Shown piece after piece: positions 1-64,000 of a DNA stretch of 64,000 nucleotides. Below the pieces are notes generated by a model. That model ran no database searches, was not told the DNA's origin, and saw only the letters and a program-made list of their open reading frames with translations. The DNA is from Bacteroidota bacterium. GTDB lineage: Bacteria > Bacteroidota > Bacteroidia > Chitinophagales > Chitinophagaceae. The stretch's first letter is position 1. Each line of letters begins with the position of its first letter. The position numbers and the translations under genes were made by a program. Location: the NCBI GenBank assembly GCA_013285915.1, contig JABDGS010000003.1:1-64000 (forward strand). The letters run 5' to 3'.

Positions 1-686
1 CTATTAACAACATTCGCAAGTATATAACTGCGCAGCCTTATGCAAAAAATGTTGATTACATTGACAAAGAGAAGGCAAAACAGATTTGGCTGAAAGACGG
101 CGGCGAGGACTGGAGCAAAATATTAAGCGAAAACCCCCTGCAGGAAAGCATTGATTTTTATGTAAAATCTGATTTTGTTGATAAGGACAGCCTAATTAAG
201 ATATCCAATGCCATTACCACTTTATTCCCGGGCCTTGTGTCTGATGTTCAATACAAAAAAGCGCTTGTCGCCAATATAAATGCCTACGCTAACAGGGTGG
301 GCGTTATATGCCTGGTGATAGCCATAGTATTGTGTATTATAGTTATAATAAGCATTGATAATACCATAAGGCTGGCTATGTTCAGCAACCGCTTTCTAAT
401 AAAAACCATGCAAATGGTTGGTGCAACCCGCGGATTTATTGCCAGGCCAATGGATATGCGGGCATTGTTAAATGGGCTTATAAGCGCAGTAATTGCCATT
501 TTACTGCTTTTTGCTTTTATACAATGGGCTGAAAATATTGTGCCTGAGCTAAAGTTGATACATAATACCCAGCTTACCCTTATTATTTTTGCCGGCATGA
601 TAATAATTGGAGTAACAATGTCTTTGTTCAGCACCCACAGGAGCGTAATGAAATATTTGAGGATGAAGCTGGATGAACTCTATTAA
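1..686 (+). CDS. ftsX: Cell division protein FtsX, 5'-truncated at window edge
   Basis: The frame is open from base 3, so the ORF-track start at 237 is internal and the true N-terminus lies outside the window. FtsX is the membrane half of the FtsEX complex, which couples cell division to peptidoglycan hydrolase activation. The visible part has an extracytoplasmic stretch followed by three hydrophobic segments. Around the second of these is the FtsX-like phrase MQMVGATRGFIARP, which sits in the FtsX/MacB permease fold. The next genes, DUF3098 and uppP, are its usual neighbours in Bacteroidota. The family call is firm; only the length is unknown. Confidence 0.88.
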   Translation, partial: INNIRKYITAQPYAKNVDYIDKEKAKQIWLKDGGEDWSKILSENPLQESIDFYVKSDFVDKDSLIKISNAITTLFPGLVSDVQYKKALVANINAYANRVGVICLVIAIVLCIIVIISIDNTIRLAMFSNRFLIKTMQMVGATRGFIARPMDMRALLNGLISAVIAILLLFAFIQWAENIVPELKLIHNTQLTLIIFAGMIIIGVTMSLFSTHRSVMKYLRMKLDELY

Positions 687-868
687 GGTTTGATGAGCAG
701 CATTAAGATTACAACCACTATGCACCAGGGCGGTAGCGCCTGTTGGAAATGTATAAAAAAAGCCAATTTTTACGGTTTTGGCATTTTATCGGTAATCTTA
801 TGTAATTTTCTGCCCTGCTGCAACGTAACAACATTTTGTATTGTCAACCAATTATTGATTAACTGATT

Positions 869-1288
869 ATGCGTAAATTTTTCTTAATTGTACCAGCCGC
901 AGCGGCGGCCGTTATTTTTTTTACAACATGTAAAAAAAGCGGTTCATCCGTTGATATCCAGGGCACATGGAAAGCTGCTGAAATTAGCGGTCGTAAAGCC
1001 AGCGACCTGGGCTGTATTGCTAATAACGAACTGATCTTTTCCGGCAGCAACTTTAAATTAACGTATGTAGGTGCCGATACCTGTTATTATGTGCAGAATG
1101 GGGTGCGCACTGGTTATATTGGCGCACCGGGCCAGGCAGATCTAACGGGCACATGGGTACTAAACGGCGATGTTATTACCCTTACCTTTTCCGCTGGCGA
1201 CCAGGAAAATTTGTATCTTGTGTCTGACGGCTCAGCAACTGACCTGGAGAGTGATAATATCGACACCCCTACTGTTTTTGTAAGGTAA
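869..1288 (+). CDS. Lipocalin-like lipoprotein
   Basis: This 139-residue protein starts with a hydrophobic signal and a lipobox-like FTTC at about residues 18-21, so it is probably a lipoprotein. After the cysteine comes a small beta-rich domain with the pattern IQGTWKAAE … GADTCYYV … GTWVLNGDVITLTF. This is the usual look of Bacteroidota lipocalin-like domains, in which a GTW motif opens the barrel. The ligand and role are unknown. It stands alone between ftsX and the DUF3098 gene, with a 182-base gap upstream in which I see no other gene. Confidence 0.6.
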   Translation: MRKFFLIVPAAAAAVIFFTTCKKSGSSVDIQGTWKAAEISGRKASDLGCIANNELIFSGSNFKLTYVGADTCYYVQNGVRTGYIGAPGQADLTGTWVLNGDVITLTFSAGDQENLYLVSDGSATDLESDNIDTPTVFVR

Positions 1289-1393
1289 CGACCGACCGGC
1301 CCGATATTTAAGAAAAAATTATTATTTTATCTACGAACTTTTCGTAATTTGCCACCTTAACGGTACAAAAATTATATTGCACCCGAATAAAAA

Positions 1394-1729
1394 ATGACTA
1401 TGGCAGTTAATAAACCAGTAAATAAGCCCGAAATAAAGCCCATGCCCATGCCCAGGCCCATACCAGCCCCTGTAAAAAAGAAGGAGCTTAAACCTCTTAC
1501 GCCTTTATTTACAAAGGAAAATTATATGTGGATGGCTATTGGGGCAGTTATAGTTGCCCTGGGTATGATTTTAATGAGTGGCGGTAAAAACCAGGACCCT
1601 AATACTTTTGATACCAAAGTGGTGTACAGCACTACCCGTATTACCGTAGCACCAATACTGATTGTATTGGGCCTGCTTGTTGAAATATATGCATTGTTTA
1701 AAAAATCAAAGGCGGTTGTAACGGAGTAA
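1394..1729 (+). CDS. DUF3098 small membrane protein
   Basis: The protein has 111 residues: a Pro/Lys-rich cytoplasmic N-terminus (about 45 residues, repeats of PMPMPRPIPAP type) and two transmembrane helices near residues 50-70 and 85-105, separated by a short loop. This matches the DUF3098 family, which sits between ftsX and uppP in many Bacteroidota, suggesting a link to cell envelope or division work. Its biochemical role is not known. A strong hairpin terminator follows 29 bases after the stop. Confidence 0.78.
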   Translation: MTMAVNKPVNKPEIKPMPMPRPIPAPVKKKELKPLTPLFTKENYMWMAIGAVIVALGMILMSGGKNQDPNTFDTKVVYSTTRITVAPILIVLGLLVEIYALFKKSKAVVTE

Positions 1730-1757
1730 TATTACTATTTTATTAAGCTATAATATT

Positions 1758-1785
1758 AAGCGGTGAGTTATCACCGCTTTTTTTA
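1758..1785 (+). terminator. Rho-independent terminator after the DUF3098 gene
   Basis: A perfect 9-bp stem (AAGCGGTGA / TCACCGCTT) with a GTTA loop runs into a tract of T residues. It lies 29 bases past the DUF3098 stop and so ends the preceding transcript. Confidence 0.85.
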
Positions 1786-1812
1786 TAGTTTAGACGCGCT
1801 AAAAAAGAATAT

Positions 1813-2031
1813 ATGGTTGAATGGATTGAAAAAAACACCAGGGTACTGCTACAGCAGCAATTATTGCAATTGTGTGCAAGAGACATTACAGAAGAAAGCC
1901 TGCTAACTATGAAGGGCCTGATTGATACTTTTTTATATAAAAAGGAACAAAAATATGCCGATGAAATGATAGAGGAGTTTGGCTGCACAAGGTATGATTT
2001 TGACGAATGGCTGCACGACCCGGGCAAATAA
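1813..2031 (+). CDS. Small hypothetical protein (72 aa)
   Basis: This short ORF begins with ATG and codes for a charged protein with no signal or membrane segment. The first half looks alpha-helical and Gln/Leu-rich; the second half carries many Lys and Glu and ends in an aspartate-rich tail (YDFDEWLHDPG). I do not recognise the family. Its composition looks like real protein, and it fills the space between the terminator and the uppP leader. The minus-strand ORF at 1743-2027 is probably its shadow. Confidence 0.55.
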   Translation: MVEWIEKNTRVLLQQQLLQLCARDITEESLLTMKGLIDTFLYKKEQKYADEMIEEFGCTRYDFDEWLHDPGK

Positions 2032-2205
2032 CGCTAACCGTTTTTTATAGCTATTGTCTTTTTTAAAAAACTTCCTGGACTGCTGAAACAGGCCAGCGAT
2101 TAATGCGTTTCCATATTCTTAAAAAAATGCTTTTCACGCTTAAATGTGCTAACATTGCAGCAGTTTATTGAAACTATCAGCACCAAATAAAAACCAACTG
2201 GCACT

Positions 2206-3006
2206 ATGAGTATTTTTCAAACTATTATCCTTTCCGTTGTAGAGGGAATTACAGAGTTTTTGCCCATATCCTCCACCGGCCACATGATAATTACCAGCTC
2301 GCTAATGGGCATTGAGAAAGATGCGTTTACCAAGCTTTTTGAAATTGCTGTTCAGTTAGGTGCCATCCTTTCAGTGGTGGTACTGTACTGGAAAAAATTT
2401 TTTGATTTTAGCCGTGGACAATTTTATTTAAAGCTTATAGTAGCCGTTATACCAGCGCTGCTGCTTGGGGCTTTATTCTCGGAGAAAATTGACAACCTGC
2501 TTGAAAGCCCAACTGTTGTGGCAATTGCCTTTGTAGCAGGCGGTGTGATACTTTTATTTGTTGACAATATATTTAAAGCTTCAACAATTGACACAGATAA
2601 AGACATAAGTTTTGGCAAAGGTTTTATTATTGGTATTTGGCAATGCCTTGCCATGATACCTGGTGTAAGCAGAAGCGCAGCAAGCATAATAGGCGGCATG
2701 CAGCAAAAGCTAACCAGGAGGCTGGCAGCCGAATTTTCATTTTTCCTGGCAGTACCAACCATGGCTGCCGCAACCGGCTATAAGCTGTTAAAAGCATACA
2801 AGGCAACCCCGGAAATGCTGAAAGACAAGCATAACCTTATTGCTTTAGGCCTGGGCAATGTTATTGCTTTTATTGTAGCTATGATAGCCATTAAGTTTTT
2901 TATAACCTACCTGCAAAAACACGGTTTTAAGTTATTTGGCTGGTACCGCATTATCGCCGGTATTGTATTGCTAATACTTATTTACACAGGTAAAATTGCG
3001 CAATAA
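2206..3006 (+). CDS. uppP: Undecaprenyl-diphosphatase UppP (BacA)
   Basis: UppP is an integral membrane phosphatase that turns undecaprenyl diphosphate into the monophosphate carrier lipid reused in peptidoglycan and glycan export; extra activity gives bacitracin resistance. The 266-residue length is standard. Two signature regions are present: VEGITEFLPISSTGHM near residues 13-28, with the catalytic Glu and Ser, and PGVSRSAASI near residue 152, with the catalytic Arg. About eight hydrophobic segments are visible. It is probably independent of the upstream terminator-closed unit. Confidence 0.97.
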   Translation: MSIFQTIILSVVEGITEFLPISSTGHMIITSSLMGIEKDAFTKLFEIAVQLGAILSVVVLYWKKFFDFSRGQFYLKLIVAVIPALLLGALFSEKIDNLLESPTVVAIAFVAGGVILLFVDNIFKASTIDTDKDISFGKGFIIGIWQCLAMIPGVSRSAASIIGGMQQKLTRRLAAEFSFFLAVPTMAAATGYKLLKAYKATPEMLKDKHNLIALGLGNVIAFIVAMIAIKFFITYLQKHGFKLFGWYRIIAGIVLLILIYTGKIAQ

Positions 3007-3078
3007 ACTAAGCCGGTTATACAGGAAAAATTGGTTTATCATTTTAAATCATTAATTTTTCGCCCTTAATTAATAAGC

Positions 3079-4401
3079 ATGCAAACTGCTTCAAAAAAGG
3101 TAGTAAACGGCTGGGCCATGTATGATTGGGCAAACAGCGCCTATAACCTTGTCATTACATCAACCATATTTCCTGCTTACTACGACAACATTACAACTAC
3201 CAAAGACACAGCGGGCAATATAATAAGTCATAAAGTAACTTTTTTAGGGTTACAATTTGAAAACGCTTCCTTATACAATTATGCCCTTGCTGCTGCATAT
3301 CTAATCATTGCTCTCTTGTCGCCAATTCTGTCATCTATAGCTGACTACAAAGGCAATAAAAAAAGTTTTATGCGGTTCTTTTGTTATATGGGGAGTTTAA
3401 GCTGTATGTTGATGTATTTTTTTACAAGAGATACTTTAGCATTAGGAATATTCACATGTATAGTTGCAGCTATAGGGTACTGCGGCAGTTTCGTATTTTA
3501 TAACTCATACCTTCCTGAAATAGCCGCTGAAGAGGACCGGGACAGGGTAAGCGCCAAAGGGTTTGCATGGGGATATATAGGCAGCATTATATTACAACTA
3601 ATCTGCTTTGCACTGGTTTTTTCCAACCTCTTTGCCGATGGCACAGTGGCGCCAAGGTTATCATTTTTTTTAACAGGCCTCTGGTGGGCAGGCTTTGCTC
3701 AAATTACTTTTGCACGCCTACCAAAAGGAACGCCAGCTGCCAATTTCGAAAACACCAGCCTGCTGACGCATGGCTTCAAACAATTGGCGAAAGTTTGGAG
3801 CATAGCAAAAAAAATACCGGTATTAAAAAGATTCCTTATTGCTTTCTTATTTTACAGTATGGGTGTACAAACGGTTATGCTCGCGGCTACATTATTTGGC
3901 AGCCAGGTATTAGGCCTGTCCACTACAAAGCTAATAGCCTGCATATTAATAATTCAGGTTGTTGCAATTGGGGGCGCATATTTAATGGCAAAACTTAGCG
4001 ATGTATATGGCAACGTACGTGTACTGATGTTTGTAGTAGTTTTGTGGATTGGCATTTGCATTGCCGCCTACCTTATTACAACAGAGTTAGAATTTTATAT
4101 TGTTGCAACACTTGTAGGCCTGGTTATGGGAGGTATTCAATCCCTGAGCCGGTCTACATATTCTAAAATAATGCCGGAGACACATGATACTGCATCATTC
4201 TTTAGTTTTTTTGATGTAACAGAAAAGATAGCGATAGTAATTGGCATGTTTAGCTTCGGCTTTGTTCAAGAGCTTACAGGTAATATGCGCAACTCGGTAA
4301 TAGCTTTAATTGCCTTTTTTGTAATTGGGTTTATAGGGTTAATATTTACATTAATTGCTCAAAAAAGAAATCCAACAGCAATACCCCAAATGGTAGGTTA
4401 A
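3079..4401 (+). CDS. MFS transporter, UMF1 (Atg22-like) family
   Basis: The 440-residue protein has about twelve hydrophobic segments. It opens with the WAMYDWANSAYN phrase that marks the UMF1 branch of the major facilitator superfamily, related to fungal Atg22 vacuolar effluxers. A second landmark is GGIQSLSRSTYSKIMPE near residue 350. Bacterial members are common in Bacteroidota and are thought to be efflux permeases, but their substrate is not established. It lies 72 bases after uppP and 29 bases before the MBL-fold gene, so the three could share a transcript. Confidence 0.85.
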   Translation: MQTASKKVVNGWAMYDWANSAYNLVITSTIFPAYYDNITTTKDTAGNIISHKVTFLGLQFENASLYNYALAAAYLIIALLSPILSSIADYKGNKKSFMRFFCYMGSLSCMLMYFFTRDTLALGIFTCIVAAIGYCGSFVFYNSYLPEIAAEEDRDRVSAKGFAWGYIGSIILQLICFALVFSNLFADGTVAPRLSFFLTGLWWAGFAQITFARLPKGTPAANFENTSLLTHGFKQLAKVWSIAKKIPVLKRFLIAFLFYSMGVQTVMLAATLFGSQVLGLSTTKLIACILIIQVVAIGGAYLMAKLSDVYGNVRVLMFVVVLWIGICIAAYLITTELEFYIVATLVGLVMGGIQSLSRSTYSKIMPETHDTASFFSFFDVTEKIAIVIGMFSFGFVQELTGNMRNSVIALIAFFVIGFIGLIFTLIAQKRNPTAIPQMVG

Positions 4402-4430
4402 TGGTTAATTGCTAACCAAATTTACTTAAT

Positions 4431-5300
4431 ATGTATCTCCACACAATCAATACAGAACTTTTTAAATTAGACGGCGGCGCCATGTTTGGTGTGGTGCCAA
4501 AGGCCATTTGGAATAAGCTTGTTCCTGCGGATGAGAATAACCTTTGCACATGGGCAATGCGTTTGTTACTGATAGAAGATGGCGATAAACTAATTTTAAT
4601 TGATACCGGCATCGGCAACAAACAGGATGCTAAATTTTTCAGTCATTATTATCTGGATCACCATAACACACTCAATACATCATTACAGGCTTTGGGCTTT
4701 AGCAAGGATGATGTAACAGACGTTATATTAACCCACCTGCATTTTGATCATTGCGGTGGCGCAATTGCGAGGGATGGCGATAAATTAGTACCCGCTTTTA
4801 AAAACGCTGTTTACTGGAGTAATGAACGCCACTGGCAATGGGCCACAAACCCCAACGACAGGGAAAAGGCATCCTTTTTAAAAGAGAATATTTTACCCAT
4901 AAAAGAAAGTGGCCAGCTTAAATTTATACAAACACCTGCAAACGGGCTTGAGCAAACAGGGGTATTGGGGAGTGCCGTATTTAATAAAAATATATCATTA
5001 CGTTTTGTGAACGGCCATACAGACATGATGATGCTGCCCCAAATAAATTATAATGGCAAAACATTGGTGTATGTGGCTGATCTGCTGCCATCTGTTGCCC
5101 ACCTGCCATTACCTTATGTAATGGGTTACGATATGTTCCCGCTTACTACTCTCAATGAAAAAAAATCTTTTTTAAAAGAAGCTGCAGACAACAATTACAA
5201 CTTATTTTTTGAGCACGATGCGGTAAATGAGTGCTGTTCCCTTCACCATACTGAAAAAGGCATAAGGCAAAAGGATACGTTTAGGTTAAGTGAAATATAG
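4431..5300 (+). CDS. MBL-fold metallo-hydrolase
   Basis: This 289-residue soluble protein has the metallo-beta-lactamase fold signature THLHFDHCGG near residue 101, giving the His-x-His-x-Asp-His zinc site. It also has a later metal His in NGHTDMM (about 197), the bridging Asp in YVADLLPS (about 217) and a final His in FFEHDA (about 263). The layout resembles the lactonase / quinoprotein-type MBL enzymes, but the substrate cannot be read from sequence. There is no signal peptide, so it should be cytoplasmic. It converges with the DUF3108 gene. Confidence 0.82.
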   Translation: MYLHTINTELFKLDGGAMFGVVPKAIWNKLVPADENNLCTWAMRLLLIEDGDKLILIDTGIGNKQDAKFFSHYYLDHHNTLNTSLQALGFSKDDVTDVILTHLHFDHCGGAIARDGDKLVPAFKNAVYWSNERHWQWATNPNDREKASFLKENILPIKESGQLKFIQTPANGLEQTGVLGSAVFNKNISLRFVNGHTDMMMLPQINYNGKTLVYVADLLPSVAHLPLPYVMGYDMFPLTTLNEKKSFLKEAADNNYNLFFEHDAVNECCSLHHTEKGIRQKDTFRLSEI

Positions 5301-5377
5301 TTATTTAAGTTAGTCGCGTCTCAATGTTATCGGTAAGCATTTTCTATAAAATGTCAACCAACAATTTCTACCTGTAA

Positions 5378-6169
5378 TTACCTAATGCTTATCAGTGAGC
5401 TTAGCGGGTGGCGCAGGTTACTGTATTGCATCATATCAATTTTAACGCTGCCTACTATAATGGGGCTTTCAATACGCAGCGGTATATGATTTGCATCATC
5501 GCTTACCCATACAGTCATTTTTTCACCTCCCTGGAAAAGAGTACCTTTTACCAGCAATGGCTTAAATTTAATGGCATTAAATTTACCATATTTTGTTTTG
5601 ATAGTCTCTTTACCTAAATAACGTATATACAGGTTTTGTACTTCGTTGTCAAGAAACATGCTAAATGGTACACGATCGTTAACTTGATATTTACTAAAAT
5701 CAATATTACGCGCATAGTATACTGAACTTAATACATCCTGCACACAATTGGGCACCTTAAACACCCCTGCCGTTGTAATAGCGGTATTGGATGTTTGGTC
5801 AAAAGTTACATTCTCATATTTTTTATACCCACCTTCGTTTATGTTGCGTATAAATTTTAATGGCTGCAGGTTTGTCGTATCAAAATAGCTTTCATACCTG
5901 TCCCGCACCTTAAATATCCAGTCGTAACTTGAATTTGATTTACCGTCACCTACAACATGATATACTGTTTTATTATTCAATTTTTCAATACTTGCAGTAA
6001 AAGTCGCCTCGCCTGCATTAACATATATACCAACTACGGAGTAGAAAATATTGAAAGTAATGGTTTCGCCCTGCTGAAAAGCGGTATTACGAATACCGCA
6101 AAAATCATCGCCCGCTGAAAGCCTTACACAAATAAGTAAAAATATGCCGAGGGTTACTAATCGCTTCAC
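5378..6169 (-). CDS. DUF3108 domain secreted protein
   Basis: A cleavable signal peptide (residues 1-20) precedes a mostly beta-stranded domain. Residues 30-250 carry the DUF3108 pattern: GEATFTASI, then DRYESYFD, then a late KMTVWVSDDANHIPLRIE. DUF3108 proteins are exported to the periplasm or outer membrane; their function is unknown. The start codon lies one base from the stop of the upstream flippase-like gene, so the two are very likely co-transcribed and may work together in the envelope. Confidence 0.8.
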   Translation of the reverse strand: MKRLVTLGIFLLICVRLSAGDDFCGIRNTAFQQGETITFNIFYSVVGIYVNAGEATFTASIEKLNNKTVYHVVGDGKSNSSYDWIFKVRDRYESYFDTTNLQPLKFIRNINEGGYKKYENVTFDQTSNTAITTAGVFKVPNCVQDVLSSVYYARNIDFSKYQVNDRVPFSMFLDNEVQNLYIRYLGKETIKTKYGKFNAIKFKPLLVKGTLFQGGEKMTVWVSDDANHIPLRIESPIIVGSVKIDMMQYSNLRHPLSSLISIR

Positions 6170-6170
6170 G

Positions 6171-7163
6171 TTACCTGTTTCTGAAAATTTTAATACTTAA
6201 TACAAATAAGCTTCCTGCAATTGCAGGAATAATTATATTCAACAACCAAATGCCCGCTGCAGTAAACACAATACCACCACTATTTTTGCTTAATATGCCA
6301 AATAACTGCAAACCGGTTTCACCACGTATACCGAGGTCAGCTACAGGTATGGTGGGCAAAACTGCAAGCACCAAAAAAAGAACGCTTGTAGTACAAACAG
6401 CGTCAAACCAGTTTATCTGCACATTAAATATATGCAGCATTAACAGATATTGAACAATAAATACGATAAATCTTATAACAGAAAGCGCCAAAATTTTCGT
6501 TAATTCCTTCCAGTGAAAAGTTTCCAGGCTCTCAATTAAATATTTATACTTGTATACAAACGGAATTTTCTCCACTAATGTTGTGAGCCATGATAACCTG
6601 TAGTATATAAATGCAACAACAACCGCAGTCATAGCAATCATATAGGTCATTGCGGTAACCCAAAATCCTGTAAAACCCTGCGCTTGTGGTAAACCCTGCC
6701 ATGCAGTTTTGTTAAGATAGATCAACCCCGCAAGCCCTGCAACAAGTGTAACCAATATTTGGCTTATGCTGCCAACGGTGGTTACTGCGATTGAACGAAG
6801 GCGGTTGCCCTCTTTCATATATACGATCCGTCCAAAGTAGTCCCCAATACCATTTGGCGCAAACAAGGAGAATGACAGGCCAGATAAAACTGCTTTAACT
6901 GCTGTAAAATAACGCACACTTTGCACCGTTCTAACAAGCATCTGCCATTTCCTGGCCTCTATAGCCCAGTTAATACCCATTAAAATAAACAGGAATATTA
7001 TGTACGGTTTATTTTGTTGTGAAAAAGCCTGCTCAATAAGCTTTTTTGTTTGCTGAAGAGTTGCCTGGTTAGTTAATTTTCGGTAGATAGTTAAGGCCAG
7101 GATAAAAAATAAAATTGGCCCAATTACATAGTTCAGTAATATTTTATACCGTCGTTTTAGCAA
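6171..7163 (-). CDS. Flippase-like membrane protein (UPF0104 / LPG synthase TM region)
   Basis: The 330-residue protein has around eight to nine transmembrane helices and matches the UPF0104 family, which shares the membrane part of lysylphosphatidylglycerol synthase (MprF). Typical landmarks are the GLSFSLFAPNGIGDYFGR stretch near residue 93 and the conserved PVADLGIRGETG near residue 273. Members move lipids or lipid-linked groups across the inner membrane, though the substrate here is unknown. It heads a two-gene unit with DUF3108 and is transcribed away from ruvC. Confidence 0.8.
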   Translation of the reverse strand: MLKRRYKILLNYVIGPILFFILALTIYRKLTNQATLQQTKKLIEQAFSQQNKPYIIFLFILMGINWAIEARKWQMLVRTVQSVRYFTAVKAVLSGLSFSLFAPNGIGDYFGRIVYMKEGNRLRSIAVTTVGSISQILVTLVAGLAGLIYLNKTAWQGLPQAQGFTGFWVTAMTYMIAMTAVVVAFIYYRLSWLTTLVEKIPFVYKYKYLIESLETFHWKELTKILALSVIRFIVFIVQYLLMLHIFNVQINWFDAVCTTSVLFLVLAVLPTIPVADLGIRGETGLQLFGILSKNSGGIVFTAAGIWLLNIIIPAIAGSLFVLSIKIFRNR

Positions 7164-7261
7164 ACAAAATTTTTATCAAACCTACGGCAAAACATTCATT
7201 TTATGTATACCACGGGTAGTTTCCTGTTATAATGCATACAAATTATTACTTTCACCCGCGG

Positions 7262-7825
7262 ATGAAGCAGGATAAAGAAATAATATTAGGCATTGACCCC
7301 GGCACTGTAATTATGGGCTATGCATTAATTGCTGTAGCAGGTAACAGCGTGTCATTAATTACGATGGATGTTTTGAGGCTGGCGTCAAAAAAAGATATAT
7401 ACGAGCGCCTGCAAATGATACACGAAAAAGTGTGCGGCCTTATAACAATGCATAAACCTACTACCTTTGCTATTGAAGCTCCATTTTTTGGCAAAAATGT
7501 GCAAAGTATGCTTAAGCTTGGCAGGGCCCAGGGTGTAGCTATTGCAGCCGCAATGCAATATTCGATAAACGTAACTGAATACTCCCCCAAAAAAGTAAAG
7601 CAGTCAATAACCGGCAATGGCAATGCTGATAAAGAACAGGTTTGGAAAATGCTGCAGCGTATTTTAATGTTGCAGGAAAAGCCGCAATATTTTGATGCCA
7701 CAGATGCGCTGGCAGTGGCATTGTGCCATCACTATCAAACAACATCGCCACTTGGTAAAAAAGAAAAAGGGCTTAAAGGCTGGGGCGATTTTGTTGCTAA
7801 AAACGAGGGCAGGATAAAAAAATAA
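7262..7825 (+). CDS. ruvC: Crossover junction endodeoxyribonuclease RuvC
   Basis: RuvC cuts Holliday junctions during recombination and repair, working with RuvAB. The acidic catalytic residues are in place: Asp in GIDPGT near the start, Glu in AIEAPFFGKNVQS, and the Asp pair in DATDALAVALCHH. I chose the ATG at 7262 because the family starts just before ILGIDPGT; the ORF-track start at 7232 adds ten residues with no counterpart. At 187 residues the length is normal. The downstream membrane gene follows after 11 bases. Confidence 0.94.
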   Translation: MKQDKEIILGIDPGTVIMGYALIAVAGNSVSLITMDVLRLASKKDIYERLQMIHEKVCGLITMHKPTTFAIEAPFFGKNVQSMLKLGRAQGVAIAAAMQYSINVTEYSPKKVKQSITGNGNADKEQVWKMLQRILMLQEKPQYFDATDALAVALCHHYQTTSPLGKKEKGLKGWGDFVAKNEGRIKK

Positions 7826-7836
7826 TTTCCAGTTAT

Positions 7837-8340
7837 ATGCAACCCAATCTACTTAAAAAAATACGGCGCCTCGTTGTGCTTTTTATTATAATGCTTGCCT
7901 TAAGCGGCTTAACAGCCTTCCCGGTATATAGCGAGCTGCACTGGCTAAAGCAATTTAGTATAATGAACAGTAATAACTTTATAAGCAACTGGCTTAATGA
8001 AGTATACAATGCTGTTGCAGATGCACAAGAACACTATCCATTTATATTTTACGGTTTCGACTGGCTGGCCTTTGCGCACCTTGTAATTGCATTGCTTTTT
8101 TATGGTGTATACAAAAACCCTGTGCGTAATAAATTTATAGTTAGCTGGGGCATGTTTTGCTGTATCGCCATTATACCACTGGCCTTTATTTGCGGCCCCA
8201 TACGGGGAATACCTTTGCCACATATTTTGATCGACTGCAGCTTTGGTGTTATCGGTATTATACCTTTATATATTTGCAGAAAATATATAACGCAATTAGA
8301 AGCACTGCAAAAAGCAAACCCAGGCAATAACAATTTTTGA
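7837..8340 (+). CDS. Integral membrane protein of unknown function (167 aa)
   Basis: Four hydrophobic segments are visible, near residues 11-30, 70-90, 103-125 and 130-150. Between the first two lies a hydrophilic loop rich in aromatic and Asn residues. No catalytic motif is recognised. It sits 11 bases after ruvC and one base before the DinB gene, so the three likely form an operon, although that does not give a function. I am sure it is a real gene but not of its family. Confidence 0.7.
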   Translation: MQPNLLKKIRRLVVLFIIMLALSGLTAFPVYSELHWLKQFSIMNSNNFISNWLNEVYNAVADAQEHYPFIFYGFDWLAFAHLVIALLFYGVYKNPVRNKFIVSWGMFCCIAIIPLAFICGPIRGIPLPHILIDCSFGVIGIIPLYICRKYITQLEALQKANPGNNNF

Positions 8341-8341
8341 T

Positions 8342-8824
8342 ATGAGAAACACATTGCTGCAACGGCTGCAATACCAGCCATCGTCGCTGGATATTTCGTT
8401 ACACGGCCTTACAGAAGAACAAGTAAAACTTAAACCGCTGCCCGACAAATGGAGCATTTTTGAAAACCTTGCCCACCTTGCCCGCTACCATAAAGTTTTT
8501 AAAGAAAGGGTTGGGTTAATAACAGGCCCCGGCACGCCGGTATTTCAGCCGTATAAGGCTGATAATGATCCCGCTTTTTTTGAGTGGCAGAAAAAACCCT
8601 ACGGCCAGTTAATGGATGATTTTTATACTGACCGCGCTGAATTAAACAAGCAATTGGCTGCACTTACTGAAGAGCAATTGCAGGGCACTGCACGGCACCC
8701 AATGTATGGATTATTGAATATGGAAGGCTGGACGGAAATGTTTTTGTTGCATGAAGCGCACCATTTTTTTACCATTATTAAGCTTGCGGCAATGGTTGTG
8801 CCAGGTGAAGTGATCGGGCGATAA
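8342..8824 (+). CDS. DinB family protein
   Basis: The 160-residue protein shows the DinB/YfiT four-helix pattern: DISLHGLTEEQVKLKP and DKWSIFENLAHLARYH near the N-terminus and a C-terminal WTEMFLLHEAHHFFTI. The three histidines (in AHLA, HEAH and HH) match the metal-binding triad of the superfamily. Members are metal-dependent enzymes acting on thiols or other small molecules; the exact substrate is unknown. It starts one base after the stop of the preceding membrane-protein gene. Confidence 0.85.
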   Translation: MRNTLLQRLQYQPSSLDISLHGLTEEQVKLKPLPDKWSIFENLAHLARYHKVFKERVGLITGPGTPVFQPYKADNDPAFFEWQKKPYGQLMDDFYTDRAELNKQLAALTEEQLQGTARHPMYGLLNMEGWTEMFLLHEAHHFFTIIKLAAMVVPGEVIGR

Positions 8825-8879
8825 TTGGTATTTGAAGCACAATAACTATTATAATGTTTTGAATATTTTAGGGCCTTTA

Positions 8880-8907
8880 TTTGAGTTGATAATATTTTGT
8901 ACCTTTA
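8880..8907 (+). promoter_or_regulatory. Candidate Bacteroidota promoter of the toxin module
   Basis: TTTG at 8880-8883 and TACCTTTA at 8900-8907 resemble the -33 and -7 (TAnnTTTG) boxes of the Bacteroidota primary sigma factor, with a spacing of 16 bases, slightly short. The start codon follows about 20 bases later. This is a motif match only. Confidence 0.4.
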
Positions 8908-8926
8908 GTATGTAAATAATTATTTA

Positions 8927-9145
8927 ATGTCAGAAGTATATCATATAAGAGCTAAAAAGGACTATGCCGTAGCGCTTCTCGAATTGCTACGAAAGGATGA
9001 TGCCATTGAAGATTTGGAACTGAAACAATTTGAGTTATCCGATTCTCAAAAGGTGGCTGTTGATAAAGAAATAAAGTTAATATCCGAAAATCCGGGTTAT
9101 CTTCAGAAGTGGGATGATATAAAACAACGGTTTAAAATATCTTGA
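8927..9145 (+). CDS. Putative antitoxin of a ParE/RelE-type module
   Basis: This 72-residue acidic protein has the charge pattern and size of the antitoxins that precede RelE/ParE toxins in Bacteroidota. It shows an N-terminal MSEVYHIRAKKDYAVALLELL segment and a C-terminal helix that would wrap the toxin (PGYLQKWDDIKQRFKIS). Its stop codon overlaps the TTG start of the next gene (TTGA), which implies translational coupling. No DNA-binding fold is obvious. The call rests mainly on the partner gene. Confidence 0.72.
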   Translation: MSEVYHIRAKKDYAVALLELLRKDDAIEDLELKQFELSDSQKVAVDKEIKLISENPGYLQKWDDIKQRFKIS

Positions 9146-9435
9146 TTGTTTACACTGTCTATATAACCCCGCCAGCCATCGACGATATTGATGATGGGGT
9201 AAACTACTACAATAAAAAATCAGAGTATCTGGGTTTTAAATTTGCAGACGAAATAGATGTAGCCTTTAAGTCAATTAGTAAAAATCCTTTTGCCTTTGGT
9301 GTACGCTATAGAGATGTTAGAGGAAAATTACTTAAAAAATTTCCATATTTAATACTTTACAGGGTAAATGATGAAATGATAACTATAGAAGTATTAAGAA
9401 TATTTAATACGTATCAAAATCCGTATTGGCTATAA
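9142..9435 (+). CDS. ParE/RelE-family toxin
   Basis: The 97-residue protein fits the RelE/ParE fold: an early helix with DIDDGVNYYNKKSEYLGFKFADEI, a conserved basic strand (RYRDVRGKLLKKFPYLILYRV) and the closing VLRIFNTYQNP. ParE-type members poison gyrase; RelE-type members cut ribosome-bound mRNA. Sequence alone does not decide which applies. It starts at TTG, overlapping the antitoxin stop. The cassette is short, has its own candidate promoter and looks like an acquired module. Confidence 0.85.
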   Translation: MIVYTVYITPPAIDDIDDGVNYYNKKSEYLGFKFADEIDVAFKSISKNPFAFGVRYRDVRGKLLKKFPYLILYRVNDEMITIEVLRIFNTYQNPYWL

Positions 9436-9437
9436 AC

Positions 9438-10715
9438 TTATTTTCCTTCAAATCCTCTAACTAATTTCTCTACCTCTTCCGTGCTTACAGGCGCATGTTT
9501 ATCATCAATATTAATTACGATCATATAACCAATATCGCCCGGTGTAGCAAGAAAGGCATTTATCATATTAAGCTGTGCACTTTCCAGCAAGTGGCCATCA
9601 TCAGTATTCCATATTTCTTTTGCACACAGGCAGCCTGCGGTTGGTGAAATTGGATAATAAGATTTGCCTTTAAAATAATCCGGGTTAAGTGTAGTGCCAT
9701 GGGCTATAACAGCGCTGCGGCCAACCCTGCCTGCATAGTAGGCCTCGGTTATAGGTGTGTAGTGTTGCCATGAAGAAGGCAACTGGTTTAAATAATTTGT
9801 AAGGCTGTCTTTTGTGTTATCAAATGCATCACCCCAATATGCTTCATCATCCTCAAAAGGCATTACCATTTGTATATTAGGTGTGGGCCCTAAGAAATTA
9901 TTGTGCGATATATCGAGTCCCGTAATACTAAATATACCCTGGGGCGTATTGCCATCTGTTATAAAATATGGCAGGTTACTTGCTGCCCTTGCCAATTGCT
10001 GAAATACCAATAACCTGCCTGCACTGTCCCGTGCAAAGCTGCCGTCTGCATTTTGTAAGACTGCGAGACCGGGATAATCCCTGTTCCACCTTTGTAAAGA
10101 ATAAATTGTTTTTTGGTGCAACTCTTTTTGATGGTTAAATAAATCATTCAAAGGCGGCACCCTTGTTTTGAGATAGGTACTGTGGTTGGTGATGTAGTCT
10201 TTCAACTGCCTCAAAATATTATTCTGCGAACCTGGAAAATGTTTGTTAAGCATCGCCAGCAATGTCTGTCCTTTAATTGGCGTAGCATCTCCTGCAAAAA
10301 GGTATAACGCCTGCATGGCAAAAAGCCTGGGATTGGTTTCCTTTAACAACAATTTCTTTACATCATCCTCATAAACACCGGGATATAATCCATATAGTGA
10401 TTCAAGAAATGCAGCCTTAGTAGAATACTGCAAGCTATCATATTGATTAAAAAGCGTCCTTAACCCTGCTTCAACATGTGGCGATTTTATCATGAATTGT
10501 GTTACCGCATAGCAAGCACTTGCGTAATCGTACTCAGTGTTGCTGTCAAGTGGTACGGAAAACGCATTGTTAACCGCAGTATCATGCAGGTACTTATCAA
10601 ACCGTTGCCGGTTGGCCTGCAAAACATAATTGGTTTGAATAGATGCCTGCTGCACCTGGGCAAAAATATTACTCAAGCAAAACAGGCATACCATTGATAA
10701 AGCCACAAACTTCAT
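9438..10715 (-). CDS. Secreted protein with L,D-transpeptidase-like C-terminus (tentative)
   Basis: The 425-residue protein has a clear signal peptide ending in FAQ. Its middle is helical and without recognised motifs. Near residue 330 it has AVIAHGTTLNP and, about 20 residues on, SPTAGCLCAKEIW. An early His-Gly and a later Ser/Thr-x-Gly-Cys recall the active site of YkuD L,D-transpeptidases (HG … S/T-HGC), though His-Gly-Cys here reads Ala-Gly-Cys. It may be a divergent peptidoglycan enzyme or a protein of another fold that merely resembles it. It converges with the toxin gene, two bases apart. Confidence 0.45.
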   Translation of the reverse strand: MKFVALSMVCLFCLSNIFAQVQQASIQTNYVLQANRQRFDKYLHDTAVNNAFSVPLDSNTEYDYASACYAVTQFMIKSPHVEAGLRTLFNQYDSLQYSTKAAFLESLYGLYPGVYEDDVKKLLLKETNPRLFAMQALYLFAGDATPIKGQTLLAMLNKHFPGSQNNILRQLKDYITNHSTYLKTRVPPLNDLFNHQKELHQKTIYSLQRWNRDYPGLAVLQNADGSFARDSAGRLLVFQQLARAASNLPYFITDGNTPQGIFSITGLDISHNNFLGPTPNIQMVMPFEDDEAYWGDAFDNTKDSLTNYLNQLPSSWQHYTPITEAYYAGRVGRSAVIAHGTTLNPDYFKGKSYYPISPTAGCLCAKEIWNTDDGHLLESAQLNMINAFLATPGDIGYMIVINIDDKHAPVSTEEVEKLVRGFEGK

Positions 10716-10811
10716 CGTGCAAAGATAACTATAGCGGCTGTGCTGCCCGACTAATCGCCTATTTACCGACCACTTTACTAAATATCTTAAAGTTTTTATA
10801 ACAAGTAACCC

Positions 10812-13643
10812 CTACCCTTTCAATATTTTTACTGGCTTATCCAGTCCAGTGGGCCCATACAACTCACCGCCGCTCCATTCCTGCGCAGCTTTATTGTTCT
10901 TTAGTGATTTTGTATAAGCCCCAAGCGTAGTGGTTATTTTAATGCTTATTTGGTTATCGCCTTTGTGTACTGCATTACTTATATCATACACATGATTACC
11001 GTACCAGCGCGTGCCTATTTTTTGGCTGTTCACTTCAAGTTCGCTTACATCGTAAATATGGCCCAGCGACAATAATGTTTTGCCACCAAGATTGTTTAAC
11101 GGAATTGTTTTGCTGTAGGTAATAGTACCGGAAAAATCTTTTGTTTCTTCTCTTTTTTTCAGGTCGATTAAAGTATCAAGCGCAAGTTGCTTTGTTGTAC
11201 CATCAAAATGTTTTAGTGCCAATTGCCATGGCCCATTTATAACCATTTCCTGTAAGCTGGTTGCGTCAACGGGCACGTACATATCACCACTTTTTTCGTT
11301 ATCAAACACAAGCAATTTTGTTTCTGACGGTCCGAGCGTAATATTCAATACGCCGTTCTTCACCGGGTATAATAATCTTTCCCCCGTTTCTGCATTCCAT
11401 AACCATGCAGTTTTGTTAGTGTTAAACGATGCCTTAAAGCTGTGCAATTTGGCCGCACTATAATTGGTAAAATAAAAAATGCCCCTCTCGCCATTTTTAT
11501 AATACAACTGGCTTACATGAATAACCGGGTTGCTGATGGTTATATAAGGCGTTATATTAAATCGTTGTTGTATGTTACGATACCACGTAATCAAATCTTT
11601 CTCTGGCGCGGCCACTATACCTGCTGTTTTCGGGTGGTTAGAAAGAATTGTTTTGCTTATTGTTGCAATCTCTTCGCTCTTTTCTTTGTAACCAGCCAGG
11701 CCAGAAGAAAGGTGCGGTGTTTTCGCAATAAAAATAACTTTACCACCGGCATCGGCAAATTGTTTAATTGCCCTTGCCGTTTCAGGCATTACTGTTTCAA
11801 CCTCAATTAATATTAATGTTTTGTAGCTGCGTGAACTAAAATTAATGGAGCCATTGCCAATATTTGACTGTTGTAAAACCTTTTCTGAAATATAATCACA
11901 GCCGTTGCCATTTTGATGGATGGCTTCCCAAACCTTGTGCACATATTTTGGATAAGAGACATTAGGAAATGGGTCGCGCTGAAAGCCATATTTTGAAGCA
12001 AGATCAGCCAGGGGATGCAGTACCGCAATATCAGCCTGCATTACACTATTTTGAAATACTGATGACATCCGCGCTTTATAGGTGCTCCATAATTTAAAAT
12101 AAGGCCACCACGTATTACGCTCGTTAAAAAAGCTGCCATAGCGCAACCAGCCTGGGAAAGGCGCTTCCAGCGGCGTATAGTTAAAGCCATGCAGGATAGA
12201 ATGTGTTACCCCTGATAAATTACTTTGGTCGCCTGTGATTTTGACACGCTCTAAAGTTGTGCTGAATATCTGGCCAGTATTGGTCATCTCTTCGCAGCTA
12301 ATAACCTGTTTATTGCTTAAATGCCCTGCAGATGAAACAAATTTATTTACCATAGTATAATTCCGGCCGCTAAAGTCTCCTTCCTTTTCATCAAATTCTT
12401 CAATTTGCGGTACCCAAATCCAGGTTTCACATTCGGGTATATCAAGCTGCATGCTGGCATCAATGGCGTTACAATCCATTCCATAAGCCTGCATGCGACT
12501 TTTTACACCTTGCTTTTTACACCAGGCCGTGAATGTACCCACAAATCTTTCTTCAAAGAGGGCCTGTTTTGTATGTAAAAAATCGTACCGGGCGCGGTTT
12601 ATTTGTGCCTGTAGTTCCGGTGAAAACGTACTGCCATATTTTTCTTTTACAGCATTACCCATCTCACCAACTTTAAACAAAATAAAAGGGAAATACTGCT
12701 CAATATCGTATCCTCTGCGTTGTTTAAACTCTTCAAAAAAATCATCGCACCAGTTGGCGCCTTCCAGTTCAATACTATCCGTAAAAAATGCCCTGAAGTA
12801 ATTATTTAAAGGGCCAAGCCTGCGCGTGAGTAACTCCCCAAAATGGTCAAGATAGTTTTGTACTGCTACTTGGTCGTAATGGTTAATTACAGGGCCTTTC
12901 GCACCAAGTGCGCCCTGTATCACACGCTGAAACCCGTTTACTTTTACCAGGTAGTATAGCACATAATCGCCTGCAGGTACTTTTACAGTTATTGAATCGT
13001 TACCAACCTGGTCGTCTAACGATACCCCCGGCGTAAATTCATTCATTACTGCAGGGGCAAGCCGCAGCATAAATAAAGTGCTCACTTTGTTTTCATAATT
13101 GCTTGGCGGTTCAACGCTGTTAACCAGCTCAGTTTTATTAAATGTGTATGTTTGGCCACCTTTTAGGTTTTTTGTACCGAGTATGATTATTTGCGATTGT
13201 TCATTTCGCGGCACATGCTCACCGCCAAAAGGCCAACCCGAACCTATTATCATGTCGCAGGTAATGCCTTTCTCTTTCGCACCTTTCACCGTGGCTTCCA
13301 CAACATCAAGCCATTCCCCGCTGCCCCATGTTAACTCTTTTATACCAATTGCATCTGCATTTTCATTCCACTTTATCGGGTTTATTTCAACACCGCCAAT
13401 GCCGGCATCTTTCATTACGTCCAGTTCACGCAATGCTTCCTCTTTGGTTACACGGTCGCCATTCCACCACCAGCGCACAAATGGCTTATGATAGTTACGC
13501 GGATTTACAAACATTTCATACGTTTCGTCATTTACAGCCGCGCTTTTATCAATGGATAATACGCCTGCTTTTGCCCCTTTCAGTAATGGCAGGGCAGACG
13601 CAGTTGTAAGTGATGCAAGCTTTATAAACCGTCTTCTTTTCAT
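10812..13643 (-). CDS. GH106-type alpha-L-rhamnosidase-like glycosidase
   Basis: This very long protein (943 residues from the preferred start) begins with a Tat-like signal, MKRRRFIKLASLTTASA. The ORF-track start at 13712 adds a stretch with no signal character, so I use the ATG at 13643. The body opens with the GH106 pattern FVNPRNYHKPFVRWWWNGDRV, then a TIM-barrel region with EINPI, and ends in jelly-roll domains (residues about 800-940) with carbohydrate-binding character. GH106 enzymes remove alpha-L-rhamnose from plant glycans. It has no SusC/SusD partner nearby, so it is an orphan enzyme. Confidence 0.83.
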   Translation of the reverse strand: MKRRRFIKLASLTTASALPLLKGAKAGVLSIDKSAAVNDETYEMFVNPRNYHKPFVRWWWNGDRVTKEEALRELDVMKDAGIGGVEINPIKWNENADAIGIKELTWGSGEWLDVVEATVKGAKEKGITCDMIIGSGWPFGGEHVPRNEQSQIIILGTKNLKGGQTYTFNKTELVNSVEPPSNYENKVSTLFMLRLAPAVMNEFTPGVSLDDQVGNDSITVKVPAGDYVLYYLVKVNGFQRVIQGALGAKGPVINHYDQVAVQNYLDHFGELLTRRLGPLNNYFRAFFTDSIELEGANWCDDFFEEFKQRRGYDIEQYFPFILFKVGEMGNAVKEKYGSTFSPELQAQINRARYDFLHTKQALFEERFVGTFTAWCKKQGVKSRMQAYGMDCNAIDASMQLDIPECETWIWVPQIEEFDEKEGDFSGRNYTMVNKFVSSAGHLSNKQVISCEEMTNTGQIFSTTLERVKITGDQSNLSGVTHSILHGFNYTPLEAPFPGWLRYGSFFNERNTWWPYFKLWSTYKARMSSVFQNSVMQADIAVLHPLADLASKYGFQRDPFPNVSYPKYVHKVWEAIHQNGNGCDYISEKVLQQSNIGNGSINFSSRSYKTLILIEVETVMPETARAIKQFADAGGKVIFIAKTPHLSSGLAGYKEKSEEIATISKTILSNHPKTAGIVAAPEKDLITWYRNIQQRFNITPYITISNPVIHVSQLYYKNGERGIFYFTNYSAAKLHSFKASFNTNKTAWLWNAETGERLLYPVKNGVLNITLGPSETKLLVFDNEKSGDMYVPVDATSLQEMVINGPWQLALKHFDGTTKQLALDTLIDLKKREETKDFSGTITYSKTIPLNNLGGKTLLSLGHIYDVSELEVNSQKIGTRWYGNHVYDISNAVHKGDNQISIKITTTLGAYTKSLKNNKAAQEWSGGELYGPTGLDKPVKILKG

Positions 13644-13755
13644 ATTCATACCTGTAGATTGAAAATGATCTGGAAAGATAGGTACCAGTTGCATCTGTTC
13701 AAAATACTGCACTTACTTTCTATTTATTATCTTGTACAGGTTTTAAATACACGTT

Positions 13756-14553
13756 ATGATAAAATTGCTTGGCCTGCCTTATGACGGTAATTCATCTTTT
13801 TTAAAAGGCCCCTCACTCGCGCCGCCACGCATACGCCTGGTGGATAAAGACGGGTCTGCCAATGCTGCCGCTGAAAATGGCATTGATATTATTGATGGCG
13901 AAACTTATATAGATGCTGGCGATATTACTTTTAATAACTGCAGCCCGGCAGAAGCATTCATCCGTATAAAAGATGCCGTTATAAAGCAACTTGCAAATGG
14001 CGATAAGCTGCTTTGTTTTGGCGGCGACCATTCAGTAACATACCCTGTTATTGAAGCGTTTACAAATAAATACGCTAACCTGCACATATTGCACCTTGAT
14101 GCACATGCAGACCTTTATGGCAATTTTGACGATAATCCATATTCTCACGCTTCACCTTTTGCGAGAATAATGGAACAGGGTAAAGTACGATCTTTGATCC
14201 AGGTGGGTATACGTACCCTAAATGCACACCAAAAACAACAGGCAAAAAAATTTGGGGTGAGCGTTATTGAGATGAAGAACTTCAGCTTTGATTTTATACA
14301 ACACTTGCAGGGGCCTTTATATATTTCATTAGACATGGATGTGCTGGATCCTGCATTTGCACCGGGCATATCGCACCATGAGCCTGGTGGTTTAAGTACC
14401 CGCGAATTGCTGAAAATTTTACAGGCAATTAAAGTACCTGTTGTTGGGGCCGATATTGTAGAATATAACCCCACCCGCGACATAAATAATGTTACTGCCA
14501 TGGTGGCCTGCAAACTATTTAAGGAGCTTGTTGCGGTTATGATGCAGGTTTAA
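13756..14553 (+). CDS. Arginase/agmatinase/formimidoylglutamase family hydrolase
   Basis: Ureohydrolase-fold enzymes cut the C-N bond of guanidino or formimino groups with a two-manganese site. The metal ligands are all present: GGDHSVTYP near residue 93, DAHADLYG near 115 and SLDMDVLDPAFAPG near 195. At 265 residues it is at the short end of the family, nearer bacterial agmatinases and formimidoylglutamases than eukaryotic arginase. It has no signal peptide. Its neighbours give no pathway, so the exact substrate is open. Confidence 0.85.
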   Translation: MIKLLGLPYDGNSSFLKGPSLAPPRIRLVDKDGSANAAAENGIDIIDGETYIDAGDITFNNCSPAEAFIRIKDAVIKQLANGDKLLCFGGDHSVTYPVIEAFTNKYANLHILHLDAHADLYGNFDDNPYSHASPFARIMEQGKVRSLIQVGIRTLNAHQKQQAKKFGVSVIEMKNFSFDFIQHLQGPLYISLDMDVLDPAFAPGISHHEPGGLSTRELLKILQAIKVPVVGADIVEYNPTRDINNVTAMVACKLFKELVAVMMQV

Positions 14554-14704
14554 AAATCTGGCGGTTTGCGGTTTGCACCATAAGCAAGCGACCGCTTATC
14601 TTCAGCTTTCTTGTTTCGGTTGCCTTAATTCCCGCTTGGGCACGGTATGCACGCGCGTTATATCTCAATATTGTATTTTAACGCCTATTCCTTCACCAAA
14701 AAAC

Positions 14705-15799
14705 ATGCGCATGTTAAAATCACTATTCGCTACAACAGCGGTTGCATTACTATCTATTGCAACTGCAACAAACAGCCACGCACAAGGTATAACTGTACCC
14801 CGCCCAAGTGCTGCTGCCACGGTTACACAAACCATAGGTATTTCTACAGTAACGGTTAAGTATTCAAGGCCATCTGTAAAAGGCCGCGAAGTTTGGGGTA
14901 AACTTGTACCTTATGGTTATAACGTACAGCCTTTTGGTGCACAAAATGCTGCCCCATGGCGTGCCGGGGCAAATGAAAACACAACCATTGAGTTTTCGCA
15001 CGATGCTAAAGTGCAGGGGCAAACTGTACCTGCTGGTACTTATGGGTTAACTTTTGTAGTTAACAGCGATAATAGTACCGGTGAGGTTATTTTATCAAAA
15101 GATTCCAGGAGTTGGGGAAGCTTTTTTTATGACCCCGCACACGACCAGATGCGTGCAAAAATTCAATTGCGCGACATACCAATGACTGAATTGCTGACTT
15201 ACGATTTTTTAAATGTTGATCAAAATTCAGGCGAGGTAGTTCTTAACTGGGAAAAGAAGCAGTTTCCTGTTAAGATAGAATTTGCAACGAACGACATTGT
15301 AATGGCAAATGCCAACGAGGAATTAAAAAATGTTATCGGTTTTACCCCGCAAGGCTTTGCCAGCGCAGCAAATTACGCGTTACAGAACAAAACCCATTAC
15401 GAGGATGGGATCAAATGGATTGACCAGGCGATAGCACAAAACAAAACTTTTGCTTATTTAAACACAAAAGCAGGGCTGCTTAGGGCTATGGGCAAGGGTG
15501 ATGATGCTGATAAATTAATGGCTGATGGAATTGCAATAGCGTCAGAAATTGAGCTTAATAATTATGGTTACCAGCTTTTATTAGGCGGACAGGTTGATAA
15601 AGGAATAGAGATACTTACGCTGAATACCAAACGCCATCCTGAAAGCGCCAACGTATGGGACAGCCTGGGTGAAGCCTATGCTACAAAAGGCGATAAAGAC
15701 AACGCTATCAAAAATTTCAAAAAATCTCTTACGCTTAATCCCGCACCGCTGGTAAAAGCCAATTCGGAAAAATTTTTGAAACAGCTTGGAGCGATGTAA
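14705..15799 (+). CDS. DUF2911 domain protein with C-terminal TPR
   Basis: Starting at the ATG at 14705 gives a good signal peptide (ALLSIATATNSHAQ); the ORF-track start adds 44 residues without support. The DUF2911 domain follows (residues about 25-175), with SRPSVKGREVWGKLVPYG and the later WEKKQFPVKIE. The C-terminus (about 215-360) is helical and carries tetratricopeptide-like repeats: YAKGDKDNAIKNFKKSL is the last. DUF2911 is exported and of unknown role. An A-to-T-rich repeat and a terminator follow. Confidence 0.85.
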   Translation: MRMLKSLFATTAVALLSIATATNSHAQGITVPRPSAAATVTQTIGISTVTVKYSRPSVKGREVWGKLVPYGYNVQPFGAQNAAPWRAGANENTTIEFSHDAKVQGQTVPAGTYGLTFVVNSDNSTGEVILSKDSRSWGSFFYDPAHDQMRAKIQLRDIPMTELLTYDFLNVDQNSGEVVLNWEKKQFPVKIEFATNDIVMANANEELKNVIGFTPQGFASAANYALQNKTHYEDGIKWIDQAIAQNKTFAYLNTKAGLLRAMGKGDDADKLMADGIAIASEIELNNYGYQLLLGGQVDKGIEILTLNTKRHPESANVWDSLGEAYATKGDKDNAIKNFKKSLTLNPAPLVKANSEKFLKQLGAM

Positions 15800-15805
15800 A
15801 CACTT

Positions 15806-15846
15806 TGATTGCAGATTGGCGATTACAGATTGCAGATTGCAGATTA
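15806..15846. repeat. Tandem GATTgCAGATT low-complexity repeat
   Basis: Directly after the DUF2911 stop the phrase GATTGCAGATT recurs with small changes (GATTGCAGATTGGCGATTACAGATTGCAGATTGCAGATT). The copies are out of register but the core CAGATTG appears three or four times within 40 bases. It looks like one of the low-complexity intergenic repeats seen elsewhere in the window. Confidence 0.7.
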
Positions 15847-15891
15847 ATGCGAGGAATTGTAATAGCAACCGGCAATTAAATTCTTTTGATA

Positions 15892-15927
15892 AAAGCCCGA
15901 AGCCTTACCCGCTTCGGGCTTTTTTTA
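15892..15927 (+). terminator. Rho-independent terminator after the DUF2911 gene
   Basis: A 12-bp stem (AAAGCCCGAAGC / GCTTCGGGCTTT) with a short loop is followed by seven T residues. It closes the DUF2911 transcript upstream of the CBM9-like gene. Confidence 0.9.
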
Positions 15928-16023
15928 CGGTTAAACCTTTGTACGATATTTTGATTGTCAATTGTGCACTTATGGTTATGTAGCCAACCTTATGTAACTT
16001 AATGCGGCAAACCGGGATAAAAC

Positions 16024-16827
16024 ATGGAGCACATTGACTATACAGCAAAAAAAATACATTCACTAATACAGGTTGATGGTAATATGCAAAAACATCAATG
16101 GCAAAATGCCCACTGGAGCAAACGCTTTGTTGACATGGTGACAGGCCAACCCGGCATGTATAATACACAAACTGCCTTATTATGGAATAACACACACCTG
16201 TATATTGCGTTCATCGCCGAGGAACCTTTTGTTGAAGCCTTACAAACAGAAAGGGATAGTATTGTTTTTTTAGAGAACGACCTTGAAGTATTTATTGATG
16301 GCGGCAACTGCTATTATGAACTTGAAGTAAATGCAGCCAATACTGTTTACGAGGTATTTTTTATTTGGAAAGACGCTTATACAAAGGGCAGTAAGTTTGA
16401 TGTGCCCGAGTTTGATGTACACCACCCGCAGGTATACGCTTTTGGCGGCGATTACGACCGGAGCGGTGCTACCTTCTGGAAAGGCACGCACCCACGCGGC
16501 ATTCGCTGGGCATTTACCAATTTTGATATGCCAGGCCTGCAAACAGCCGTGCAAGTTGATGGTACATTAAATGATAATAGCGATATTGACAAGGGCTGGA
16601 GCCTCGAGATAGCTGTACCATGGAGCAGCCTGCAATTGCTGGCCAGCGGCAGAAACATACCACCGGTTCATGGCGAGGTATGGAGTATGTTTTTGGGCCG
16701 GTTTCAAAAACTAATGGCTGGCGGCAGGGAAATTACACCACACCCGGCGATGGCTTTAAACAGTCATGGCATATACGACACGCATTTACCGGATAAGTGG
16801 AGCAGGATTTTGTTTGAAGAATACTAA
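16024..16827 (+). CDS. Carbohydrate-binding family 9-like protein
   Basis: This 267-residue protein shows the CBM9-like beta-sandwich: NTQTALLWNNTHLYIAFIAEEPF near residue 40, then NDLEVFIDGGNCYYELEVNA, then WSLEIAVPWSSL. The family binds reducing-end sugars in xylanases, but stand-alone copies without a signal peptide, as here, are common in Bacteroidota and their ligand is unknown. No catalytic domain is attached. The gene is single, with a terminator before it and the PPK2 gene following with its own promoter box. Confidence 0.8.
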   Translation: MEHIDYTAKKIHSLIQVDGNMQKHQWQNAHWSKRFVDMVTGQPGMYNTQTALLWNNTHLYIAFIAEEPFVEALQTERDSIVFLENDLEVFIDGGNCYYELEVNAANTVYEVFFIWKDAYTKGSKFDVPEFDVHHPQVYAFGGDYDRSGATFWKGTHPRGIRWAFTNFDMPGLQTAVQVDGTLNDNSDIDKGWSLEIAVPWSSLQLLASGRNIPPVHGEVWSMFLGRFQKLMAGGREITPHPAMALNSHGIYDTHLPDKWSRILFEEY

Positions 16828-16886
16828 TATTAGCATGAAACTTGTGACGGCAAAAGTTAGACCGAATAAACGGCATGATTTATTAA

Positions 16887-16894
16887 TACCTTTG
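16887..16894 (+). promoter_or_regulatory. TACCTTTG, -7 box of the PPK2 gene
   Basis: An exact match to the Bacteroidota -7 consensus TAnnTTTG, 19 bases upstream of the PPK2 ATG. No convincing -33 TTG stands at the normal distance, so only the -7 element is supported. Confidence 0.5.
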
Positions 16895-16913
16895 CATAAC
16901 AAACGGTAACACT

Positions 16914-17804
16914 ATGAAAGAACCTGTTAATGCTGATAAGTATCGTGTGAAGCCAGGATCAAAAGTTTTCTTGAAAGATTTTACAACAGACCAAAAGAAC
17001 AAAAATTATACTAAGGAACAGGGTGAGAAACTTTTACTGGATGGCCTTGAGCAGCTTTCTACCATGCAGGATAAACTGTACGCCAGCCAAAAATATAGCT
17101 GCCTGATAATTTTGCAGGCTATGGACGCGGGCGGCAAAGACAGTACCATTAAACACATAACAAGCGGTCTTAACGCAACGGGGGTCAGGGTAAGTAATTT
17201 TAAAGTACCTACTACGGAAGAACTGAACCATGATTTTTTTTGGCGCCACTATAAAGCACTGCCTGAACGTGGGCAGATCGGCATTTTTAACCGGTCGCAC
17301 TATGAGAATGTTTTAGTAACAAAGGTGCATCCTGAATTATTGCTGAAAGAAAAATTACCAGGGATAAATTCAGCAGACGACGTACATAAAAAGTTTTGGA
17401 AGCAACGCTATGAACAGATAAATAATTTTGAGCAAAACATTGTTGAGAATGGCACCATTATGCTTAAGTTTTTTCTGCATGTTTCAAAGGATGAGCAGAA
17501 GAAAAGGTTTTTAGAACGCATTGATAACCCGAAAAAAAACTGGAAATTCTCGGTTGCTGATCTAAAAGAGAGAGAATATTGGGATGCCTACCAAAAAGCC
17601 TACGAAGAAGCATTAACTCATACCTCAACCAAATATGCGCCCTGGTATGTAATACCGGCTGATGATAAATGGTATTTGCAATTGGCAGTTGGCTCAATAA
17701 TTAACAGTGAATTTGAAAAGCTAAAATTGTCTTATCCTAAAATATCGAAGGTTGAAAAAGCAGAATTGCTTAAGGCAAGAGAGGAATTACTAAAAAAGAA
17801 GTAA
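16914..17804 (+). CDS. Polyphosphate:nucleotide phosphotransferase, PPK2 family
   Basis: PPK2 enzymes move phosphate between polyphosphate and nucleotides, usually charging AMP, GMP, ADP or GDP. The 296-residue single-domain protein has the Walker A-like QAMDAGGKDSTIKH near residue 68, the lid/Walker B-like RGQIGIFNRSHYENV near 120, and the conserved KFFLHVSKDEQKKR region. One domain of about 300 residues fits class I or III; the class and direction cannot be fixed here. It carries its own promoter box and has no adenylate kinase or ppk1 neighbour in the window. Confidence 0.92.
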   Translation: MKEPVNADKYRVKPGSKVFLKDFTTDQKNKNYTKEQGEKLLLDGLEQLSTMQDKLYASQKYSCLIILQAMDAGGKDSTIKHITSGLNATGVRVSNFKVPTTEELNHDFFWRHYKALPERGQIGIFNRSHYENVLVTKVHPELLLKEKLPGINSADDVHKKFWKQRYEQINNFEQNIVENGTIMLKFFLHVSKDEQKKRFLERIDNPKKNWKFSVADLKEREYWDAYQKAYEEALTHTSTKYAPWYVIPADDKWYLQLAVGSIINSEFEKLKLSYPKISKVEKAELLKAREELLKKK

Positions 17805-17846
17805 TACTGTTTTTCCAACCGAAAGCTAATACTTACACACAGGTAA

Positions 17847-18725
17847 TTACTCAATTGAAATGCTTGTTGTGTGAGTATTTGTATTTATAGTATTGCATAC
17901 CCCTTTAAAGTAGCCCACACATTCGGCAAGGCCAGGCAGCGGATCTTTCGCATCTATTTCATGCTCAAAGCTGCAGTAGCCGGCATACCCTTTTTTATAC
18001 AGCACTTTAACCAGGGCCGGTATGTCAATAACACCCCTGCCAAGCTCAAGGCTTTTGCCTTCTTTTGCTGCTTTGGTAACATCTTTAATATGCATGTCCA
18101 TTATCCTGTCATGGTATTTTGCAAAGGCATCCGCAGGGCTAATATTGTCCCGTTGGGTGTGCCCAATATCAAGGCACAGCCCCATGCGGCTGTCAAGCTT
18201 TCTTATATGTTCGTACACATCGCCGGGTGTAGGGTACACAGGGTCTTCAGGTCCATGGTTGTGTATGGCAAGGCGTATGTTATATTGTTTTACTTTACCT
18301 TCTGCATAAGGCAGCAGATCGTAAACCGGCGAGCCGACAATCATTTCTACACCCACCATTTTGGCATATTCAAACGCCTGGTCAACGTCCTGTTGTGTTT
18401 TCATATAAATAACGCCTACAGCGTATATGCTTATGCCTGCCTGTGTAAAAGTGTTTACTACTTCTTCAATCTTTTCCTTAGTGCTGTTTAACGGCAACTG
18501 AATATCTTTTAACGAGAATGTTTTTATGTTCACCCGCTGCATCATTGCAATGGCCTGCGGTATAGTTGATTGCGAAAATGTGTACCCGGCAATACCAAGT
18601 TTTAGTGCTGTAACTGCGTTGCTGCTGTATGGTTGCTTTGCCCGTGCGTTAGATAACATTGGTGTAAAACCAGCAGCTGCTGCGCCCATCGCGGCGCGTT
18701 TTAAGAAGGACCTTCTGTTAGACAT
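17847..18725 (-). CDS. Sugar phosphate isomerase/epimerase family protein (Tat-exported)
   Basis: From the ATG at 18725 the protein begins MSNRRSFLKRAAMGAAAAG, a clear twin-arginine signal; the ORF-track start adds seven residues. The body (residues about 40-290) is an AP-endonuclease-2/xylose-isomerase-type TIM barrel with RLAIHNHGPEDPVY, LCLDIGHTQRD, MDMHIKDVTK and the late CSFEHEIDA. Metal ligands His, Asp, His and Glu are visible. Exported members of this family act with Gfo/Idh-type oxidoreductases on modified sugars. Here it stands alone, convergent with PPK2. Confidence 0.83.
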   Translation of the reverse strand: MSNRRSFLKRAAMGAAAAGFTPMLSNARAKQPYSSNAVTALKLGIAGYTFSQSTIPQAIAMMQRVNIKTFSLKDIQLPLNSTKEKIEEVVNTFTQAGISIYAVGVIYMKTQQDVDQAFEYAKMVGVEMIVGSPVYDLLPYAEGKVKQYNIRLAIHNHGPEDPVYPTPGDVYEHIRKLDSRMGLCLDIGHTQRDNISPADAFAKYHDRIMDMHIKDVTKAAKEGKSLELGRGVIDIPALVKVLYKKGYAGYCSFEHEIDAKDPLPGLAECVGYFKGVCNTINTNTHTTSISIE

Positions 18726-19001
18726 GGTTAATAGGTTAATATGCAAACAATAAATAAGGCTTTAAAATTATTGAAATAGACTTAAAAAGGGCAAATAAGT
18801 TTTTGCGTTAGCGGTAAACATTGCTGATACAGTTCAATAACATCGTTACCTGTAATCCATCATTGGCCTTTAAGTTGGGGCAGTTTGCCGCCTTTTTTAG
18901 TATGGCCGCCGCTTTGGCATTGCTGTTGGTGGCAAGCCCGCGCAACTTTATGCCCCAATACATCAAACTAAACTGTATTTTTATTTACTTATACGTTTAT
19001 T

Positions 19002-19772
19002 ATGGAGCCCATCATCAGCATAAAAAATTTACGAAAAAGTTATGGCAATAAGCTGGTTTTAAAAGGTATTGACCTTGATATTTATGCAGGGCAGGTTATT
19101 GGCTACATAGGGCCCAATGGCGCCGGCAAAAGCACAACCGTAAAAATATTATGCGGCCTGATAAGCGATTACGAGGGCGGTGTTTATGTAAAGGGGCTTA
19201 ACCTGAAAGACAATGCTACAGCAGTAAAAAGCCATATTGGCTATATACCCGAACTGGCAGAGCTGTATGATGTGCTTACACCTTCTGAGTTTCTTAGTTT
19301 TATGGCAGACTTGTATAGCATGGATTACAAAATTGCACAGGAAAGGATGGCTAAAATGCTGGCAGCTTTTGGCCTGCAGGGCAATATAAATGACAGGATG
19401 GATACATTCAGCAAGGGCATGAAACAGAAAGTGCTTATAACATCAGGCCTGTTACATAACCCTGATATAATTATACTGGATGAACCGCTAAGCGGCCTTG
19501 ACGCAAACAGTGTAATAATTGTAAAAGAACTTATAAGCAAGCTGGCAAAAGAAGGCAAGACTATTTTTTACTGCAGCCACATGATGGATGTTGTTGAAAA
19601 AGTAAGCGACCGTATTGTTTTGATAAATGAGGGGGTAGTTATAGCCAATGGAACGTTTGAAGAACTGCAGCAACAGCAGGGTAATGAAAGCCTGGAGAAA
19701 ATATTTGCCCACCTTACCGCAAAAGAATCTTTGAATGATGCCGCTGACCAGTTAATGAACGCTTTTAATTAA
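19002..19772 (+). CDS. ABC transporter ATP-binding protein
   Basis: The 256-residue protein has Walker A GPNGAGKST near residue 38, the ABC signature TFSKGMKQK near 130 and Walker B IIILDEPLSG near 150, followed by the switch His in YCSHMMD. The group is that of single-subunit ATPases that power efflux or export with a separate permease (CcmA/drrA-like). The next gene, 22 bases on, is that permease, so the pair forms one exporter of unknown substrate. The 76-codon ORF overlapping its start is not a gene. Confidence 0.93.
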   Translation: MEPIISIKNLRKSYGNKLVLKGIDLDIYAGQVIGYIGPNGAGKSTTVKILCGLISDYEGGVYVKGLNLKDNATAVKSHIGYIPELAELYDVLTPSEFLSFMADLYSMDYKIAQERMAKMLAAFGLQGNINDRMDTFSKGMKQKVLITSGLLHNPDIIILDEPLSGLDANSVIIVKELISKLAKEGKTIFYCSHMMDVVEKVSDRIVLINEGVVIANGTFEELQQQQGNESLEKIFAHLTAKESLNDAADQLMNAFN

Positions 19773-19794
19773 CCCGGCATTTTAAACTTAGTAC

Positions 19795-21498
19795 ATGAAT
19801 GTATTTAATAAAATATTACTAAAAGCTGTTTTACTGCCTTCGGGGGTTTATGAAAAAATGGGAGTTAACGTTCGCCATTTAAGGGCGATATTAATGACCA
19901 AACTTATAATGGACGACAGGCGGCCCAACAGTTTTCAGCAAATGCGCAGGCAGGCACGTAAAAAGCCTATTTCAAATGCTACGTTGTCAACCATGGCTAT
20001 GTCAATAATAGCAGGCGTGCTGTTTGTGTTCATAAGTGCGTTCTTAAAAAATACTGTTACACAGCTCACCATCTATTTTTCTTTTTATATAACGTTTCTT
20101 GCTTCAATACTTATTGCTGATTTTACAAGTGTGCTGATTGATGTTAGGGACACCTATATAATTTTACCAAAACCGGTAACTGACAGGACCGTTGTATTAA
20201 GCCGCCTGCTGCACATATTTATACATATATGTAAAACCGCCTTGCCTATGTGTTTGCCGGGCGCGGTTTATTTTACTTATACTTATAATGCACTTGTATT
20301 GTTAGTGTTCCTGCTAATGGTTGGTATGGCAATATTATTTACCATATTTCTTATAAATGCCTGTTACATTTTCATTCTTAAAATTACCACCCCGCAAAAA
20401 TTTCAAAACATTATAAGCTATATACAAATAGTTTTCGCCGTATTTTTTTATGCATGTTACCAAATAGTACCGCGTGTTGCTACCCGCTTTTCCGGTTTTG
20501 ATATTACCCGCTATAAGTCAGCACCTTTATTTCCGTCTTATTGGTTTGCGGCAGCTGTATCGCAGGCCTGGCAGCCTGTTAATTCATTACAGGTTTGGTT
20601 ATGTGTGCTGTTAAGTTTAATAGCGCCTTTGCTTAGCCTGTGGGTTGTAATAAAATATTTTGCACCTTCATTCAATCAAAAACTTGCACTTATAAGCGCC
20701 GGCACAACTGAAGCCGGCGGCGGCGATAGTAAACTTGTTCCACAGGCAAAAGGCATATCCGGTTACAGCAAATTTATGGCGCAGTTGTTTACAAAAAAAG
20801 GTGCGGAGCGCGCTGCATTTATATTTACCTGGCAACTTATGATACGCAGCCGCGATTTTAAAATGAAAGTGTACCCTGCTATCGGGTATGTTGCTGTTAT
20901 CATTGTTCTTACAATGTTTAATATAAAAATTTCGGTACAGGATATAACCGGCTTAACAGCCAAAGGCAAATCGGCAATTCTTATTATTATATACTTTAGC
21001 AACCTTCTGCTGGTTTCGGGCCTTGGGCAATTAATATATTATGAAAAATATAAGGCCGCATGGGTATTTTATTCTGCCCCTATTGAGGTACCAGGCAAAA
21101 TAGTGAGCGGCGCTGTTAAAGCATGTATCGCGCAATTCTTTTTCCCAATAGCCCTTATAATATTTCTTGTTCTTACCGGGCTGGCAGGCGTGTCAATTTT
21201 ACCCAATATATTACTGGGTTTTTCAAACGCGTTTCTTTTAGGCAGCCTTGCGGGTTATTTTATAGTTAACAGGCTTCCATTTTCATGCCCGCCAAATATA
21301 AAAGCATCCCGTGGTACATTGCGTATTGCTATGGTTAGCATATTTGGTTTTGTTATGGCAAGCATACAATACAGCATAATCAACATAACACCTGTCGTAA
21401 TTATTTTTACCCTGTTGTCTGCAGGCGCAGCATGGCTGTTATTGGACTCAATTAAAAAATTAAGCTGGCAAAAAATAAATGCCAATTATGAAGATTAG
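19795..21498 (+). CDS. ABC transporter permease, large membrane subunit
   Basis: This 567-residue protein has about twelve hydrophobic segments spread from residue 60 to the C-terminus, with a cytoplasmic N-terminal part and a soluble loop near residues 290-330 (SAGTTEAGGGDSKLV). No standard binding-protein-dependent motif is present, fitting an export-type permease. It is directly downstream of the ATP-binding gene and would form the membrane channel of that transporter. I see no substrate clue. The final codons are followed by the beta-propeller gene about 95 bases on. Confidence 0.8.
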   Translation: MNVFNKILLKAVLLPSGVYEKMGVNVRHLRAILMTKLIMDDRRPNSFQQMRRQARKKPISNATLSTMAMSIIAGVLFVFISAFLKNTVTQLTIYFSFYITFLASILIADFTSVLIDVRDTYIILPKPVTDRTVVLSRLLHIFIHICKTALPMCLPGAVYFTYTYNALVLLVFLLMVGMAILFTIFLINACYIFILKITTPQKFQNIISYIQIVFAVFFYACYQIVPRVATRFSGFDITRYKSAPLFPSYWFAAAVSQAWQPVNSLQVWLCVLLSLIAPLLSLWVVIKYFAPSFNQKLALISAGTTEAGGGDSKLVPQAKGISGYSKFMAQLFTKKGAERAAFIFTWQLMIRSRDFKMKVYPAIGYVAVIIVLTMFNIKISVQDITGLTAKGKSAILIIIYFSNLLLVSGLGQLIYYEKYKAAWVFYSAPIEVPGKIVSGAVKACIAQFFFPIALIIFLVLTGLAGVSILPNILLGFSNAFLLGSLAGYFIVNRLPFSCPPNIKASRGTLRIAMVSIFGFVMASIQYSIINITPVVIIFTLLSAGAAWLLLDSIKKLSWQKINANYED

Positions 21499-21594
21499 CA
21501 GCCCGTAAAAACAGCCTGTTGTTTGCCCACTAACTTTTTAAAAAGCTTTGGAGATAACTTTAAAAATTGTAAGTTTATAACCAAAACTTTCTGT

Positions 21595-22419
21595 ATGAAA
21601 TATATTTTATTTGCCAGTTTTGCCTTATTAACCTATTGCGGCGCACACGCACAGCATTCACTAACCAAATTGTGGGCAAGCGATACTACGCTGCCTGAGC
21701 CCGAATCAGTTTTGTATGATGCGCAGGCCAAAATACTTTACACATCGCTTATTGATGGCGACCCATCAAAAAAAGATGGCAAGGGCGGTGTGGCAAAAGT
21801 GGGGCTTGATGGAAAGATCATTAATAAAAGCTGGGTTACAGGGCTTAATGCTCCTAAAGGTTTGGGTAAGTTTGGCAATACATTATATGCAGCGGATGTT
21901 GACGAAGTAGTCGTTATTGATATACCTACCGCCAAGGTTACAAAAAAGATAGCTGTTGCTGGCTCTGTATTTTTGAATGATATCAGCGTTGACAGTAAAG
22001 GTGTGGTATATGTATCTGACACCCAAACAGGTGATGTGTTTAAAATTGAGAATGGTAAAGTTTCTACCTTTCTCAAAAATATAAAAGGCGCTAATGGCGT
22101 GCTGGCGTTGGGTACCGATCTGTATGTGCTATCATCTGGCACAGTGGTTAAAGCCAACGCACAGGGCCAAACAACAAATATTGCAACCGGCCTCGATAAC
22201 TCAACCGATGGCATTGAGCAGGTGGTGCCGGGTGAATTTTTAGTATCAAGCTGGAACGGTGTGATCTATTATGTAAAATCTGACGGCAGCAAGCAACAGT
22301 TACTTGACACACGTTCAATAAAAATGAACACCGCCGATATTGGTTATGATGCAGTAAATAAAATTGTATATGTGCCTACCTTTTTTAAAAATGGTATAGT
22401 TGCTTACAAATTGCATTAA
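21595..22419 (+). CDS. SMP-30/NHL-like beta-propeller, secreted
   Basis: The ATG at 21595 yields a signal peptide ending in GAHAQ; the ORF-track start adds 24 residues without signal character. The mature part (about 250 residues) has repeated strands with the pattern of gluconolactonase/SMP-30 or NHL-type propellers: PESVLYDAQAKILYTSLIDGD, then VDSKGVVYVSDTQTGDVFKI. Such proteins bind or cleave lactones or sugars, but no metal-ligand set is clear, so a binding role is also possible. It converges on the EamA gene with overlapping stops. Confidence 0.72.
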   Translation: MKYILFASFALLTYCGAHAQHSLTKLWASDTTLPEPESVLYDAQAKILYTSLIDGDPSKKDGKGGVAKVGLDGKIINKSWVTGLNAPKGLGKFGNTLYAADVDEVVVIDIPTAKVTKKIAVAGSVFLNDISVDSKGVVYVSDTQTGDVFKIENGKVSTFLKNIKGANGVLALGTDLYVLSSGTVVKANAQGQTTNIATGLDNSTDGIEQVVPGEFLVSSWNGVIYYVKSDGSKQQLLDTRSIKMNTADIGYDAVNKIVYVPTFFKNGIVAYKLH

Positions 22420-23318
22420 GGCATGTCGGGAACGGCAATTTTTTTGGTGGCCTTTTGCTGTTTTGCAATACGCAGCATTTGCAGCAGCACAGCGCAAAAA
22501 ATAAGACCGAGGCCAATATAAAAATTGCTGTGCAATTCTTTATTCTCGCTATATAATAAAAAGGCCAGTATAATACCATATACAGGCTCAAGCGTAAGCA
22601 AAAGGTTAGCGGTAAATGCGCTAACCTTTTTTAATGCACCTATGTACAATATAAATGTAAATATGGTGCAGCACCAGCTTAGTATTATAAGCCATAGCCA
22701 GTCCAGGCCATGTGGTATTAAAGGGGGGGCGGGAAACATATAATTGTACAGAGGCATTAACAATGTTAATCCCAAAAAACCGCCCGTTAGCTGGTACAGT
22801 GTTATATCCATGGGCTGGTAACCCGACACAATTTTTTTGTTTAATACAGAGGCTACCACAGTTGCTACAGATGAAATAAGGCCCAGGTAAATACCTATTG
22901 AAAAATGCAGGTTGTAGAAATAAATAAGTGTTATACCGCCCAGCGCAAACAAGCCAAGAAATATTTCCTGCATATCAACCCTTCTTCTAAAAAACAAGGG
23001 TTCAATAAGGGCAGAAAATAATCCTGTAGTAGAAAGGCAGGTTAAAGCGATAGATACATTGGCGTATTTGATACTGCTGTAAAAAAACACCCAATGCAAG
23101 GCTAAAACAAACCCTATAAAGCCAATTTTTAAAAAGTCGCGAAATGCAATTTTTTTTATGTGCCCGGTAAAGTAAAATAATATCCACAACGACACGGCGG
23201 TAATACACATGCGCCACCAAACCAGCAACGTGCCGTTTAATGTAATGGCCCTGCCCAATACGCCAGTAAAACCCCAAATAAAAACGGCTGCATGCAACCG
23301 CAATAAAGCTGCCCGCAT
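22416..23318 (-). CDS. EamA/DMT-family permease
   Basis: The 300-residue protein has ten hydrophobic segments in two repeated halves, as in the drug/metabolite transporter (EamA) superfamily. Family phrases include the N-terminal WGFTGVLGRAITLNGTLLVWWRM and the second-half ALKKVSAFTANLLLTLEPVYG. These permeases export amino acids, metabolites or drugs; the substrate is not readable. Its last codon overlaps the stop of the convergent beta-propeller gene, and no terminator lies between. Confidence 0.88.
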   Translation of the reverse strand: MRAALLRLHAAVFIWGFTGVLGRAITLNGTLLVWWRMCITAVSLWILFYFTGHIKKIAFRDFLKIGFIGFVLALHWVFFYSSIKYANVSIALTCLSTTGLFSALIEPLFFRRRVDMQEIFLGLFALGGITLIYFYNLHFSIGIYLGLISSVATVVASVLNKKIVSGYQPMDITLYQLTGGFLGLTLLMPLYNYMFPAPPLIPHGLDWLWLIILSWCCTIFTFILYIGALKKVSAFTANLLLTLEPVYGIILAFLLYSENKELHSNFYIGLGLIFCAVLLQMLRIAKQQKATKKIAVPDMP

Positions 23319-23476
23319 ATAGCTGCAAAGAAACTATTATTACAGCTAAAAAGGTATTTTATCACCTTTGCATTAATAATATTTGTTTAAGTTTTAAGCA
23401 AAAATTTTCTTTTACCTTTACCTGCCATAATTTGATGGATTGCTGCATACAAATTAAAAATAAAAACAAAAAAACC

Positions 23477-23947
23477 ATGAACACCTCAATAGGTATATCT
23501 GAAACTAACAAGCTTGCGGTTACTAAGTCACTTTCAAAATTATTGGCCGATGAATTTGTGCTCTACACCAAAACGCGCAACGCGCACTGGAATATTGAAG
23601 GGCCGGATTTTCACAGCATGCACCTGTTTTTTGAAGCACAGTATGAGGCATTGGATGATATAATGGATGGCGTGGCTGAACGCATTCGTATGCTGGGTCA
23701 TTATTCGCCGGCAACGCTGCAGGCGTTTTTACAATTAACACACCTTAGTGAAAAAACTGGCGGGGATAATACCAGCGCCGGTTTTATTAAAGAACTGGTG
23801 GGTGACCATGAAAGCATTATTATTTTTATAAGGGAGAATATTAACCCATTTGCGTCAGAATATGGCGACGCAGGAACAAGCGACTATATTACGGGGCTTA
23901 TGGAGCAGCACGAGAAAATGGCATGGATGTTAAGAGCGCATTTATAA
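23477..23947 (+). CDS. dps: Dps-family ferritin-like DNA-protecting protein
   Basis: Dps forms a 12-subunit shell that stores iron, removes peroxide and may coat DNA. From the ATG at 23477 (156 residues, the usual length) the ferroxidase region is visible: LYTKTRNAHWNIEGPDFHSMHLFFEAQYEALDDIMDGVAERIR, with the His and the acidic ligands in place. The ORF-track start adds 15 Lys/Asn-rich residues and is unlikely. It is followed after 16 bases by an OsmC-type protein, so the pair is a plausible stress unit. Confidence 0.93.
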   Translation: MNTSIGISETNKLAVTKSLSKLLADEFVLYTKTRNAHWNIEGPDFHSMHLFFEAQYEALDDIMDGVAERIRMLGHYSPATLQAFLQLTHLSEKTGGDNTSAGFIKELVGDHESIIIFIRENINPFASEYGDAGTSDYITGLMEQHEKMAWMLRAHL

Positions 23948-23963
23948 ACTACAATATTGAGGT

Positions 23964-24650
23964 ATGGCGATAAAATACTTGCTCGATAACCCTGTTGAGG
24001 GAAATATCTTCACCCAAAAATACCAGAGCACCATTGAATGGCGAAACGGCAAATTCGTTTCTGATGAACCCGTTAAATCTGGCGGGCAAGATACCGGCCC
24101 CGATCCCTATACGTTGCTTTTGTCCGCTCACGCCTCATGTACGTTAGCTACTTTGCGCATGTATATTGACCGGAAGGGTTGGGATATACCGCACATTGCA
24201 GTTAAGGCAAATATGTATCAAACAACCAAAGATGAGAAGTTAATTACAGTTATTGACCGTGATATAAATTTTTTACAGCCAGTAACAGATGAACAGCGCG
24301 AAAAGCTGACTGATATAGCTAAAGCCTGCCCGGTATCGAAAATATTGGAGGGAGAAATTGTTGTGCGCACTTATACTTATAATAATAGTGATACGCCAAA
24401 ACATATTAACTATTCCAACGGAGAGGTAACCGTTGTTTGGAAGCCTGATGTGTGCAAACATTCCGGCCGTTGCGTAACAGGTTTACCGGGTGTTTTTGAT
24501 GTTAACAAACACCCCTGGATAAATATGCAGGGTGCTGATACCAACGCAATTGTTGAACAAGTTAACAAATGCCCTACCGGTGCTTTAAGTTTTTATAAAA
24601 ATACGCCTGGAGAAGCCAATACCGCGGAAAACGGAAACAGCCCTGCGTAA
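23964..24650 (+). CDS. OsmC-like domain fused to a (4Fe-4S) mono-cluster domain
   Basis: Residues 1-135 read as OsmC/Ohr: PYTLLLSAHASCTLATLRMYIDRKG holds one reactive cysteine and AKACPVSKILEGEI the other, the pair used for hydroperoxide reduction. Residues about 150-210 read as the divergent 4Fe-4S ferredoxin domain of the YjdI type: VVWKPDVCKHSGRCVTGLPGVFD and VNKCPTGALSFY supply four cysteines. Joining peroxidase and iron-sulfur domains in one chain is less common than separate genes. It lies downstream of dps, which supports a role in oxidative stress. A terminator overlaps its end. Confidence 0.85.
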   Translation: MAIKYLLDNPVEGNIFTQKYQSTIEWRNGKFVSDEPVKSGGQDTGPDPYTLLLSAHASCTLATLRMYIDRKGWDIPHIAVKANMYQTTKDEKLITVIDRDINFLQPVTDEQREKLTDIAKACPVSKILEGEIVVRTYTYNNSDTPKHINYSNGEVTVVWKPDVCKHSGRCVTGLPGVFDVNKHPWINMQGADTNAIVEQVNKCPTGALSFYKNTPGEANTAENGNSPA

Positions 24651-24663
24651 CAGAGCTGTTTTC
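24635..24663 (+). terminator. Hairpin overlapping the stop of the OsmC-ferredoxin gene
   Basis: AAACAGC and GCTGTTT pair across a 13-base loop that includes the stop codon, followed by a short T run. The stem is only 7 bp and the loop is long, so this is a moderate call. Confidence 0.45.
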
Positions 24664-24691
24664 ACTTGTAGGCTATATAATGGATGTGCTG

Positions 24692-24958
24692 TTATTCAAA
24701 TATATTGGTGGTATCTTCCTTAACATCACCGTATAGTTTTTCACCTTTCCCCATCATATCCTGCGCTTTGTTTTTTAACCGGCCATATTGGTCTGCTACT
24801 GTACCAGCAATATCGTTGTAGGTGTCACAGGCAGCATCTTTAACATCTGATGCTTTTTTTGCTAATTTTTTGCGGGTTTCGTTACCGCTGTCGGGTGCAA
24901 ATAATACGCCTAAAATAAGCCCTACTACTACCCCGTTGGCGAATGATTTTATGCTCAT
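24692..24958 (-). CDS. YtxH-domain protein
   Basis: This 88-residue protein has one transmembrane segment (residues about 8-22, GVVVGLILGVLFAPDSG) with the family's GxxxGxxxAP-S/D-x-G turn, then a helical hydrophilic tail rich in Lys, Ala and Asp. YtxH proteins appear in Firmicutes and Bacteroidota, often near stress genes, and their role is unclear. It stands beside, but not in, the dnaJ unit, with a terminator in between. Confidence 0.82.
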   Translation of the reverse strand: MSIKSFANGVVVGLILGVLFAPDSGNETRKKLAKKASDVKDAACDTYNDIAGTVADQYGRLKNKAQDMMGKGEKLYGDVKEDTTNIFE

Positions 24959-25095
24959 AAAAAAGTTTTAAATGGTGTTTTAATGGTTTATACAACACTA
25001 AAACTTTGCCAGTTTTATTTGAGTGTAAAAGATTTAATAAAACGCAGTTACCTGTAAAATAAATTCTACAACAATTGCCGGATGGCGAAAAACGC

Positions 25096-25133
25096 AAACC
25101 CCGGGCGTTTTTGACACGCCCGGGGTTTATTTA
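25096..25133 (-). terminator. Terminator downstream of dnaJ
   Basis: A 13-bp stem (AAACCCCGGGCGT / ACGCCCGGGGTTT) with a seven-base loop. Read on the minus strand it follows the dnaJ stop by about 30 bases and runs into GTTTGCGTTTTT. Confidence 0.8.
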
Positions 25134-25165
25134 TAGAGTAGAGCACTTATTCACTTTTCTTATTT

Positions 25166-26317
25166 CTATGAAAACACTTCTTTCACCTTCTCAAAAAAGC
25201 TTTTTTCGCTTTTTCCGGGCTGCGGTTTAAAATTAGGGCTGTGATGAAGTTTTTCCAGCATATCCTTTTCCTCGCTGGTAAGGTTTTGGGGTGTCCAGGC
25301 ATTTACATGTATCAATTGGTCGCCGCGGTGATAGCCATTTACTTCAGGAAAGCCTTTGCCCTTTAACCTGAATATTTTGCCGCTTTGTGTACCGGGCGGA
25401 ATTTTAATTTTCGCCCTGCCGTCAATTGTAGGCACTTCAACATTGGTTCCAAAAGCAATTTCAGAAAAAGTAAGGTGCAGCTCAAAAGCTACATTCAACC
25501 CGTCGCGCTGCAGTTCTTTATGTGGTTCTTCCTCAATTAAAATTATCAGGTCACCCGGTGCGCCGCCACGTTCACCCATATTTCCCTTGCCACCCATGCT
25601 TAACTGCATGCCTTCGCCAACGCCGGCGGGTATATCAACATTTATAGTCTCTTCACCAAATACCCTTCCTTCACCTTTACAATTGCCACATTTTGCGGTA
25701 ATAGTTGTACCCTCACCATTACAGGTTGGGCAGGTTGTTACTGTTTGCATTTGCCCCAAAAATGTGTTTGTTACCTTACGCACCTGGCCGCTACCACCAC
25801 AGGTATTGCAGGTTTGTACGCTGCCTTTGTCTTTAGCACCGCTGCCGCCGCAGGTATTGCAGCCAACATATTTTTTTACTTTAATATTTTTTGTAACACC
25901 TTTTGCTATCTCCTCATAAGTAAGTTTTATTTTAACCCTTAAGTTGCTGCCACGCACACCTCTTGCTCTTCCACCTGCACTACCACCACGCCTTCCACCA
26001 CCGCCAAAAAAGCTTCCGAAAATATCATCTCCAAAAATATCCCCAAACTGGCTGAATATATCATCCATATTACCAGTGCCGCTGCTTGTGCCGGGGCCAA
26101 AGGCCTGGTGGCCAAACCGGTCGTACTTTGCGCGCTTGTCAGCATCACTCAACACTTCATAAGCTTCGGCCGCTTCCTTAAATTTATCTTCAGCCGCTTT
26201 GTCGCCGGGATTACGGTCAGGGTGAAATTGCATAGCCACTTTGCGGTATGCCTTTTTTATTTCATCAGCAGATGCGGTTTTGGACACTCCCAAAATTTCG
26301 TAATAGTCTCTTTTCAT
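25166..26317 (-). CDS. dnaJ: Chaperone protein DnaJ
   Basis: DnaJ delivers substrates to DnaK and stimulates its ATPase. Three parts are visible in order: the J domain with HPDRNPGD in the HPD loop (residues 1-70), a Gly-rich/Phe segment (to about 110), and the zinc-finger block with four CxxCxGxG copies ([32 protein letters not shown]), then the beta-sandwich C-terminus. At 383 residues it is the standard length. It lies 61 bases after grpE on the same strand, the expected order. DnaK is not in the window. Confidence 0.97.
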
Positions 26318-26378
26318 TGAAAACCTTGCCCCTGACGGGGAGTTTATTTATGCACCCTGCGATGCTTCGTAAAAAATA

Positions 26379-26951
26379 TTATTTACCTACTACCACTTTT
26401 GCAAAGCGTATTATCTTGTCGTTTAGGTAGTAGCCTTTTTGCACTTCATCCAGCACTTTACCTTTTAACGCATCGTTGGGGGCCGGTATTTCTGTAATTG
26501 CCTCATGCTTTTCAACATCAAAAGGCGTATTTATGCTCTCCATTGCTTTCAAACCCCTGGAGTGCAGGCTTTTACGAAATTTATCAAATACCAGTTTAAC
26601 CCCTTCCCTTACCTGTTCAATATCATCGGTTTTTTGTAACTGCTTCTCAGCGCGTTCGCTGTCATCCAGCACGTCAAGCAGGCCGGTAATTACTTCTTTT
26701 CCGGCGGTTTGGCGCATTTCAAGGTTTTCCTTGGCTGTACGGCGGCGAAAATTGTCAAATTCGGCCATTAACCTCAGGTATTTATCCTTTTGTTCAGCTA
26801 ACTGCCCTTCCAGTTTCTCAATTTCTCCTTCTTCCTCAACATTACCATCCAAAAAACTGGTGCCTGCTGCATTTTCGTCAGTGCTAAAGTTTAAATCGGA
26901 CATTTCTGCTGCATTGTCCTGCCCGTTTTTATCAAAATCCTTATTTTCCAT
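26379..26951 (-). CDS. grpE: Nucleotide exchange factor GrpE
   Basis: GrpE releases ADP from DnaK. The 190-residue protein has an acidic disordered N-terminus (about 50 residues), a long coiled-coil helix (EIEKLEGQLAEQKDKYLRLMAEFDNFRRR) and the C-terminal beta domain with the family phrase MESINTPFDVEKHEAITEIP and VLDEVQKGYYLNDKIIRFAKVVV. It leads the grpE-dnaJ pair. Upstream lies a 500-base intergenic region with palindromes but no obvious CIRCE-like element. Confidence 0.96.
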   Translation of the reverse strand: MENKDFDKNGQDNAAEMSDLNFSTDENAAGTSFLDGNVEEEGEIEKLEGQLAEQKDKYLRLMAEFDNFRRRTAKENLEMRQTAGKEVITGLLDVLDDSERAEKQLQKTDDIEQVREGVKLVFDKFRKSLHSRGLKAMESINTPFDVEKHEAITEIPAPNDALKGKVLDEVQKGYYLNDKIIRFAKVVVGK

Positions 26952-27230
26952 ATTTAGTATAGTTAGCCACTAAAAAAGGCAAATAATTTGCCAAGAGCAA
27001 GATAGTGGAAAAATTGGCAGTCGGTGGGTAATTCAGGACACGGAGCTTCACAGAGCTTTTCTTTCAAGGACTCAAAGGCGGTTTCATATCCTTTTTGCAC
27101 TTTTTCAATCCCTGCGGCACCTTGATAAAAGTATTTTCTGTAGAGCATTCTCCAAAGCCTGACTTTTTACGGTGGTAATATAGCTCCCTCAATTGAAAAA
27201 GCTCATTTAAATAATCGCGTCTTCAACAAA

Positions 27231-27258
27231 ATAATTTCCGAAAAATTTCGGAAATTAT
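27231..27258. repeat. Perfect 13-bp palindrome, 5' element of a pair
   Basis: ATAATTTCCGAAA and TTTCGGAAATTAT pair perfectly around two A residues. It lies in the long divergent space between grpE and the carboxylesterase gene, about 200 bases upstream of the latter. It may be an operator or a hairpin; no protein is known to bind it here. Confidence 0.75.
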
Positions 27259-27268
27259 ACATTTTTTG

Positions 27269-27291
27269 CATTGCGTAACGTTTACGCAATG
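27269..27291. repeat. Perfect 10-bp palindrome, 3' element of a pair
   Basis: CATTGCGTAA and TTACGCAATG pair perfectly around CGT, ten bases after the first palindrome. The GCGTAA core is typical of dimeric-regulator sites, which would fit a site for control of the downstream carboxylesterase gene, but this is inference. Confidence 0.7.
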
Positions 27292-27403
27292 AAAGCTTAA
27301 AAATGATAGTGATTATTTATAAAAGTTATTTATTTCGAATTATCTTTAAGGCCTGAGCGAGTGAATTAAAGTCATAAACATCTCACCCCAGCGTTAGAGA
27401 ATA

Positions 27404-27432
27404 TTGTTCATTTTACCTTAACTATACTTTTA
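27404..27432 (+). promoter_or_regulatory. Candidate promoter of the type B carboxylesterase gene
   Basis: TTG at 27404-27406 and TACTTTTA at 27425-27432 are an 18-base-spaced match to the -33 and -7 boxes (last base A, not G). The ATG lies 23 bases further on. Confidence 0.35.
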
Positions 27433-27454
27433 AAACAGCAAAACAACCGCGATC

Positions 27455-29059
27455 ATGAAGAAATTAACGACTTGCCTTTTAATGGCCCTTTGTATAGGCT
27501 TAATTGCCTCTGCGCAAATACAAACGGGCGAAAATGTTGCCGTTACCAATACCGATGCCGGTAAGGTACGTGGCTACATTCACAACACTATCTATGCTTA
27601 TAAGGGCATACCTTATGCCGAAGCAAAACGATTTGAAGCTGCACAAAAACCTAAGCCATGGCAGGGTGTACGCAGCAGTATGACCTATGGGCCGGTAGCT
27701 TTATTGGAAACCCCAACAACAAGTGTGCAGGATGAAAGCGAATTTGTATTTAACCACAGCTGGGGTTATGCCAGCGAAGACTGCATGCGGCTGAATGTGT
27801 GGACACCGGGCATTAACGATGGCAAAAAAAGGCCCGTGATGTTCTGGATACATGGCGGAGGTTTTACTGCAGGCTCATCACAGGAGCTGCCTTCTTACGA
27901 CGGCGAAAGCCTTGCAAAAACAGGTGATGTGGTTGTAGTGTCAATCAACCACCGTTTAAATGTTCTTGGTTATTTAGACCTTTCTGCTTACGGCGATAAA
28001 TACAAACATTCGGCCAACAACAGCATCCTGGATATTAAAGCTGCACTGGAGTGGGTTAAAGCAAACATTGCCAATTTTGGTGGCGACCCTAACAATGTTA
28101 CTATTTTCGGGCAATCGGGCGGCGGTGCTAAAGTAAACACGCTTATGGCTATGCCATCTGCAAAGGGGTTGTTTCATAAAGCTATTAACGAAAGCGGCGC
28201 TTTTCGTACAAACATGCTTGACAAAGCTACTACGCAATCAATAACAGCTGAGGTTTTGAAGGCACTGAATATAGACCCAAGCAATATTGACAGCCTGCAA
28301 AGAGTACCCTTTCCGTTACTGGTTGAAGCCGGCAGAAAAGCGCTTAAAATTACTGCCGACAAAATGAAGGCTGCAGGCCACCCACCTACAGGTTTTGGTT
28401 TAGGTTGGGGGCCAAGCCTTGATGGCGAAGATCTGCCTTACCAGGTTTCGTCAAAAGAGGCATTTGATCTGTCGAAAGATGTGCCCCTGATGATCGGCAC
28501 GGTGAAAAATGAGTTCGGCGGATTTGCTACACTTGGCATGGCTGATGCATCGCTTGACAAGGTAATGGACTACATAAAAAACCAGCGTAAAGACAAAGCT
28601 GATGCATATGTGGCTGCCGTTAAAAAAGCTTACCCTAACGATACCAAGCCCGTAGATCTGATCAACGTGGATGTAATGTTTCGCCCGGGTGCCGTATCAC
28701 AGGCCAACCAAAAATCGCAGGTGGCTGGTGGTGCACCTGTTTATGTGTACCTGTTTACATGGCAATCGCCTGTTATGGATGGCAAATACAAAGCAGTGCA
28801 TTGTATGGAATTGCCGTTTGTGTTTAACAACATAGCACATTGTGAAGAAATGACCGGTGGTGGAAAAGAAGCTTATGCACTTGCCGATAAAGTAAGTAAG
28901 GCATGGATAAATTTTGCACGTACGGGTAATCCAAATCATAAAGGTTTGCCACAGTGGCCAGCATACAACACAACAAATACAGCAACCATGCATTTTGATA
29001 ACCAATGCGCAGTAATGCCTCAGATGGATAAAGAATTGTTTGATTTGGTGGCGCAATAA
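27455..29059 (+). CDS. Type B carboxylesterase/lipase family enzyme, secreted
   Basis: The signal peptide ends in ASAQ. The alpha/beta-hydrolase hallmarks of the type B family are visible: EDCMRLNVWTP, the oxyanion-hole WIHGGGFTAGSS, the nucleophile elbow FGQSGGGAK (normally GESAGG, here GQSGGG with the Ser kept), the acid in GTVKNEFGGF and the His in AVHCMELPFVF. At 534 residues it is the usual length. The Ala-to-Gly change in the elbow is mild. It is followed by a bidirectional-looking terminator. It probably cleaves esters outside the cytoplasm; the substrate is open. Confidence 0.9.
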   Translation: MKKLTTCLLMALCIGLIASAQIQTGENVAVTNTDAGKVRGYIHNTIYAYKGIPYAEAKRFEAAQKPKPWQGVRSSMTYGPVALLETPTTSVQDESEFVFNHSWGYASEDCMRLNVWTPGINDGKKRPVMFWIHGGGFTAGSSQELPSYDGESLAKTGDVVVVSINHRLNVLGYLDLSAYGDKYKHSANNSILDIKAALEWVKANIANFGGDPNNVTIFGQSGGGAKVNTLMAMPSAKGLFHKAINESGAFRTNMLDKATTQSITAEVLKALNIDPSNIDSLQRVPFPLLVEAGRKALKITADKMKAAGHPPTGFGLGWGPSLDGEDLPYQVSSKEAFDLSKDVPLMIGTVKNEFGGFATLGMADASLDKVMDYIKNQRKDKADAYVAAVKKAYPNDTKPVDLINVDVMFRPGAVSQANQKSQVAGGAPVYVYLFTWQSPVMDGKYKAVHCMELPFVFNNIAHCEEMTGGGKEAYALADKVSKAWINFARTGNPNHKGLPQWPAYNTTNTATMHFDNQCAVMPQMDKELFDLVAQ

Positions 29060-29080
29060 TGATTTGTTTTCTGCTTAAAC

Positions 29081-29110
29081 AAAAAGCCGGGTGTTACGCC
29101 CGGCTTTTAT
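29081..29110. terminator. Two-sided terminator between convergent genes
   Basis: AAAAGCCGGG and CCCGGCTTTT form a 10-bp stem around a 7-base loop, with A's on the left and T's on the right, so it can end the carboxylesterase gene (+) and the membrane-protein gene (-). Confidence 0.85.
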
Positions 29111-29131
29111 TATTAATACAATAATGACAAA

Positions 29132-30367
29132 CTAAAATTTTTGCGCTTTGGCACTGCTATCCCCTAAAAGTAAATTGGCATCTGCGGGCTCACGCAATAA
29201 AATACTTTTTTCATCAAGCAGGCTTTTCAATCTTTCATCCCTAATAGTATCTAATAGTTCATTCTTTAAATAAAATGTTTGTGTAGCACCATCCGTTTTA
29301 TGCCATTTAATAATTTTGCAACTACAGCCAGCATTTTCAGGCGTATTGATAACTTCTTCTACTTGCCCGCCACTGCCTTGTTTTATAAATACCTCGCGTA
29401 TGCCGATAATGCGGTTTTTATTCCCCTCGTCAAAATTCCAGGAGGCTGAAATTACGCTGACCAATTGCTTTTGTTCACCCAGCCGCATTAAAGAAAGTTT
29501 GGGCGATTCAATGCTGTCTTTGCCATTCTCCACACGAGAATGGATTGAAACCAGCCAGGGCGACTCGTACTGCATATAACCAATATGATCGAAATTAGAG
29601 CCGTACCGTTTAAAGGTAAAATAGCCGTCTTTGTATTTCACATCCGTAATGTTTGATACTATTTTATGATAACGCCCGGGGTCATAACTTCTTGCTTGTG
29701 GCGAACCAGTATAGCAAAGCCATATACCCGCAAGGCTGTCAATTTCAGCGGGCGATACTTTATAGGGAACAATGCCTAAATCCTGTTTTGTTGTGTCAAG
29801 CTGCTTTTTTACTGCAAGCCAGTTAAATAACGCCACCACCATAACAATAAAAACTACTATAAAGCCTGCGAGCAAATACCGCCTTCCTTTGGCAGCAACT
29901 GCAGGTTTCATTTCCTGTTTTGTATTTTCAACAACAACAGGAACAGTTTCATCAAGCAGGTTTGGGTCAGTTGGTTTTTTAGCAAATGCTTTTCTACCCA
30001 TTCCAAATAAGTATATATAACAGGCATCCACCAAAAACGGTCTTGGCTTACTTACTATTCCATTAATGGCATCTTTTACCTGGCCGCCGGTTATATCATA
30101 TTTATGTAAGGGGTATTCAGTGTTGTTTTTATTTTCGTCGGGTGGGTAATTATCATGGCCCAGGGTTTCGCTCGTTTCAGGTAAACGGTTGCTTATTTCA
30201 CTTAGCACGCGGGCGAGATCTTCATAGTTCTTGCGGTTGGTGTTTAACTTAATACCTTGTCCGGTATCGGCTTCGTACCGGGCAATTACTTTCGCCAGCA
30301 GGTAAACAATTTCATCTTTCCCGGTTTTAAGCTTCATATTGCTGGTATTGCCTTTTATTAACGCCAT
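29132..30367 (-). CDS. Hypothetical single-pass membrane protein (411 aa)
   Basis: Counting from the ATG at 30367 (MALIKGNTSN) the protein has a cytoplasmic N-terminus of about 150 residues with the phrase LLAKVIARYEADTGQGIKLN, one transmembrane helix near residues 165-185 (LLAGFIVVFIVMVVALFNWLAV) and a large C-terminal part with no recognised motif. The start 20 codons upstream is less likely. It is a single gene, read toward the convergent carboxylesterase gene. I do not know the family. Confidence 0.6.
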   Translation of the reverse strand: MALIKGNTSNMKLKTGKDEIVYLLAKVIARYEADTGQGIKLNTNRKNYEDLARVLSEISNRLPETSETLGHDNYPPDENKNNTEYPLHKYDITGGQVKDAINGIVSKPRPFLVDACYIYLFGMGRKAFAKKPTDPNLLDETVPVVVENTKQEMKPAVAAKGRRYLLAGFIVVFIVMVVALFNWLAVKKQLDTTKQDLGIVPYKVSPAEIDSLAGIWLCYTGSPQARSYDPGRYHKIVSNITDVKYKDGYFTFKRYGSNFDHIGYMQYESPWLVSIHSRVENGKDSIESPKLSLMRLGEQKQLVSVISASWNFDEGNKNRIIGIREVFIKQGSGGQVEEVINTPENAGCSCKIIKWHKTDGATQTFYLKNELLDTIRDERLKSLLDEKSILLREPADANLLLGDSSAKAQKF

Positions 30368-30490
30368 TTTATTGTTTCGGGAATGTTTCCGAAACAGCGC
30401 AATGAATTTATATACTATTCCGCACAAGCAAAAATAATAGCAGGCAGCTACTTACTGTAAATTTGTTTCGGCCCTCTAAATTACTGCTGT

Positions 30491-32521
30491 ATGAAAATGC
30501 CTAAATGTTTACAAACTGGCCCGGTTGCCTGCCTTTTTATTTTGCTGTTTTTTAGTGCGCGGGCACATGTTACAAGGATTGAAATTACCAAAGTTGAATC
30601 GCCTTATAACAGCGGCATGGTTTATGGGGCCGCAGGCCAATATGAAAGAATATTTGGTAAAGCCTACGGCGAGGTTGACCCAAACAATGCGCTGGATACT
30701 ATTATACAGGATATTAAACTTGCACCCCGCAATGCCCATGGCATGGTTGAATATGTTACCGAATTTATTTTATTGCGCCCTGTAGATATAAGCAAAAGCA
30801 ACAAACTTTTATTTATAAGCCTGCCAAACCGCGGCAATGTTTTTCCTGCAGATACAGCACTTTTAAAGCGGGGTTATATATATTTATGGGCAGCCTGGCA
30901 GGGAGATATTATTGCCGGGAACAACCGGTTGACAATAAACGTGCCTGTTGCAACTGACAATGGCCGGGAAATAACCGGCAAAATAAGGGTGGAGTACGAA
31001 GTGAACGAACCCACCAAAACGCTTGTATTAAGCAGCGGCTATTTTAATGGTGCAACGCACCATGTATACGAAACAGTAACCACAAACAATACCGGGCTTG
31101 TATTATCAAAACGAGTGCACGAGGCTGATGAAAGAATTGCTATACCTAACAACGACTGGGCTTTTGCGGACTGCACCACCGCTGATTTTCCGGGAATACC
31201 AAATACCACAAAAGTATCAGTGAAGGGTGGCTTTGATCCTAATTATATCTACGAGCTTATATATACCGGTAAAAATCCCCTGGTGATGGGGCTGGGTTTT
31301 GCGGCAATAAGAGATTTAGCTTCTTTCATGCGCCACCAAGTAAAAGATGGTGCGGGCAACCCTAATCCCCTTACAACAACTACAGATAAATCTGTACCCG
31401 TGAAAGCTGCCATTATGCAGGGTATTTCGCAATGCGGCAATTTTACCCGCACATTTTTACAGCTTGGTTTTAATGAAGATGAAAACCACAGGATTGTTTT
31501 TGAAGGGGTGAACGATCATATTGGCACCCGCCGTATATCACTAAATATCCGTTTCGGCAGGCCTGGTGGTGGCGGCATACAACGGGAAGATCACCTGTTT
31601 CCCAGCAACGAGCCGCCCTTTACATGGGACAATACCTATGAGCCTATATCGGGCATTCATGGCGGTATATTGGAAAAATGCATTAAAACAAGCACAGCGC
31701 CTAAAATAGTACAAACATTCAGTTCCTCTGAATACTGGCAACTGCGCGCATCACTGCGCACCACTAATTCTTACAGTACTAAGGACATTGCAATTCCATC
31801 CAATGTGCGGGTATATCTTTTTAACAGCACGCAACATGGCCCGGTTGAAATGGCTGACAAGGTTAGCGGGTTTACAACAAACGGCAATTCCTACACACCT
31901 TACCTGCGGGCATTGATTATTGCACTGGAGCATTGGGTTATGGATGGCAAACAGCCACCTGCCAGTATTTATCCTACGATAGCTAAAGGCACGCTGGTAA
32001 AGCACGACAAAACTTCAATGGGCTGGCAAGGTATACCGGGTGTGCTATTTAACGGCAACGCTAATGATGGACCCCTGATTGATTTTGGGCCGGCATATAA
32101 TACAAAAATGGTTACCGGTATTTTACAAGAGCCACCAACGGTTATAAAGGATAAATACTACCGTGTACTTGTGCCAAAAGTTGACGCAGACGGCAATGAA
32201 ATTGGCGGCATACGCAGTGCTACTTTACAGGCGCCTTTAGGTACATATACAGGTTGGTCGTTACGGAAAGAGGGCTATGGCCAGGGTGACCTTAACGGGC
32301 TTAACGGTATGTTCATACCTTTTAAAACTACAAAAGCAGAACGAATAGCAACCAACGATCCAAGGTTATCACTTGAAGAAAGATATCAAACACATGGGGG
32401 TTATGTAGCTGCGGTAACCAAAGCCGCAAATAGTCTTGTAACACAAGGTTTGCTATCGCCTGAAGATGCAGCTAATATTATTGCTGCAGCAGAAAAAAGC
32501 ACCGTTTTACAATCAAAATAA
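30491..32521 (+). CDS. Secreted alpha/beta-hydrolase domain protein (Abhydrolase_10-like)
   Basis: The 676-residue protein starts with a signal peptide (to about ARAHV). It has the look of the large alpha/beta-hydrolase proteins of the Abhydrolase_10 group. Near residue 310 the phrase MQGISQCGNFTRTFLQLGFNED holds the likely elbow G-I-S-Q-C-G, and after it the loop GRPGGGG. The catalytic acid and His cannot be fixed by eye. Substrates are unknown in the family. It heads a five-gene unit with spacing of 7, 36, -4 and 1 bases. Confidence 0.75.
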   Translation: MKMPKCLQTGPVACLFILLFFSARAHVTRIEITKVESPYNSGMVYGAAGQYERIFGKAYGEVDPNNALDTIIQDIKLAPRNAHGMVEYVTEFILLRPVDISKSNKLLFISLPNRGNVFPADTALLKRGYIYLWAAWQGDIIAGNNRLTINVPVATDNGREITGKIRVEYEVNEPTKTLVLSSGYFNGATHHVYETVTTNNTGLVLSKRVHEADERIAIPNNDWAFADCTTADFPGIPNTTKVSVKGGFDPNYIYELIYTGKNPLVMGLGFAAIRDLASFMRHQVKDGAGNPNPLTTTTDKSVPVKAAIMQGISQCGNFTRTFLQLGFNEDENHRIVFEGVNDHIGTRRISLNIRFGRPGGGGIQREDHLFPSNEPPFTWDNTYEPISGIHGGILEKCIKTSTAPKIVQTFSSSEYWQLRASLRTTNSYSTKDIAIPSNVRVYLFNSTQHGPVEMADKVSGFTTNGNSYTPYLRALIIALEHWVMDGKQPPASIYPTIAKGTLVKHDKTSMGWQGIPGVLFNGNANDGPLIDFGPAYNTKMVTGILQEPPTVIKDKYYRVLVPKVDADGNEIGGIRSATLQAPLGTYTGWSLRKEGYGQGDLNGLNGMFIPFKTTKAERIATNDPRLSLEERYQTHGGYVAAVTKAANSLVTQGLLSPEDAANIIAAAEKSTVLQSK

Positions 32522-32528
32522 ACAATGC

Positions 32529-33404
32529 ATGAAAATCTTACGCTTATTAATTGCAATCACCAGTGTTTTACAAGGGCTGCTTTGCAATGCCGCTAGTACA
32601 GATACAATCTCTATACGCAGTGAACCCATGGCCAAAACCTATAAGGCGGCTATTGTACTGCCCGATAGCTACACAAAAAATAACAACAATTACCCCGTGC
32701 TGTATTTATTGCATGGCGGCTATGGCCATTTTGATGACTGGCTGAGAAAGACACCAGATAATATGCTTGTGAAGAACCTGGCAGACCAATACAACATCAT
32801 TATAGTAATGCCTGAAGGAGAAGTATTCAGTTATTATTGGGATAGCCCTGTTGATGCAGCCAGCCAGTTTGAAAGCTATATAACGCAGGATGTTGTTATG
32901 GCTATTGACGCAAAGTACCGCACGGTGCGCAGTAACAAAGGCAGGGCTATCACCGGCCTGTCAATGGGTGGCTATGGGGCATTGTATTTAGCGGCGCGGC
33001 ACCCTGATATATATGGTGCAGCAGGCAGCATGAGCGGCGCGATGAACCCCGACATGGAAGGCTGGAAAACAGATGCAACCAGGGCGGCAGGCATTAAAAA
33101 GGAGTTTGAAAAAAAGCTTGGCCCAATGGAGCAAAACGCGGCGCTGTTTGCCGCAAAGAGTGTGCTTAACATGGCTGATACATTAAAGGCCAATGGCACA
33201 AAAATTATTTTTGATTGCGGCGTAGATGACTTTTTAATTGAGCCTAACCGTGAGCTGCATAAAAGGCTGATGGCCAATAAAACTCCCCACGATTATTCTG
33301 AGAGGCCTGGTACACATGCCTGGGAGTATTGGCAAAACTCGTTGCCTTATCATTTACTGTTTTTCTCAAAAGTATTAAAGGCCAATGGTGTGGCTGTTTT
33401 ATAA
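32529..33404 (+). CDS. Secreted esterase, D/FrsA-like alpha/beta hydrolase
   Basis: The ATG at 32529 gives a signal peptide (LLIAITSVLQGLLCNAAS); the ORF-track start is 21 residues upstream and overlaps the previous gene. The 291-residue protein has the esterase-D style core: YPVLYLLHGGYGHFDDW, the elbow GLSMGGYGALYLA (Ser nucleophile), an Asp in FDCGVDDFL and the His in RPGTHAWEYW. This family cleaves acyl esters and thioesters, including feruloyl, S-formylglutathione and tributyrin-type substrates. It is likely extracytoplasmic and part of the same unit as the gene before it. Confidence 0.88.
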   Translation: MKILRLLIAITSVLQGLLCNAASTDTISIRSEPMAKTYKAAIVLPDSYTKNNNNYPVLYLLHGGYGHFDDWLRKTPDNMLVKNLADQYNIIIVMPEGEVFSYYWDSPVDAASQFESYITQDVVMAIDAKYRTVRSNKGRAITGLSMGGYGALYLAARHPDIYGAAGSMSGAMNPDMEGWKTDATRAAGIKKEFEKKLGPMEQNAALFAAKSVLNMADTLKANGTKIIFDCGVDDFLIEPNRELHKRLMANKTPHDYSERPGTHAWEYWQNSLPYHLLFFSKVLKANGVAVL

Positions 33405-33440
33405 ATACCTGCATAACGCATCATAAAAAACAGTTCATCC

Positions 33441-34736
33441 ATGCTTACATTTTTGGGCTTTGCAACCATCATTGTTTTTTTACTGCTTATATTAACAAAG
33501 CGACTATCGGTGCTGCTCTCTCTAATAATCGTCCCTATTGTATTTGCACTTATTGGAGGCTTTGGCGTGAAGGAGTTAGGAGACATGATGATAGCCGGTG
33601 TAAAGCAGGTAGCACCTACCGGCATTATGCTGATATTTGCCGTGCTGTATTTTGCGGTTATGATTGATACGGGATTATTCGATCCTGTAATTGCGGGTAT
33701 TATACGAATAGTAAAGGGCGACCCTTTAAAAATAACCATAGCAACGGCGGTATTAACTATGATAGTGCACCTTGATGGAGACGGCACCGCTACGTTTATG
33801 ATAACCATTTCAGCATTGCTGCCGGTGTACAAAAAAATGGGCATGAACAGGCTAATACTGCCATGCATTGTTGCGTTGAGTGCTGGTGTAATGCACCTGG
33901 TGCCGTGGAGTGGTACGATGGCCCGCGCCATGAATGTAATGCATACAGATGCGAAAGGTTTATTAGTGCCCATGCTGCCATCTATGATTGGGGGCATAGT
34001 ATGGGTATTGGCAGTTGCATTTTGGCTGGGTAAAAAGGAGCGTAAACGGATTGGCATTATTACGCTTGATTATAATTATCAACAGGAACTTTCTGACAAA
34101 CAAAAAAACATACGCCGTCCGAAGCTTTTTTTGCTAAACGTTATTTTTACTGTAGTCCTTGTTGCATCCCTTATAATGGCTTTGCTGCCGCCTGCGGTAC
34201 TTTTTATCACGGGTTTTTCAATAGCGTTATTAATAAATTATCCAACGCAAAGCGAACAAAAGAAGAGGCTTGCGGAGCATGCCGCTAATGCCTTCTCTGT
34301 TTCCGTTATCATTTTTGCAGCGGGCATTTTTTCGGGCATATTGGCCGGCACTAAAATGATTGATGCCATGGCTTCGGCGTTTGTGTCACTTATACCACAA
34401 CAGCATGCGGGTTATTTGCCCGTTGGGGTTGCTGTTACGAGCACGCCTTTAAGCCTTGTGTTTACACCTGATGCATATTATTTTGGTGTGCTGCCTGTAT
34501 TAAAAACAGCGGCAACGCATTATGGTTTGCAGGCTATTGAGGTGGGCCGCGCAGCCATTACCGGGCAAATGACGGTGGGTTTTCCCATAAGCCCGTTAAC
34601 TGCATCTACTTTTGTCCTTATCGGGCTATCGGAAGTTGAATTGGCAGACCATCAGAAGTTTACCTTTAAGTGGGCATTTGGCACTACAATAGTTATGACG
34701 GTTATCGCGGTTTTAACGGGAGCTATTCATATATGA
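33441..34736 (+). CDS. Citrate-type H+ symporter, CitMHS family
   Basis: CitMHS carriers import citrate or related hydroxy- and tricarboxylates as metal complexes with protons. The 431-residue protein has about eleven hydrophobic segments and the CitMHS feature MIVHLDGDGTATFMITISALLPVYKKMG near residue 105, with VMHLVPWSGTMARA following. The C-terminal half (VSTPLSLVFTPDAYYFGVLPVL-like) also fits. Its stop overlaps the ATG of the AtuA gene by four bases (ATGA), so translation is coupled. The actual substrate is unproven. Confidence 0.9.
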   Translation: MLTFLGFATIIVFLLLILTKRLSVLLSLIIVPIVFALIGGFGVKELGDMMIAGVKQVAPTGIMLIFAVLYFAVMIDTGLFDPVIAGIIRIVKGDPLKITIATAVLTMIVHLDGDGTATFMITISALLPVYKKMGMNRLILPCIVALSAGVMHLVPWSGTMARAMNVMHTDAKGLLVPMLPSMIGGIVWVLAVAFWLGKKERKRIGIITLDYNYQQELSDKQKNIRRPKLFLLNVIFTVVLVASLIMALLPPAVLFITGFSIALLINYPTQSEQKKRLAEHAANAFSVSVIIFAAGIFSGILAGTKMIDAMASAFVSLIPQQHAGYLPVGVAVTSTPLSLVFTPDAYYFGVLPVLKTAATHYGLQAIEVGRAAITGQMTVGFPISPLTASTFVLIGLSEVELADHQKFTFKWAFGTTIVMTVIAVLTGAIHI

Positions 34737-36055
34737 AAAATAAAATACGCATAGGTTGCGGCGCTGGTTTTTCAGGCGACAGGTTAGAGCCTGCACTTGT
34801 TCTTGTTGAGAAAGGTGGGCTTGATTATTTGGTGCTCGAATGCCTTGCCGAACGTACCATAGCACTCGCGCAAAAAAGAAAACTACAGGATGCAAACAAA
34901 GGTTATGATCCGTTACTTGAACGAAGGATAAAACTATTGCTGCCATTATTAATAAAAAACAATGTTCGCTTAATAACCAACATGGGTGCAGCTAACCCGC
35001 TTGCAGCGGCTAAGGCCATCATTAGCATTGCGCATTCACTAAACATAAGTGTAACCGTAGCAGCAGTTACAGGTGATGAGGTTTTGGATAAGATTGATAT
35101 AAATGCGGCGGCACTGGAAACGAATACTCCCATTGCAGGTTTTGGCAATATCATTTCAGCAAACGCATATTTGGGTATTGATGCCATTATACCAGCCTTA
35201 CAAACAAATGCTAATATCATCATAACCGGCAGGGTTGCCGACCCATCGTTATTCCTCGCTCCAATGGTATTTGAATTTGGGTGGAACAAGAATGATTTTG
35301 ATATTTTAGGGAAGGGCACTGTAACAGGTCACTTGCTTGAATGTGCGGGGCAAATCACCGGTGGTTACTTCGCAGACCCGGGAAAAAAGGACGTACCCAA
35401 TATGGCAAGCCTCGGCCACCCTTTTGCCGATGTGCATGCAGACGGCACAGCACATATCGGCAAAGTTGACGGCACAGGCGGCACCATCAATTTACAAACA
35501 GCGAAGGAACAATTGCTGTATGAAGTTGTAAACCCTTATGAATATTACACCCCTGATGTTGTGGCCGATTTTACTACGGTACATTTAAAACAGTATGGCG
35601 AAAATATAGTAAGCATAACCGGCGGTGGCGGACAGCAAAAACCGGCGACGTATAAAGTAAGCGTAGGTTATCAATCGCATCATCTTGGTGAAGGTGAGAT
35701 TTCGTATGCTGGAAGTAATGCACTGGCGCGCGCGCAATTAGCCGGAGGGATTATTTGTGAAAGGCTGCAAGGGCAAGTGGATGATGTAAAGATTGATTAC
35801 ATGGGTTGCACGTCTGTACACCAAACAAGTTTCAATAATGATGCAAAGCCCTATGAGGTTCGCCTGCGTGTGGCCGCAAAAGCAACTACACCTGAATTTG
35901 CAGCACTTGTTGGTGAAGAAGTTGAAGCGCTTTATACCAATGGCCCGGCAGGTGGCGGGGGAGTAAGAAAATATGTAACAGAAGTAATTGGCATTGTTTC
36001 AACATTGATTGACCGCAAACTAGTTTCACCATCAGTTACAGTAATTCATAGCTAA
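34733..36055 (+). CDS. AtuA-family protein (DUF1446)
   Basis: The start at 34733 (MKNKIRIGCGAGFSGDR) overlaps the CitMHS stop; the ORF-track start is internal to that gene. The 440-residue protein shows the AtuA pattern: GCGAGFSGDRLEPA near the start, DYLVLECLAERT, TNMGAANPLAA, ITGRVADPSLFLAP and the Gly-rich tail YTNGPAGGGGVRKY. AtuA was named for acyclic terpene utilisation in Pseudomonas, but its reaction is not settled, and copies are found with organic-acid genes in many phyla. It probably acts on the acid taken up by the CitMHS carrier. Confidence 0.88.
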   Translation: MKNKIRIGCGAGFSGDRLEPALVLVEKGGLDYLVLECLAERTIALAQKRKLQDANKGYDPLLERRIKLLLPLLIKNNVRLITNMGAANPLAAAKAIISIAHSLNISVTVAAVTGDEVLDKIDINAAALETNTPIAGFGNIISANAYLGIDAIIPALQTNANIIITGRVADPSLFLAPMVFEFGWNKNDFDILGKGTVTGHLLECAGQITGGYFADPGKKDVPNMASLGHPFADVHADGTAHIGKVDGTGGTINLQTAKEQLLYEVVNPYEYYTPDVVADFTTVHLKQYGENIVSITGGGGQQKPATYKVSVGYQSHHLGEGEISYAGSNALARAQLAGGIICERLQGQVDDVKIDYMGCTSVHQTSFNNDAKPYEVRLRVAAKATTPEFAALVGEEVEALYTNGPAGGGGVRKYVTEVIGIVSTLIDRKLVSPSVTVIHS

Positions 36056-36056
36056 T

Positions 36057-36356
36057 ATGAAACTCTACGATATAGCACACAGCCGCGCAGGGGATAAAGG
36101 CGATACGCTTACACTATCCCTTATTCCTTACAAAGAAGAGGACTATAGTTTGTTATGCAATGCCGTAACTGCTGATAAGGTTAAAACACATCTATCGCAA
36201 ATTGTAAAAGGAGAAATAATACGTTATGAGCTGCCAAATATTTCTTCACTGTTATTTGTTTGTAAGCAGGCATTAGGCGGAGGCGTAACAACCTCGTTAA
36301 GATTGGATGCACACGGCAAAACACTTAGCTATGCTTTGCTTGAAATGGAGATGTAA
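36057..36356 (+). CDS. AtuA-related small protein
   Basis: This 99-residue protein begins one base after the AtuA stop. It starts MKLYDIAHSRAGDKGDTLTLS and ends in GGGVTTSLRLDAHGKTLSYALLE, the signature of the short AtuA partner, which is fused to AtuA in some organisms. The conserved RAGDKGD may bind a phosphate or a metal, but this is inference. It likely forms one enzyme with the preceding subunit. Confidence 0.88.
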   Translation: MKLYDIAHSRAGDKGDTLTLSLIPYKEEDYSLLCNAVTADKVKTHLSQIVKGEIIRYELPNISSLLFVCKQALGGGVTTSLRLDAHGKTLSYALLEMEM

Positions 36357-36548
36357 ACAATATTCTGTGCTTTTTTGCGCGAAGCACTTTTATACAACCG
36401 TTTCGCTTCCTCGTTTTTGAACACAGGCTGCCATTGACCTTTGGACGAAGTTTTACAGAGTTTTTTAAATTGATAAATGTACATGTAGTTTTAGTGCAGG
36501 AAGATTTGAGAACCCGGAGTGAGCGCCTTTCAGTACTTGCCAAAATAA

Positions 36549-36581
36549 AAAGGGAACAAAGCCCAAAGCCCTGTTCCCTTT
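36549..36581. terminator. Hairpin terminator between the AtuA operon and a minus-strand small gene
   Basis: AAGGGAACA and TGTTCCCTT form a 9-bp stem with a 13-base loop, A's on one side and T's on the other. It can serve the small minus-strand gene at 36601-36777 and the plus-strand operon. Confidence 0.75.
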
Positions 36582-36600
36582 ATCTATAATAAGAATTATT

Positions 36601-36777
36601 CTATTTTGCTTTTACATCAGCATCAATAATATCCATTGCTTTGGCGAAATGGGTGCAAACACCCGGCAATGCAAGCCAAAAATACTGGCGGTAATCAGAA
36701 ATTAACAGCATTACCATTATAATTGTCCAAATAACAAACCAAAACCAATATTTGCCGAGAGATTTTTTAGGTTCCAT
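36601..36777 (-). CDS. Small membrane protein (58 aa), below the ORF-track limit
   Basis: The ORF track stops at 60 residues, so this was missed. Reading the minus strand from the ATG at 36777 gives MEPKKSLGKYWFWFVIWTII, then a hydrophobic span to about residue 28, then a soluble tail (LPGVCTHFAKAMDIIDADVKAK) and TAG at 36601-36603. A charged N-terminus, one helix and a hairpin terminator directly downstream support a real gene. I do not recognise the family. Confidence 0.6.
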   Translation of the reverse strand: MEPKKSLGKYWFWFVIWTIIMVMLLISDYRQYFWLALPGVCTHFAKAMDIIDADVKAK

Positions 36778-36829
36778 CTAACTATATTTTGCGCAAAAAT
36801 AAGGCTTGCCTTAATACAAAGGAAGTAAT

Positions 36830-37201
36830 TTATTTATCAACAAACAGCATTTTTGCTGCTATTGCCACCAGTATAACCGCGAAAACCCGTTTGAGGGCCG
36901 TTTGTGAAATATTGAGCGCTATTTTGCTGCCAAGCCACCCGCCGACAATAAATGCCGCCGACATAATAAGCACCACCCTAACGTCTATATACCCCTTTTT
37001 ATAATAATTCATCACTGCCAACACACCAACCGGCAGCAACAACAACCCAAGGGATGTGCCCTGTGCCTGTTGTTGCGAATAGCCCAAAATTAGTATAAGC
37101 GCCGGAACAATAATAATTCCACCGCCTACACCTATAAGACCACTTAGCACACCTGAAATAAGACCTACCAACAGCAATATGAGTACTGTGTTAAGTGCCA
37201 T
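36830..37201 (-). CDS. Half-length TauE/SafE (sulfite exporter) family protein
   Basis: The 123-residue protein has four hydrophobic segments and the TauE/SafE phrase GLIGVGGGIIIVPALILILGY near residue 21. Full-length TauE/SafE permeases are about 250 residues with two such halves; this is one half, which would have to pair with itself. Half-size members are known in Bacteroidota. The family moves small organic or sulfur anions. It is the last gene of the minus-strand unit with ppa and crcB, starting three bases after the ppa stop. Confidence 0.82.
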   Translation of the reverse strand: MALNTVLILLLVGLISGVLSGLIGVGGGIIIVPALILILGYSQQQAQGTSLGLLLLPVGVLAVMNYYKKGYIDVRVVLIMSAAFIVGGWLGSKIALNISQTALKRVFAVILVAIAAKMLFVDK

Positions 37202-37204
37202 ACC

Positions 37205-37750
37205 CTATTTTTTAAATGTTTCGGTATACAGCTTTATTGCCTCCTCAACAATATGCAAAGCCATACTTTTATCGCCAAATTCTTCCACCTGCACACTTTT
37301 ATTTTCCAGCCTTTTATATTCTTCAAAAAAATGACGAAGCTCACTAAAAAAGTGTTTGGGCAGCTCTTCGATATTATTGATATAGTTAATTGAAGGGTCG
37401 TGGTTAGCTACGGCAATTATTTTATCGTCCGCATCGCCGCCATCAATCATCTGCATTACACCTATTATTTTAGCTTCAACAAGGCAAAGTGGTTGTATGC
37501 TAAGGCTTGAGATTACCAGTATATCCAGGGGATCTTTATCATCCCCATAAGTTTGGGGTATAAAACCATAGTTGGTTGGATAGTAGAATGAAGAGTAAAT
37601 TACCCTGTCAAGCTTTAGCAGCCCGGTGGGCTTGTCAATTTCGTACTTGGCACGCGACCCCTGCGGAATTTCAATAACCGCATTTACAACTCTTGGTGCC
37701 TTATCTCCGTAATGTGCGCCATGCCATGGATGTAAAACTGTTGTAGTCAT
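37205..37750 (-). CDS. ppa: Inorganic diphosphatase, soluble type
   Basis: This enzyme splits pyrophosphate, pulling biosynthetic reactions forward. The 181-residue protein has the family phrases [17 protein letters not shown], then [18 protein letters not shown] with the metal Asp residues, and [16 protein letters not shown]. The length fits the bacterial type I enzyme. It is packed between crcB, whose stop is six bases before its start, and the TauE gene. Fluoride is a known inhibitor of this enzyme family. Confidence 0.95.
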
Positions 37751-37756
37751 AAGATA

Positions 37757-38128
37757 TTATTTTAAATGTGTAGTTAGCCAAAAACCTGAAAAAACCGCCG
37801 CAATACCTGCCACCAAACTTAACCCTATATACAGGGCAAAGGTAGCGTAACGCTGCTGTTGCAGCAATTGAAAGCTTTCAACAGAAAAAGTTGAAAATGT
37901 TGTAAACCCTCCGCAAACACCGGTTGTAAGAAATACCCGCCAGTTTTGATCGAACACCTGGTTTTTTAACGAAATACCCAGCACCGCGGCTATTATAAAA
38001 CTGCCCGCAAAATTTACAATAAACGTTGATAAAGGAAATGACGGGTGTTTTATAAGCACGGCTGCAAGATATCTTAGTACAGAACCAACCATGCCGCCAA
38101 GCCCTACCAAAATAAAATTCCTAAGCAT
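37757..38128 (-). CDS. crcB: Fluoride efflux channel CrcB (Fluc)
   Basis: CrcB exports fluoride as a dimeric channel. The 123-residue protein has four hydrophobic segments and the motifs GGMVGSVLRYLAA near the start and TTGVCGGFTTFSTFSVESFQLL near residue 68, with the conserved GGFTTFSTF loop. It starts three bases after the stop of the lipoprotein gene and is followed by ppa. I looked for a fluoride riboswitch upstream and did not see one. Confidence 0.94.
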   Translation of the reverse strand: MLRNFILVGLGGMVGSVLRYLAAVLIKHPSFPLSTFIVNFAGSFIIAAVLGISLKNQVFDQNWRVFLTTGVCGGFTTFSTFSVESFQLLQQQRYATFALYIGLSLVAGIAAVFSGFWLTTHLK

Positions 38129-38131
38129 TTA

Positions 38132-38536
38132 CTATAAGTTTCCGTTGAATGTGTATTTAAAATCAACCTTCCAGCCCCCACTTTGCAATACCACCTTTAC
38201 TTTTCGAGCAATTTTATCGAAAGAGTTCATATAATTTATAACGTGTACAGAATCGCTTACCGCTGCATCCTCGTTAACAATGATCGAGGCCCCATAATAA
38301 TTTTGCTTTTGCTCCTGTGTTTTCTGCTGATAGATTGCCTTTATTTGCTGCAGGTCTTTATTATTTTCACCGTCATCAAGCATATAAAAAGACGCCCTTT
38401 TAAAATCGCCTTTCAGGCAGCCATCAATAAATTCACGGCCTGCATCAAAAGCATTATCTGCCCTGGGGTAATCATTATTGCCGCCACTACATGCAAAAAA
38501 AGCCAATGCCAGTATAAGTAGATAAACAGCCTTCAT
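38132..38536 (-). CDS. DUF4878-like lipoprotein (134 aa)
   Basis: The start region MKAVYLLILALAFFACSGG is a short signal with a lipobox (FFAC). The rest is a small alpha/beta domain: AGREFIDGCLKGDFKRASFYML, then SDSVHVINYMNSFDKIARKVKVVL and WKVDF at the end. This is like the DUF4878 or NTF2-like lipoproteins. A second gene of similar style lies just upstream at 38618-39076, so the pair may be paralogues. It is first in the unit with crcB and ppa or sits just ahead of it. Confidence 0.68.
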   Translation of the reverse strand: MKAVYLLILALAFFACSGGNNDYPRADNAFDAGREFIDGCLKGDFKRASFYMLDDGENNKDLQQIKAIYQQKTQEQKQNYYGASIIVNEDAAVSDSVHVINYMNSFDKIARKVKVVLQSGGWKVDFKYTFNGNL

Positions 38537-38617
38537 TTATAACGGGAATACCAATCAAATATAAACTAACTGTGTAAAAATATAAAAATAAACCACGCCC
38601 CTATTGACCAGTTTTGT

Positions 38618-39076
38618 TCAAGGCAGGGAATCAACGTTTATTTTGATTGAATCAATCGCCTTATTTACTTCTTTATCTATATCTATCCCTTCTTTTTTTA
38701 TCAGGTCCTTAACCATTTCCATCAGCGAGTTTAAATTAAACTTCACCTTCCATTCACTATGCTCACTTTTAAGATGAAAATAAACCGGGGTGCTGGAAGA
38801 AAATCTCACTTCCACTTTTGCATCATTGCCGGTTGTTTCAGCATTCATTATTTCGAATGTTTTACCATTGTACACATTATCTGATGGCCTGCCGTTCTTA
38901 TTTAACATGTCAAGAAAAGACTGGCTGTCGTCGGTAGCATATTTTTTAGCTTCTTCATAGTTACTGTTCTGCATAGCGGTAAGAAACTTTGAGAGCGAGT
39001 CTTTAGGTGAGCCGGAGATACCATTACAACTAAACGCAGCAAACAACAGGCAGGCAAACAAGAGCGATATTTTCAT
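38618..39076 (-). CDS. DUF4878-like lipoprotein (152 aa)
   Basis: The protein begins MKISLLFACLLFAAFSCNG, a signal with lipobox FSC at residue 17. It then reads KDSLSKFLTAMQNSNYEEAKKYATDD, the helix typical of NTF2-like DUF4878 domains, and closes with VEVRFSSSTPVYFHLKSEHSEWKVKFN. The C-terminal tail is helical and Lys/Asp-rich. It has its own likely promoter (see the TATCTTTG box). A role in the cell envelope is likely but not established. Confidence 0.72.
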   Translation of the reverse strand: MKISLLFACLLFAAFSCNGISGSPKDSLSKFLTAMQNSNYEEAKKYATDDSQSFLDMLNKNGRPSDNVYNGKTFEIMNAETTGNDAKVEVRFSSSTPVYFHLKSEHSEWKVKFNLNSLMEMVKDLIKKEGIDIDKEVNKAIDSIKINVDSLP

Positions 39077-39090
39077 TTAGCTTATTTAGG

Positions 39091-39098
39091 CAAAGATA
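39091..39098 (-). promoter_or_regulatory. TATCTTTG, -7 box of the DUF4878 lipoprotein gene
   Basis: CAAAGATA on the plus strand is TATCTTTG on the minus strand, an exact match to TAnnTTTG, 14 bases before the ATG at 39076. I see no clean -33 TTG at the normal spacing. Confidence 0.45.
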
Positions 39099-39149
39099 TT
39101 CCTTATGTATAAAGAATGTGCATCAACATCAGTCGCTTACCTGCAATAA

Positions 39150-39175
39150 AAAAAGCAGCCACGAGACTGCTTTTA
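39150..39175 (-). terminator. Terminator after phoH
   Basis: AAAAGCAG and CTGCTTTT form an 8-bp stem with an 8-base loop; on the minus strand this follows the phoH stop by about 25 bases and runs into TTTTTTTATTG. Confidence 0.75.
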
Positions 39176-39198
39176 CCATAATTACAGGTTTTTCTATA

Positions 39199-40191
39199 TT
39201 ATGCTTTTTTTACCAGGTAATTTGATGTTGGGTTTTCGTTGTGGTGCTCCTTTTCGTACGCACGAATGATTGCTTTTACAAGCCTGTGCCTTACTACATC
39301 CTCTTCATCCAGTTCAATATGCGCTATACCATCAATATTTGCCAGAATGCGCGTAGCTTTCTCCAAGCCACTGCGTTGATTTTTTGGCAGGTCAACCTGT
39401 GTCGGGTCGCCTGTAATTATTGCTTTAGCATTGGCGCCAATACGTGTTAAAAACATTTTCAGCTGCAGGTCGTTGGCATTTTGCGCTTCATCCAAAATAA
39501 TAAAGGCATTATCCAGTGTTCGTCCACGCATGTATGCCAGCGGCGCAATTTCAATGGTGCGTGTGCTCATATAGTAGCCCAGCTTATCGGCAGGTATCAT
39601 ATCATCCAGCGCATCATACAAAGGCCGCAGGTAGGGATCAATCTTTTCTTTCAGGTCACCTGGCAAAAAGCCAAGACTTTCACCGGCTTCAACTGCAGGG
39701 CGGGTAAGAATTATTTTTTTAACCTGTTTATTTTTAAGCGCCCTAACCGCAAGTGCTACAGCCGTGTAGGTTTTACCTGTACCGGCCGGACCAACAGCAA
39801 ATACTATATCATTACGCTCAACAGCCTGCACCATTCTTTTTTGATTGGCCGTTCTTGCGCGTACTGTTTTGCCATTTGGGCCAAATACCAATATATCGTT
39901 AGGGTTGCGGTCAACAAAGTTATCTATTGTTTCTGCATCATCCCCGCCTAATATTTGCTCAAAATAATTTTCACTCAAATCACCGTTCCGTTCAAGATAT
40001 TGTATTACAAGTTCAATTTTTTCTTTGGCTGATTCAATTTGCTCCGGTGCGCCGCTAAGTTTTATTTGTGTGCCTCTTGAAAGTATTTTTAACAGCGGAA
40101 ATTTTCTTTTTAACAGGTCAAGCTTTTTGTTGTTAACACCGAAGAATTCGATTGGATTGATGGTGTCAAGGTTAATGATAGTTTCTGTCAA
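39199..40191 (-). CDS. PhoH family ATPase
   Basis: The 330-residue protein has the family order: an N-terminal KH-like region (residues about 1-90), then [16 protein letters not shown] with the Walker A at about 135, the conserved [39 protein letters not shown] as Walker B, and [10 protein letters not shown] near 260. PhoH proteins are ATPases tied to RNA metabolism. The terminator is close, and upstream is a region of repeats. The start at 40191 is in a sensible place. Confidence 0.93.
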
Positions 40192-40325
40192 TGCTCTTCA
40201 ATTTAGTAAGTAAATTAATGTTGTTATCTGTGCAATTAATTAACAGCAATTTACTGCTTTATGTTGGAAACGCGGTGTTAATTGTTATACACAAATGTGG
40301 ATAGTTTGTTGAGGGTTAGTTTGAA

Positions 40326-40353
40326 GTTTGAGTGTTTGAAAATTTGATTGTTC
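40326..40353. repeat. Extra copy of the GTTTGAGTGTTTGAA repeat
   Basis: GTTTGAGTGTTTGAAAATTTGATTGTTC matches the first arm of the inverted repeat at 40386 with a small gap, and is in direct orientation to it. It lies about 60 bases to the left. Confidence 0.65.
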
Positions 40354-40385
40354 AATGGTTCTCAAGTTCCAAAAATTTGTGAAGC

Positions 40386-40655
40386 AGGTTTGAGTGTTTG
40401 AATGTTTGATAGTTTGATTGTTCACGAGCTCTGCTATTCGCACATTAATTTCGTGCCTGAATTTATTCAAAGATTATTACCCCGTCATTATTACACGGGA
40501 TTCAGCGCCGCGGGAAAAGTCTGTTTATAATTTAAATTTAAATGCACGATATATTTTTAGTATGCCTGGCTGCTTCACATTATAAAGTAAGTTTACTCTA
40601 AGGTTGAGTAAATCTGCGAACAATCAAACTATCAAACACTCAAACATTCAAACCT
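40386..40655. repeat. About 270-bp unit with 38-bp near-perfect inverted ends
   Basis: The left end AGGTTTGAGTGTTTGAATGTTTGATAGTTTGATTGTTC (40386-40423) and the right end (40618-40655), reversed, differ at only two bases. The core of about 190 bases has no gene and no transposase. It fills most of the 471-base gap between phoH and the TPM protein gene. It could be a MITE-like element or a REP-type palindromic region. The sole ORF here (40285-40470 minus) reads through the repeat and is not a gene. Confidence 0.7.
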
Positions 40656-40662
40656 AAAAAAC

Positions 40663-41439
40663 TTACCATCCCCCGCTTGCGCCGCCGCCACCACTGCTGC
40701 CACCACCGAAGCCACCAAAGCCGCCGCCGCCGCCACCGCCCCAGCTGCTGCCGCCACCCCAATTACTGCGGCCACCGCTGTTTAGCATGCTGCCAAGTAT
40801 TGCGCCTGCTATAAAACCACCGCCACCGCCGCCGCGTCCACCGCGCCCCGCGCGGCCGATAATAATAAATATAATTGCCAGTACTATAAATACGCCAAGT
40901 ATGGAGCCACCACCGCTTCCTTTGTTATTCCTGCTTTCGCGCTGCACATGATATTCACCTGTAGCGGCTTTTCCTAAATCATCAACAGCACTATTTAAAC
41001 CAGAATAATAACTGCCCTTTTTAAATGCAGGCGTAATGTCGTTTGCAATAATATCGCTGGTTGTAACATCAGGTATGGCACCTTCAAGCCCATAGCCTAT
41101 TTCAATACGTACTTTGTGTTCTGCGACGGCAACTAAAATTAATATGCCATTGTTGTTCTTTTTTCCACCAATGCCCCAACTGCGGAATAATTTGTTGCCG
41201 TAATCCTCAAGGTCATTGTCACCAAGTGTTGGCAGCGTGACAATTGCTATCTGGTTTGATGTATTGTTATCAAGGCCTACAAGTTTATCTTCAAGTGTTT
41301 GCCTGTCGTATGATGACAGCAGGTTTGCCACATCATTCACCAACCGCGGCGGGTTAGGTGGTGGCAACAATTCAACCTTTTGTGCAAATATATTTGCTGC
41401 AACCAGCAGCAAACTTATAATTAATAAAAAACGCTTCAT
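40663..41439 (-). CDS. TPM-domain secreted/membrane protein with Gly-rich tail
   Basis: Starting at the ATG at 41439 gives a signal peptide (LLLVAANIFAQ); the ORF-track start adds nine residues. The TPM domain (residues about 30-155) carries FRSWGIGGKKNNNGILILVAVAEHKVRIEIGYGLEG and the closing AFKKGSYYSGLNSA. A hydrophobic helix follows (LGVFIVLAIIFIIIG), then a tail of Gly and Ser runs with Trp (residues about 210-258). TPM proteins are envelope or thylakoid factors. It sits last of a TPM-TPM-LemA unit. Confidence 0.87.
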   Translation of the reverse strand: MKRFLLIISLLLVAANIFAQKVELLPPPNPPRLVNDVANLLSSYDRQTLEDKLVGLDNNTSNQIAIVTLPTLGDNDLEDYGNKLFRSWGIGGKKNNNGILILVAVAEHKVRIEIGYGLEGAIPDVTTSDIIANDITPAFKKGSYYSGLNSAVDDLGKAATGEYHVQRESRNNKGSGGGSILGVFIVLAIIFIIIGRAGRGGRGGGGGGFIAGAILGSMLNSGGRSNWGGGSSWGGGGGGGFGGFGGGSSGGGGASGGW

Positions 41440-41474
41440 GTTATTCGGTATAGTCCCATGGGGCAAAAGAAAAA

Positions 41475-41936
41475 TTATTTTCCAAACACAATATCATCAG
41501 GCAATTCATTTTTGTCAGTAGCGCCGTCATAAGGAAAATGGAATGCCAGCGCCTCTCCTATCTCATTCACCACCGTGGCAATACCCGCGGCATAATTTTG
41601 TTTATTAAAATGCGCCAGCATTTTTTTAACGGCATTATTCCAAAAATCTTTGCCGGCTTTTGTATAAATGCCTTCGTCTGCATACACAGCCAACTGCCTG
41701 TCCTTTAAGGCAACATACACCAGCACTGCATTTCGCTGTCCGGTAGCTTCCATGTGTATGTTGTTAAAAATTTCCTTGGCACGGTCAAGCGCGTCCATGT
41801 ATTCACAATGGCTTTCAGCATATACCCTTATTTCGCCGCTTGTTTGCTTTTCAGCCTGCTGCACTGCATGCACAATGAGCTGTTGCTCATCAGCAGTAAA
41901 AAATTGCGGGGGCTTTTTTTTGAATATTGAAAGCAT
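41475..41936 (-). CDS. TPM-domain cytoplasmic protein
   Basis: The 153-residue protein has no signal peptide and a TPM domain (residues about 20-140), with AEKQTSGEIRVYAESHC, DRQLAVYADEGIYTKAGKDFWNNAVKKML and GIATVVNEIGEALA. It is 35 bases upstream of the exported TPM gene and eight bases after the LemA gene, so the three are an operon. One TPM protein outside and one inside is the common arrangement. Confidence 0.86.
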   Translation of the reverse strand: MLSIFKKKPPQFFTADEQQLIVHAVQQAEKQTSGEIRVYAESHCEYMDALDRAKEIFNNIHMEATGQRNAVLVYVALKDRQLAVYADEGIYTKAGKDFWNNAVKKMLAHFNKQNYAAGIATVVNEIGEALAFHFPYDGATDKNELPDDIVFGK

Positions 41937-41944
41937 GTGTTTAT

Positions 41945-42538
41945 TTACTTAATATCAAATTTTATGTCAGGGTTTTTTTCAGCCCCTTCATCAGCTTTAT
42001 AAAAAGCTTTTTCATGGTAACCGAACATCGATGCGAATATGCTCCCTGGAAATCTCTTAACCTTCAGGTTATAATCCTGCACCGCGGTATTGTAGTCCCG
42101 GCGGGCAATGCTGATACGATTTTCTGTTCCTCCGATATCAGTTTGAAAATCCTGGAATGCCTTTGTAGTTTTAAGGTCTGGATATGACTCAGACACCGCC
42201 ATCAGACGACTGAAAGACCCCTGCAACTGTGCCTGAGCAGCCTGGAACCTTGCAAGTGATGCCGTATCGTTGACATCAACTCTAACAGATGTTGCTTTTG
42301 ACCTTGCGTCAATAACTGCAGTCAAGGTCGATTTTTCAAAATTTGCGGACGCAGAAACTGTTTTTACAATACTGCTATACAAGTCGGTACGGCGTTGATA
42401 ATTGGTTTCAACATTGCTCCATGCAGTTTTTACGCCTTGATCTGCTGTCACCAGGCCATTATATTGCCCGCAACCGCAACCACCTATAATCAATACAAGT
42501 GCACCTATTATAATTAATACCAGTGTGGACGTTTTCAT
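41945..42538 (-). CDS. LemA family protein
   Basis: The 197-residue protein has an N-terminal membrane helix followed by the LemA family body: WSNVETNYQRRTDLYSSIVKTV, then TAVIDARSKATSV and the VQDYNLKVKRFPGSIFASMFGYHEKAFY end. LemA proteins have a coiled helical fold, face the periplasm and are usually next to TPM genes, as here. Their role is not known. The gene is first in the three-gene unit. Confidence 0.93.
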   Translation of the reverse strand: MKTSTLVLIIIGALVLIIGGCGCGQYNGLVTADQGVKTAWSNVETNYQRRTDLYSSIVKTVSASANFEKSTLTAVIDARSKATSVRVDVNDTASLARFQAAQAQLQGSFSRLMAVSESYPDLKTTKAFQDFQTDIGGTENRISIARRDYNTAVQDYNLKVKRFPGSIFASMFGYHEKAFYKADEGAEKNPDIKFDIK

Positions 42539-42676
42539 TTCTTTGATTGTTTATGTTATAATAATTGCAGCAAAACAAATACCCTATGCAAAATACTGAC
42601 GTTACGTCATTAATTTTTCTCCTTCCTCTGTCATTTCGAATGCTATCACTCAATATTCATGCTATATTTAGCAACA

Positions 42677-43714
42677 TCATTGCATTTTTCTAAAGGTTTC
42701 AGCCAAACCTGACACTTCATCATCTGACAATCGATAGTTGCCCGAATGTATAACAATTCTATACCTGAAAGTTACAGACTTTCCTTTTTCAAGTATAAAA
42801 TTCAATGTTTCCTTACCATTGCTAAATATCTTTTGCCCCAGCGGGTTTACAGCAAATAAGCCATAATCCCGTGCGTGCCAGTAAGCCGGGTAGCCGACAT
42901 TAGAAGGATGGTCAATTATGGCAATGCTTATGGTATCTTCTCCTTTTTTGCCGTACAGCATGCACCAACCCGCGCGCGTACCCCAGGCGGCGTTGCCAGT
43001 TTTACCTTCGCTTGTTATGTAGTTACCTGTTGCAGCCGCATTACCCTGCACAGTTGTAACATTTCCTTTGTTGTCTGTAAATTTTTTGGTTGCAGTATCG
43101 GGCAGTTGCAGTTCGTGCGCCACCCGCAGCCCCATCATACCATCCTTAGCGTCTTTAAACAATATCTTATCCATAGCCGTTAAAGTGGTAGTGCGGTCAA
43201 TAATACGGATATGCTCGTCACCGCTAAAAACAAACGTGGTAACTTCATTTAATAAAACATGCTTTTCTATATCGTGCCAATGGGCCGTATATGTTAACGT
43301 GCCCTTGCTGCCGCTTTGGGTTTGCACATTATCGGTACGTATCCACCCGTATTGCTTTTTTTTCTCTGCGGGGATAGCGAACGAATTGTTCCAAAAATCA
43401 AGTCCGTTTACATTTTCGTAGTTAAACCATAAACCAATGTGATGGGGATGGTCCGTCGGGTCGCCCGGCCTGGGCTGTAAAGGATAGCCCCTTGTTATTA
43501 GTTGCCCATCGGCAGCATAAATAGGATATAGAACAGGTTTTTCGAGAGAATCAGGAAACATGAACGTGGTAAATGGCTTGCCGTTAACCGTAACCGTAAC
43601 TACCTGTTGGTTGCCGCTTTTGTTAACCTCAACAATATTTTGTGCAAACGCGTATGCCGCAAAAATATTACTAACAAAAAACAAAGTGTATTTACGCAGG
43701 CAGGCATTAACCAT
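42677..43714 (-). CDS. PmoA/DUF6807 family secreted protein
   Basis: A signal peptide (ending AFAQ) precedes a beta-rich protein of about 320 residues with DHPHHIGLWFNYENVNGLDFWNN near residue 93, a motif rich in His as in the PmoA/DUF6807 family. Other family phrases are MGLRVAHELQLPD and WCMLYGKKGEDTISIAIIDHPSNVGYPAYWH. Such proteins appear in carbohydrate-utilisation loci next to DUF1080 and Gfo/Idh proteins, where some act on 3-keto-sugars or lyase products. It is divergent from the DUF1080 gene. The PmoA name from methane oxidation should not be taken to give a function. Confidence 0.83.
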   Translation of the reverse strand: MVNACLRKYTLFFVSNIFAAYAFAQNIVEVNKSGNQQVVTVTVNGKPFTTFMFPDSLEKPVLYPIYAADGQLITRGYPLQPRPGDPTDHPHHIGLWFNYENVNGLDFWNNSFAIPAEKKKQYGWIRTDNVQTQSGSKGTLTYTAHWHDIEKHVLLNEVTTFVFSGDEHIRIIDRTTTLTAMDKILFKDAKDGMMGLRVAHELQLPDTATKKFTDNKGNVTTVQGNAAATGNYITSEGKTGNAAWGTRAGWCMLYGKKGEDTISIAIIDHPSNVGYPAYWHARDYGLFAVNPLGQKIFSNGKETLNFILEKGKSVTFRYRIVIHSGNYRLSDDEVSGLAETFRKMQ

Positions 43715-43887
43715 TTGTTGGATAATTTTACAGGTTAACCGATAACATGTGCTTCTGTTGATACTAATGTATAACTTTAACCGGAGTTATTAATATTTAA
43801 TAATTTATTTTTTATATATATTTTCGCTTCTACCGCACAGCTTTGCTGCATGCACAAATACAAACAAAGCTGTTAAACATTATTACT

Positions 43888-45240
43888 ATGAAAAAATGCT
43901 TATTGCCATTAGTATTAGTTGCCATTAGTATACAGTTTGTACAAGCGCAAAAATCTACATCATTATTTAACGGTAAGGACCTTGCGGGCTGGCATGTTTT
44001 AACCGGCAATGCGAGTTTTGCTGTTAAGGATGGTATGATTGAAGGCACCACGGTGCCAAATACCACATCATCATTTTTAGTGACTGATAAAAGTTACGGT
44101 GATTTTGCGCTTGAACTGGAAATTAAAATGGATGCAAGCGCAAACAGCGGCATACAGGTTAGAAGCGAGAGTAAGGAAGATTTTATTAATGGCAAGGTGT
44201 ATGGTTATCAAGTAGAGGTTGACGGAACAGAACGGGCATGGACGGGCGGCATACATGATGTTAACCTTAGGGGCTGGCTGTACCCGCTAACTTATAATCC
44301 GCCTGCGCAAAAAGCTTATAAACAAGGCGAATGGAACAAGTTTTATATTGAATGCATTGGCAGCCATATACGCACATGGGTGAACGGGGTGGCTACTGCT
44401 GACCTGGTGGATGATATGGCTTCAAAAGGGTTTATCGGGCTGCAGGTGCACGACCTTACCAATACCCCCGGTGCCCATGTTTATTTTAAAAACATACACA
44501 TACAAACAACCGGGCTTACGCCAAAGCCACTAACCAATATTTACGTTGTAAATAACATTCCCAACAACCTAAGCGAGCAGGAAAAAAAGAATGGTGTACA
44601 ATTGTTGTGGGATGGAAAAACTACTGCGGGCTGGCGCGGAATTTACAAACAAACATTTCCTGAAAAGGGCTGGGCTATTGAGAACAACACTTTAACCATA
44701 CATTCATCAAACGGGCAGGAAGAAGGGCTGGGTGGAGATATTGTAACGGAAAAAGAATACACAGCATTTGAACTTGATTTTGATTTTAAACTTACACCCG
44801 GCGCAAACAGTGGTGTAAAATATTTTGTGAAAGAGACATACGACAGTAAAGGCAAAAGCGGTATTGGGCTTGAATACCAGGTTTTAGACGACAGCCTGCA
44901 CCCTGATGCCAAGCTTGGTTTGAATGGCGACAGAACATTATCATCGTTATACGACCTTATACCACGCAAAAATATTCCGGCGGCATTAAAGAAAATTGGT
45001 GAGTGGAACCACGGGCGCATACTGGTGTACCCTAACAACCACGTAGAACATTGGCTTAACGGTTATAAGGTTTTAGAATACGAAAAAGGCAGCAAAGAAT
45101 TTTTAGATGCTGTTGCCATAAGCAAGTACAAGGTTTGGCCAAACTTTGGCTTGTGGCACGAAGGGCATATTTTGCTGCAGGACCATGGCAATGAGGTTAG
45201 CTACAGAAGCCTTAAGATTAAAGTGTTACCCCAGCCCTAA
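43888..45240 (+). CDS. Secreted protein with two DUF1080 (3-keto-disaccharide hydrolase-like) domains
   Basis: The ATG at 43888 gives a signal peptide ending in VQAQ; the ORF-track start is 15 codons upstream. Two DUF1080 concanavalin-like domains follow: residues about 25-215 ([39 protein letters not shown]) and about 235-450 ([34 protein letters not shown]). DUF1080 hydrolases act on 3-keto-glycosides. It is an outward-facing enzyme, likely working with the neighbouring oxidoreductase. Confidence 0.88.
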
Positions 45241-45400
45241 AGGGTGGGAAAAGAAAAATGCGGGATAGCGGTTGAATTATGCATGCAAGTTGAAACGCTC
45301 TTATAAAATTCGCTTTACCTGAGCAGTTTATATACGGAAAGGCCGGGGATCATTTTTTGAGTTTTATACAATGTCAAGCTGTAAAAAAATATTATGATGC

Positions 45401-45903
45401 TCATTTTTCTCCAGCCCGGCTGTTGAGTTGCCTGAATGCCTCAAGAATTATTGGAAGGTGGGGGTTAGTTTTATGAAGTAACAATGAATTATATATTTCA
45501 ACACCTTCAATAACCGCAATGCCATCTTCTTTCAATATGGTACCGTCGTTAAATCTCCAGAACCAAAAATCAAATTTTCGTTTCCTCGCCAAATGCCGGT
45601 CATCGGTCGAGGTTAAACGTGAAAATATCATTTGAGAATTGAGGATAGTCATGAAACATATATGCGTACCCGATAAAGTAGGCCAAATAAGTAATACCCT
45701 GGCCTGTTTTAAACTCAAAAGAAAGCTCAGTGAGTTTTGTAAATGGATAAGGGGTCAAGAAAATTATATTTATCTTTTAAATCAGCAAGGCTGCCACCGT
45801 TTTGCAAATGTTTATGAATAGCTTTTTTATCTTCAAGCATTTTTTTGAAGATATGAGCACCTTTTGAATTAAGTGCTTTTTCTATTTTAATTACTTTTTC
45901 CAT
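45401..45903 (-). pseudogene. Frame-broken small gene, about 165 aa if repaired
   Basis: An ATG at 45903 starts MEKVIKIEKALNSKGAHIFK and runs 58 codons to TGA at 45727-45729. The natural-looking continuation is in the next frame (KLTELSFEFKTGQGITYLAY … MFHDYPQFSNDIF, stop at 45600-45602), and then in a third frame, which the ORF track gives as 45401-45718 with a TTG start. Removing one A from AAAA near 45735 and one C near 45605 would join all three in order. The family is not known. Each of the three parts alone is too short to be the full gene. Confidence 0.5.
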
Positions 45904-45999
45904 TGCATTGTAAAATTACAAAAAAAAATATTGTAGTTTAGTAAAAGTTTGTCATTAAAAATGACGATTTGCCTTTTGCAGCACAAGTGTGCGACGCAA

Positions 46000-46016
46000 T
46001 CCCGCCCAAGGCGGGA
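46000..46016. repeat. TCCCGCCcaaGGCGGGA hairpin
   Basis: A perfect 7-bp palindrome with a 3-base loop stands 50 bases upstream of the Gfo/Idh gene. A weaker GTCATTaaaAATGAC palindrome lies near 45951-45965. Either could be a regulator site or a REP-type element; there is no T-run, so it is not a terminator. Confidence 0.5.
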
Positions 46017-46065
46017 CCATAAAATACTGAAGCTTACAAACCAATAATATTTTAAAAGCACTAAC

Positions 46066-46557
46066 ATGCAACAGCAATCATCACGCAGGCAATTTATTAA
46101 ACAAACAGCGTTAACGGGTGCAGCAACTTATATAAGCGCATTAGGTATGAGCGCTACAAGCTACAGGCGCATTATTGGGGCAAATGACCGCGTGAATGTA
46201 GGGGTGGTTGGTTTTAGCGACAGGCATAAGGATGCACATATACCATCGTTCCTGGCATCGAACAAAGAATTGAATTTTGATATAATTGCTGTGAGTGATA
46301 TATGGAAATATAAGCGTGAGGCAGGGCAGGCTTACTTAAAAGGAAAGCTTGACCATGATATAAAAGCCTGCATGAATAATGATGAGTTGTACAACATAAA
46401 AGATGTTGACGCGGTGTTTGTGAGTACGGCTGATTTTCAGCATGCTTACCATTGCACTGAGGCTGTTAAAGCAGGGCGCGATGTATATTGCGAAAAGCCC
46501 CTTGCCGAAACAATGGAAGATGCACGCATGGTGTTAAAAAACCGTGAAGGAAAGTAA
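46066..46557 (+). CDS. Gfo/Idh/MocA oxidoreductase, N-terminal fragment (frameshifted)
   Basis: The 163-residue piece begins with a Tat signal (SRRQFIKQTALTGAATY), then the NAD-binding half of a Gfo/Idh/MocA enzyme: DRVNVGVVGFSDRHKDA (Rossmann), ADFQHAYHCTEAVKAGRDVYCEKPLAETMEDA with the EKP motif. It then falls into NREGK and a stop, which is not a domain end. The correct continuation (VKESNRIVQIGSQRR) is in the next frame. Dropping one A from the A6 run at 46536-46541 gives VLKTVKESNR and restores a full enzyme of about 455 residues. Confidence 0.85.
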   Translation: MQQQSSRRQFIKQTALTGAATYISALGMSATSYRRIIGANDRVNVGVVGFSDRHKDAHIPSFLASNKELNFDIIAVSDIWKYKREAGQAYLKGKLDHDIKACMNNDELYNIKDVDAVFVSTADFQHAYHCTEAVKAGRDVYCEKPLAETMEDARMVLKNREGK

Positions 46558-47431
46558 CCGCATTGTGCAAATAGGCAGCCAGCGCAGGAGCGGGCCTAAT
46601 TATTTTGCAGCGCGCGACTTTATACAATCTGGCAAGTTTGGCCCAATAGTTATGGTGGAGCTTACATGGAATGTAAACCAGCCGGGCCGCTGGCGCAGGC
46701 CTGAGCTTGTTGCCAAATTAAAAGAAGAAGATACCGACTGGAAACGTTATTTAATAAACAGGCCTTATGAGGCATTTGACCCAAGGCATTACCTGGAGTT
46801 TCGTTTGTTCTGGCCTTATTCATCGGGCATACCGGGCCAATGGATGAGCCACCAGATAGATACTGTGCATTGGTTCAGCGGCCTGCCACACCCGCGCAGC
46901 GTAGCGGTTAACGGCGGCATTTATTTATGGAAAGATGGCAGAAAGAATGCCGACACGATGACGGCTGTTTTTGATTATGGCCCACTGGATGATATGAGCA
47001 GCGGTTTCCAGGTGCTGTTTAAATCGCGCCAAACAAATGCCGCGGACGATGTAAAGGAAATTTATTACTCTAACGGAGGAATGCTAAACCTTGATACCAA
47101 CAAAATAAATTCAACCGGCGGCCTTGAGGATAAATATGCGAAACCGATGGGGATGAAAGAAAACCTATTGCCAAGCCTGTCGCTAAGCGATATGGCCCCA
47201 CCTGTTTCAACCGGCGCCAATACTGGTGGCGATGCGCTAACAACAGCGCATGTACGCAACTGGATGGAGTGCGTACGCAGCCGTAAACAGCCCAATGCGC
47301 CTATTGAAGCCGGGTATAACCACGCGATAGCTGTTATAATGACAAATGCTGCCTACCGCACCGGGCAAAAGGTTACGTTTGATGATGCCACACAGGAGGT
47401 GATGGCGGGTGGCAAGGTGTTTAAGTATTGA
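46544..47431 (+). CDS. Gfo/Idh/MocA oxidoreductase, C-terminal fragment (frameshifted)
   Basis: The 295 residues of this ORF, begun by a GTG that is not a natural start, carry the substrate half of the enzyme: IVQIGSQRRSGPNYFAARDF, HYLEFRLFWPYSSGIPGQWMSHQIDTVHWFSGLPHPRSV and the C-terminal RKQPNAPIEAGYNHAIAVIMTN. This continues the N-terminal fragment in the next reading frame. The family oxidises sugars or related polyols with NAD, sometimes via a 3-keto-intermediate, and Tat-exported members are common in glycan loci. The break is explained in the findings. Confidence 0.85.
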   Translation: MKESNRIVQIGSQRRSGPNYFAARDFIQSGKFGPIVMVELTWNVNQPGRWRRPELVAKLKEEDTDWKRYLINRPYEAFDPRHYLEFRLFWPYSSGIPGQWMSHQIDTVHWFSGLPHPRSVAVNGGIYLWKDGRKNADTMTAVFDYGPLDDMSSGFQVLFKSRQTNAADDVKEIYYSNGGMLNLDTNKINSTGGLEDKYAKPMGMKENLLPSLSLSDMAPPVSTGANTGGDALTTAHVRNWMECVRSRKQPNAPIEAGYNHAIAVIMTNAAYRTGQKVTFDDATQEVMAGGKVFKY

Positions 47432-47450
47432 GCCCGGCCCACTATCCCGT

Positions 47451-47473
47451 CCTTTCCCCCAAAAGGGGAAAGG
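47451..47473. repeat. CCTTTCCCCcaaaaGGGGAAAGG palindrome
   Basis: A 9-bp perfect stem between the Gfo/Idh gene and a minus-strand membrane gene. It is a variant of the CCCC-TAAA-GGGG repeats seen at four other places in the window. Confidence 0.65.
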
Positions 47474-47520
47474 TGTTGCGAAGATTGTGTTATAGAATTT
47501 CTGGGCCTATTTTGAATTCT

Positions 47521-47949
47521 TTATTTGCCTAGTTTTTTTATTTGCTGTGCATCGTTGGCGGCTATAATTCCTTTAATTAAAAGCACTACAATAATTGCCT
47601 TAAAATAAAGGCCCCTAAATATTGATGCCGGGTTTGCGACTGCTGTTAAAATAAATATGCCAAGGTATAAAACAAGCGCTATAATAAGCGCAACAACGGG
47701 TTTATACTTACACCATAAACCAAGGCCTAAAAACATTAAGGCGATAACCACTATTATGCTGAGGTTTATAAGCCACTCCTCGCTGTTGTCCGTAAATATT
47801 TGTATTATGCCCCCTATAAGATACACTACTGTGACAATGAATAAAGCGTTTTGAGCCTGTTTTACTTTCTTATCATATTGGGCAGTGTCGAGCACGTCAT
47901 CCAATAAATTTTTCTGCGGCTGGTCTTTTTGGGTTGCAGGGTTGTTCAT
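47521..47949 (-). CDS. Hypothetical membrane protein (142 aa)
   Basis: A soluble N-terminus of about 35 residues ([20 protein letters not shown]) is followed by about four hydrophobic segments (residues about 35-55, 62-80, 85-105 and 115-130) and a Lys-ended tail. There is no recognised motif. The gene is transcribed away from the DUF4965 gene, and the space between holds its promoter. It is probably real. Confidence 0.6.
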
Positions 47950-48041
47950 ACAATTTATTTATTGCTAATATAATGATAATAATTGAAAAAATATCTTCAC
48001 ATCAATCCATATCTTTATCCTTCCTTAAAACTTTGTTTACC

Positions 48042-48602
48042 ATGAGGTTTGAGAAAAACTACCACCTGTTATTTATTGCTTTGCTGTCTTGCTTGTTTTT
48101 CACCGATGTATCGGCCCAATTGCATAAAGCACCTGCTTACCCGCTTATAACGCATAACCCTTATTTTAGTATATGGAGCTTTACTGATGATGCCTGTGCT
48201 GGCCCTACACGGCATTGGACGGGCAGCAACCAGTCTCTTATTGGCCTGATAAAAGTAGATGGTAAAATTTACCGTTTTTTAGGAAAAGAAGAAGATGTAT
48301 ACACCACCTTAGTGCCCGCGGCAGATGAAGAAAAATATACAGTTAAATATACCGAAGCGAAACCATCCGATGACTGGATGAATACTCATTTTGACGACAG
48401 CCAGTGGCAAACCGGCACAGCACCTTTTGGTGATAGCGATGATGCTGCAACCAAATGGCTTAGCCATGACCTTTGGGTTAGACGCGTGTTTGATGCCACT
48501 GATAAAAATTTTGACAAGCTGTTTCTTAAAATACAACATGATGATAATGCCGATGTGTACTTAAACGGTGAAAAAAATTTACAGCGTTGTTGGCTGGCTT
48601 AA
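48042..48602 (+). CDS. DUF4965/glutaminase-type protein, N-terminal fragment (frameshifted)
   Basis: From the ATG at 48042 a signal peptide (…TDVSAQ) leads into a beta-sandwich with [26 protein letters not shown] and [16 protein letters not shown], the N-terminal domain pattern of DUF4964/DUF5127/DUF4965 proteins. It ends with NLQRCWLA and a stop, which is unnatural. In the next frame the reading [15 protein letters not shown] continues. Removing one A from the A7 run at 48571-48577 joins the two into a protein of about 830 residues. Confidence 0.8.
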
Positions 48603-50523
48603 CAAGTTTAAATATGTGCCCCTTACAGAGTATGTAAAACAGAAGCTTAAAAAAACAGGCAATACACTCGCCATACACGTGGTTAACACTGCTGGTGGCT
48701 CCTGGCTTGATGCAGGGTTTTCTACGCAAACAAAACAAAAGCAACCTATAAACATCGCTACCGCACAGCAAACCAGTGTTACTATTAGCGCAACACAAAC
48801 TGTTTACAATTTTACTTGCGGCAATATTGCGCTGCAGTTAACATTTACATCGCCCCTGCTGATAGATAATTTAGACATTCTCCAAAGGCCGGTATCATAT
48901 ATATCCTATAGTGTAAAATCAACTGATGGTGGGCAACACCACGCCCAGTTGTATTTTGGTGCATCCACTGACCTTGCGGCCAATACAGCGGCGCAGGATA
49001 TGGAAGTTACTTCTTCCTCTACATCCAGCCTTATGCTTTTAAAAGCTGGTACTAAAGAACAGCCGATATTAAAAAAGAAAGGCGATGACCTGCGTATTGA
49101 CTGGGGCTATTTTTATGTTGCTGCACCTGCAAGCCAACAAACCAACCAAAGCATAACGGCTGGAAATGAAGGGGCGCGAATATTTGCAGGCAGCAGCAAA
49201 ACGGCAACTGAAAACATTACAAGTGGCAAGCATTTAATGCTAAATACGATTATTGATGTGGCAAACCCAACACTCCAGGGAACAGCAGGATATATCATGC
49301 TCGGTTACGATGAATTGTATTCTATACAATACTTTGGTGATAACCTGAAACCATGGTGGCGGCAATCATCATCAATGAGCTTTGAAAACCTGCTTAATAC
49401 ATGCGCGAACGAATACTCACCGGTTATGCAACAGTGCAATGACTTTGATAAAAAAATATACAATGATGCATTATCCGCAGGCGGCGAAACTTATGCAAAG
49501 CTGTGCATCGCCTCATACAGGCAAAGCGTAGCAGCACATAATCTTGTAAAGGCCAGCAATGGCGACCTGCTTTTCTTCTCCAAAGAAAATTTCAGTAATG
49601 GGTGTATAAACACCGTTGATGTAACTTATCCTTCAGCGCCATTGTACCTTACTTATAACCCGCATTTAATGGAAGGCATGCTTAACGGCATTTTTTATTT
49701 TAGCGAAAGCGGTAAATACACAAAGCCTTATGCAGCACACGATCTTGGCACCTACCCGCTTGCCAATGGCCAGGTTTATGGTGAAGGCATGCCTGTGGAA
49801 GAATCAGGCAATATGATCATTCTTACCGCTGCCATTACTAAGGCTGAAGGAAATATTGATTTTGCAAAAAAGCACTGGCAAACGCTTTCAACCTGGGCGC
49901 AGTATTTAATGCAGTATGGCTTTGACCCCACAAACCAGCTTTGCACAGACGACTTTGCCGGCCATCTTGCACGTAATGCAAACCTTTCAGTTAAAGCCAT
50001 TGTGGGCATTGGCTGTTATGGGATGATGGCTAAAATGATGGGCATGGAAGATACCGCATCAAAATACAGTGACAGCGCGGCTGCCATGGCAAAACGCTGG
50101 ATGGTTTTTGCTGATGATGGAAATCATTATGCACTAACATTTAACGACAAGCATACCTGGAGCCAGAAATATAACCTTGTTTGGGACAAGGTGCTTGGCC
50201 TGCATTTATTTCCGAAGGAAGTGTATGATAAAGAAATAAACTACTACCTGACCAAACAAAACGCCTTTGGGTTGCCTTTGGACAGCCGTAAAACTTATAC
50301 AAAATCTGACTGGATACTATGGACTGCTGCTTTAGCCGATAACCATAACAGCTTTGAAGCGTTGATTGATCCGGTGTATAAATTTACCCAACAAACACCG
50401 ACACGGGTGCCATTAAGCGATTGGCATGAAACCACAGATGGAAAGCAGGTGGGTTTCCAGGCGAGAAGTGTCGTGGGCGGCTATTTTATGAAAGTGCTTG
50501 AAAATAAACTGCAGTCAAAATAA
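48568..50523 (+). CDS. DUF4965/glutaminase-type protein, C-terminal fragment (frameshifted)
   Basis: The 651-residue ORF starts at an accidental GTG inside the frame break. It includes DUF5127-like parts, then the DUF4965 helical-barrel region with [36 protein letters not shown] and [29 protein letters not shown], and the final DUF1793-type helices ([13 protein letters not shown]-like, [22 protein letters not shown]). Such proteins are secreted and often called glutaminase A or glycoside-hydrolase-like; the substrate is not established. It is intact after the break. Confidence 0.85.
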
Positions 50524-50682
50524 TGCTGCAGGAGCCAACCCCAAATGCCCGTTTTTATATTTATGGCATAGCGCCTAAAACGCCTGCTTTGGCATAATAA
50601 AATCCCGCTACGGTATTATTTCATCACCCATTTCCTTTTGATGTTCGTATTAAATTTTAAGTTGCTGTAAATAGCGTGTGTT

Positions 50683-51408
50683 TTGAAAAAGATATTAGCC
50701 ATAGTTACAGCAATAAGTTGTTTTAATGCAGCCTTTGCACAGGCTGATAAAAACGATTTGAGCGTTGCTGTTGACTTCAAAACACTTGCGGCTGCCAATA
50801 CGCTTGGTAACCAGCAAACAACAAGTGCACTGCAATCATACAAATCAGGCGGTGCAGCGGGTTCTCAATTTTTTACCCGTGAATGGTGCGAGGGTTCAGT
50901 TACTACTGCTACGCACGAAACAATAAACAATTACCAGCTTTTGTACGATAAAGTAAACCAGGATTTGTATATACGCCAAAAAGATTCAAACCTTGTTATA
51001 CAGGCCGATAAAAGCCAGGTGGCCACGTTCAGCCTTAACATTAACGGCAAGCAGTTGTTGTTTGTGCCTGCCGGCAAATACGGTAACCAGTTTGACGGCA
51101 GTTATTTTGAGGCACTGGCACAAGGTGCCAATTATTCTCTTTTTAAGCTGACAAAAACACATTTTGAAAGGGCCGATTATTCAGACATGCTGAAAGTGAG
51201 AAATGGTGAGGCTAACGATGCTTTTATAGATAACATTACTTATTACCTGTATCACAACAATACGCTTGAAAAAATTACGGTTAAAGAGAAAGCGGTACGT
51301 AAAGCGCTGCCTGCTGAAACACAAAAGATTGATGCATTTTTAAGTGCACACAAAAGCGACGAGTTTAACGAGGAGCTTTTAGCCAACCTTGTAACTGCTT
51401 TAAATTAA
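50683..51408 (+). CDS. Secreted protein of unknown family (241 aa), TTG start
   Basis: The only in-frame start near the signal peptide is TTG at 50683 (KKILAIVTAISCFNAAFAQ). The mature part has a beta-rich first half with NYQLLYDKVNQDLYIRQKDSNLVIQADKSQVATFSL and a helical C-terminus rich in Lys and Glu. I do not recognise it. It lies after a 160-base gap and is followed by an elaborate hairpin that probably ends its transcript. A TTG start is uncommon in this window but also seen in the toxin gene. Confidence 0.6.
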   Translation: MKKILAIVTAISCFNAAFAQADKNDLSVAVDFKTLAAANTLGNQQTTSALQSYKSGGAAGSQFFTREWCEGSVTTATHETINNYQLLYDKVNQDLYIRQKDSNLVIQADKSQVATFSLNINGKQLLFVPAGKYGNQFDGSYFEALAQGANYSLFKLTKTHFERADYSDMLKVRNGEANDAFIDNITYYLYHNNTLEKITVKEKAVRKALPAETQKIDAFLSAHKSDEFNEELLANLVTALN

Positions 51409-51413
51409 CCCTT

Positions 51414-51490
51414 GGGTAAAGGGCTCCGGGACTGCCTGTTTCGAAGTATGAAGGGCCTTCAGGCGGGTATGTTCCGGAGCCTTTTTACCC
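51414..51490 (+). terminator. Large multi-part hairpin, probably a terminator
   Basis: GGGTAAA (51414-51420) pairs with TTTACCC (51484-51490), GGCTCCGG (51422-51429) with CCGGAGCC (51474-51481), and inside this GCCTG (51434-51438) with CAGGC (51460-51464). The result is a roughly 77-base structure with a T-rich right arm, six bases after the stop of the TTG-started gene. It is much larger than a normal terminator. Confidence 0.65.
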
Positions 51491-51492
51491 CT

Positions 51493-51509
51493 ATCCCCTA
51501 AAGGGGGAT
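51493..51509. repeat. ATCCCCTAAAGGGGGAT repeat copy
   Basis: A palindromic copy of the CCCC-TAAA-GGGG repeat, directly after the large hairpin. Confidence 0.65.
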
Positions 51510-51624
51510 TTCTAAACTGCGTTTTATTGTTCAAAAAACTTTTGAGGGTTGGTACTGATGTTTTACACCAGGTTTAGTAAGGTGGCAACCTAAATTTTTT
51601 CAAGGCAATGTAAACTCACGCTGT

Positions 51625-52833
51625 TTAAAGCGCCCCTTTAGGGGTTGGGGTTAGTACACCAAGTTCCTTTCCTATTTTTGTAAATGCTTCAATGGCTTTG
51701 TCAAGATGCTGTTGCTCATGCGCCGCGCTTAACTGAACACGTATTCGCGCAAGGCCTTTAGGCACAACGGGGAAGAAAAAGCCAATTACATACACGCCTT
51801 CATCCAGCAGTTTTGCCGCAAAATTTTGTGCCACTACAGCATCATATAACATGATGGGGACGATCGGGTGATCGCCGGATTTTATATCAAAGCCTGCATC
51901 GGTCATTTTGCTGCGGAAGTATTTGGTATTGTATTCCAGCTTATCGCGCAATGTTGTTGTTTCTGTAAGCATATCCAGTACTGCAATGCTTGCCCCTGCT
52001 ATGCTCGGCGCCAGGGTGTTGCTAAACAGGTAGGGCCTGCTGCGCTGGCGCAACATTTCCACTATTTCCTTTCTTGCACTGGTAAAGCCACCGCTGGCGC
52101 CCCCCAAAGCTTTGCCAAGTGTGCCGGTAATAATATCAATCCTGCCCATTACATTCCTGTACTCATGCGTACCGCGGCCGGTTTTACCCAAAAAACCCGA
52201 GGAGTGGCTTTCGTCAATCATCACAATGGCATCGTATTGGTCGGCAAGGTCACAAATTTTATCAAGTTGGGCTATAGTTCCATCCATGCTAAAGCTGCCG
52301 TCTGTAGCAATTATCCTGCTCCTGCAATTAGCGCTTTCTTTAAGCTTTGCTTCAAGGTCGGCCATATTGTTATGCTCATACCTAAAACGCTGCGCCTTAC
52401 ACAAACGCACGCCGTCAATAATGCTTGCATGGTTAAGTGCATCGCTTATTATGGCGTCCTGTTCGCCGAATAAAGGTTCAAAGAGGCCGCCGTTGGCATC
52501 AAAAGCTGCCACATATAAAATGGTATCTTCCATGCCTAAAAAATCGGCAAGCTTTTTCTCCAGTTGCTTGTGAATATCCTGCGTACCGCAAATAAACCGT
52601 ACACTGCTCATGCCATAGCCGCGCTCGTCAATAGCCTTATGCGCCGCCTCAATCACCTTTGGGTGTGAGGATAGCCCGAGGTAGTTGTTGGCACAAAAGT
52701 TAAGCACTGTTTTGCCATTTACCTGTATTTCAGGGCCCTGTTCGCTGGTAATAATACGCTCCCTCTTCATCAAACCTGCGGCCTCAATTTCAGACAATTC
52801 ATTTTTTATCCTGTCGACAAATTTATCGTTCAT
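51625..52833 (-). CDS. kbl: Glycine C-acetyltransferase (2-amino-3-ketobutyrate CoA ligase)
   Basis: Kbl, with threonine dehydrogenase, turns threonine into glycine and acetyl-CoA. I start at the ATG at 52833 ([13 protein letters not shown]); the ORF-track start adds 39 residues made of intergenic repeat. The 402-residue PLP enzyme has [29 protein letters not shown] and the lysine-bearing [13 protein letters not shown] near residue 240. Its C-terminus TPTPKGAL is encoded by a copy of the CCCC-TTTA-GGGG repeat and is not a normal family end. The dehydrogenase is not in the window. Confidence 0.94.
51633..51644. repeat. CCCCTTTAGGGG repeat forming the kbl C-terminus
   Basis: This palindrome lies inside the last codons of kbl, where it codes for the PKG part of TPTPKGAL. 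It is the same repeat as at 51493. Confidence 0.7.
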
Positions 52834-53094
52834 GTGCAAAGCTTTAGGCGGCAAAGATAACAGTTGGTAGTTTACGATTGTATAGTTTGTGAGAGGTGGC
52901 GGCAGGTTACAAGTTACCGGTTTCTGGTTGCCAGTATGAGGGTGGCGCACATTTCGCCGGTATTCGGAGAAGAAAACTACAAGATGATTAATTGATCTTT
53001 ATAGAATAATTCCAGGCACTCAGAAATGGGAAAATCTTAAATACTTATATTTATTAAACGCTTCAGTAGTTTTCATAACTAATAGTGCTTGTCT

Positions 53095-53111
53095 ATTTTA
53101 TTAAATAAAAT
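53095..53111. repeat. ATTTTATTaAATAAAAT palindrome
   Basis: A perfect 8-bp AT palindrome ending six bases before the ATG of the next gene. It could be an operator or simply AT-rich promoter DNA. Confidence 0.4.
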
Positions 53112-53116
53112 TTCCT

Positions 53117-54277
53117 ATGTATAAGTTCTTATTCATCATTTTGCTGCCTGTTGTGCTAAACGCCCAATACAACCCCGACAGCGCGAACCTGTGCCAGGGT
53201 GATTATTATACGCCAGAACAAACCATAAAAGTACATGAGGGCTTTGCCAAAACATATCACGATGCAGCAACATGGCAGCAGCGCGCTGCCTTGATAAAGC
53301 AAGGCATTATTGATGGCGCGGAACTTACACATATACCCGCAAAAACAGCCCTGCATGTTATTGTTACCGGTAAAAAAAATATGGGCACTTACACAGTAGA
53401 AAATGTGGCTATTGAAACATTGCCGGGTTATTATTTAACGGGCAATCTTTACCGGCCGGTTAATACTTCAAGACCTATGGCAGGTATATTATCGCCGCAC
53501 GGGCATTTTCATAACCCTGACGGGCGTTTTACGCCAGACCAGCAAAAGCTTTGCGCAACCCTTGCACAAATGGGCGCGACCGTATTTACTTATGATATGG
53601 TGGGTTTTGGCGACAGTAAACAATGCAAGCACGAAATACCTAAGGCCTTTAAGCTGCAAACATGGAACAGCATTCGTGCGCTTGATTATTTGCTCTCGCT
53701 GCCAAACATTGATACAGCACGTATTGGTATTACAGGTGCCTCGGGTGGTGGCACACAAACATTTATGCTGACGGCGCTTGATAACAGGATAAAGGTTTCC
53801 GCACCGGTGGTGATGGTATCGGCACATTTTTTTGGTGGTTGTGTTTGCGAAAGCGGCATGCCTGTGCATAAACGACCCAGCAACCAAACCAGCAATGTGG
53901 AGATAGCTGCAACTGCTGCACCAAGACCAATGCTACTGGTATCTGACGGCGACGACTGGACAAAAAATGTTCCTAATGTTGAGTACCCTTATATCCGTAA
54001 TATTTACAACTACTTTGGCAAAGCGGAAAATATTGAAAGCGTTTACCTGCCGAACGACAAGCATGATTACGGCCCAACCAAACGGCAGCCCGTTTATGCT
54101 TTTTTTGCAAAACATTTAAAGCTTAATACAAACGGCTTATTAAAAAATGGGGCGATTGATGAAAGCCATTGTACGGTATTGCCACAGAATGACCTGGCTG
54201 TGTGGAATACTGCTCACCCGCTACCGACCAATGCAGTAATAGGTGATGATAAAGTGATGGCGCTGCTGGAGTGGTGA
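53117..54277 (+). CDS. Secreted alpha/beta-hydrolase, acetyl-xylan-esterase or dienelactone-hydrolase-like
   Basis: A short signal peptide (residues 1-16) is followed by an alpha/beta-hydrolase body: ILSPHGHFHNPDG, the elbow IGITGASGGGTQTFMLT (Ser nucleophile), an acid in PMLLVSDGDDWTKNVPNVE, and the catalytic His in LPNDKHDYGPTKRQ. The length, 386 residues, fits the secreted esterases that remove acetyl or similar groups from plant glycans. The substrate cannot be named from sequence. It is preceded by an AT palindrome and stands alone. Confidence 0.85.
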   Translation: MYKFLFIILLPVVLNAQYNPDSANLCQGDYYTPEQTIKVHEGFAKTYHDAATWQQRAALIKQGIIDGAELTHIPAKTALHVIVTGKKNMGTYTVENVAIETLPGYYLTGNLYRPVNTSRPMAGILSPHGHFHNPDGRFTPDQQKLCATLAQMGATVFTYDMVGFGDSKQCKHEIPKAFKLQTWNSIRALDYLLSLPNIDTARIGITGASGGGTQTFMLTALDNRIKVSAPVVMVSAHFFGGCVCESGMPVHKRPSNQTSNVEIAATAAPRPMLLVSDGDDWTKNVPNVEYPYIRNIYNYFGKAENIESVYLPNDKHDYGPTKRQPVYAFFAKHLKLNTNGLLKNGAIDESHCTVLPQNDLAVWNTAHPLPTNAVIGDDKVMALLEW

Positions 54278-54479
54278 GAAATGGTTACAGATTATGCAGG
54301 TCTTTCATTAATTGTGGTGCTTTTATTTAATAATAGTCTTATCCACTGCCAGCGAAAAAAGCTGCAATGGCTGGAGCAAAGAAATTATACGGAAGAATAG
54401 ACTGACAGACAATTTTTTTCCGCCATTAATAGGATATTTGATCGACAGAAAGTAAAGCAGACGTTTTGACAGCCTCACA

Positions 54480-54893
54480 TTATACGAATGGGTTGTCATC
54501 TGTAGGCTCATTTATAGAATTCTCCTGATTTAAAAATTCATCTGCAAATCTTTCGACGCCAGAAGTTTTGTAGAGCACGGTCTCATATAATTCGTCAATG
54601 CTTCTATCTTCGGGGAAAATATATTCGGTCTTGAGAGAAAAGCGTTCAACAAATTCAAGCCTTATTGATACTTGCAATTCCCAAGTAACCTCATCATAAA
54701 AGGATTTAAAATTATATTTATATAATCGCAGGGTCTTATCAATCACATCCGCATAGTATACAAGTCCCACTAACCCCTCGCTACCACTCAAAGAAGAGGG
54801 CATTTCTCTATTATTTTTCACCCATTTTATTTTATCTTCTTTTGTCTCTCGGTTTAGCTTAATAATTATTTTGCTAATTTTATCGTTACTCAT
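54480..54893 (-). CDS. Hypothetical small soluble protein, second gene of an AT-rich pair
   Basis: The 137-residue protein starts MSNDKISKIIIKLNRETKED and has no signal or membrane segment. It has a helix-strand alternation (LRLYKYNFKSFYDEVTWELQVSIRLEFVERFSLKTEY) with no recognised motif. Its ATG overlaps the stop of the gene before it (ATGA), so the two are coupled. The codons are more AT-rich than their neighbours, which suggests recent acquisition. Confidence 0.6.
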   Translation of the reverse strand: MSNDKISKIIIKLNRETKEDKIKWVKNNREMPSSLSGSEGLVGLVYYADVIDKTLRLYKYNFKSFYDEVTWELQVSIRLEFVERFSLKTEYIFPEDRSIDELYETVLYKTSGVERFADEFLNQENSINEPTDDNPFV

Positions 54894-55423
54894 AAAATAT
54901 TGCTTTTTTTGTCTTGTTGAATATTTTCAAGTTGCCTTATTACGGCGTGTAAATCAGTATATATCTTCCAAATATGGTCAACGTTTGTCGCCGAAAATTT
55001 TCTAAAAAAATTCTTAAAAATATTTTTTTCATTTGCTGTTGATAAAAGAAAGCCTTTATTCCTCTTTCCCTTTATTAATCTTATCAATCTTTTGACTTTA
55101 TTAGATTGTGTGGTATTTAATTTACTAAGAATATCTTCAAGTTCAGTTTGGCATCTTGCCAATTCAACTTTTATGCTGATTGTTGAGTTATTGTAATCAT
55201 TTAACAGGTTATTTAATTCATTTGTGCTTGCAACCAGTTTTTTTATGTGAAAAGTTATCCTTTTTTCAAAAATATAGCTAACTCGAAGTTTTTTTATATC
55301 ACGTCTTAAAATTAAAGTAATTATAAAAGAGATTATTCCGACTGAAGCACCGATAATTTCTAATACCTGTGCCCAAATCTCAAGTTTCCAATCTACAAAT
55401 AAGCCTTTTATTATTTGTGCCAC
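54890..55423 (-). CDS. Hypothetical membrane-anchored coiled-coil protein, first gene of an AT-rich pair
   Basis: A hydrophobic helix (residues about 18-40, VLEIIGASVGIISFIITLIL) follows a short cytoplasmic or external N-terminus. After it comes a long helical, Lys/Asn-rich region (residues about 45-175) with many heptads, such as NELNNLLNDYNNSTISIKVELARCQTELEDILSKL. No enzyme motif is visible. With the soluble partner it makes a two-gene unit of unknown function, AT-rich and isolated, such as anti-phage or signalling modules may be. Confidence 0.6.
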   Translation of the reverse strand: MAQIIKGLFVDWKLEIWAQVLEIIGASVGIISFIITLILRRDIKKLRVSYIFEKRITFHIKKLVASTNELNNLLNDYNNSTISIKVELARCQTELEDILSKLNTTQSNKVKRLIRLIKGKRNKGFLLSTANEKNIFKNFFRKFSATNVDHIWKIYTDLHAVIRQLENIQQDKKSNIL

Positions 55424-55841
55424 AAATTTAATTTTGAGGTTTATGGTCTATTCTGAGAATAATAAGGTTTGTCAAATTTATCAAATATATCATTTAATGG
55501 CGTGGTATGCGTTTGGCTCACTTTTTAAACTATTTGTCAGCAAAAGCTTCAAGGTCTTTTTGCACGCTCTTTGAGTAGACATAAGTTTATTGTTTGCTGC
55601 AGGTGAAAGCTCTGCAACGACGGAATGATGGAACGCAGATTTGCAGGGTTGGATGGATAGGCACAGATATTGTTTTATGTTGGTTATTAGTGAACGCAGC
55701 CCTTGAAAGTTTTTTGAGAAGCTTTCGAGGTTGTTATTTCTGCAGTGTCTGATGTTTTTACCACATATTTACCGCTCATCACATTCAGCGTTTCGCCTGC
55801 AACGCGCGCTGCAATGGTTAAGTCATAGTAAAAAAAAGACG

Positions 55842-56270
55842 ATGAAAAAGATCTTTGCAGTTTTTGCGGTTTGCGCAGGCTTTTGTTCTTGTATAAAACA
55901 ACAGACAAGTCCAGACGTAACAGGCATAAGCAACCTTTATACAAGCTGGCATGTGGTAACTATTGAAAGCAAACATTACAATTTTTCGGGCCCCCTATCC
56001 AGCGACAATATACAAAACGGCGGTGCGGCAGATAGTATTAAGTTCTCCGAAGGAGATATATTATACATGATAAAAGGACGGGAACATGAAGATACATACG
56101 TTGCAGCTGAATATAACCTGTTAAAAGATACTGTGCCCATTATATTAGGGATATGGCCGTCAGAAAAAGTGTATTTGAAAATAGTGGGTATAGACGACTT
56201 TTTTTTAACTGAAACGATCAATGAAGTCGACACAGAGGATCAGGTAATTTACCATCTTAAAAAATATTAA
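55842..56270 (+). CDS. Hypothetical lipoprotein (142 aa)
   Basis: The ATG at 55842 starts a good lipoprotein signal, MKKIFAVFAVCAGFCSCIKQ, with Cys near residue 17; the ORF-track start adds 37 residues of unlikely sequence. The mature part has SNLYTSWHVVTIESKHYNFSGP and ends in VYLKIVGIDDFFLTETINEVDTEDQVIYHL. It looks beta-rich and of unknown family. Between 55424 and 55841 I see no other clear gene; an ORF on the minus strand there is doubtful. Confidence 0.6.
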   Translation: MKKIFAVFAVCAGFCSCIKQQTSPDVTGISNLYTSWHVVTIESKHYNFSGPLSSDNIQNGGAADSIKFSEGDILYMIKGREHEDTYVAAEYNLLKDTVPIILGIWPSEKVYLKIVGIDDFFLTETINEVDTEDQVIYHLKKY

Positions 56271-56271
56271 C

Positions 56272-56291
56272 TACTGCTTATCAAAGCAGTA
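56272..56291 (+). terminator. TACTGCTTatcaAAGCAGTA hairpin after the lipoprotein gene
   Basis: A perfect 8-bp stem with a 4-base loop stands right after the stop codon. There is no T-run, so termination strength is uncertain. Confidence 0.4.
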
Positions 56292-56312
56292 AGGGCGTTA
56301 CACTTTTACTCA

Positions 56313-56325
56313 CCCTTTTAGGGGG
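56313..56325. repeat. CCCTTTTAGGGGG repeat copy
   Basis: A variant of the CCCC-TAAA-GGGG repeat, between the lipoprotein hairpin and the convergent amidohydrolase gene. Confidence 0.5.
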
Positions 56326-56341
56326 ATAGGTATTCAAGTTT

Positions 56342-58063
56342 TCAGGGATGCAGATACACCAGCTTTCCTTCAAACATCGTCCATAACACCTGTGTATTTT
56401 TCATGCTTTCAGGGCTAACTGTTAATACATCCCGGTCAAGCAATATCATATCTGCATATTTACCGGGCACGATAGAACCAATCATTTTTTCACGCATCAG
56501 CGCTTTGGCAGCATTAATAGTATAGGCGTACAGCATGGCTATGCGTGGCATGCATTGCGTGCTGTCTAAAACGCCCAATCTGCCGCGGCGGGTTTCTGCT
56601 TCGTATATCGCTTCAAAAGGGTTGGCGGTACTAACATTCCAGTCGCTTGCCCCGCAAATAATAGTACCTGCCTGCAGCAGGCTGCGTGCGGGATATTGGT
56701 ACTTGTACAGCTCTGCATCAACATAAGGTTTTACAATATCAATGGTAGTGGGGTCGCCCAAAGCCCATAACAATTGCAGTGATGCAAGCACTCGTAATTT
56801 GCTGAAGCGCGTGATATCTTCAAATTTCATTACCTGTACATGGGTAATAGTATGTGGCAGGTTGCTGTAGCCGTTGGTTTTGCGCACCGCATCAAAACCG
56901 TTGAGTGTTTCAGTAACAGCACGATCGCCAATTGCATGTACATGTACCAGCAGGTTTTGCTTGTCAGCAGCAATAGCAAAGCGTGCAAAATTTGCAGGCT
57001 TATACATTAAAGCGCCATAGCTGCCGCTATTTATATATGGTTTTGAGAGTGCTGCTGTTTGTGTGGGATATTCAATAACGCCGTCAGCAAATATTTTAAA
57101 GCCAATTATTTCTATATTATGATAGCTATTATAAGTTGCCTGCAGTTTTTTAAGCTTGTTTATTTGCGGCTGCGGTAATACATCAGCATCCGCAACAACA
57201 ACAGCAGACACATGGGCTGTTAGCTTATTATGCTGCGCCAGGTATTTATAGCCATTAAGATAATAATAAATACTGTCTTTTATATTGCCTGCAGCAGGGT
57301 CTAACCACGCAGTAATACCGAGTGCATTATTATATGTCAGTGCTTTTGCCGCCGCAATATTATCATCGGCGTGGGTTTTGGGCAATACTGCTTTTACTTT
57401 TGCAAAACCGCTGTCGGCAAAAAAACCATTAGGCTCCTCATTGGCATCAACATTAAAATATTTTTTTGTGCTGGCTGGTAAGCTTTGAATAAAAGCTCTG
57501 TTAATACCTGCCATCTTCATTAATGAGGCGTTAGCCCAGCCTGTATGTCCATCACTGCCGCGCAACAGCACTGGTTGATTTGTGTAACTGCCATTGCTGA
57601 ATACTTTATGCAACTCATCAATATTGCGCCATGTTTCAATATTTATTCCATCAATCACCAAAAAATTGCCTATCATGCCAAAGCCGTTTTGCTTTACTTC
57701 ATCGGCATAAGCGGCCAAGTTGGGTATAGTCAAAACACTGTCGTCAACATTGGCACGCATTAGTCCCTCACCACCTTCAACTGCATGGTTATGGCTGTCA
57801 ATAAAGCCGGGTAAAATGCAGGCACCGTGCATATCAATTAACGCAACAGTGGCGGGCAGCGATTTTTTTACCTTATCAAGATTGCCAACAGCTACTATTT
57901 TATTGCCTTTAATGGCAACAGCTTCGGCATAAGGGTGCAGAAAATCAGCGGTAAATATTTTTGCGTTGAATAGAATTTTTTGAGATGAATCAAATCCGCC
58001 ATGCTGGCAAAAAATTTTGACTGGCAATATTGTAGAAAGCAGAAAGGTAAATAGTATTCTCAT
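56342..58063 (-). CDS. Secreted amidohydrolase, YtcJ-like family
   Basis: The signal peptide ends in IFCQ and the mature protein reads as a YtcJ-type amidohydrolase: GACILPGFIDSHNHAVEGG with the metal His pair, LLVHVHAIGDRAV, the later His in PHTITHVQVM, the ASDWN acid near residue 465 and the family's end PGKYADMILLDRDVLTV. These enzymes hydrolyse amide or related bonds with a metal centre; substrates are poorly known. The 573-residue length is normal. It stands alone. Confidence 0.88.
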   Translation of the reverse strand: MRILFTFLLSTILPVKIFCQHGGFDSSQKILFNAKIFTADFLHPYAEAVAIKGNKIVAVGNLDKVKKSLPATVALIDMHGACILPGFIDSHNHAVEGGEGLMRANVDDSVLTIPNLAAYADEVKQNGFGMIGNFLVIDGINIETWRNIDELHKVFSNGSYTNQPVLLRGSDGHTGWANASLMKMAGINRAFIQSLPASTKKYFNVDANEEPNGFFADSGFAKVKAVLPKTHADDNIAAAKALTYNNALGITAWLDPAAGNIKDSIYYYLNGYKYLAQHNKLTAHVSAVVVADADVLPQPQINKLKKLQATYNSYHNIEIIGFKIFADGVIEYPTQTAALSKPYINSGSYGALMYKPANFARFAIAADKQNLLVHVHAIGDRAVTETLNGFDAVRKTNGYSNLPHTITHVQVMKFEDITRFSKLRVLASLQLLWALGDPTTIDIVKPYVDAELYKYQYPARSLLQAGTIICGASDWNVSTANPFEAIYEAETRRGRLGVLDSTQCMPRIAMLYAYTINAAKALMREKMIGSIVPGKYADMILLDRDVLTVSPESMKNTQVLWTMFEGKLVYLHP

Positions 58064-58077
58064 GCAGTTGATTAAAT

Positions 58078-58140
58078 CTACGAATTACGAATCAATACGA
58101 ATATACGAATTGTGAGCAGCGTATATAATTACGAATTATG
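58078..58140. repeat. ACGAATTA/TACGAAT low-complexity repeat
   Basis: CTACGAATTACGAATCAATACGAATATACGAATTGTG and TAATTACGAATTATG lie between the amidohydrolase and the next gene. The core TACGAAT recurs five times in about 60 bases. It resembles the other intergenic repeats of the window and is partly palindromic. Confidence 0.65.
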
Positions 58141-58141
58141 A

Positions 58142-58657
58142 TCATTGCGCGCTGGTACCAGGGTGCATTATTTTGTAACGCCGGTAAAGCCAAAGTGCCA
58201 AAACAAATGCGCCCGCGCTCATCAAGCAAAGAATTGTGCCTCCAAGTAAATCATCACTTGCAGATTGCCTGAAAAGTTGCTTTCCATTAGCATCTTTTAT
58301 AGCAATAACGACAGGAACATTGCCATTTATATTTAAATACGAAGTATCTAAATAAAAAGCGTACACTTTACCTGTGTCAATCCGCAGGAAAACTGAATCT
58401 TCAACCGCAGATGCATAACTATGTTTGTGAAGGCTTACAACTATTTTATTTTCCCACCCGGCCACTGTAAATACAGCGTCAAAAAAATGACCACCCTTGG
58501 TTGATATGTACTCAGAAAGGCTTTTTTTAATAACTCTACCATAGCTAGCCTTCAACAACCCGGGTGTTTTTGTTGCCAAGTGGAAAAAAGACAGACCAAC
58601 AAAAAATACACAAGCATATAATGCTAAGGCAACTATTAAAAATATTTTTCTACCCAT
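58142..58657 (-). CDS. Hypothetical membrane protein with an extracytoplasmic domain (171 aa)
   Basis: A hydrophobic segment at residues about 5-28 (FLIVALALYACVFFVGLSFFHL) and a second at about 138-158 (GTILCLMSAGAFVLALWLY) flank a beta-rich domain of about 105 residues (KIVVSLHKHSYASAVEDSVFLRIDTGKVYAFYLD). No family is recognised. It lies downstream of a terminator and upstream of the amidohydrolase, on the same strand but separated by repeats. Confidence 0.6.
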   Translation of the reverse strand: MGRKIFLIVALALYACVFFVGLSFFHLATKTPGLLKASYGRVIKKSLSEYISTKGGHFFDAVFTVAGWENKIVVSLHKHSYASAVEDSVFLRIDTGKVYAFYLDTSYLNINGNVPVVIAIKDANGKQLFRQSASDDLLGGTILCLMSAGAFVLALWLYRRYKIMHPGTSAQ

Positions 58658-58737
58658 CTTCTTTATTTAACCCAGGCAAACCAGGTATACTTTAAGTTTT
58701 TGCCGGTTAACAAATGTAAAGACAGACTGCGCAACAA

Positions 58738-58766
58738 AAAACCCCAGCAATAATACCGGGGTTTTG
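58738..58766 (-). terminator. Terminator after the WG-repeat gene
   Basis: AAAACCCC and GGGGTTTT form an 8-bp stem around a 12-base loop. Read on the minus strand it runs into TTTTTTGTTG. Confidence 0.7.
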
Positions 58767-58858
58767 TTTTTTATGTCTACTTGGGTTACAGGCTGTAAAT
58801 AATTTAAAAGTCGACTAAATCATTATTTGTTTTTGCCAGATGGGAGATCAATAAATAC

Positions 58859-59980
58859 CTACAACACTTTATTTCCCTTGGTGTCAATATAAAAGCTGTT
58901 GCTGCCAACGGTAACTTTCGCAAAACCGTGGCTAAATTGCCGTGCTTTATCAAACTGCGGCAGTATAACCCATTTGCCGGTTTTATCAATAAAGCCAACT
59001 TTTCCTTTTTGCATGGCTATTGCATAACCTTCGTTAAACGATTGCATCATATCTTCAAACTGCAGCGCAATTACCTCCTTCCCGGTTTTATCAACGTAAC
59101 CAACTTTTTGGTGCACGTCAGTTGCACCTGCTATTTCTTTATTAGGCGATGTGCCGGTTTCCACGCCTACACAGGCAAAGCCTTCGTACCATTGCTCAAT
59201 ATTGTCGTATTTTCCATACGGCACTATAATATCACCATTGCCATCCATAATAGCATTTTGCGTTCCCTTACCGGCAACAGTTTTATTTACTACGTAGGCG
59301 CCATCGTGCGGGTAGAATACACCGTCGGCATCAAGCTTTTTTATTACAGCACCCTTATCATCCAGCAAATACCAGCCGCTATCATTGCTTAATGCATATC
59401 TTTTATTTACATCGTCGTAATATAACTCCTTAAACTCTTTAACCGGCAGCACAACATCCCCTTTCAGGTTAACCACTTTTTTACCGCCGTCTTTCGGGTG
59501 TACAATGTATATATCACCTGTAATGTTTTGCGGGCCTTCTTCATTTACGCAGGGTATAACTTCTTTTCCGGTTTTATCAATAAGGCCGTAATCGCCATCT
59601 TTATTTGCAACTGTAGCGTAACCGCCAAAAAATGAAAACGCGTTGGTATACCCCGACAGGTCAAGCACTTTTTTGCCGGTTTTATCAATATAGTAAAAGG
59701 GACCTTTCTCCCCTGCTTGCACCAACCCCAACCCTTCCCTGAAAGTTTGCACATTGTACTGGTAGGGTATCAGTTCTTTACCGTTTGAATCAACATAAGT
59801 AGATGAATCACCCAATGAGGCGCGCGCAAACCCTTCAGAAAAACTATCCACATTATTATACATCGCTTCCAGGTTTATACGGGCTTTTTCAAAGGCAATA
59901 TCCGCAGGTTCGGTGGGTTGTGTGCCCTTACAGGCAATAAAACCTGCAATTACAAGCACAGCTATAACTAATTTTGACAT
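58859..59980 (-). CDS. WG-repeat lipoprotein
   Basis: From the ATG at 59980 the protein starts SKLVIAVLVIAGFIACKG, a lipoprotein signal with IAC at residue 17; the ORF-track start adds 18 residues. The mature part is built of around eight to ten WG-type beta-repeats, each like IDKTGKEVIPCV, VDKTGKEVIALQFE and IDKTGKWVILPQFD, with a Phe/Tyr-Glu-Gly-Phe/Tyr-Ala phrase between (FNEGYAIAMQ). WG-repeat proteins are surface or periplasmic binders of unknown ligand. It is divergent from the ECF sigma gene. Confidence 0.88.
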   Translation of the reverse strand: MSKLVIAVLVIAGFIACKGTQPTEPADIAFEKARINLEAMYNNVDSFSEGFARASLGDSSTYVDSNGKELIPYQYNVQTFREGLGLVQAGEKGPFYYIDKTGKKVLDLSGYTNAFSFFGGYATVANKDGDYGLIDKTGKEVIPCVNEEGPQNITGDIYIVHPKDGGKKVVNLKGDVVLPVKEFKELYYDDVNKRYALSNDSGWYLLDDKGAVIKKLDADGVFYPHDGAYVVNKTVAGKGTQNAIMDGNGDIIVPYGKYDNIEQWYEGFACVGVETGTSPNKEIAGATDVHQKVGYVDKTGKEVIALQFEDMMQSFNEGYAIAMQKGKVGFIDKTGKWVILPQFDKARQFSHGFAKVTVGSNSFYIDTKGNKVL

Positions 59981-60023
59981 AGCGGGTTTTTTATAAAAGT
60001 ACACGCGCAGCCAGGTGCTATTT

Positions 60024-60041
60024 ATACCCACCAATGGGTAT
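60024..60041. repeat. ATACCCAccaaTGGGTAT palindrome
   Basis: A 7-bp palindrome with a 4-base spacer in the divergent space between the WG-repeat gene and the sigma factor gene. It could be an operator, but this is not tested. Confidence 0.4.
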
Positions 60042-60050
60042 TATAGGCCA

Positions 60051-60076
60051 AAAAACCCGCGAAAACGCGGTTTTTT
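60051..60076. repeat. AAAAACCCGCGaaaaCGCGGTTTTTT hairpin
   Basis: CCGCG and CGCGG pair around AAAA, flanked by A-run and T-run. It is shaped like a terminator but lies between divergent promoters. It may block read-through from the sigma-side to the WG side or be part of the leader. Confidence 0.5.
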
Positions 60077-60092
60077 AAAAAAAATTGCGTTG

Positions 60093-60121
60093 TTTGTAAC
60101 TTTTTAAGCGGTGCTGCGTAC
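60093..60121 (+). promoter_or_regulatory. Candidate ECF-type promoter of the sigma factor operon
   Basis: TTTGTAAC, a 15-base spacer and GCGTAC lie about 45 bases upstream of the sigma start. The GTAAC and CGT(A/C) elements resemble ECF -35 and -10 boxes, which would fit autoregulation. This is a motif match, not a proven start site. Confidence 0.4.
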
Positions 60122-60164
60122 AACATAACAATAACGAAGGTGAGAAAATTGATACACGCTGTTT

Positions 60165-60650
60165 ATGACCGAACGAGAATATAACGAATGTGTGAATTTA
60201 TATGCTGACAATGTATTTCGCTTTATAGTGAAAAACCTTCGCCATGAAGAGGATGCGCGGGATATTGTGCAAACAGCTTTTGAAAAATTGTGGCGTAACC
60301 GGGATATTGTGGAGACGGAGAAGAGCAAGAGTTACCTTTTTACAGTGGCCTACAACCAAATGATAGACCATATACGCAAGGTGAAAAGGATACAATTGAA
60401 GGATGATTTTTCAGCGGATGCAAGGGTGCAAACCTACCAGGTAAACAATTTGAAAAAGAACCTGCAGGAAGCACTTAACCAGCTGAGCGATACCCAAAAA
60501 AGCCTGGTTTTATTAAAAGACTATGAAGGATACAGCTATGAAGAAATAGGACAAATAATGGGATTGAACGAGAGCCAGGTTAAAGTATATTTACACCGTG
60601 CACGATTAACATTGAGAAACTATTTAGTGAGCCCTGAAAATGTGATGTAA
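60165..60650 (+). CDS. ECF RNA polymerase sigma factor
   Basis: The 161-residue protein holds sigma region 2 (NVFRFIVKNLRHEEDARDIVQTAFEKLWRNRD) and region 4 (LNQLSDTQKSLVLLKDYEGYSYEEIGQIMGLNESQVKVYLHRARLTLRNYL), with no region 1.1 or 3. It is a type used in Bacteroidota to read envelope or nutrient signals. The next gene, two bases on, is its anti-sigma factor, and the third is an outer-membrane protein, so the three form one stress or signalling operon. The likely ECF promoter ahead of it suggests that it controls itself. Confidence 0.94.
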   Translation: MTEREYNECVNLYADNVFRFIVKNLRHEEDARDIVQTAFEKLWRNRDIVETEKSKSYLFTVAYNQMIDHIRKVKRIQLKDDFSADARVQTYQVNNLKKNLQEALNQLSDTQKSLVLLKDYEGYSYEEIGQIMGLNESQVKVYLHRARLTLRNYLVSPENVM

Positions 60651-60652
60651 CT

Positions 60653-61747
60653 ATGAGTATGATAAACAAGCATAACTACGAGGAATGGTTTTTACTGTAC
60701 GCGGATGATGAATTAAACCATCAGCAGCGGGCAGCAGTAGAACTGTTTGTGCAGCAAAACCCAGGTATGGGTGCTGAGCTGGAAACATTTATGCAGATGA
60801 AGCTGCAGCCCGAAGAAGGTATTGTTTTTCCCGGCAAACAATCCTTGTACAAAACATCTGATGTTGACATAAACATCAACAATTACGGAGCGTTCTTTTT
60901 ATTTTATATTGACAGGGAGTTAGACGAAACGGCGAGGGAGAAGGTTGAAAAATTTGTATTACAGCATCCGCAACTGCAGGATGAATTTACACTGCTTAAG
61001 CAAACAGTATTGCAACCGGAAGCAATAGTGTTTGGCGACAAAAGCAGCTTGTACAGAAAGGAAGAAGGCAGGCGTATTTACCCATTGTATTTGCGCTTTG
61101 CAGCAGCGGCAGCGTTAATTGGCATAGCTGTTTTGGGTTGGTGGTTATACCCTGCAGGCACTACTCATCCGGGAGTACACCCTGTAGCAGACCACAGCAT
61201 CAAAACAAAACCTGTTACTACGCAAACGCTACCGCAGGCAACTGATAAAATACAGCCTGTTGCACCAGTGCAACATGATATTCAGCAAAGCACAGCGGTT
61301 GTTAATAAAAAACAACCCAAGCAAAATAAAGCTGTAACGCCAGTACCAGTGGTAAATGAAGCACCTGCGCAACATACGGTTAATAACAGTGATTTGGCTG
61401 ATAATGATAATACAAAAGGCAATAAAGACGAACACATTGCCCCTTTACAGCCGCTACCAGTTATTAAAGAAACAGACCCAACATTGGCAAATGCAGGCAA
61501 TGCGCTTGTAAATGAAATTAAGCCGCCCACTGTAATAGATACTGATGGAGACAGGGATAGGGATAAGACTAACACAGTTTATACGCAGGTGGCTTATAAC
61601 GTGCCTTACAAAGTATTAGATACCAACGATGATGAAGACCGCTCAGTTTACGTAGGGTCTCTCGAACTGAATAAAGATAAAATAAGAGGATTTCTTAAAC
61701 GCGCAGGGCGCTTATTTGGCAGCAAAGCAAAAAAAGATACAGACTAA
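60653..61747 (+). CDS. Putative anti-sigma factor, single-pass membrane protein
   Basis: The 364-residue protein has a cytoplasmic N-terminal part of about 140 residues made of two similar helical blocks (NHQQRAAVELFVQQNPGMGAELETF and ETAREKVEKFVLQHPQLQDEFTLL), which would hold the sigma factor. A transmembrane helix follows near residues 150-170 (LRFAAAAALIGIAVLGWWLYP), then a long Pro/Gln/Asn-rich region outside (residues about 170-300) and a short ordered tail. The family is not a standard zinc anti-sigma. The role rests on position two bases after the sigma gene. Confidence 0.75.
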   Translation: MSMINKHNYEEWFLLYADDELNHQQRAAVELFVQQNPGMGAELETFMQMKLQPEEGIVFPGKQSLYKTSDVDININNYGAFFLFYIDRELDETAREKVEKFVLQHPQLQDEFTLLKQTVLQPEAIVFGDKSSLYRKEEGRRIYPLYLRFAAAAALIGIAVLGWWLYPAGTTHPGVHPVADHSIKTKPVTTQTLPQATDKIQPVAPVQHDIQQSTAVVNKKQPKQNKAVTPVPVVNEAPAQHTVNNSDLADNDNTKGNKDEHIAPLQPLPVIKETDPTLANAGNALVNEIKPPTVIDTDGDRDRDKTNTVYTQVAYNVPYKVLDTNDDEDRSVYVGSLELNKDKIRGFLKRAGRLFGSKAKKDTD

Positions 61748-61813
61748 CGCATGCCATTACCTAACCCATAGCAAAACGCCCGTGAAACATTTAGAATTTT
61801 TAACACAACTATT

Positions 61814-62692
61814 ATGAAAAGATTTTTTTCAGGTATGGTGGCAGTGATGCTGGCCCTGCAGGGATTTGCCCAAACCGACACGACAAAGAAAGACCAGGTA
61901 GATACCATACACGTTGGCAATTTTATCATTATTCAAAAAAATAAAGACCGTAACTACGGCAGCGACTCTGGTTATAATACATGGGGCGATCACAATTATA
62001 ACTTTAACCTCAACCTGTTTGGAAGCAACCACGTACGCAACAGCCACTCAAACCTAACTACCAACTGGTTTATATTTGATGTTGGCCTAACCAACTGGAA
62101 CGATCAAACTGCTTATGGCTCAGCAGAAGCAAATGCTTTTTTACATGCTAACGGTGGTGCACCGTTCACCAAGGAAGATCTGAAGCTGCAAACAGTAAAG
62201 TCTACCAATATTAATGTTTGGTTTTTTATGCAAAAACTCAACATAACCAAACACGTGCTTAACCTTAAATACGGCCTTGGTTTAGAGATGTTTAACTTCA
62301 GGTATTCAAACAACATCAGCTATAACAAATCACCGGTGTATATATACAGGGATGCTGTTGATTTTACAAAAGATAAGCTGTATACAAGTTATATTTCTGT
62401 ACCAATGATGCTTAATATTAATACTACGCCTGAAAAGAAAAGGGGCTTTAGTTTTAGCGGTGGTATAAGCGCGGGCTACAGGGTAGGCACGCATATAAAA
62501 CAAAAAAGCAGTGCAGACGGCAAGCATAAAATAGGCGGTGATTTTGACCTTGACCCATGGCGCGTGGCATACATTGCAGAACTTGGCCTGGGGCCGATAA
62601 GATTATATGGCAGCTACAGCCTGAACCCGCTTCAGCAGGATGCTGTAAAGCAATATCCTTATACCATTGGGTTTAGGTTAAGTAACTGGTGA
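61814..62692 (+). CDS. Outer-membrane beta-barrel protein
   Basis: The signal peptide (residues 1-19, LQGFAQ) is followed by about 270 residues of alternating strands with aromatic girdles: VGLTNWNDQTAYGSAEANAFL, YGLGLEMFNFRYSN and the closing LGPIRLYGSYSLNPLQQDAVKQYPYTIGFRLSNW, whose C-terminal Trp is typical of barrels. It resembles PorT-like outer-membrane proteins. Its position at the end of the sigma operon suggests it is the effector or the regulated target. Confidence 0.82.
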   Translation: MKRFFSGMVAVMLALQGFAQTDTTKKDQVDTIHVGNFIIIQKNKDRNYGSDSGYNTWGDHNYNFNLNLFGSNHVRNSHSNLTTNWFIFDVGLTNWNDQTAYGSAEANAFLHANGGAPFTKEDLKLQTVKSTNINVWFFMQKLNITKHVLNLKYGLGLEMFNFRYSNNISYNKSPVYIYRDAVDFTKDKLYTSYISVPMMLNINTTPEKKRGFSFSGGISAGYRVGTHIKQKSSADGKHKIGGDFDLDPWRVAYIAELGLGPIRLYGSYSLNPLQQDAVKQYPYTIGFRLSNW

Positions 62693-62863
62693 GAAGTGAA
62701 AAGGCAAAAGTGAAGTTTCGTTAATCGTCAATCGTGAAACGTGAATGCGATGCGTGCAGCTTAAAGCGTAAAGCCTACAACTTTCTTATACATATTTTCT
62801 CGTTTGTGCATTTTCAGATGTACACAGGGTGCTGGTTTTCCGGCGCCCTTCTTTTTGCCAACC

Positions 62864-62875
62864 CCCCTAAAGGGG
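62864..62875. repeat. CCCCTAAAGGGG repeat copy
   Basis: A perfect copy of the CCCC-TAAA-GGGG repeat in the 550-base space after the outer-membrane gene. Confidence 0.65.
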
Positions 62876-62929
62876 ACTTATGAGCTGCGAGTTAGTTAAG
62901 TTCTAATAAGAATGTAAACACTCTATAAA

Positions 62930-63185
62930 CAATAATCAACACTCAATGCTCAAGTAAAGTAATCAACTATATGTTTTGTTGAAATTCAATATCTAGTGTC
63001 TGCTCCCCTGGAGCAATTAAAGAACTATAATTTTATTCGCTACAAAGCTTTTACCCCTCCGGAGTAAGGCAAGACAGCTTTTGTGAAATGAATAAAAATA
63101 TGCTCTGCCAATACCCCTCCGCTAACTATATAAAATAAATTACCGCTCACTCTCTTTCCACTGGAATATTGAGTGTTGATTATTG
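62930..63185. repeat. About 256-bp unit with 18-bp inverted ends
   Basis: CAATAATCAACACTCAAT (62930-62947) and ATTGAGTGTTGATTATTG (63168-63185) are exact reverse complements. The inner 220 bases hold no gene. Size and form are like the unit at 40386-40655, though the ends differ. The rest of 62693-63242 shows a GTGAA-type repeat near 62700 and no gene. Confidence 0.6.
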
Positions 63186-63242
63186 CTTATTGAGTGTTTC
63201 ACTGAATGGGAGTAACGCAAAGGCATACGGGAGGGCGTAATT

Positions 63243-64000
63243 CTAAATTTTGCCCGCTACATACATTTGGTCAAATGTGGGTTGCTGGCTGCCGCCTTCT
63301 TTTTCAAGCGTAACCGCAAACATTTGGGCGGTGGGAATATTTTTCATTTTGCAAACGCCATCGCAGTCGCCAATTAAGCCGGCATCAACCGGTTTACCGT
63401 CAACAATGGCCCAAAGCTGGTATTGTTTGCCTGTTGGCGCCTGTGGCAGCTTATTTACATAAACATACACGTCTTTTGTTCGGGTATCCCAATAAACTGT
63501 AGCAACATCGCCTTCCCTGCCTTTAACGCCGCCCATTTTCACCACATGCATGGCACTGTCCTGGAAAATATTAACCGTTTGCTGCAAGCTGTTATATTTT
63601 GTTTGGTATGCCTGCAGGGTTTTTTGGTTATTTAGTAAAGCCTCATAATCATTTGAAACACTACTGTATTTATCGTAGTAAAAGTAATTAAAGCCCGCAC
63701 TCACTACCAGCAGGATTGAGGCTGCAACGGCAATATACCGCCACGCGCCCGGTGTGGTAATTTGCACCACTTTAGCGGGCTGGCTTACGGGTACGGGCGT
63801 TTCCGCCGGTATTATTACCATTTTTGGCTCCTCAAATTCATCCTCAAGCGCATCCATTATCTGCTGCTTTAACTCAGCAGGCGGTGTTATACCATCTTCA
63901 GAAATATTGCTTTGTATAAGCGATGCAAACGCATCAACAGCCTGTTTTATTCCAGGGTATTGCACAGCAAGAGCTTCCAGTTCAGCCGCCTCCTCTGCAC
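63243..64000 (-). CDS. Anti-sigma factor (RskA-like C-terminal domain), cut by the window edge
   Basis: The frame stays open to base 64000, so the ORF-track GTG at 63965 is internal and the gene begins outside the window. The visible part starts in AEEAAELEALAVQYPGIKQAVDAF, the helical end of an N-terminal anti-sigma domain, then a transmembrane helix (WRYIAVAASILLVVSAGFNYF) and the outer domain with TVYWDTRTKDVYVYVNKLPQAPTGKQYQLWAIVDGKPVDAGLI, which is the RskA/anti-sigma-K type C-terminal part. Its sigma factor would lie just outside the window. Confidence 0.88.
   Translation of the reverse strand, partial: AEEAAELEALAVQYPGIKQAVDAFASLIQSNISEDGITPPAELKQQIMDALEDEFEEPKMVIIPAETPVPVSQPAKVVQITTPGAWRYIAVAASILLVVSAGFNYFYYDKYSSVSNDYEALLNNQKTLQAYQTKYNSLQQTVNIFQDSAMHVVKMGGVKGREGDVATVYWDTRTKDVYVYVNKLPQAPTGKQYQLWAIVDGKPVDAGLIGDCDGVCKMKNIPTAQMFAVTLEKEGGSQQPTFDQMYVAGKI

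Follow-up and report, generated by a model that had tools for sequence, protein, structure and literature searches.

AtuA-like proteins are widespread, yet the only function that the accessible literature offers for them is a proposed one in the utilization of acyclic terpenes. In the Atu pathway of Pseudomonas and Thauera, AtuA has been proposed, though not directly proven, to split acetate off 3-hydroxy-3-isohexenylglutaryl-CoA, a 3-substituted 3-hydroxyglutaryl-CoA. A relative is also found among solved structures, since PDB entries 9erq and 9evf are annotated both as 'Acyclic terpene utilization AtuA family protein' and as 'Citramalate lyase, subunit A (cmlA)', 9evf being entitled 'Citramalate lyase - ADP - pyruvate complex'; the bound ADP hints that a nucleotide may take part in the reaction. 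Two further systems bear on the present locus, namely the CitMHS citrate:proton symporters and the HMG-CoA lyase of leucine and mevalonate catabolism, which splits the skeleton of 3-hydroxy-3-methylglutarate (HMG) and yields acetoacetate. A literature search found nothing on DUF4387, on CitMHS together with AtuA, or on cmlA. The type of lyase and the carrier discussed below are already known, while for the cassette, and for the putative HMG lyase of the AtuA family that it may encode, we found no description in the literature.

We have analysed a window of 64,000 nucleotides from a member of the Bacteroidota, in which five genes follow each other on the + strand (Table 1). The gaps of 7, 36, −4 and 1 bases given in the first-pass annotation are confirmed by the coordinates of the open reading frames, as is the overlap of stop and start between the carrier gene and AtuA, an ATGA at 34733–34736. 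The same motif is common in related loci, where the carrier gene ends in ATGA in 40 of 111 cases and the AtuA gene in 75 of 117. The assignment of the products to two esterases, a citrate-type carrier, AtuA and a small partner likewise holds by Pfam and NCBIfam profile scores, and the AtuA match to PF07287 spans positions 1–436 of the 437 in the profile. Signal peptides had been claimed for both esterases, and their N-termini are indeed signal-like as judged by eye. The region contains ten terminator-like hairpins where shuffled sequences would give 8.1, so that the one past the last stop codon is a weak candidate.

Table 1. Features of the esterase-CitMHS-AtuA locus and its flanks in the window
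Feature	Coordinates	Strand	Profile match and remarks
COesterase gene (PF00135)	27455-29059	+	328.7 bits; signal-like N-terminus
Divergent gene, one-helix membrane protein	29132-30427	-	no Pfam/NCBIfam match
Abhydrolase_10 (PF20091) esterase gene	30491-32521	+	116.7 bits vs cut-off 23; elbow GISQCG
PF00756 esterase gene	32529-33404	+	134.2 bits vs cut-off 22; elbow GLSMGG
CitMHS carrier gene	33441-34736	+	TIGR00784, 553 bits vs cut-off 260
AtuA gene (proposed lyase large subunit)	34733-36055	+	PF07287, 478.7 bits vs 22.8
AtuA ferredoxin-like small protein gene (proposed lyase small subunit)	36057-36356	+	PF23544, 121.8 bits vs 27
Terminator-like hairpin with T tail	36367-36387	+	starts 11 bases past last stop

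The operon and its gene order are more than chance, as the order recurs in many genomes. We have compared 139 non-redundant loci, of which 125 carry an AtuA at least 50% identical to that of the window, while the other 14, below 50% identity, belong to a sister subfamily and served as control. The 125 relatives come from Bacteroidota, Bacillota and Pseudomonadota; CitMHS stands beside AtuA in 111 of them and in none of the 14 control loci, and the small gene adjoins AtuA in 117. All ten Chitinophagaceae loci outside the window contain CitMHS, AtuA and the small gene, and the same core is found on plasmids of several groups and in some haloarchaea. Comparison of gene order with other Bacteroidota genomes, a check proposed in the first-pass annotation, finds the order conserved and the esterases present in varied combinations. 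Scanning of genome contigs with a single sequence found nothing, whereas a profile scan was successful. In the phylum Bacteroidota, 152 of 396 sampled genomes encode AtuA-like proteins. Within Chitinophagaceae the distribution is patchy, with AtuA in 11 of 249 sampled genomes and two genomes of the same genus lacking it. The genome to which the window belongs, a draft that is 63% complete, holds one AtuA gene. In the AtuA tree the window protein belongs to a group of 24 rows with good support, in which every row is from Bacteroidota or is the window itself, and one stray Bacteroidota row lies among the Pseudomonadota.

The functional unit is probably larger than the five genes first described. 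A COesterase gene lies upstream, parted from the operon by one divergent gene, and it probably belongs to the set because in a related metagenome contig (L036) a COesterase stands directly in cassette order, the sequence there being divergent gene, COesterase, Abhydrolase_10, PF00756, CitMHS, AtuA and small gene. COesterases also recur in the cassette of other genomes, L022 and L206 being further examples.

The nature of the AtuA pair was investigated through profile and structural comparisons. An AtuA profile matches 9erq and 9evf with E=1.1e-4 when built on 11 sequences and with E=2.7e-7 when built on 50. AlphaFold models of AtuA and of the small protein, with mean pLDDT values of 92.8 and 86.4, each gave a sole match below E=0.001: the former to chain A of 9evf (E 9.3e-25, TM 0.73) and the latter to chain B of the same entry (E 1.1e-4, TM 0.68). 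Since each partner independently matches a different chain of a single complex, the evidence that they form the same kind of enzyme is strong, and the pair very probably makes up a two-subunit enzyme of the citramalate-lyase type. No close solved structure for AtuA was found, and its structural alignment with the solved citramalate lyase has only about 16% identity; some invariant residues, namely G165, R166, D169, P170, Y262, E263 and P267, fall on identical residues of that enzyme as alignment positions. ETV6 fusions and other proteins that came up as sequence matches of the small protein were judged to be due to chance. The modelled fold makes an acetate-releasing lyase the most likely function, and the acetate release also proposed for the terpene-pathway AtuA fits such a family. 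If this is true, the AtuA family gains a reaction class and two domain families are joined into one lyase.

The pair differs from the known relatives in several respects. In comparison with the solved citramalate lyase it is remote in sequence, it is coupled to CitMHS and esterases, and its substrate is probably HMG. As for the Atu pathway, whose AtuA is of the same Pfam family, the window encodes two separate proteins with a proposed free-acid substrate; the Thauera AtuA, with 615 aa, would fit a fused form of both. The acyl-CoA enzymes of that pathway are absent from the cassette, as had been claimed: neither geranyl-CoA carboxylase, citronellyl-CoA dehydrogenase nor the hydratase was found among its open reading frames and Pfam matches. 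HMG-CoA lyase, on the other hand, acts on a CoA thioester, releases acetyl-CoA and belongs to another protein family.

The esterase elbows read earlier in the two operon products (Table 1) are borne out by conservation, the elbow serines and candidate triad partners being invariant or nearly so among homologues. In Abhydrolase_10, S313 and H449 are invariant in an alignment of 12 proteins; the catalytic-type Ser, Asp and His are conserved over 40 homologues of the PF00756 esterases, and S221, E353 and H449 of the COesterases are invariant or nearly so among 36 proteins. Matches of the Abhydrolase_10 sequence to Sex-lethal and others were judged to arise by chance. An esterase gene lies on the same strand within 6 kb in 78 of the 99 Bacteroidota loci, in contrast to none of the 14 control loci. 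Outside this phylum, a homologue of Abhydrolase_10 with 37% identity adjoins CitMHS-AtuA in Sphingomonas, and a betaproteobacterium locus combines Abhydrolase_10, an SsuA-like binding protein and AtuA. Esterases also recur with AtuA in Microvirga and in Bacillales. Such variety in number and family suggests that ester cleavage is genuinely needed.

Altogether, we consider it likely that the cassette converts an ester through import and a lyase reaction. The esterases, presumably exported, would free a tertiary hydroxy-polycarboxylate from an ester outside the cytoplasm, the CitMHS protein would import the freed acid, and AtuA with its small partner would cut it to acetate and an oxoacid. The sequence of external ester, imported acid and AtuA drawn in the first-pass annotation thus remains the best reading, given the conserved order and the recurrence of varied esterases, although the favoured acid is another one and the unit is larger. 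Esters of citrate, hydroxy-acid and tricarballylate types had been proposed for testing; HMG is better inferred than citrate or tricarballylate from acetoacetate and HMG-CoA gene neighbours. HMG as the most likely acid would yield acetate and acetoacetate, the latter to be activated by acetoacetate-CoA ligase or 3-oxoacid CoA-transferase. Since citrate, HMG and citramalate resemble one another in structure, a CitMHS carrier is plausible for each, and the window carrier, well above the TIGR00784 cut-off, may perhaps transport HMG instead of citrate.

If acetoacetate is the product, two unrelated enzymes that activate 3-oxoacids are expected in the same position, as is found. An acetoacetate-CoA ligase gene lies 3 bases past the small gene in L061 and directly past it in L062; a fused 3-oxoacid CoA-transferase lies 7 bases past it in L066 and one gene further than directly after it in L207, and CoA-transferase A and B follow the small gene in the alphaproteobacterium Azospirillum thermophilum. 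Loci with such an enzyme next to AtuA are a small minority, which does not include the window; in the draft genome itself a CoA-transferase is encoded on a different contig, and no acetoacetate-CoA ligase scores above cut-off. Among Spirosomataceae a ligase or CoA-transferase occurs in 76 of 76 genomes with AtuA against 113 of 147 without (p=2e-7, or p=9e-4 once one AtuA-free genus is removed), these genomes being not independent and the CoA-transferase model also catching an aromatic-pathway enzyme. The ligase alone has no link to AtuA in this family after removal of that genus (p=0.86), and we regard the genome-level association as weak support for acetoacetate. At close range, an acetoacetate enzyme lies within 2.5 kb of AtuA in 4 of the 76 genomes, these cases being partly related to each other, where roughly 0.12 are expected from copy counts in listings and mean genome size. 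CoA-transferases upstream in Spirosoma were rejected as acetoacetate enzymes, one of them sitting inside a pca (protocatechuate) cluster; they are not counted for HMG but are mixed into the genome-level tally and into a 20-kb figure, and because of this admixture of pca-type enzymes only the 2.5-kb figure is used.

Genes of HMG-CoA metabolism are also found next to AtuA. In the haloarchaeon Salinigranum marinum the gene of a degradative HMG-CoA reductase overlaps AtuA by four bases. On a plasmid of this organism (L227, 5730-9160) the reductase, AtuA and its partner share one overlapping operon with a protein of 156 aa that matches no Pfam family, a gene content that suggests breakdown of mevalonate or HMG in this haloarchaeon. 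In L147 (3959-8047) and L137 (4215-8544), AtuA is directly preceded by genes for an archaeal-type HMG-CoA synthase and a thiolase; these loci, near aspartyl-tRNA-synthetase-like genes, belong to the sister subfamily (about 37% identity), and the synthase neighbours may be there for other reasons. In bacteria, free HMG is reported to be depleted by Snodgrassella alvi, which grows faster in its presence and gives off acetate, the first two steps being unannotated (PMC11343714); an AtuA pair that cleaves HMG to acetate and acetoacetate would provide such a step. The whole scheme with HMG as its acid is what we would choose, with slightly better than even confidence. More tentatively, and just short of an even chance, the AtuA pair would be a free-acid HMG lyase and the cassette a dedicated route for HMG esters, such as lignan-HMG oligomers or HMG-flavonoid glycosides, in several phyla, with a related pair supplying the missing HMG step in other bacteria. 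If true, this would describe a way for bacteria to live on HMG esters, and the AtuA pair would become a candidate for the steps from HMG to acetate that are unassigned in S. alvi, a honey-bee symbiont.

Under the same scheme, the acid could be citramalate or another 2-substituted malate, cut by AtuA to acetate and pyruvate or another 2-oxoacid. Both 9erq and 9evf, the only relatives with a solved structure, bear the name citramalate lyase, and one of them contains bound pyruvate. In glutamate-fermentation clusters an AtuA-type gene adjoins methylaspartate ammonia-lyase, the fate of citramalate there being then unknown (PMC4682846). A further point in favour is a plasmid locus of Salipiger abyssi (L223, 27-9056), in which AtuA and its partner are accompanied by a CoA ester lyase, two CoA transferases, two MaoC dehydratases and a TRAP carrier, and which may represent a C5-dicarboxylate variant of AtuA use. 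Citramalate would, however, leave no role for an acetoacetate-CoA ligase directly past the AtuA pair and would not explain the HMG-CoA reductase and synthase neighbours, and the solved enzyme is remote in sequence; we consider it an unlikely substrate. Citrate, for instance from phenolic citrate esters, is the nearest analogue of HMG, and the carrier scores above the cut-off of the citrate:proton symporter model; AtuA would then be a citrate lyase releasing acetate and oxaloacetate. Citrate, however, enters the TCA cycle directly, which would make a dedicated lyase wasteful in an aerobe, and it too does not account for the acetoacetate and HMG-CoA neighbours, so that this reading appears improbable.

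The esterases and the CitMHS-AtuA core could also have separate functions and be together by chance or through shared regulation only. Exported esterases are common in Bacteroidota, and no esterase is seen near the core in 21 of the 99 Bacteroidota loci or in most of the other loci, some of which are cut by contig ends; such core loci without esterase also count against the reading in which ester cleavage feeds the lyase. Nevertheless, esterases of several families are found repeatedly, in differing orders and across several phyla, in contrast to their absence from the 14 control loci, and a mere coincidence seems quite improbable. Least probable is that the esterases serve 3-hydroxybutyrate polyesters or oligomers, with the acetoacetate enzymes beside AtuA used for 3-hydroxybutyrate and AtuA in some other role, as could be thought from the 3HB-oligomer hydrolase that follows AtuA in Microvirga (in one case also with a tannase-type esterase) and from the PHB-depolymerase-type esterases that occur with AtuA in Bacillales. 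This monocarboxylate does not match the carriers, which belong to CitMHS or to the tripartite tricarboxylate proteins; it is no tertiary hydroxy acid, is unsuited to the citramalate-lyase fold, and is accompanied by no recurring 3-hydroxybutyrate dehydrogenase.

Returning to HMG esters, their possible source was considered from the genes around the cassette, which in several lineages stands beside genes of aromatic-acid catabolism. Genes of the pca/pobA type accompany it in L206 and L068, an aromatic-acid symporter is near it in L062 and, by similarity, in L049, where acyl-CoA synthetase and enoyl-CoA hydratase also occur, and L207 has a catechol-dioxygenase-like protein nearby. This gene content suggests phenolic plant esters. 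In the flax seed coat, lignan units are joined through HMG by ester bonds (PMC5116464), and use of this lignan-HMG polymer by the window operon is a speculation. In L206 (340-7310), from a relative of Spirosoma, the genes pcaG, pcaB, fused pcaDC and pobA, a fused CoA-transferase and a pcaF-type thiolase lie directly beside the esterase-AtuA cassette.

Other genes accompany the cassette less regularly. A signal-bearing Amidohydro_2 enzyme, perhaps a lactonase, lies inside it in L014, L016, L018, L020 and L184, often between CitMHS and AtuA; this secreted enzyme of several Chitinophagaceae loci was considered and explained nothing further about the cassette. The divergent gene of the window is single-copy in its genome and encodes 431 aa with one likely membrane helix. 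Its homologues (45-64% identity) occur in about a dozen Bacteroidota loci, next to the first esterase gene and on the strand opposite to it, and a role as a membrane-bound regulator would be speculative. In L014, L022, L023, L040, L045, L048, L056 and L058 the gene divergent from the first esterase encodes a Nudix protein with an NrtR-type winged helix (PF21906 in L045), likely a regulator other than the candidate of the window.
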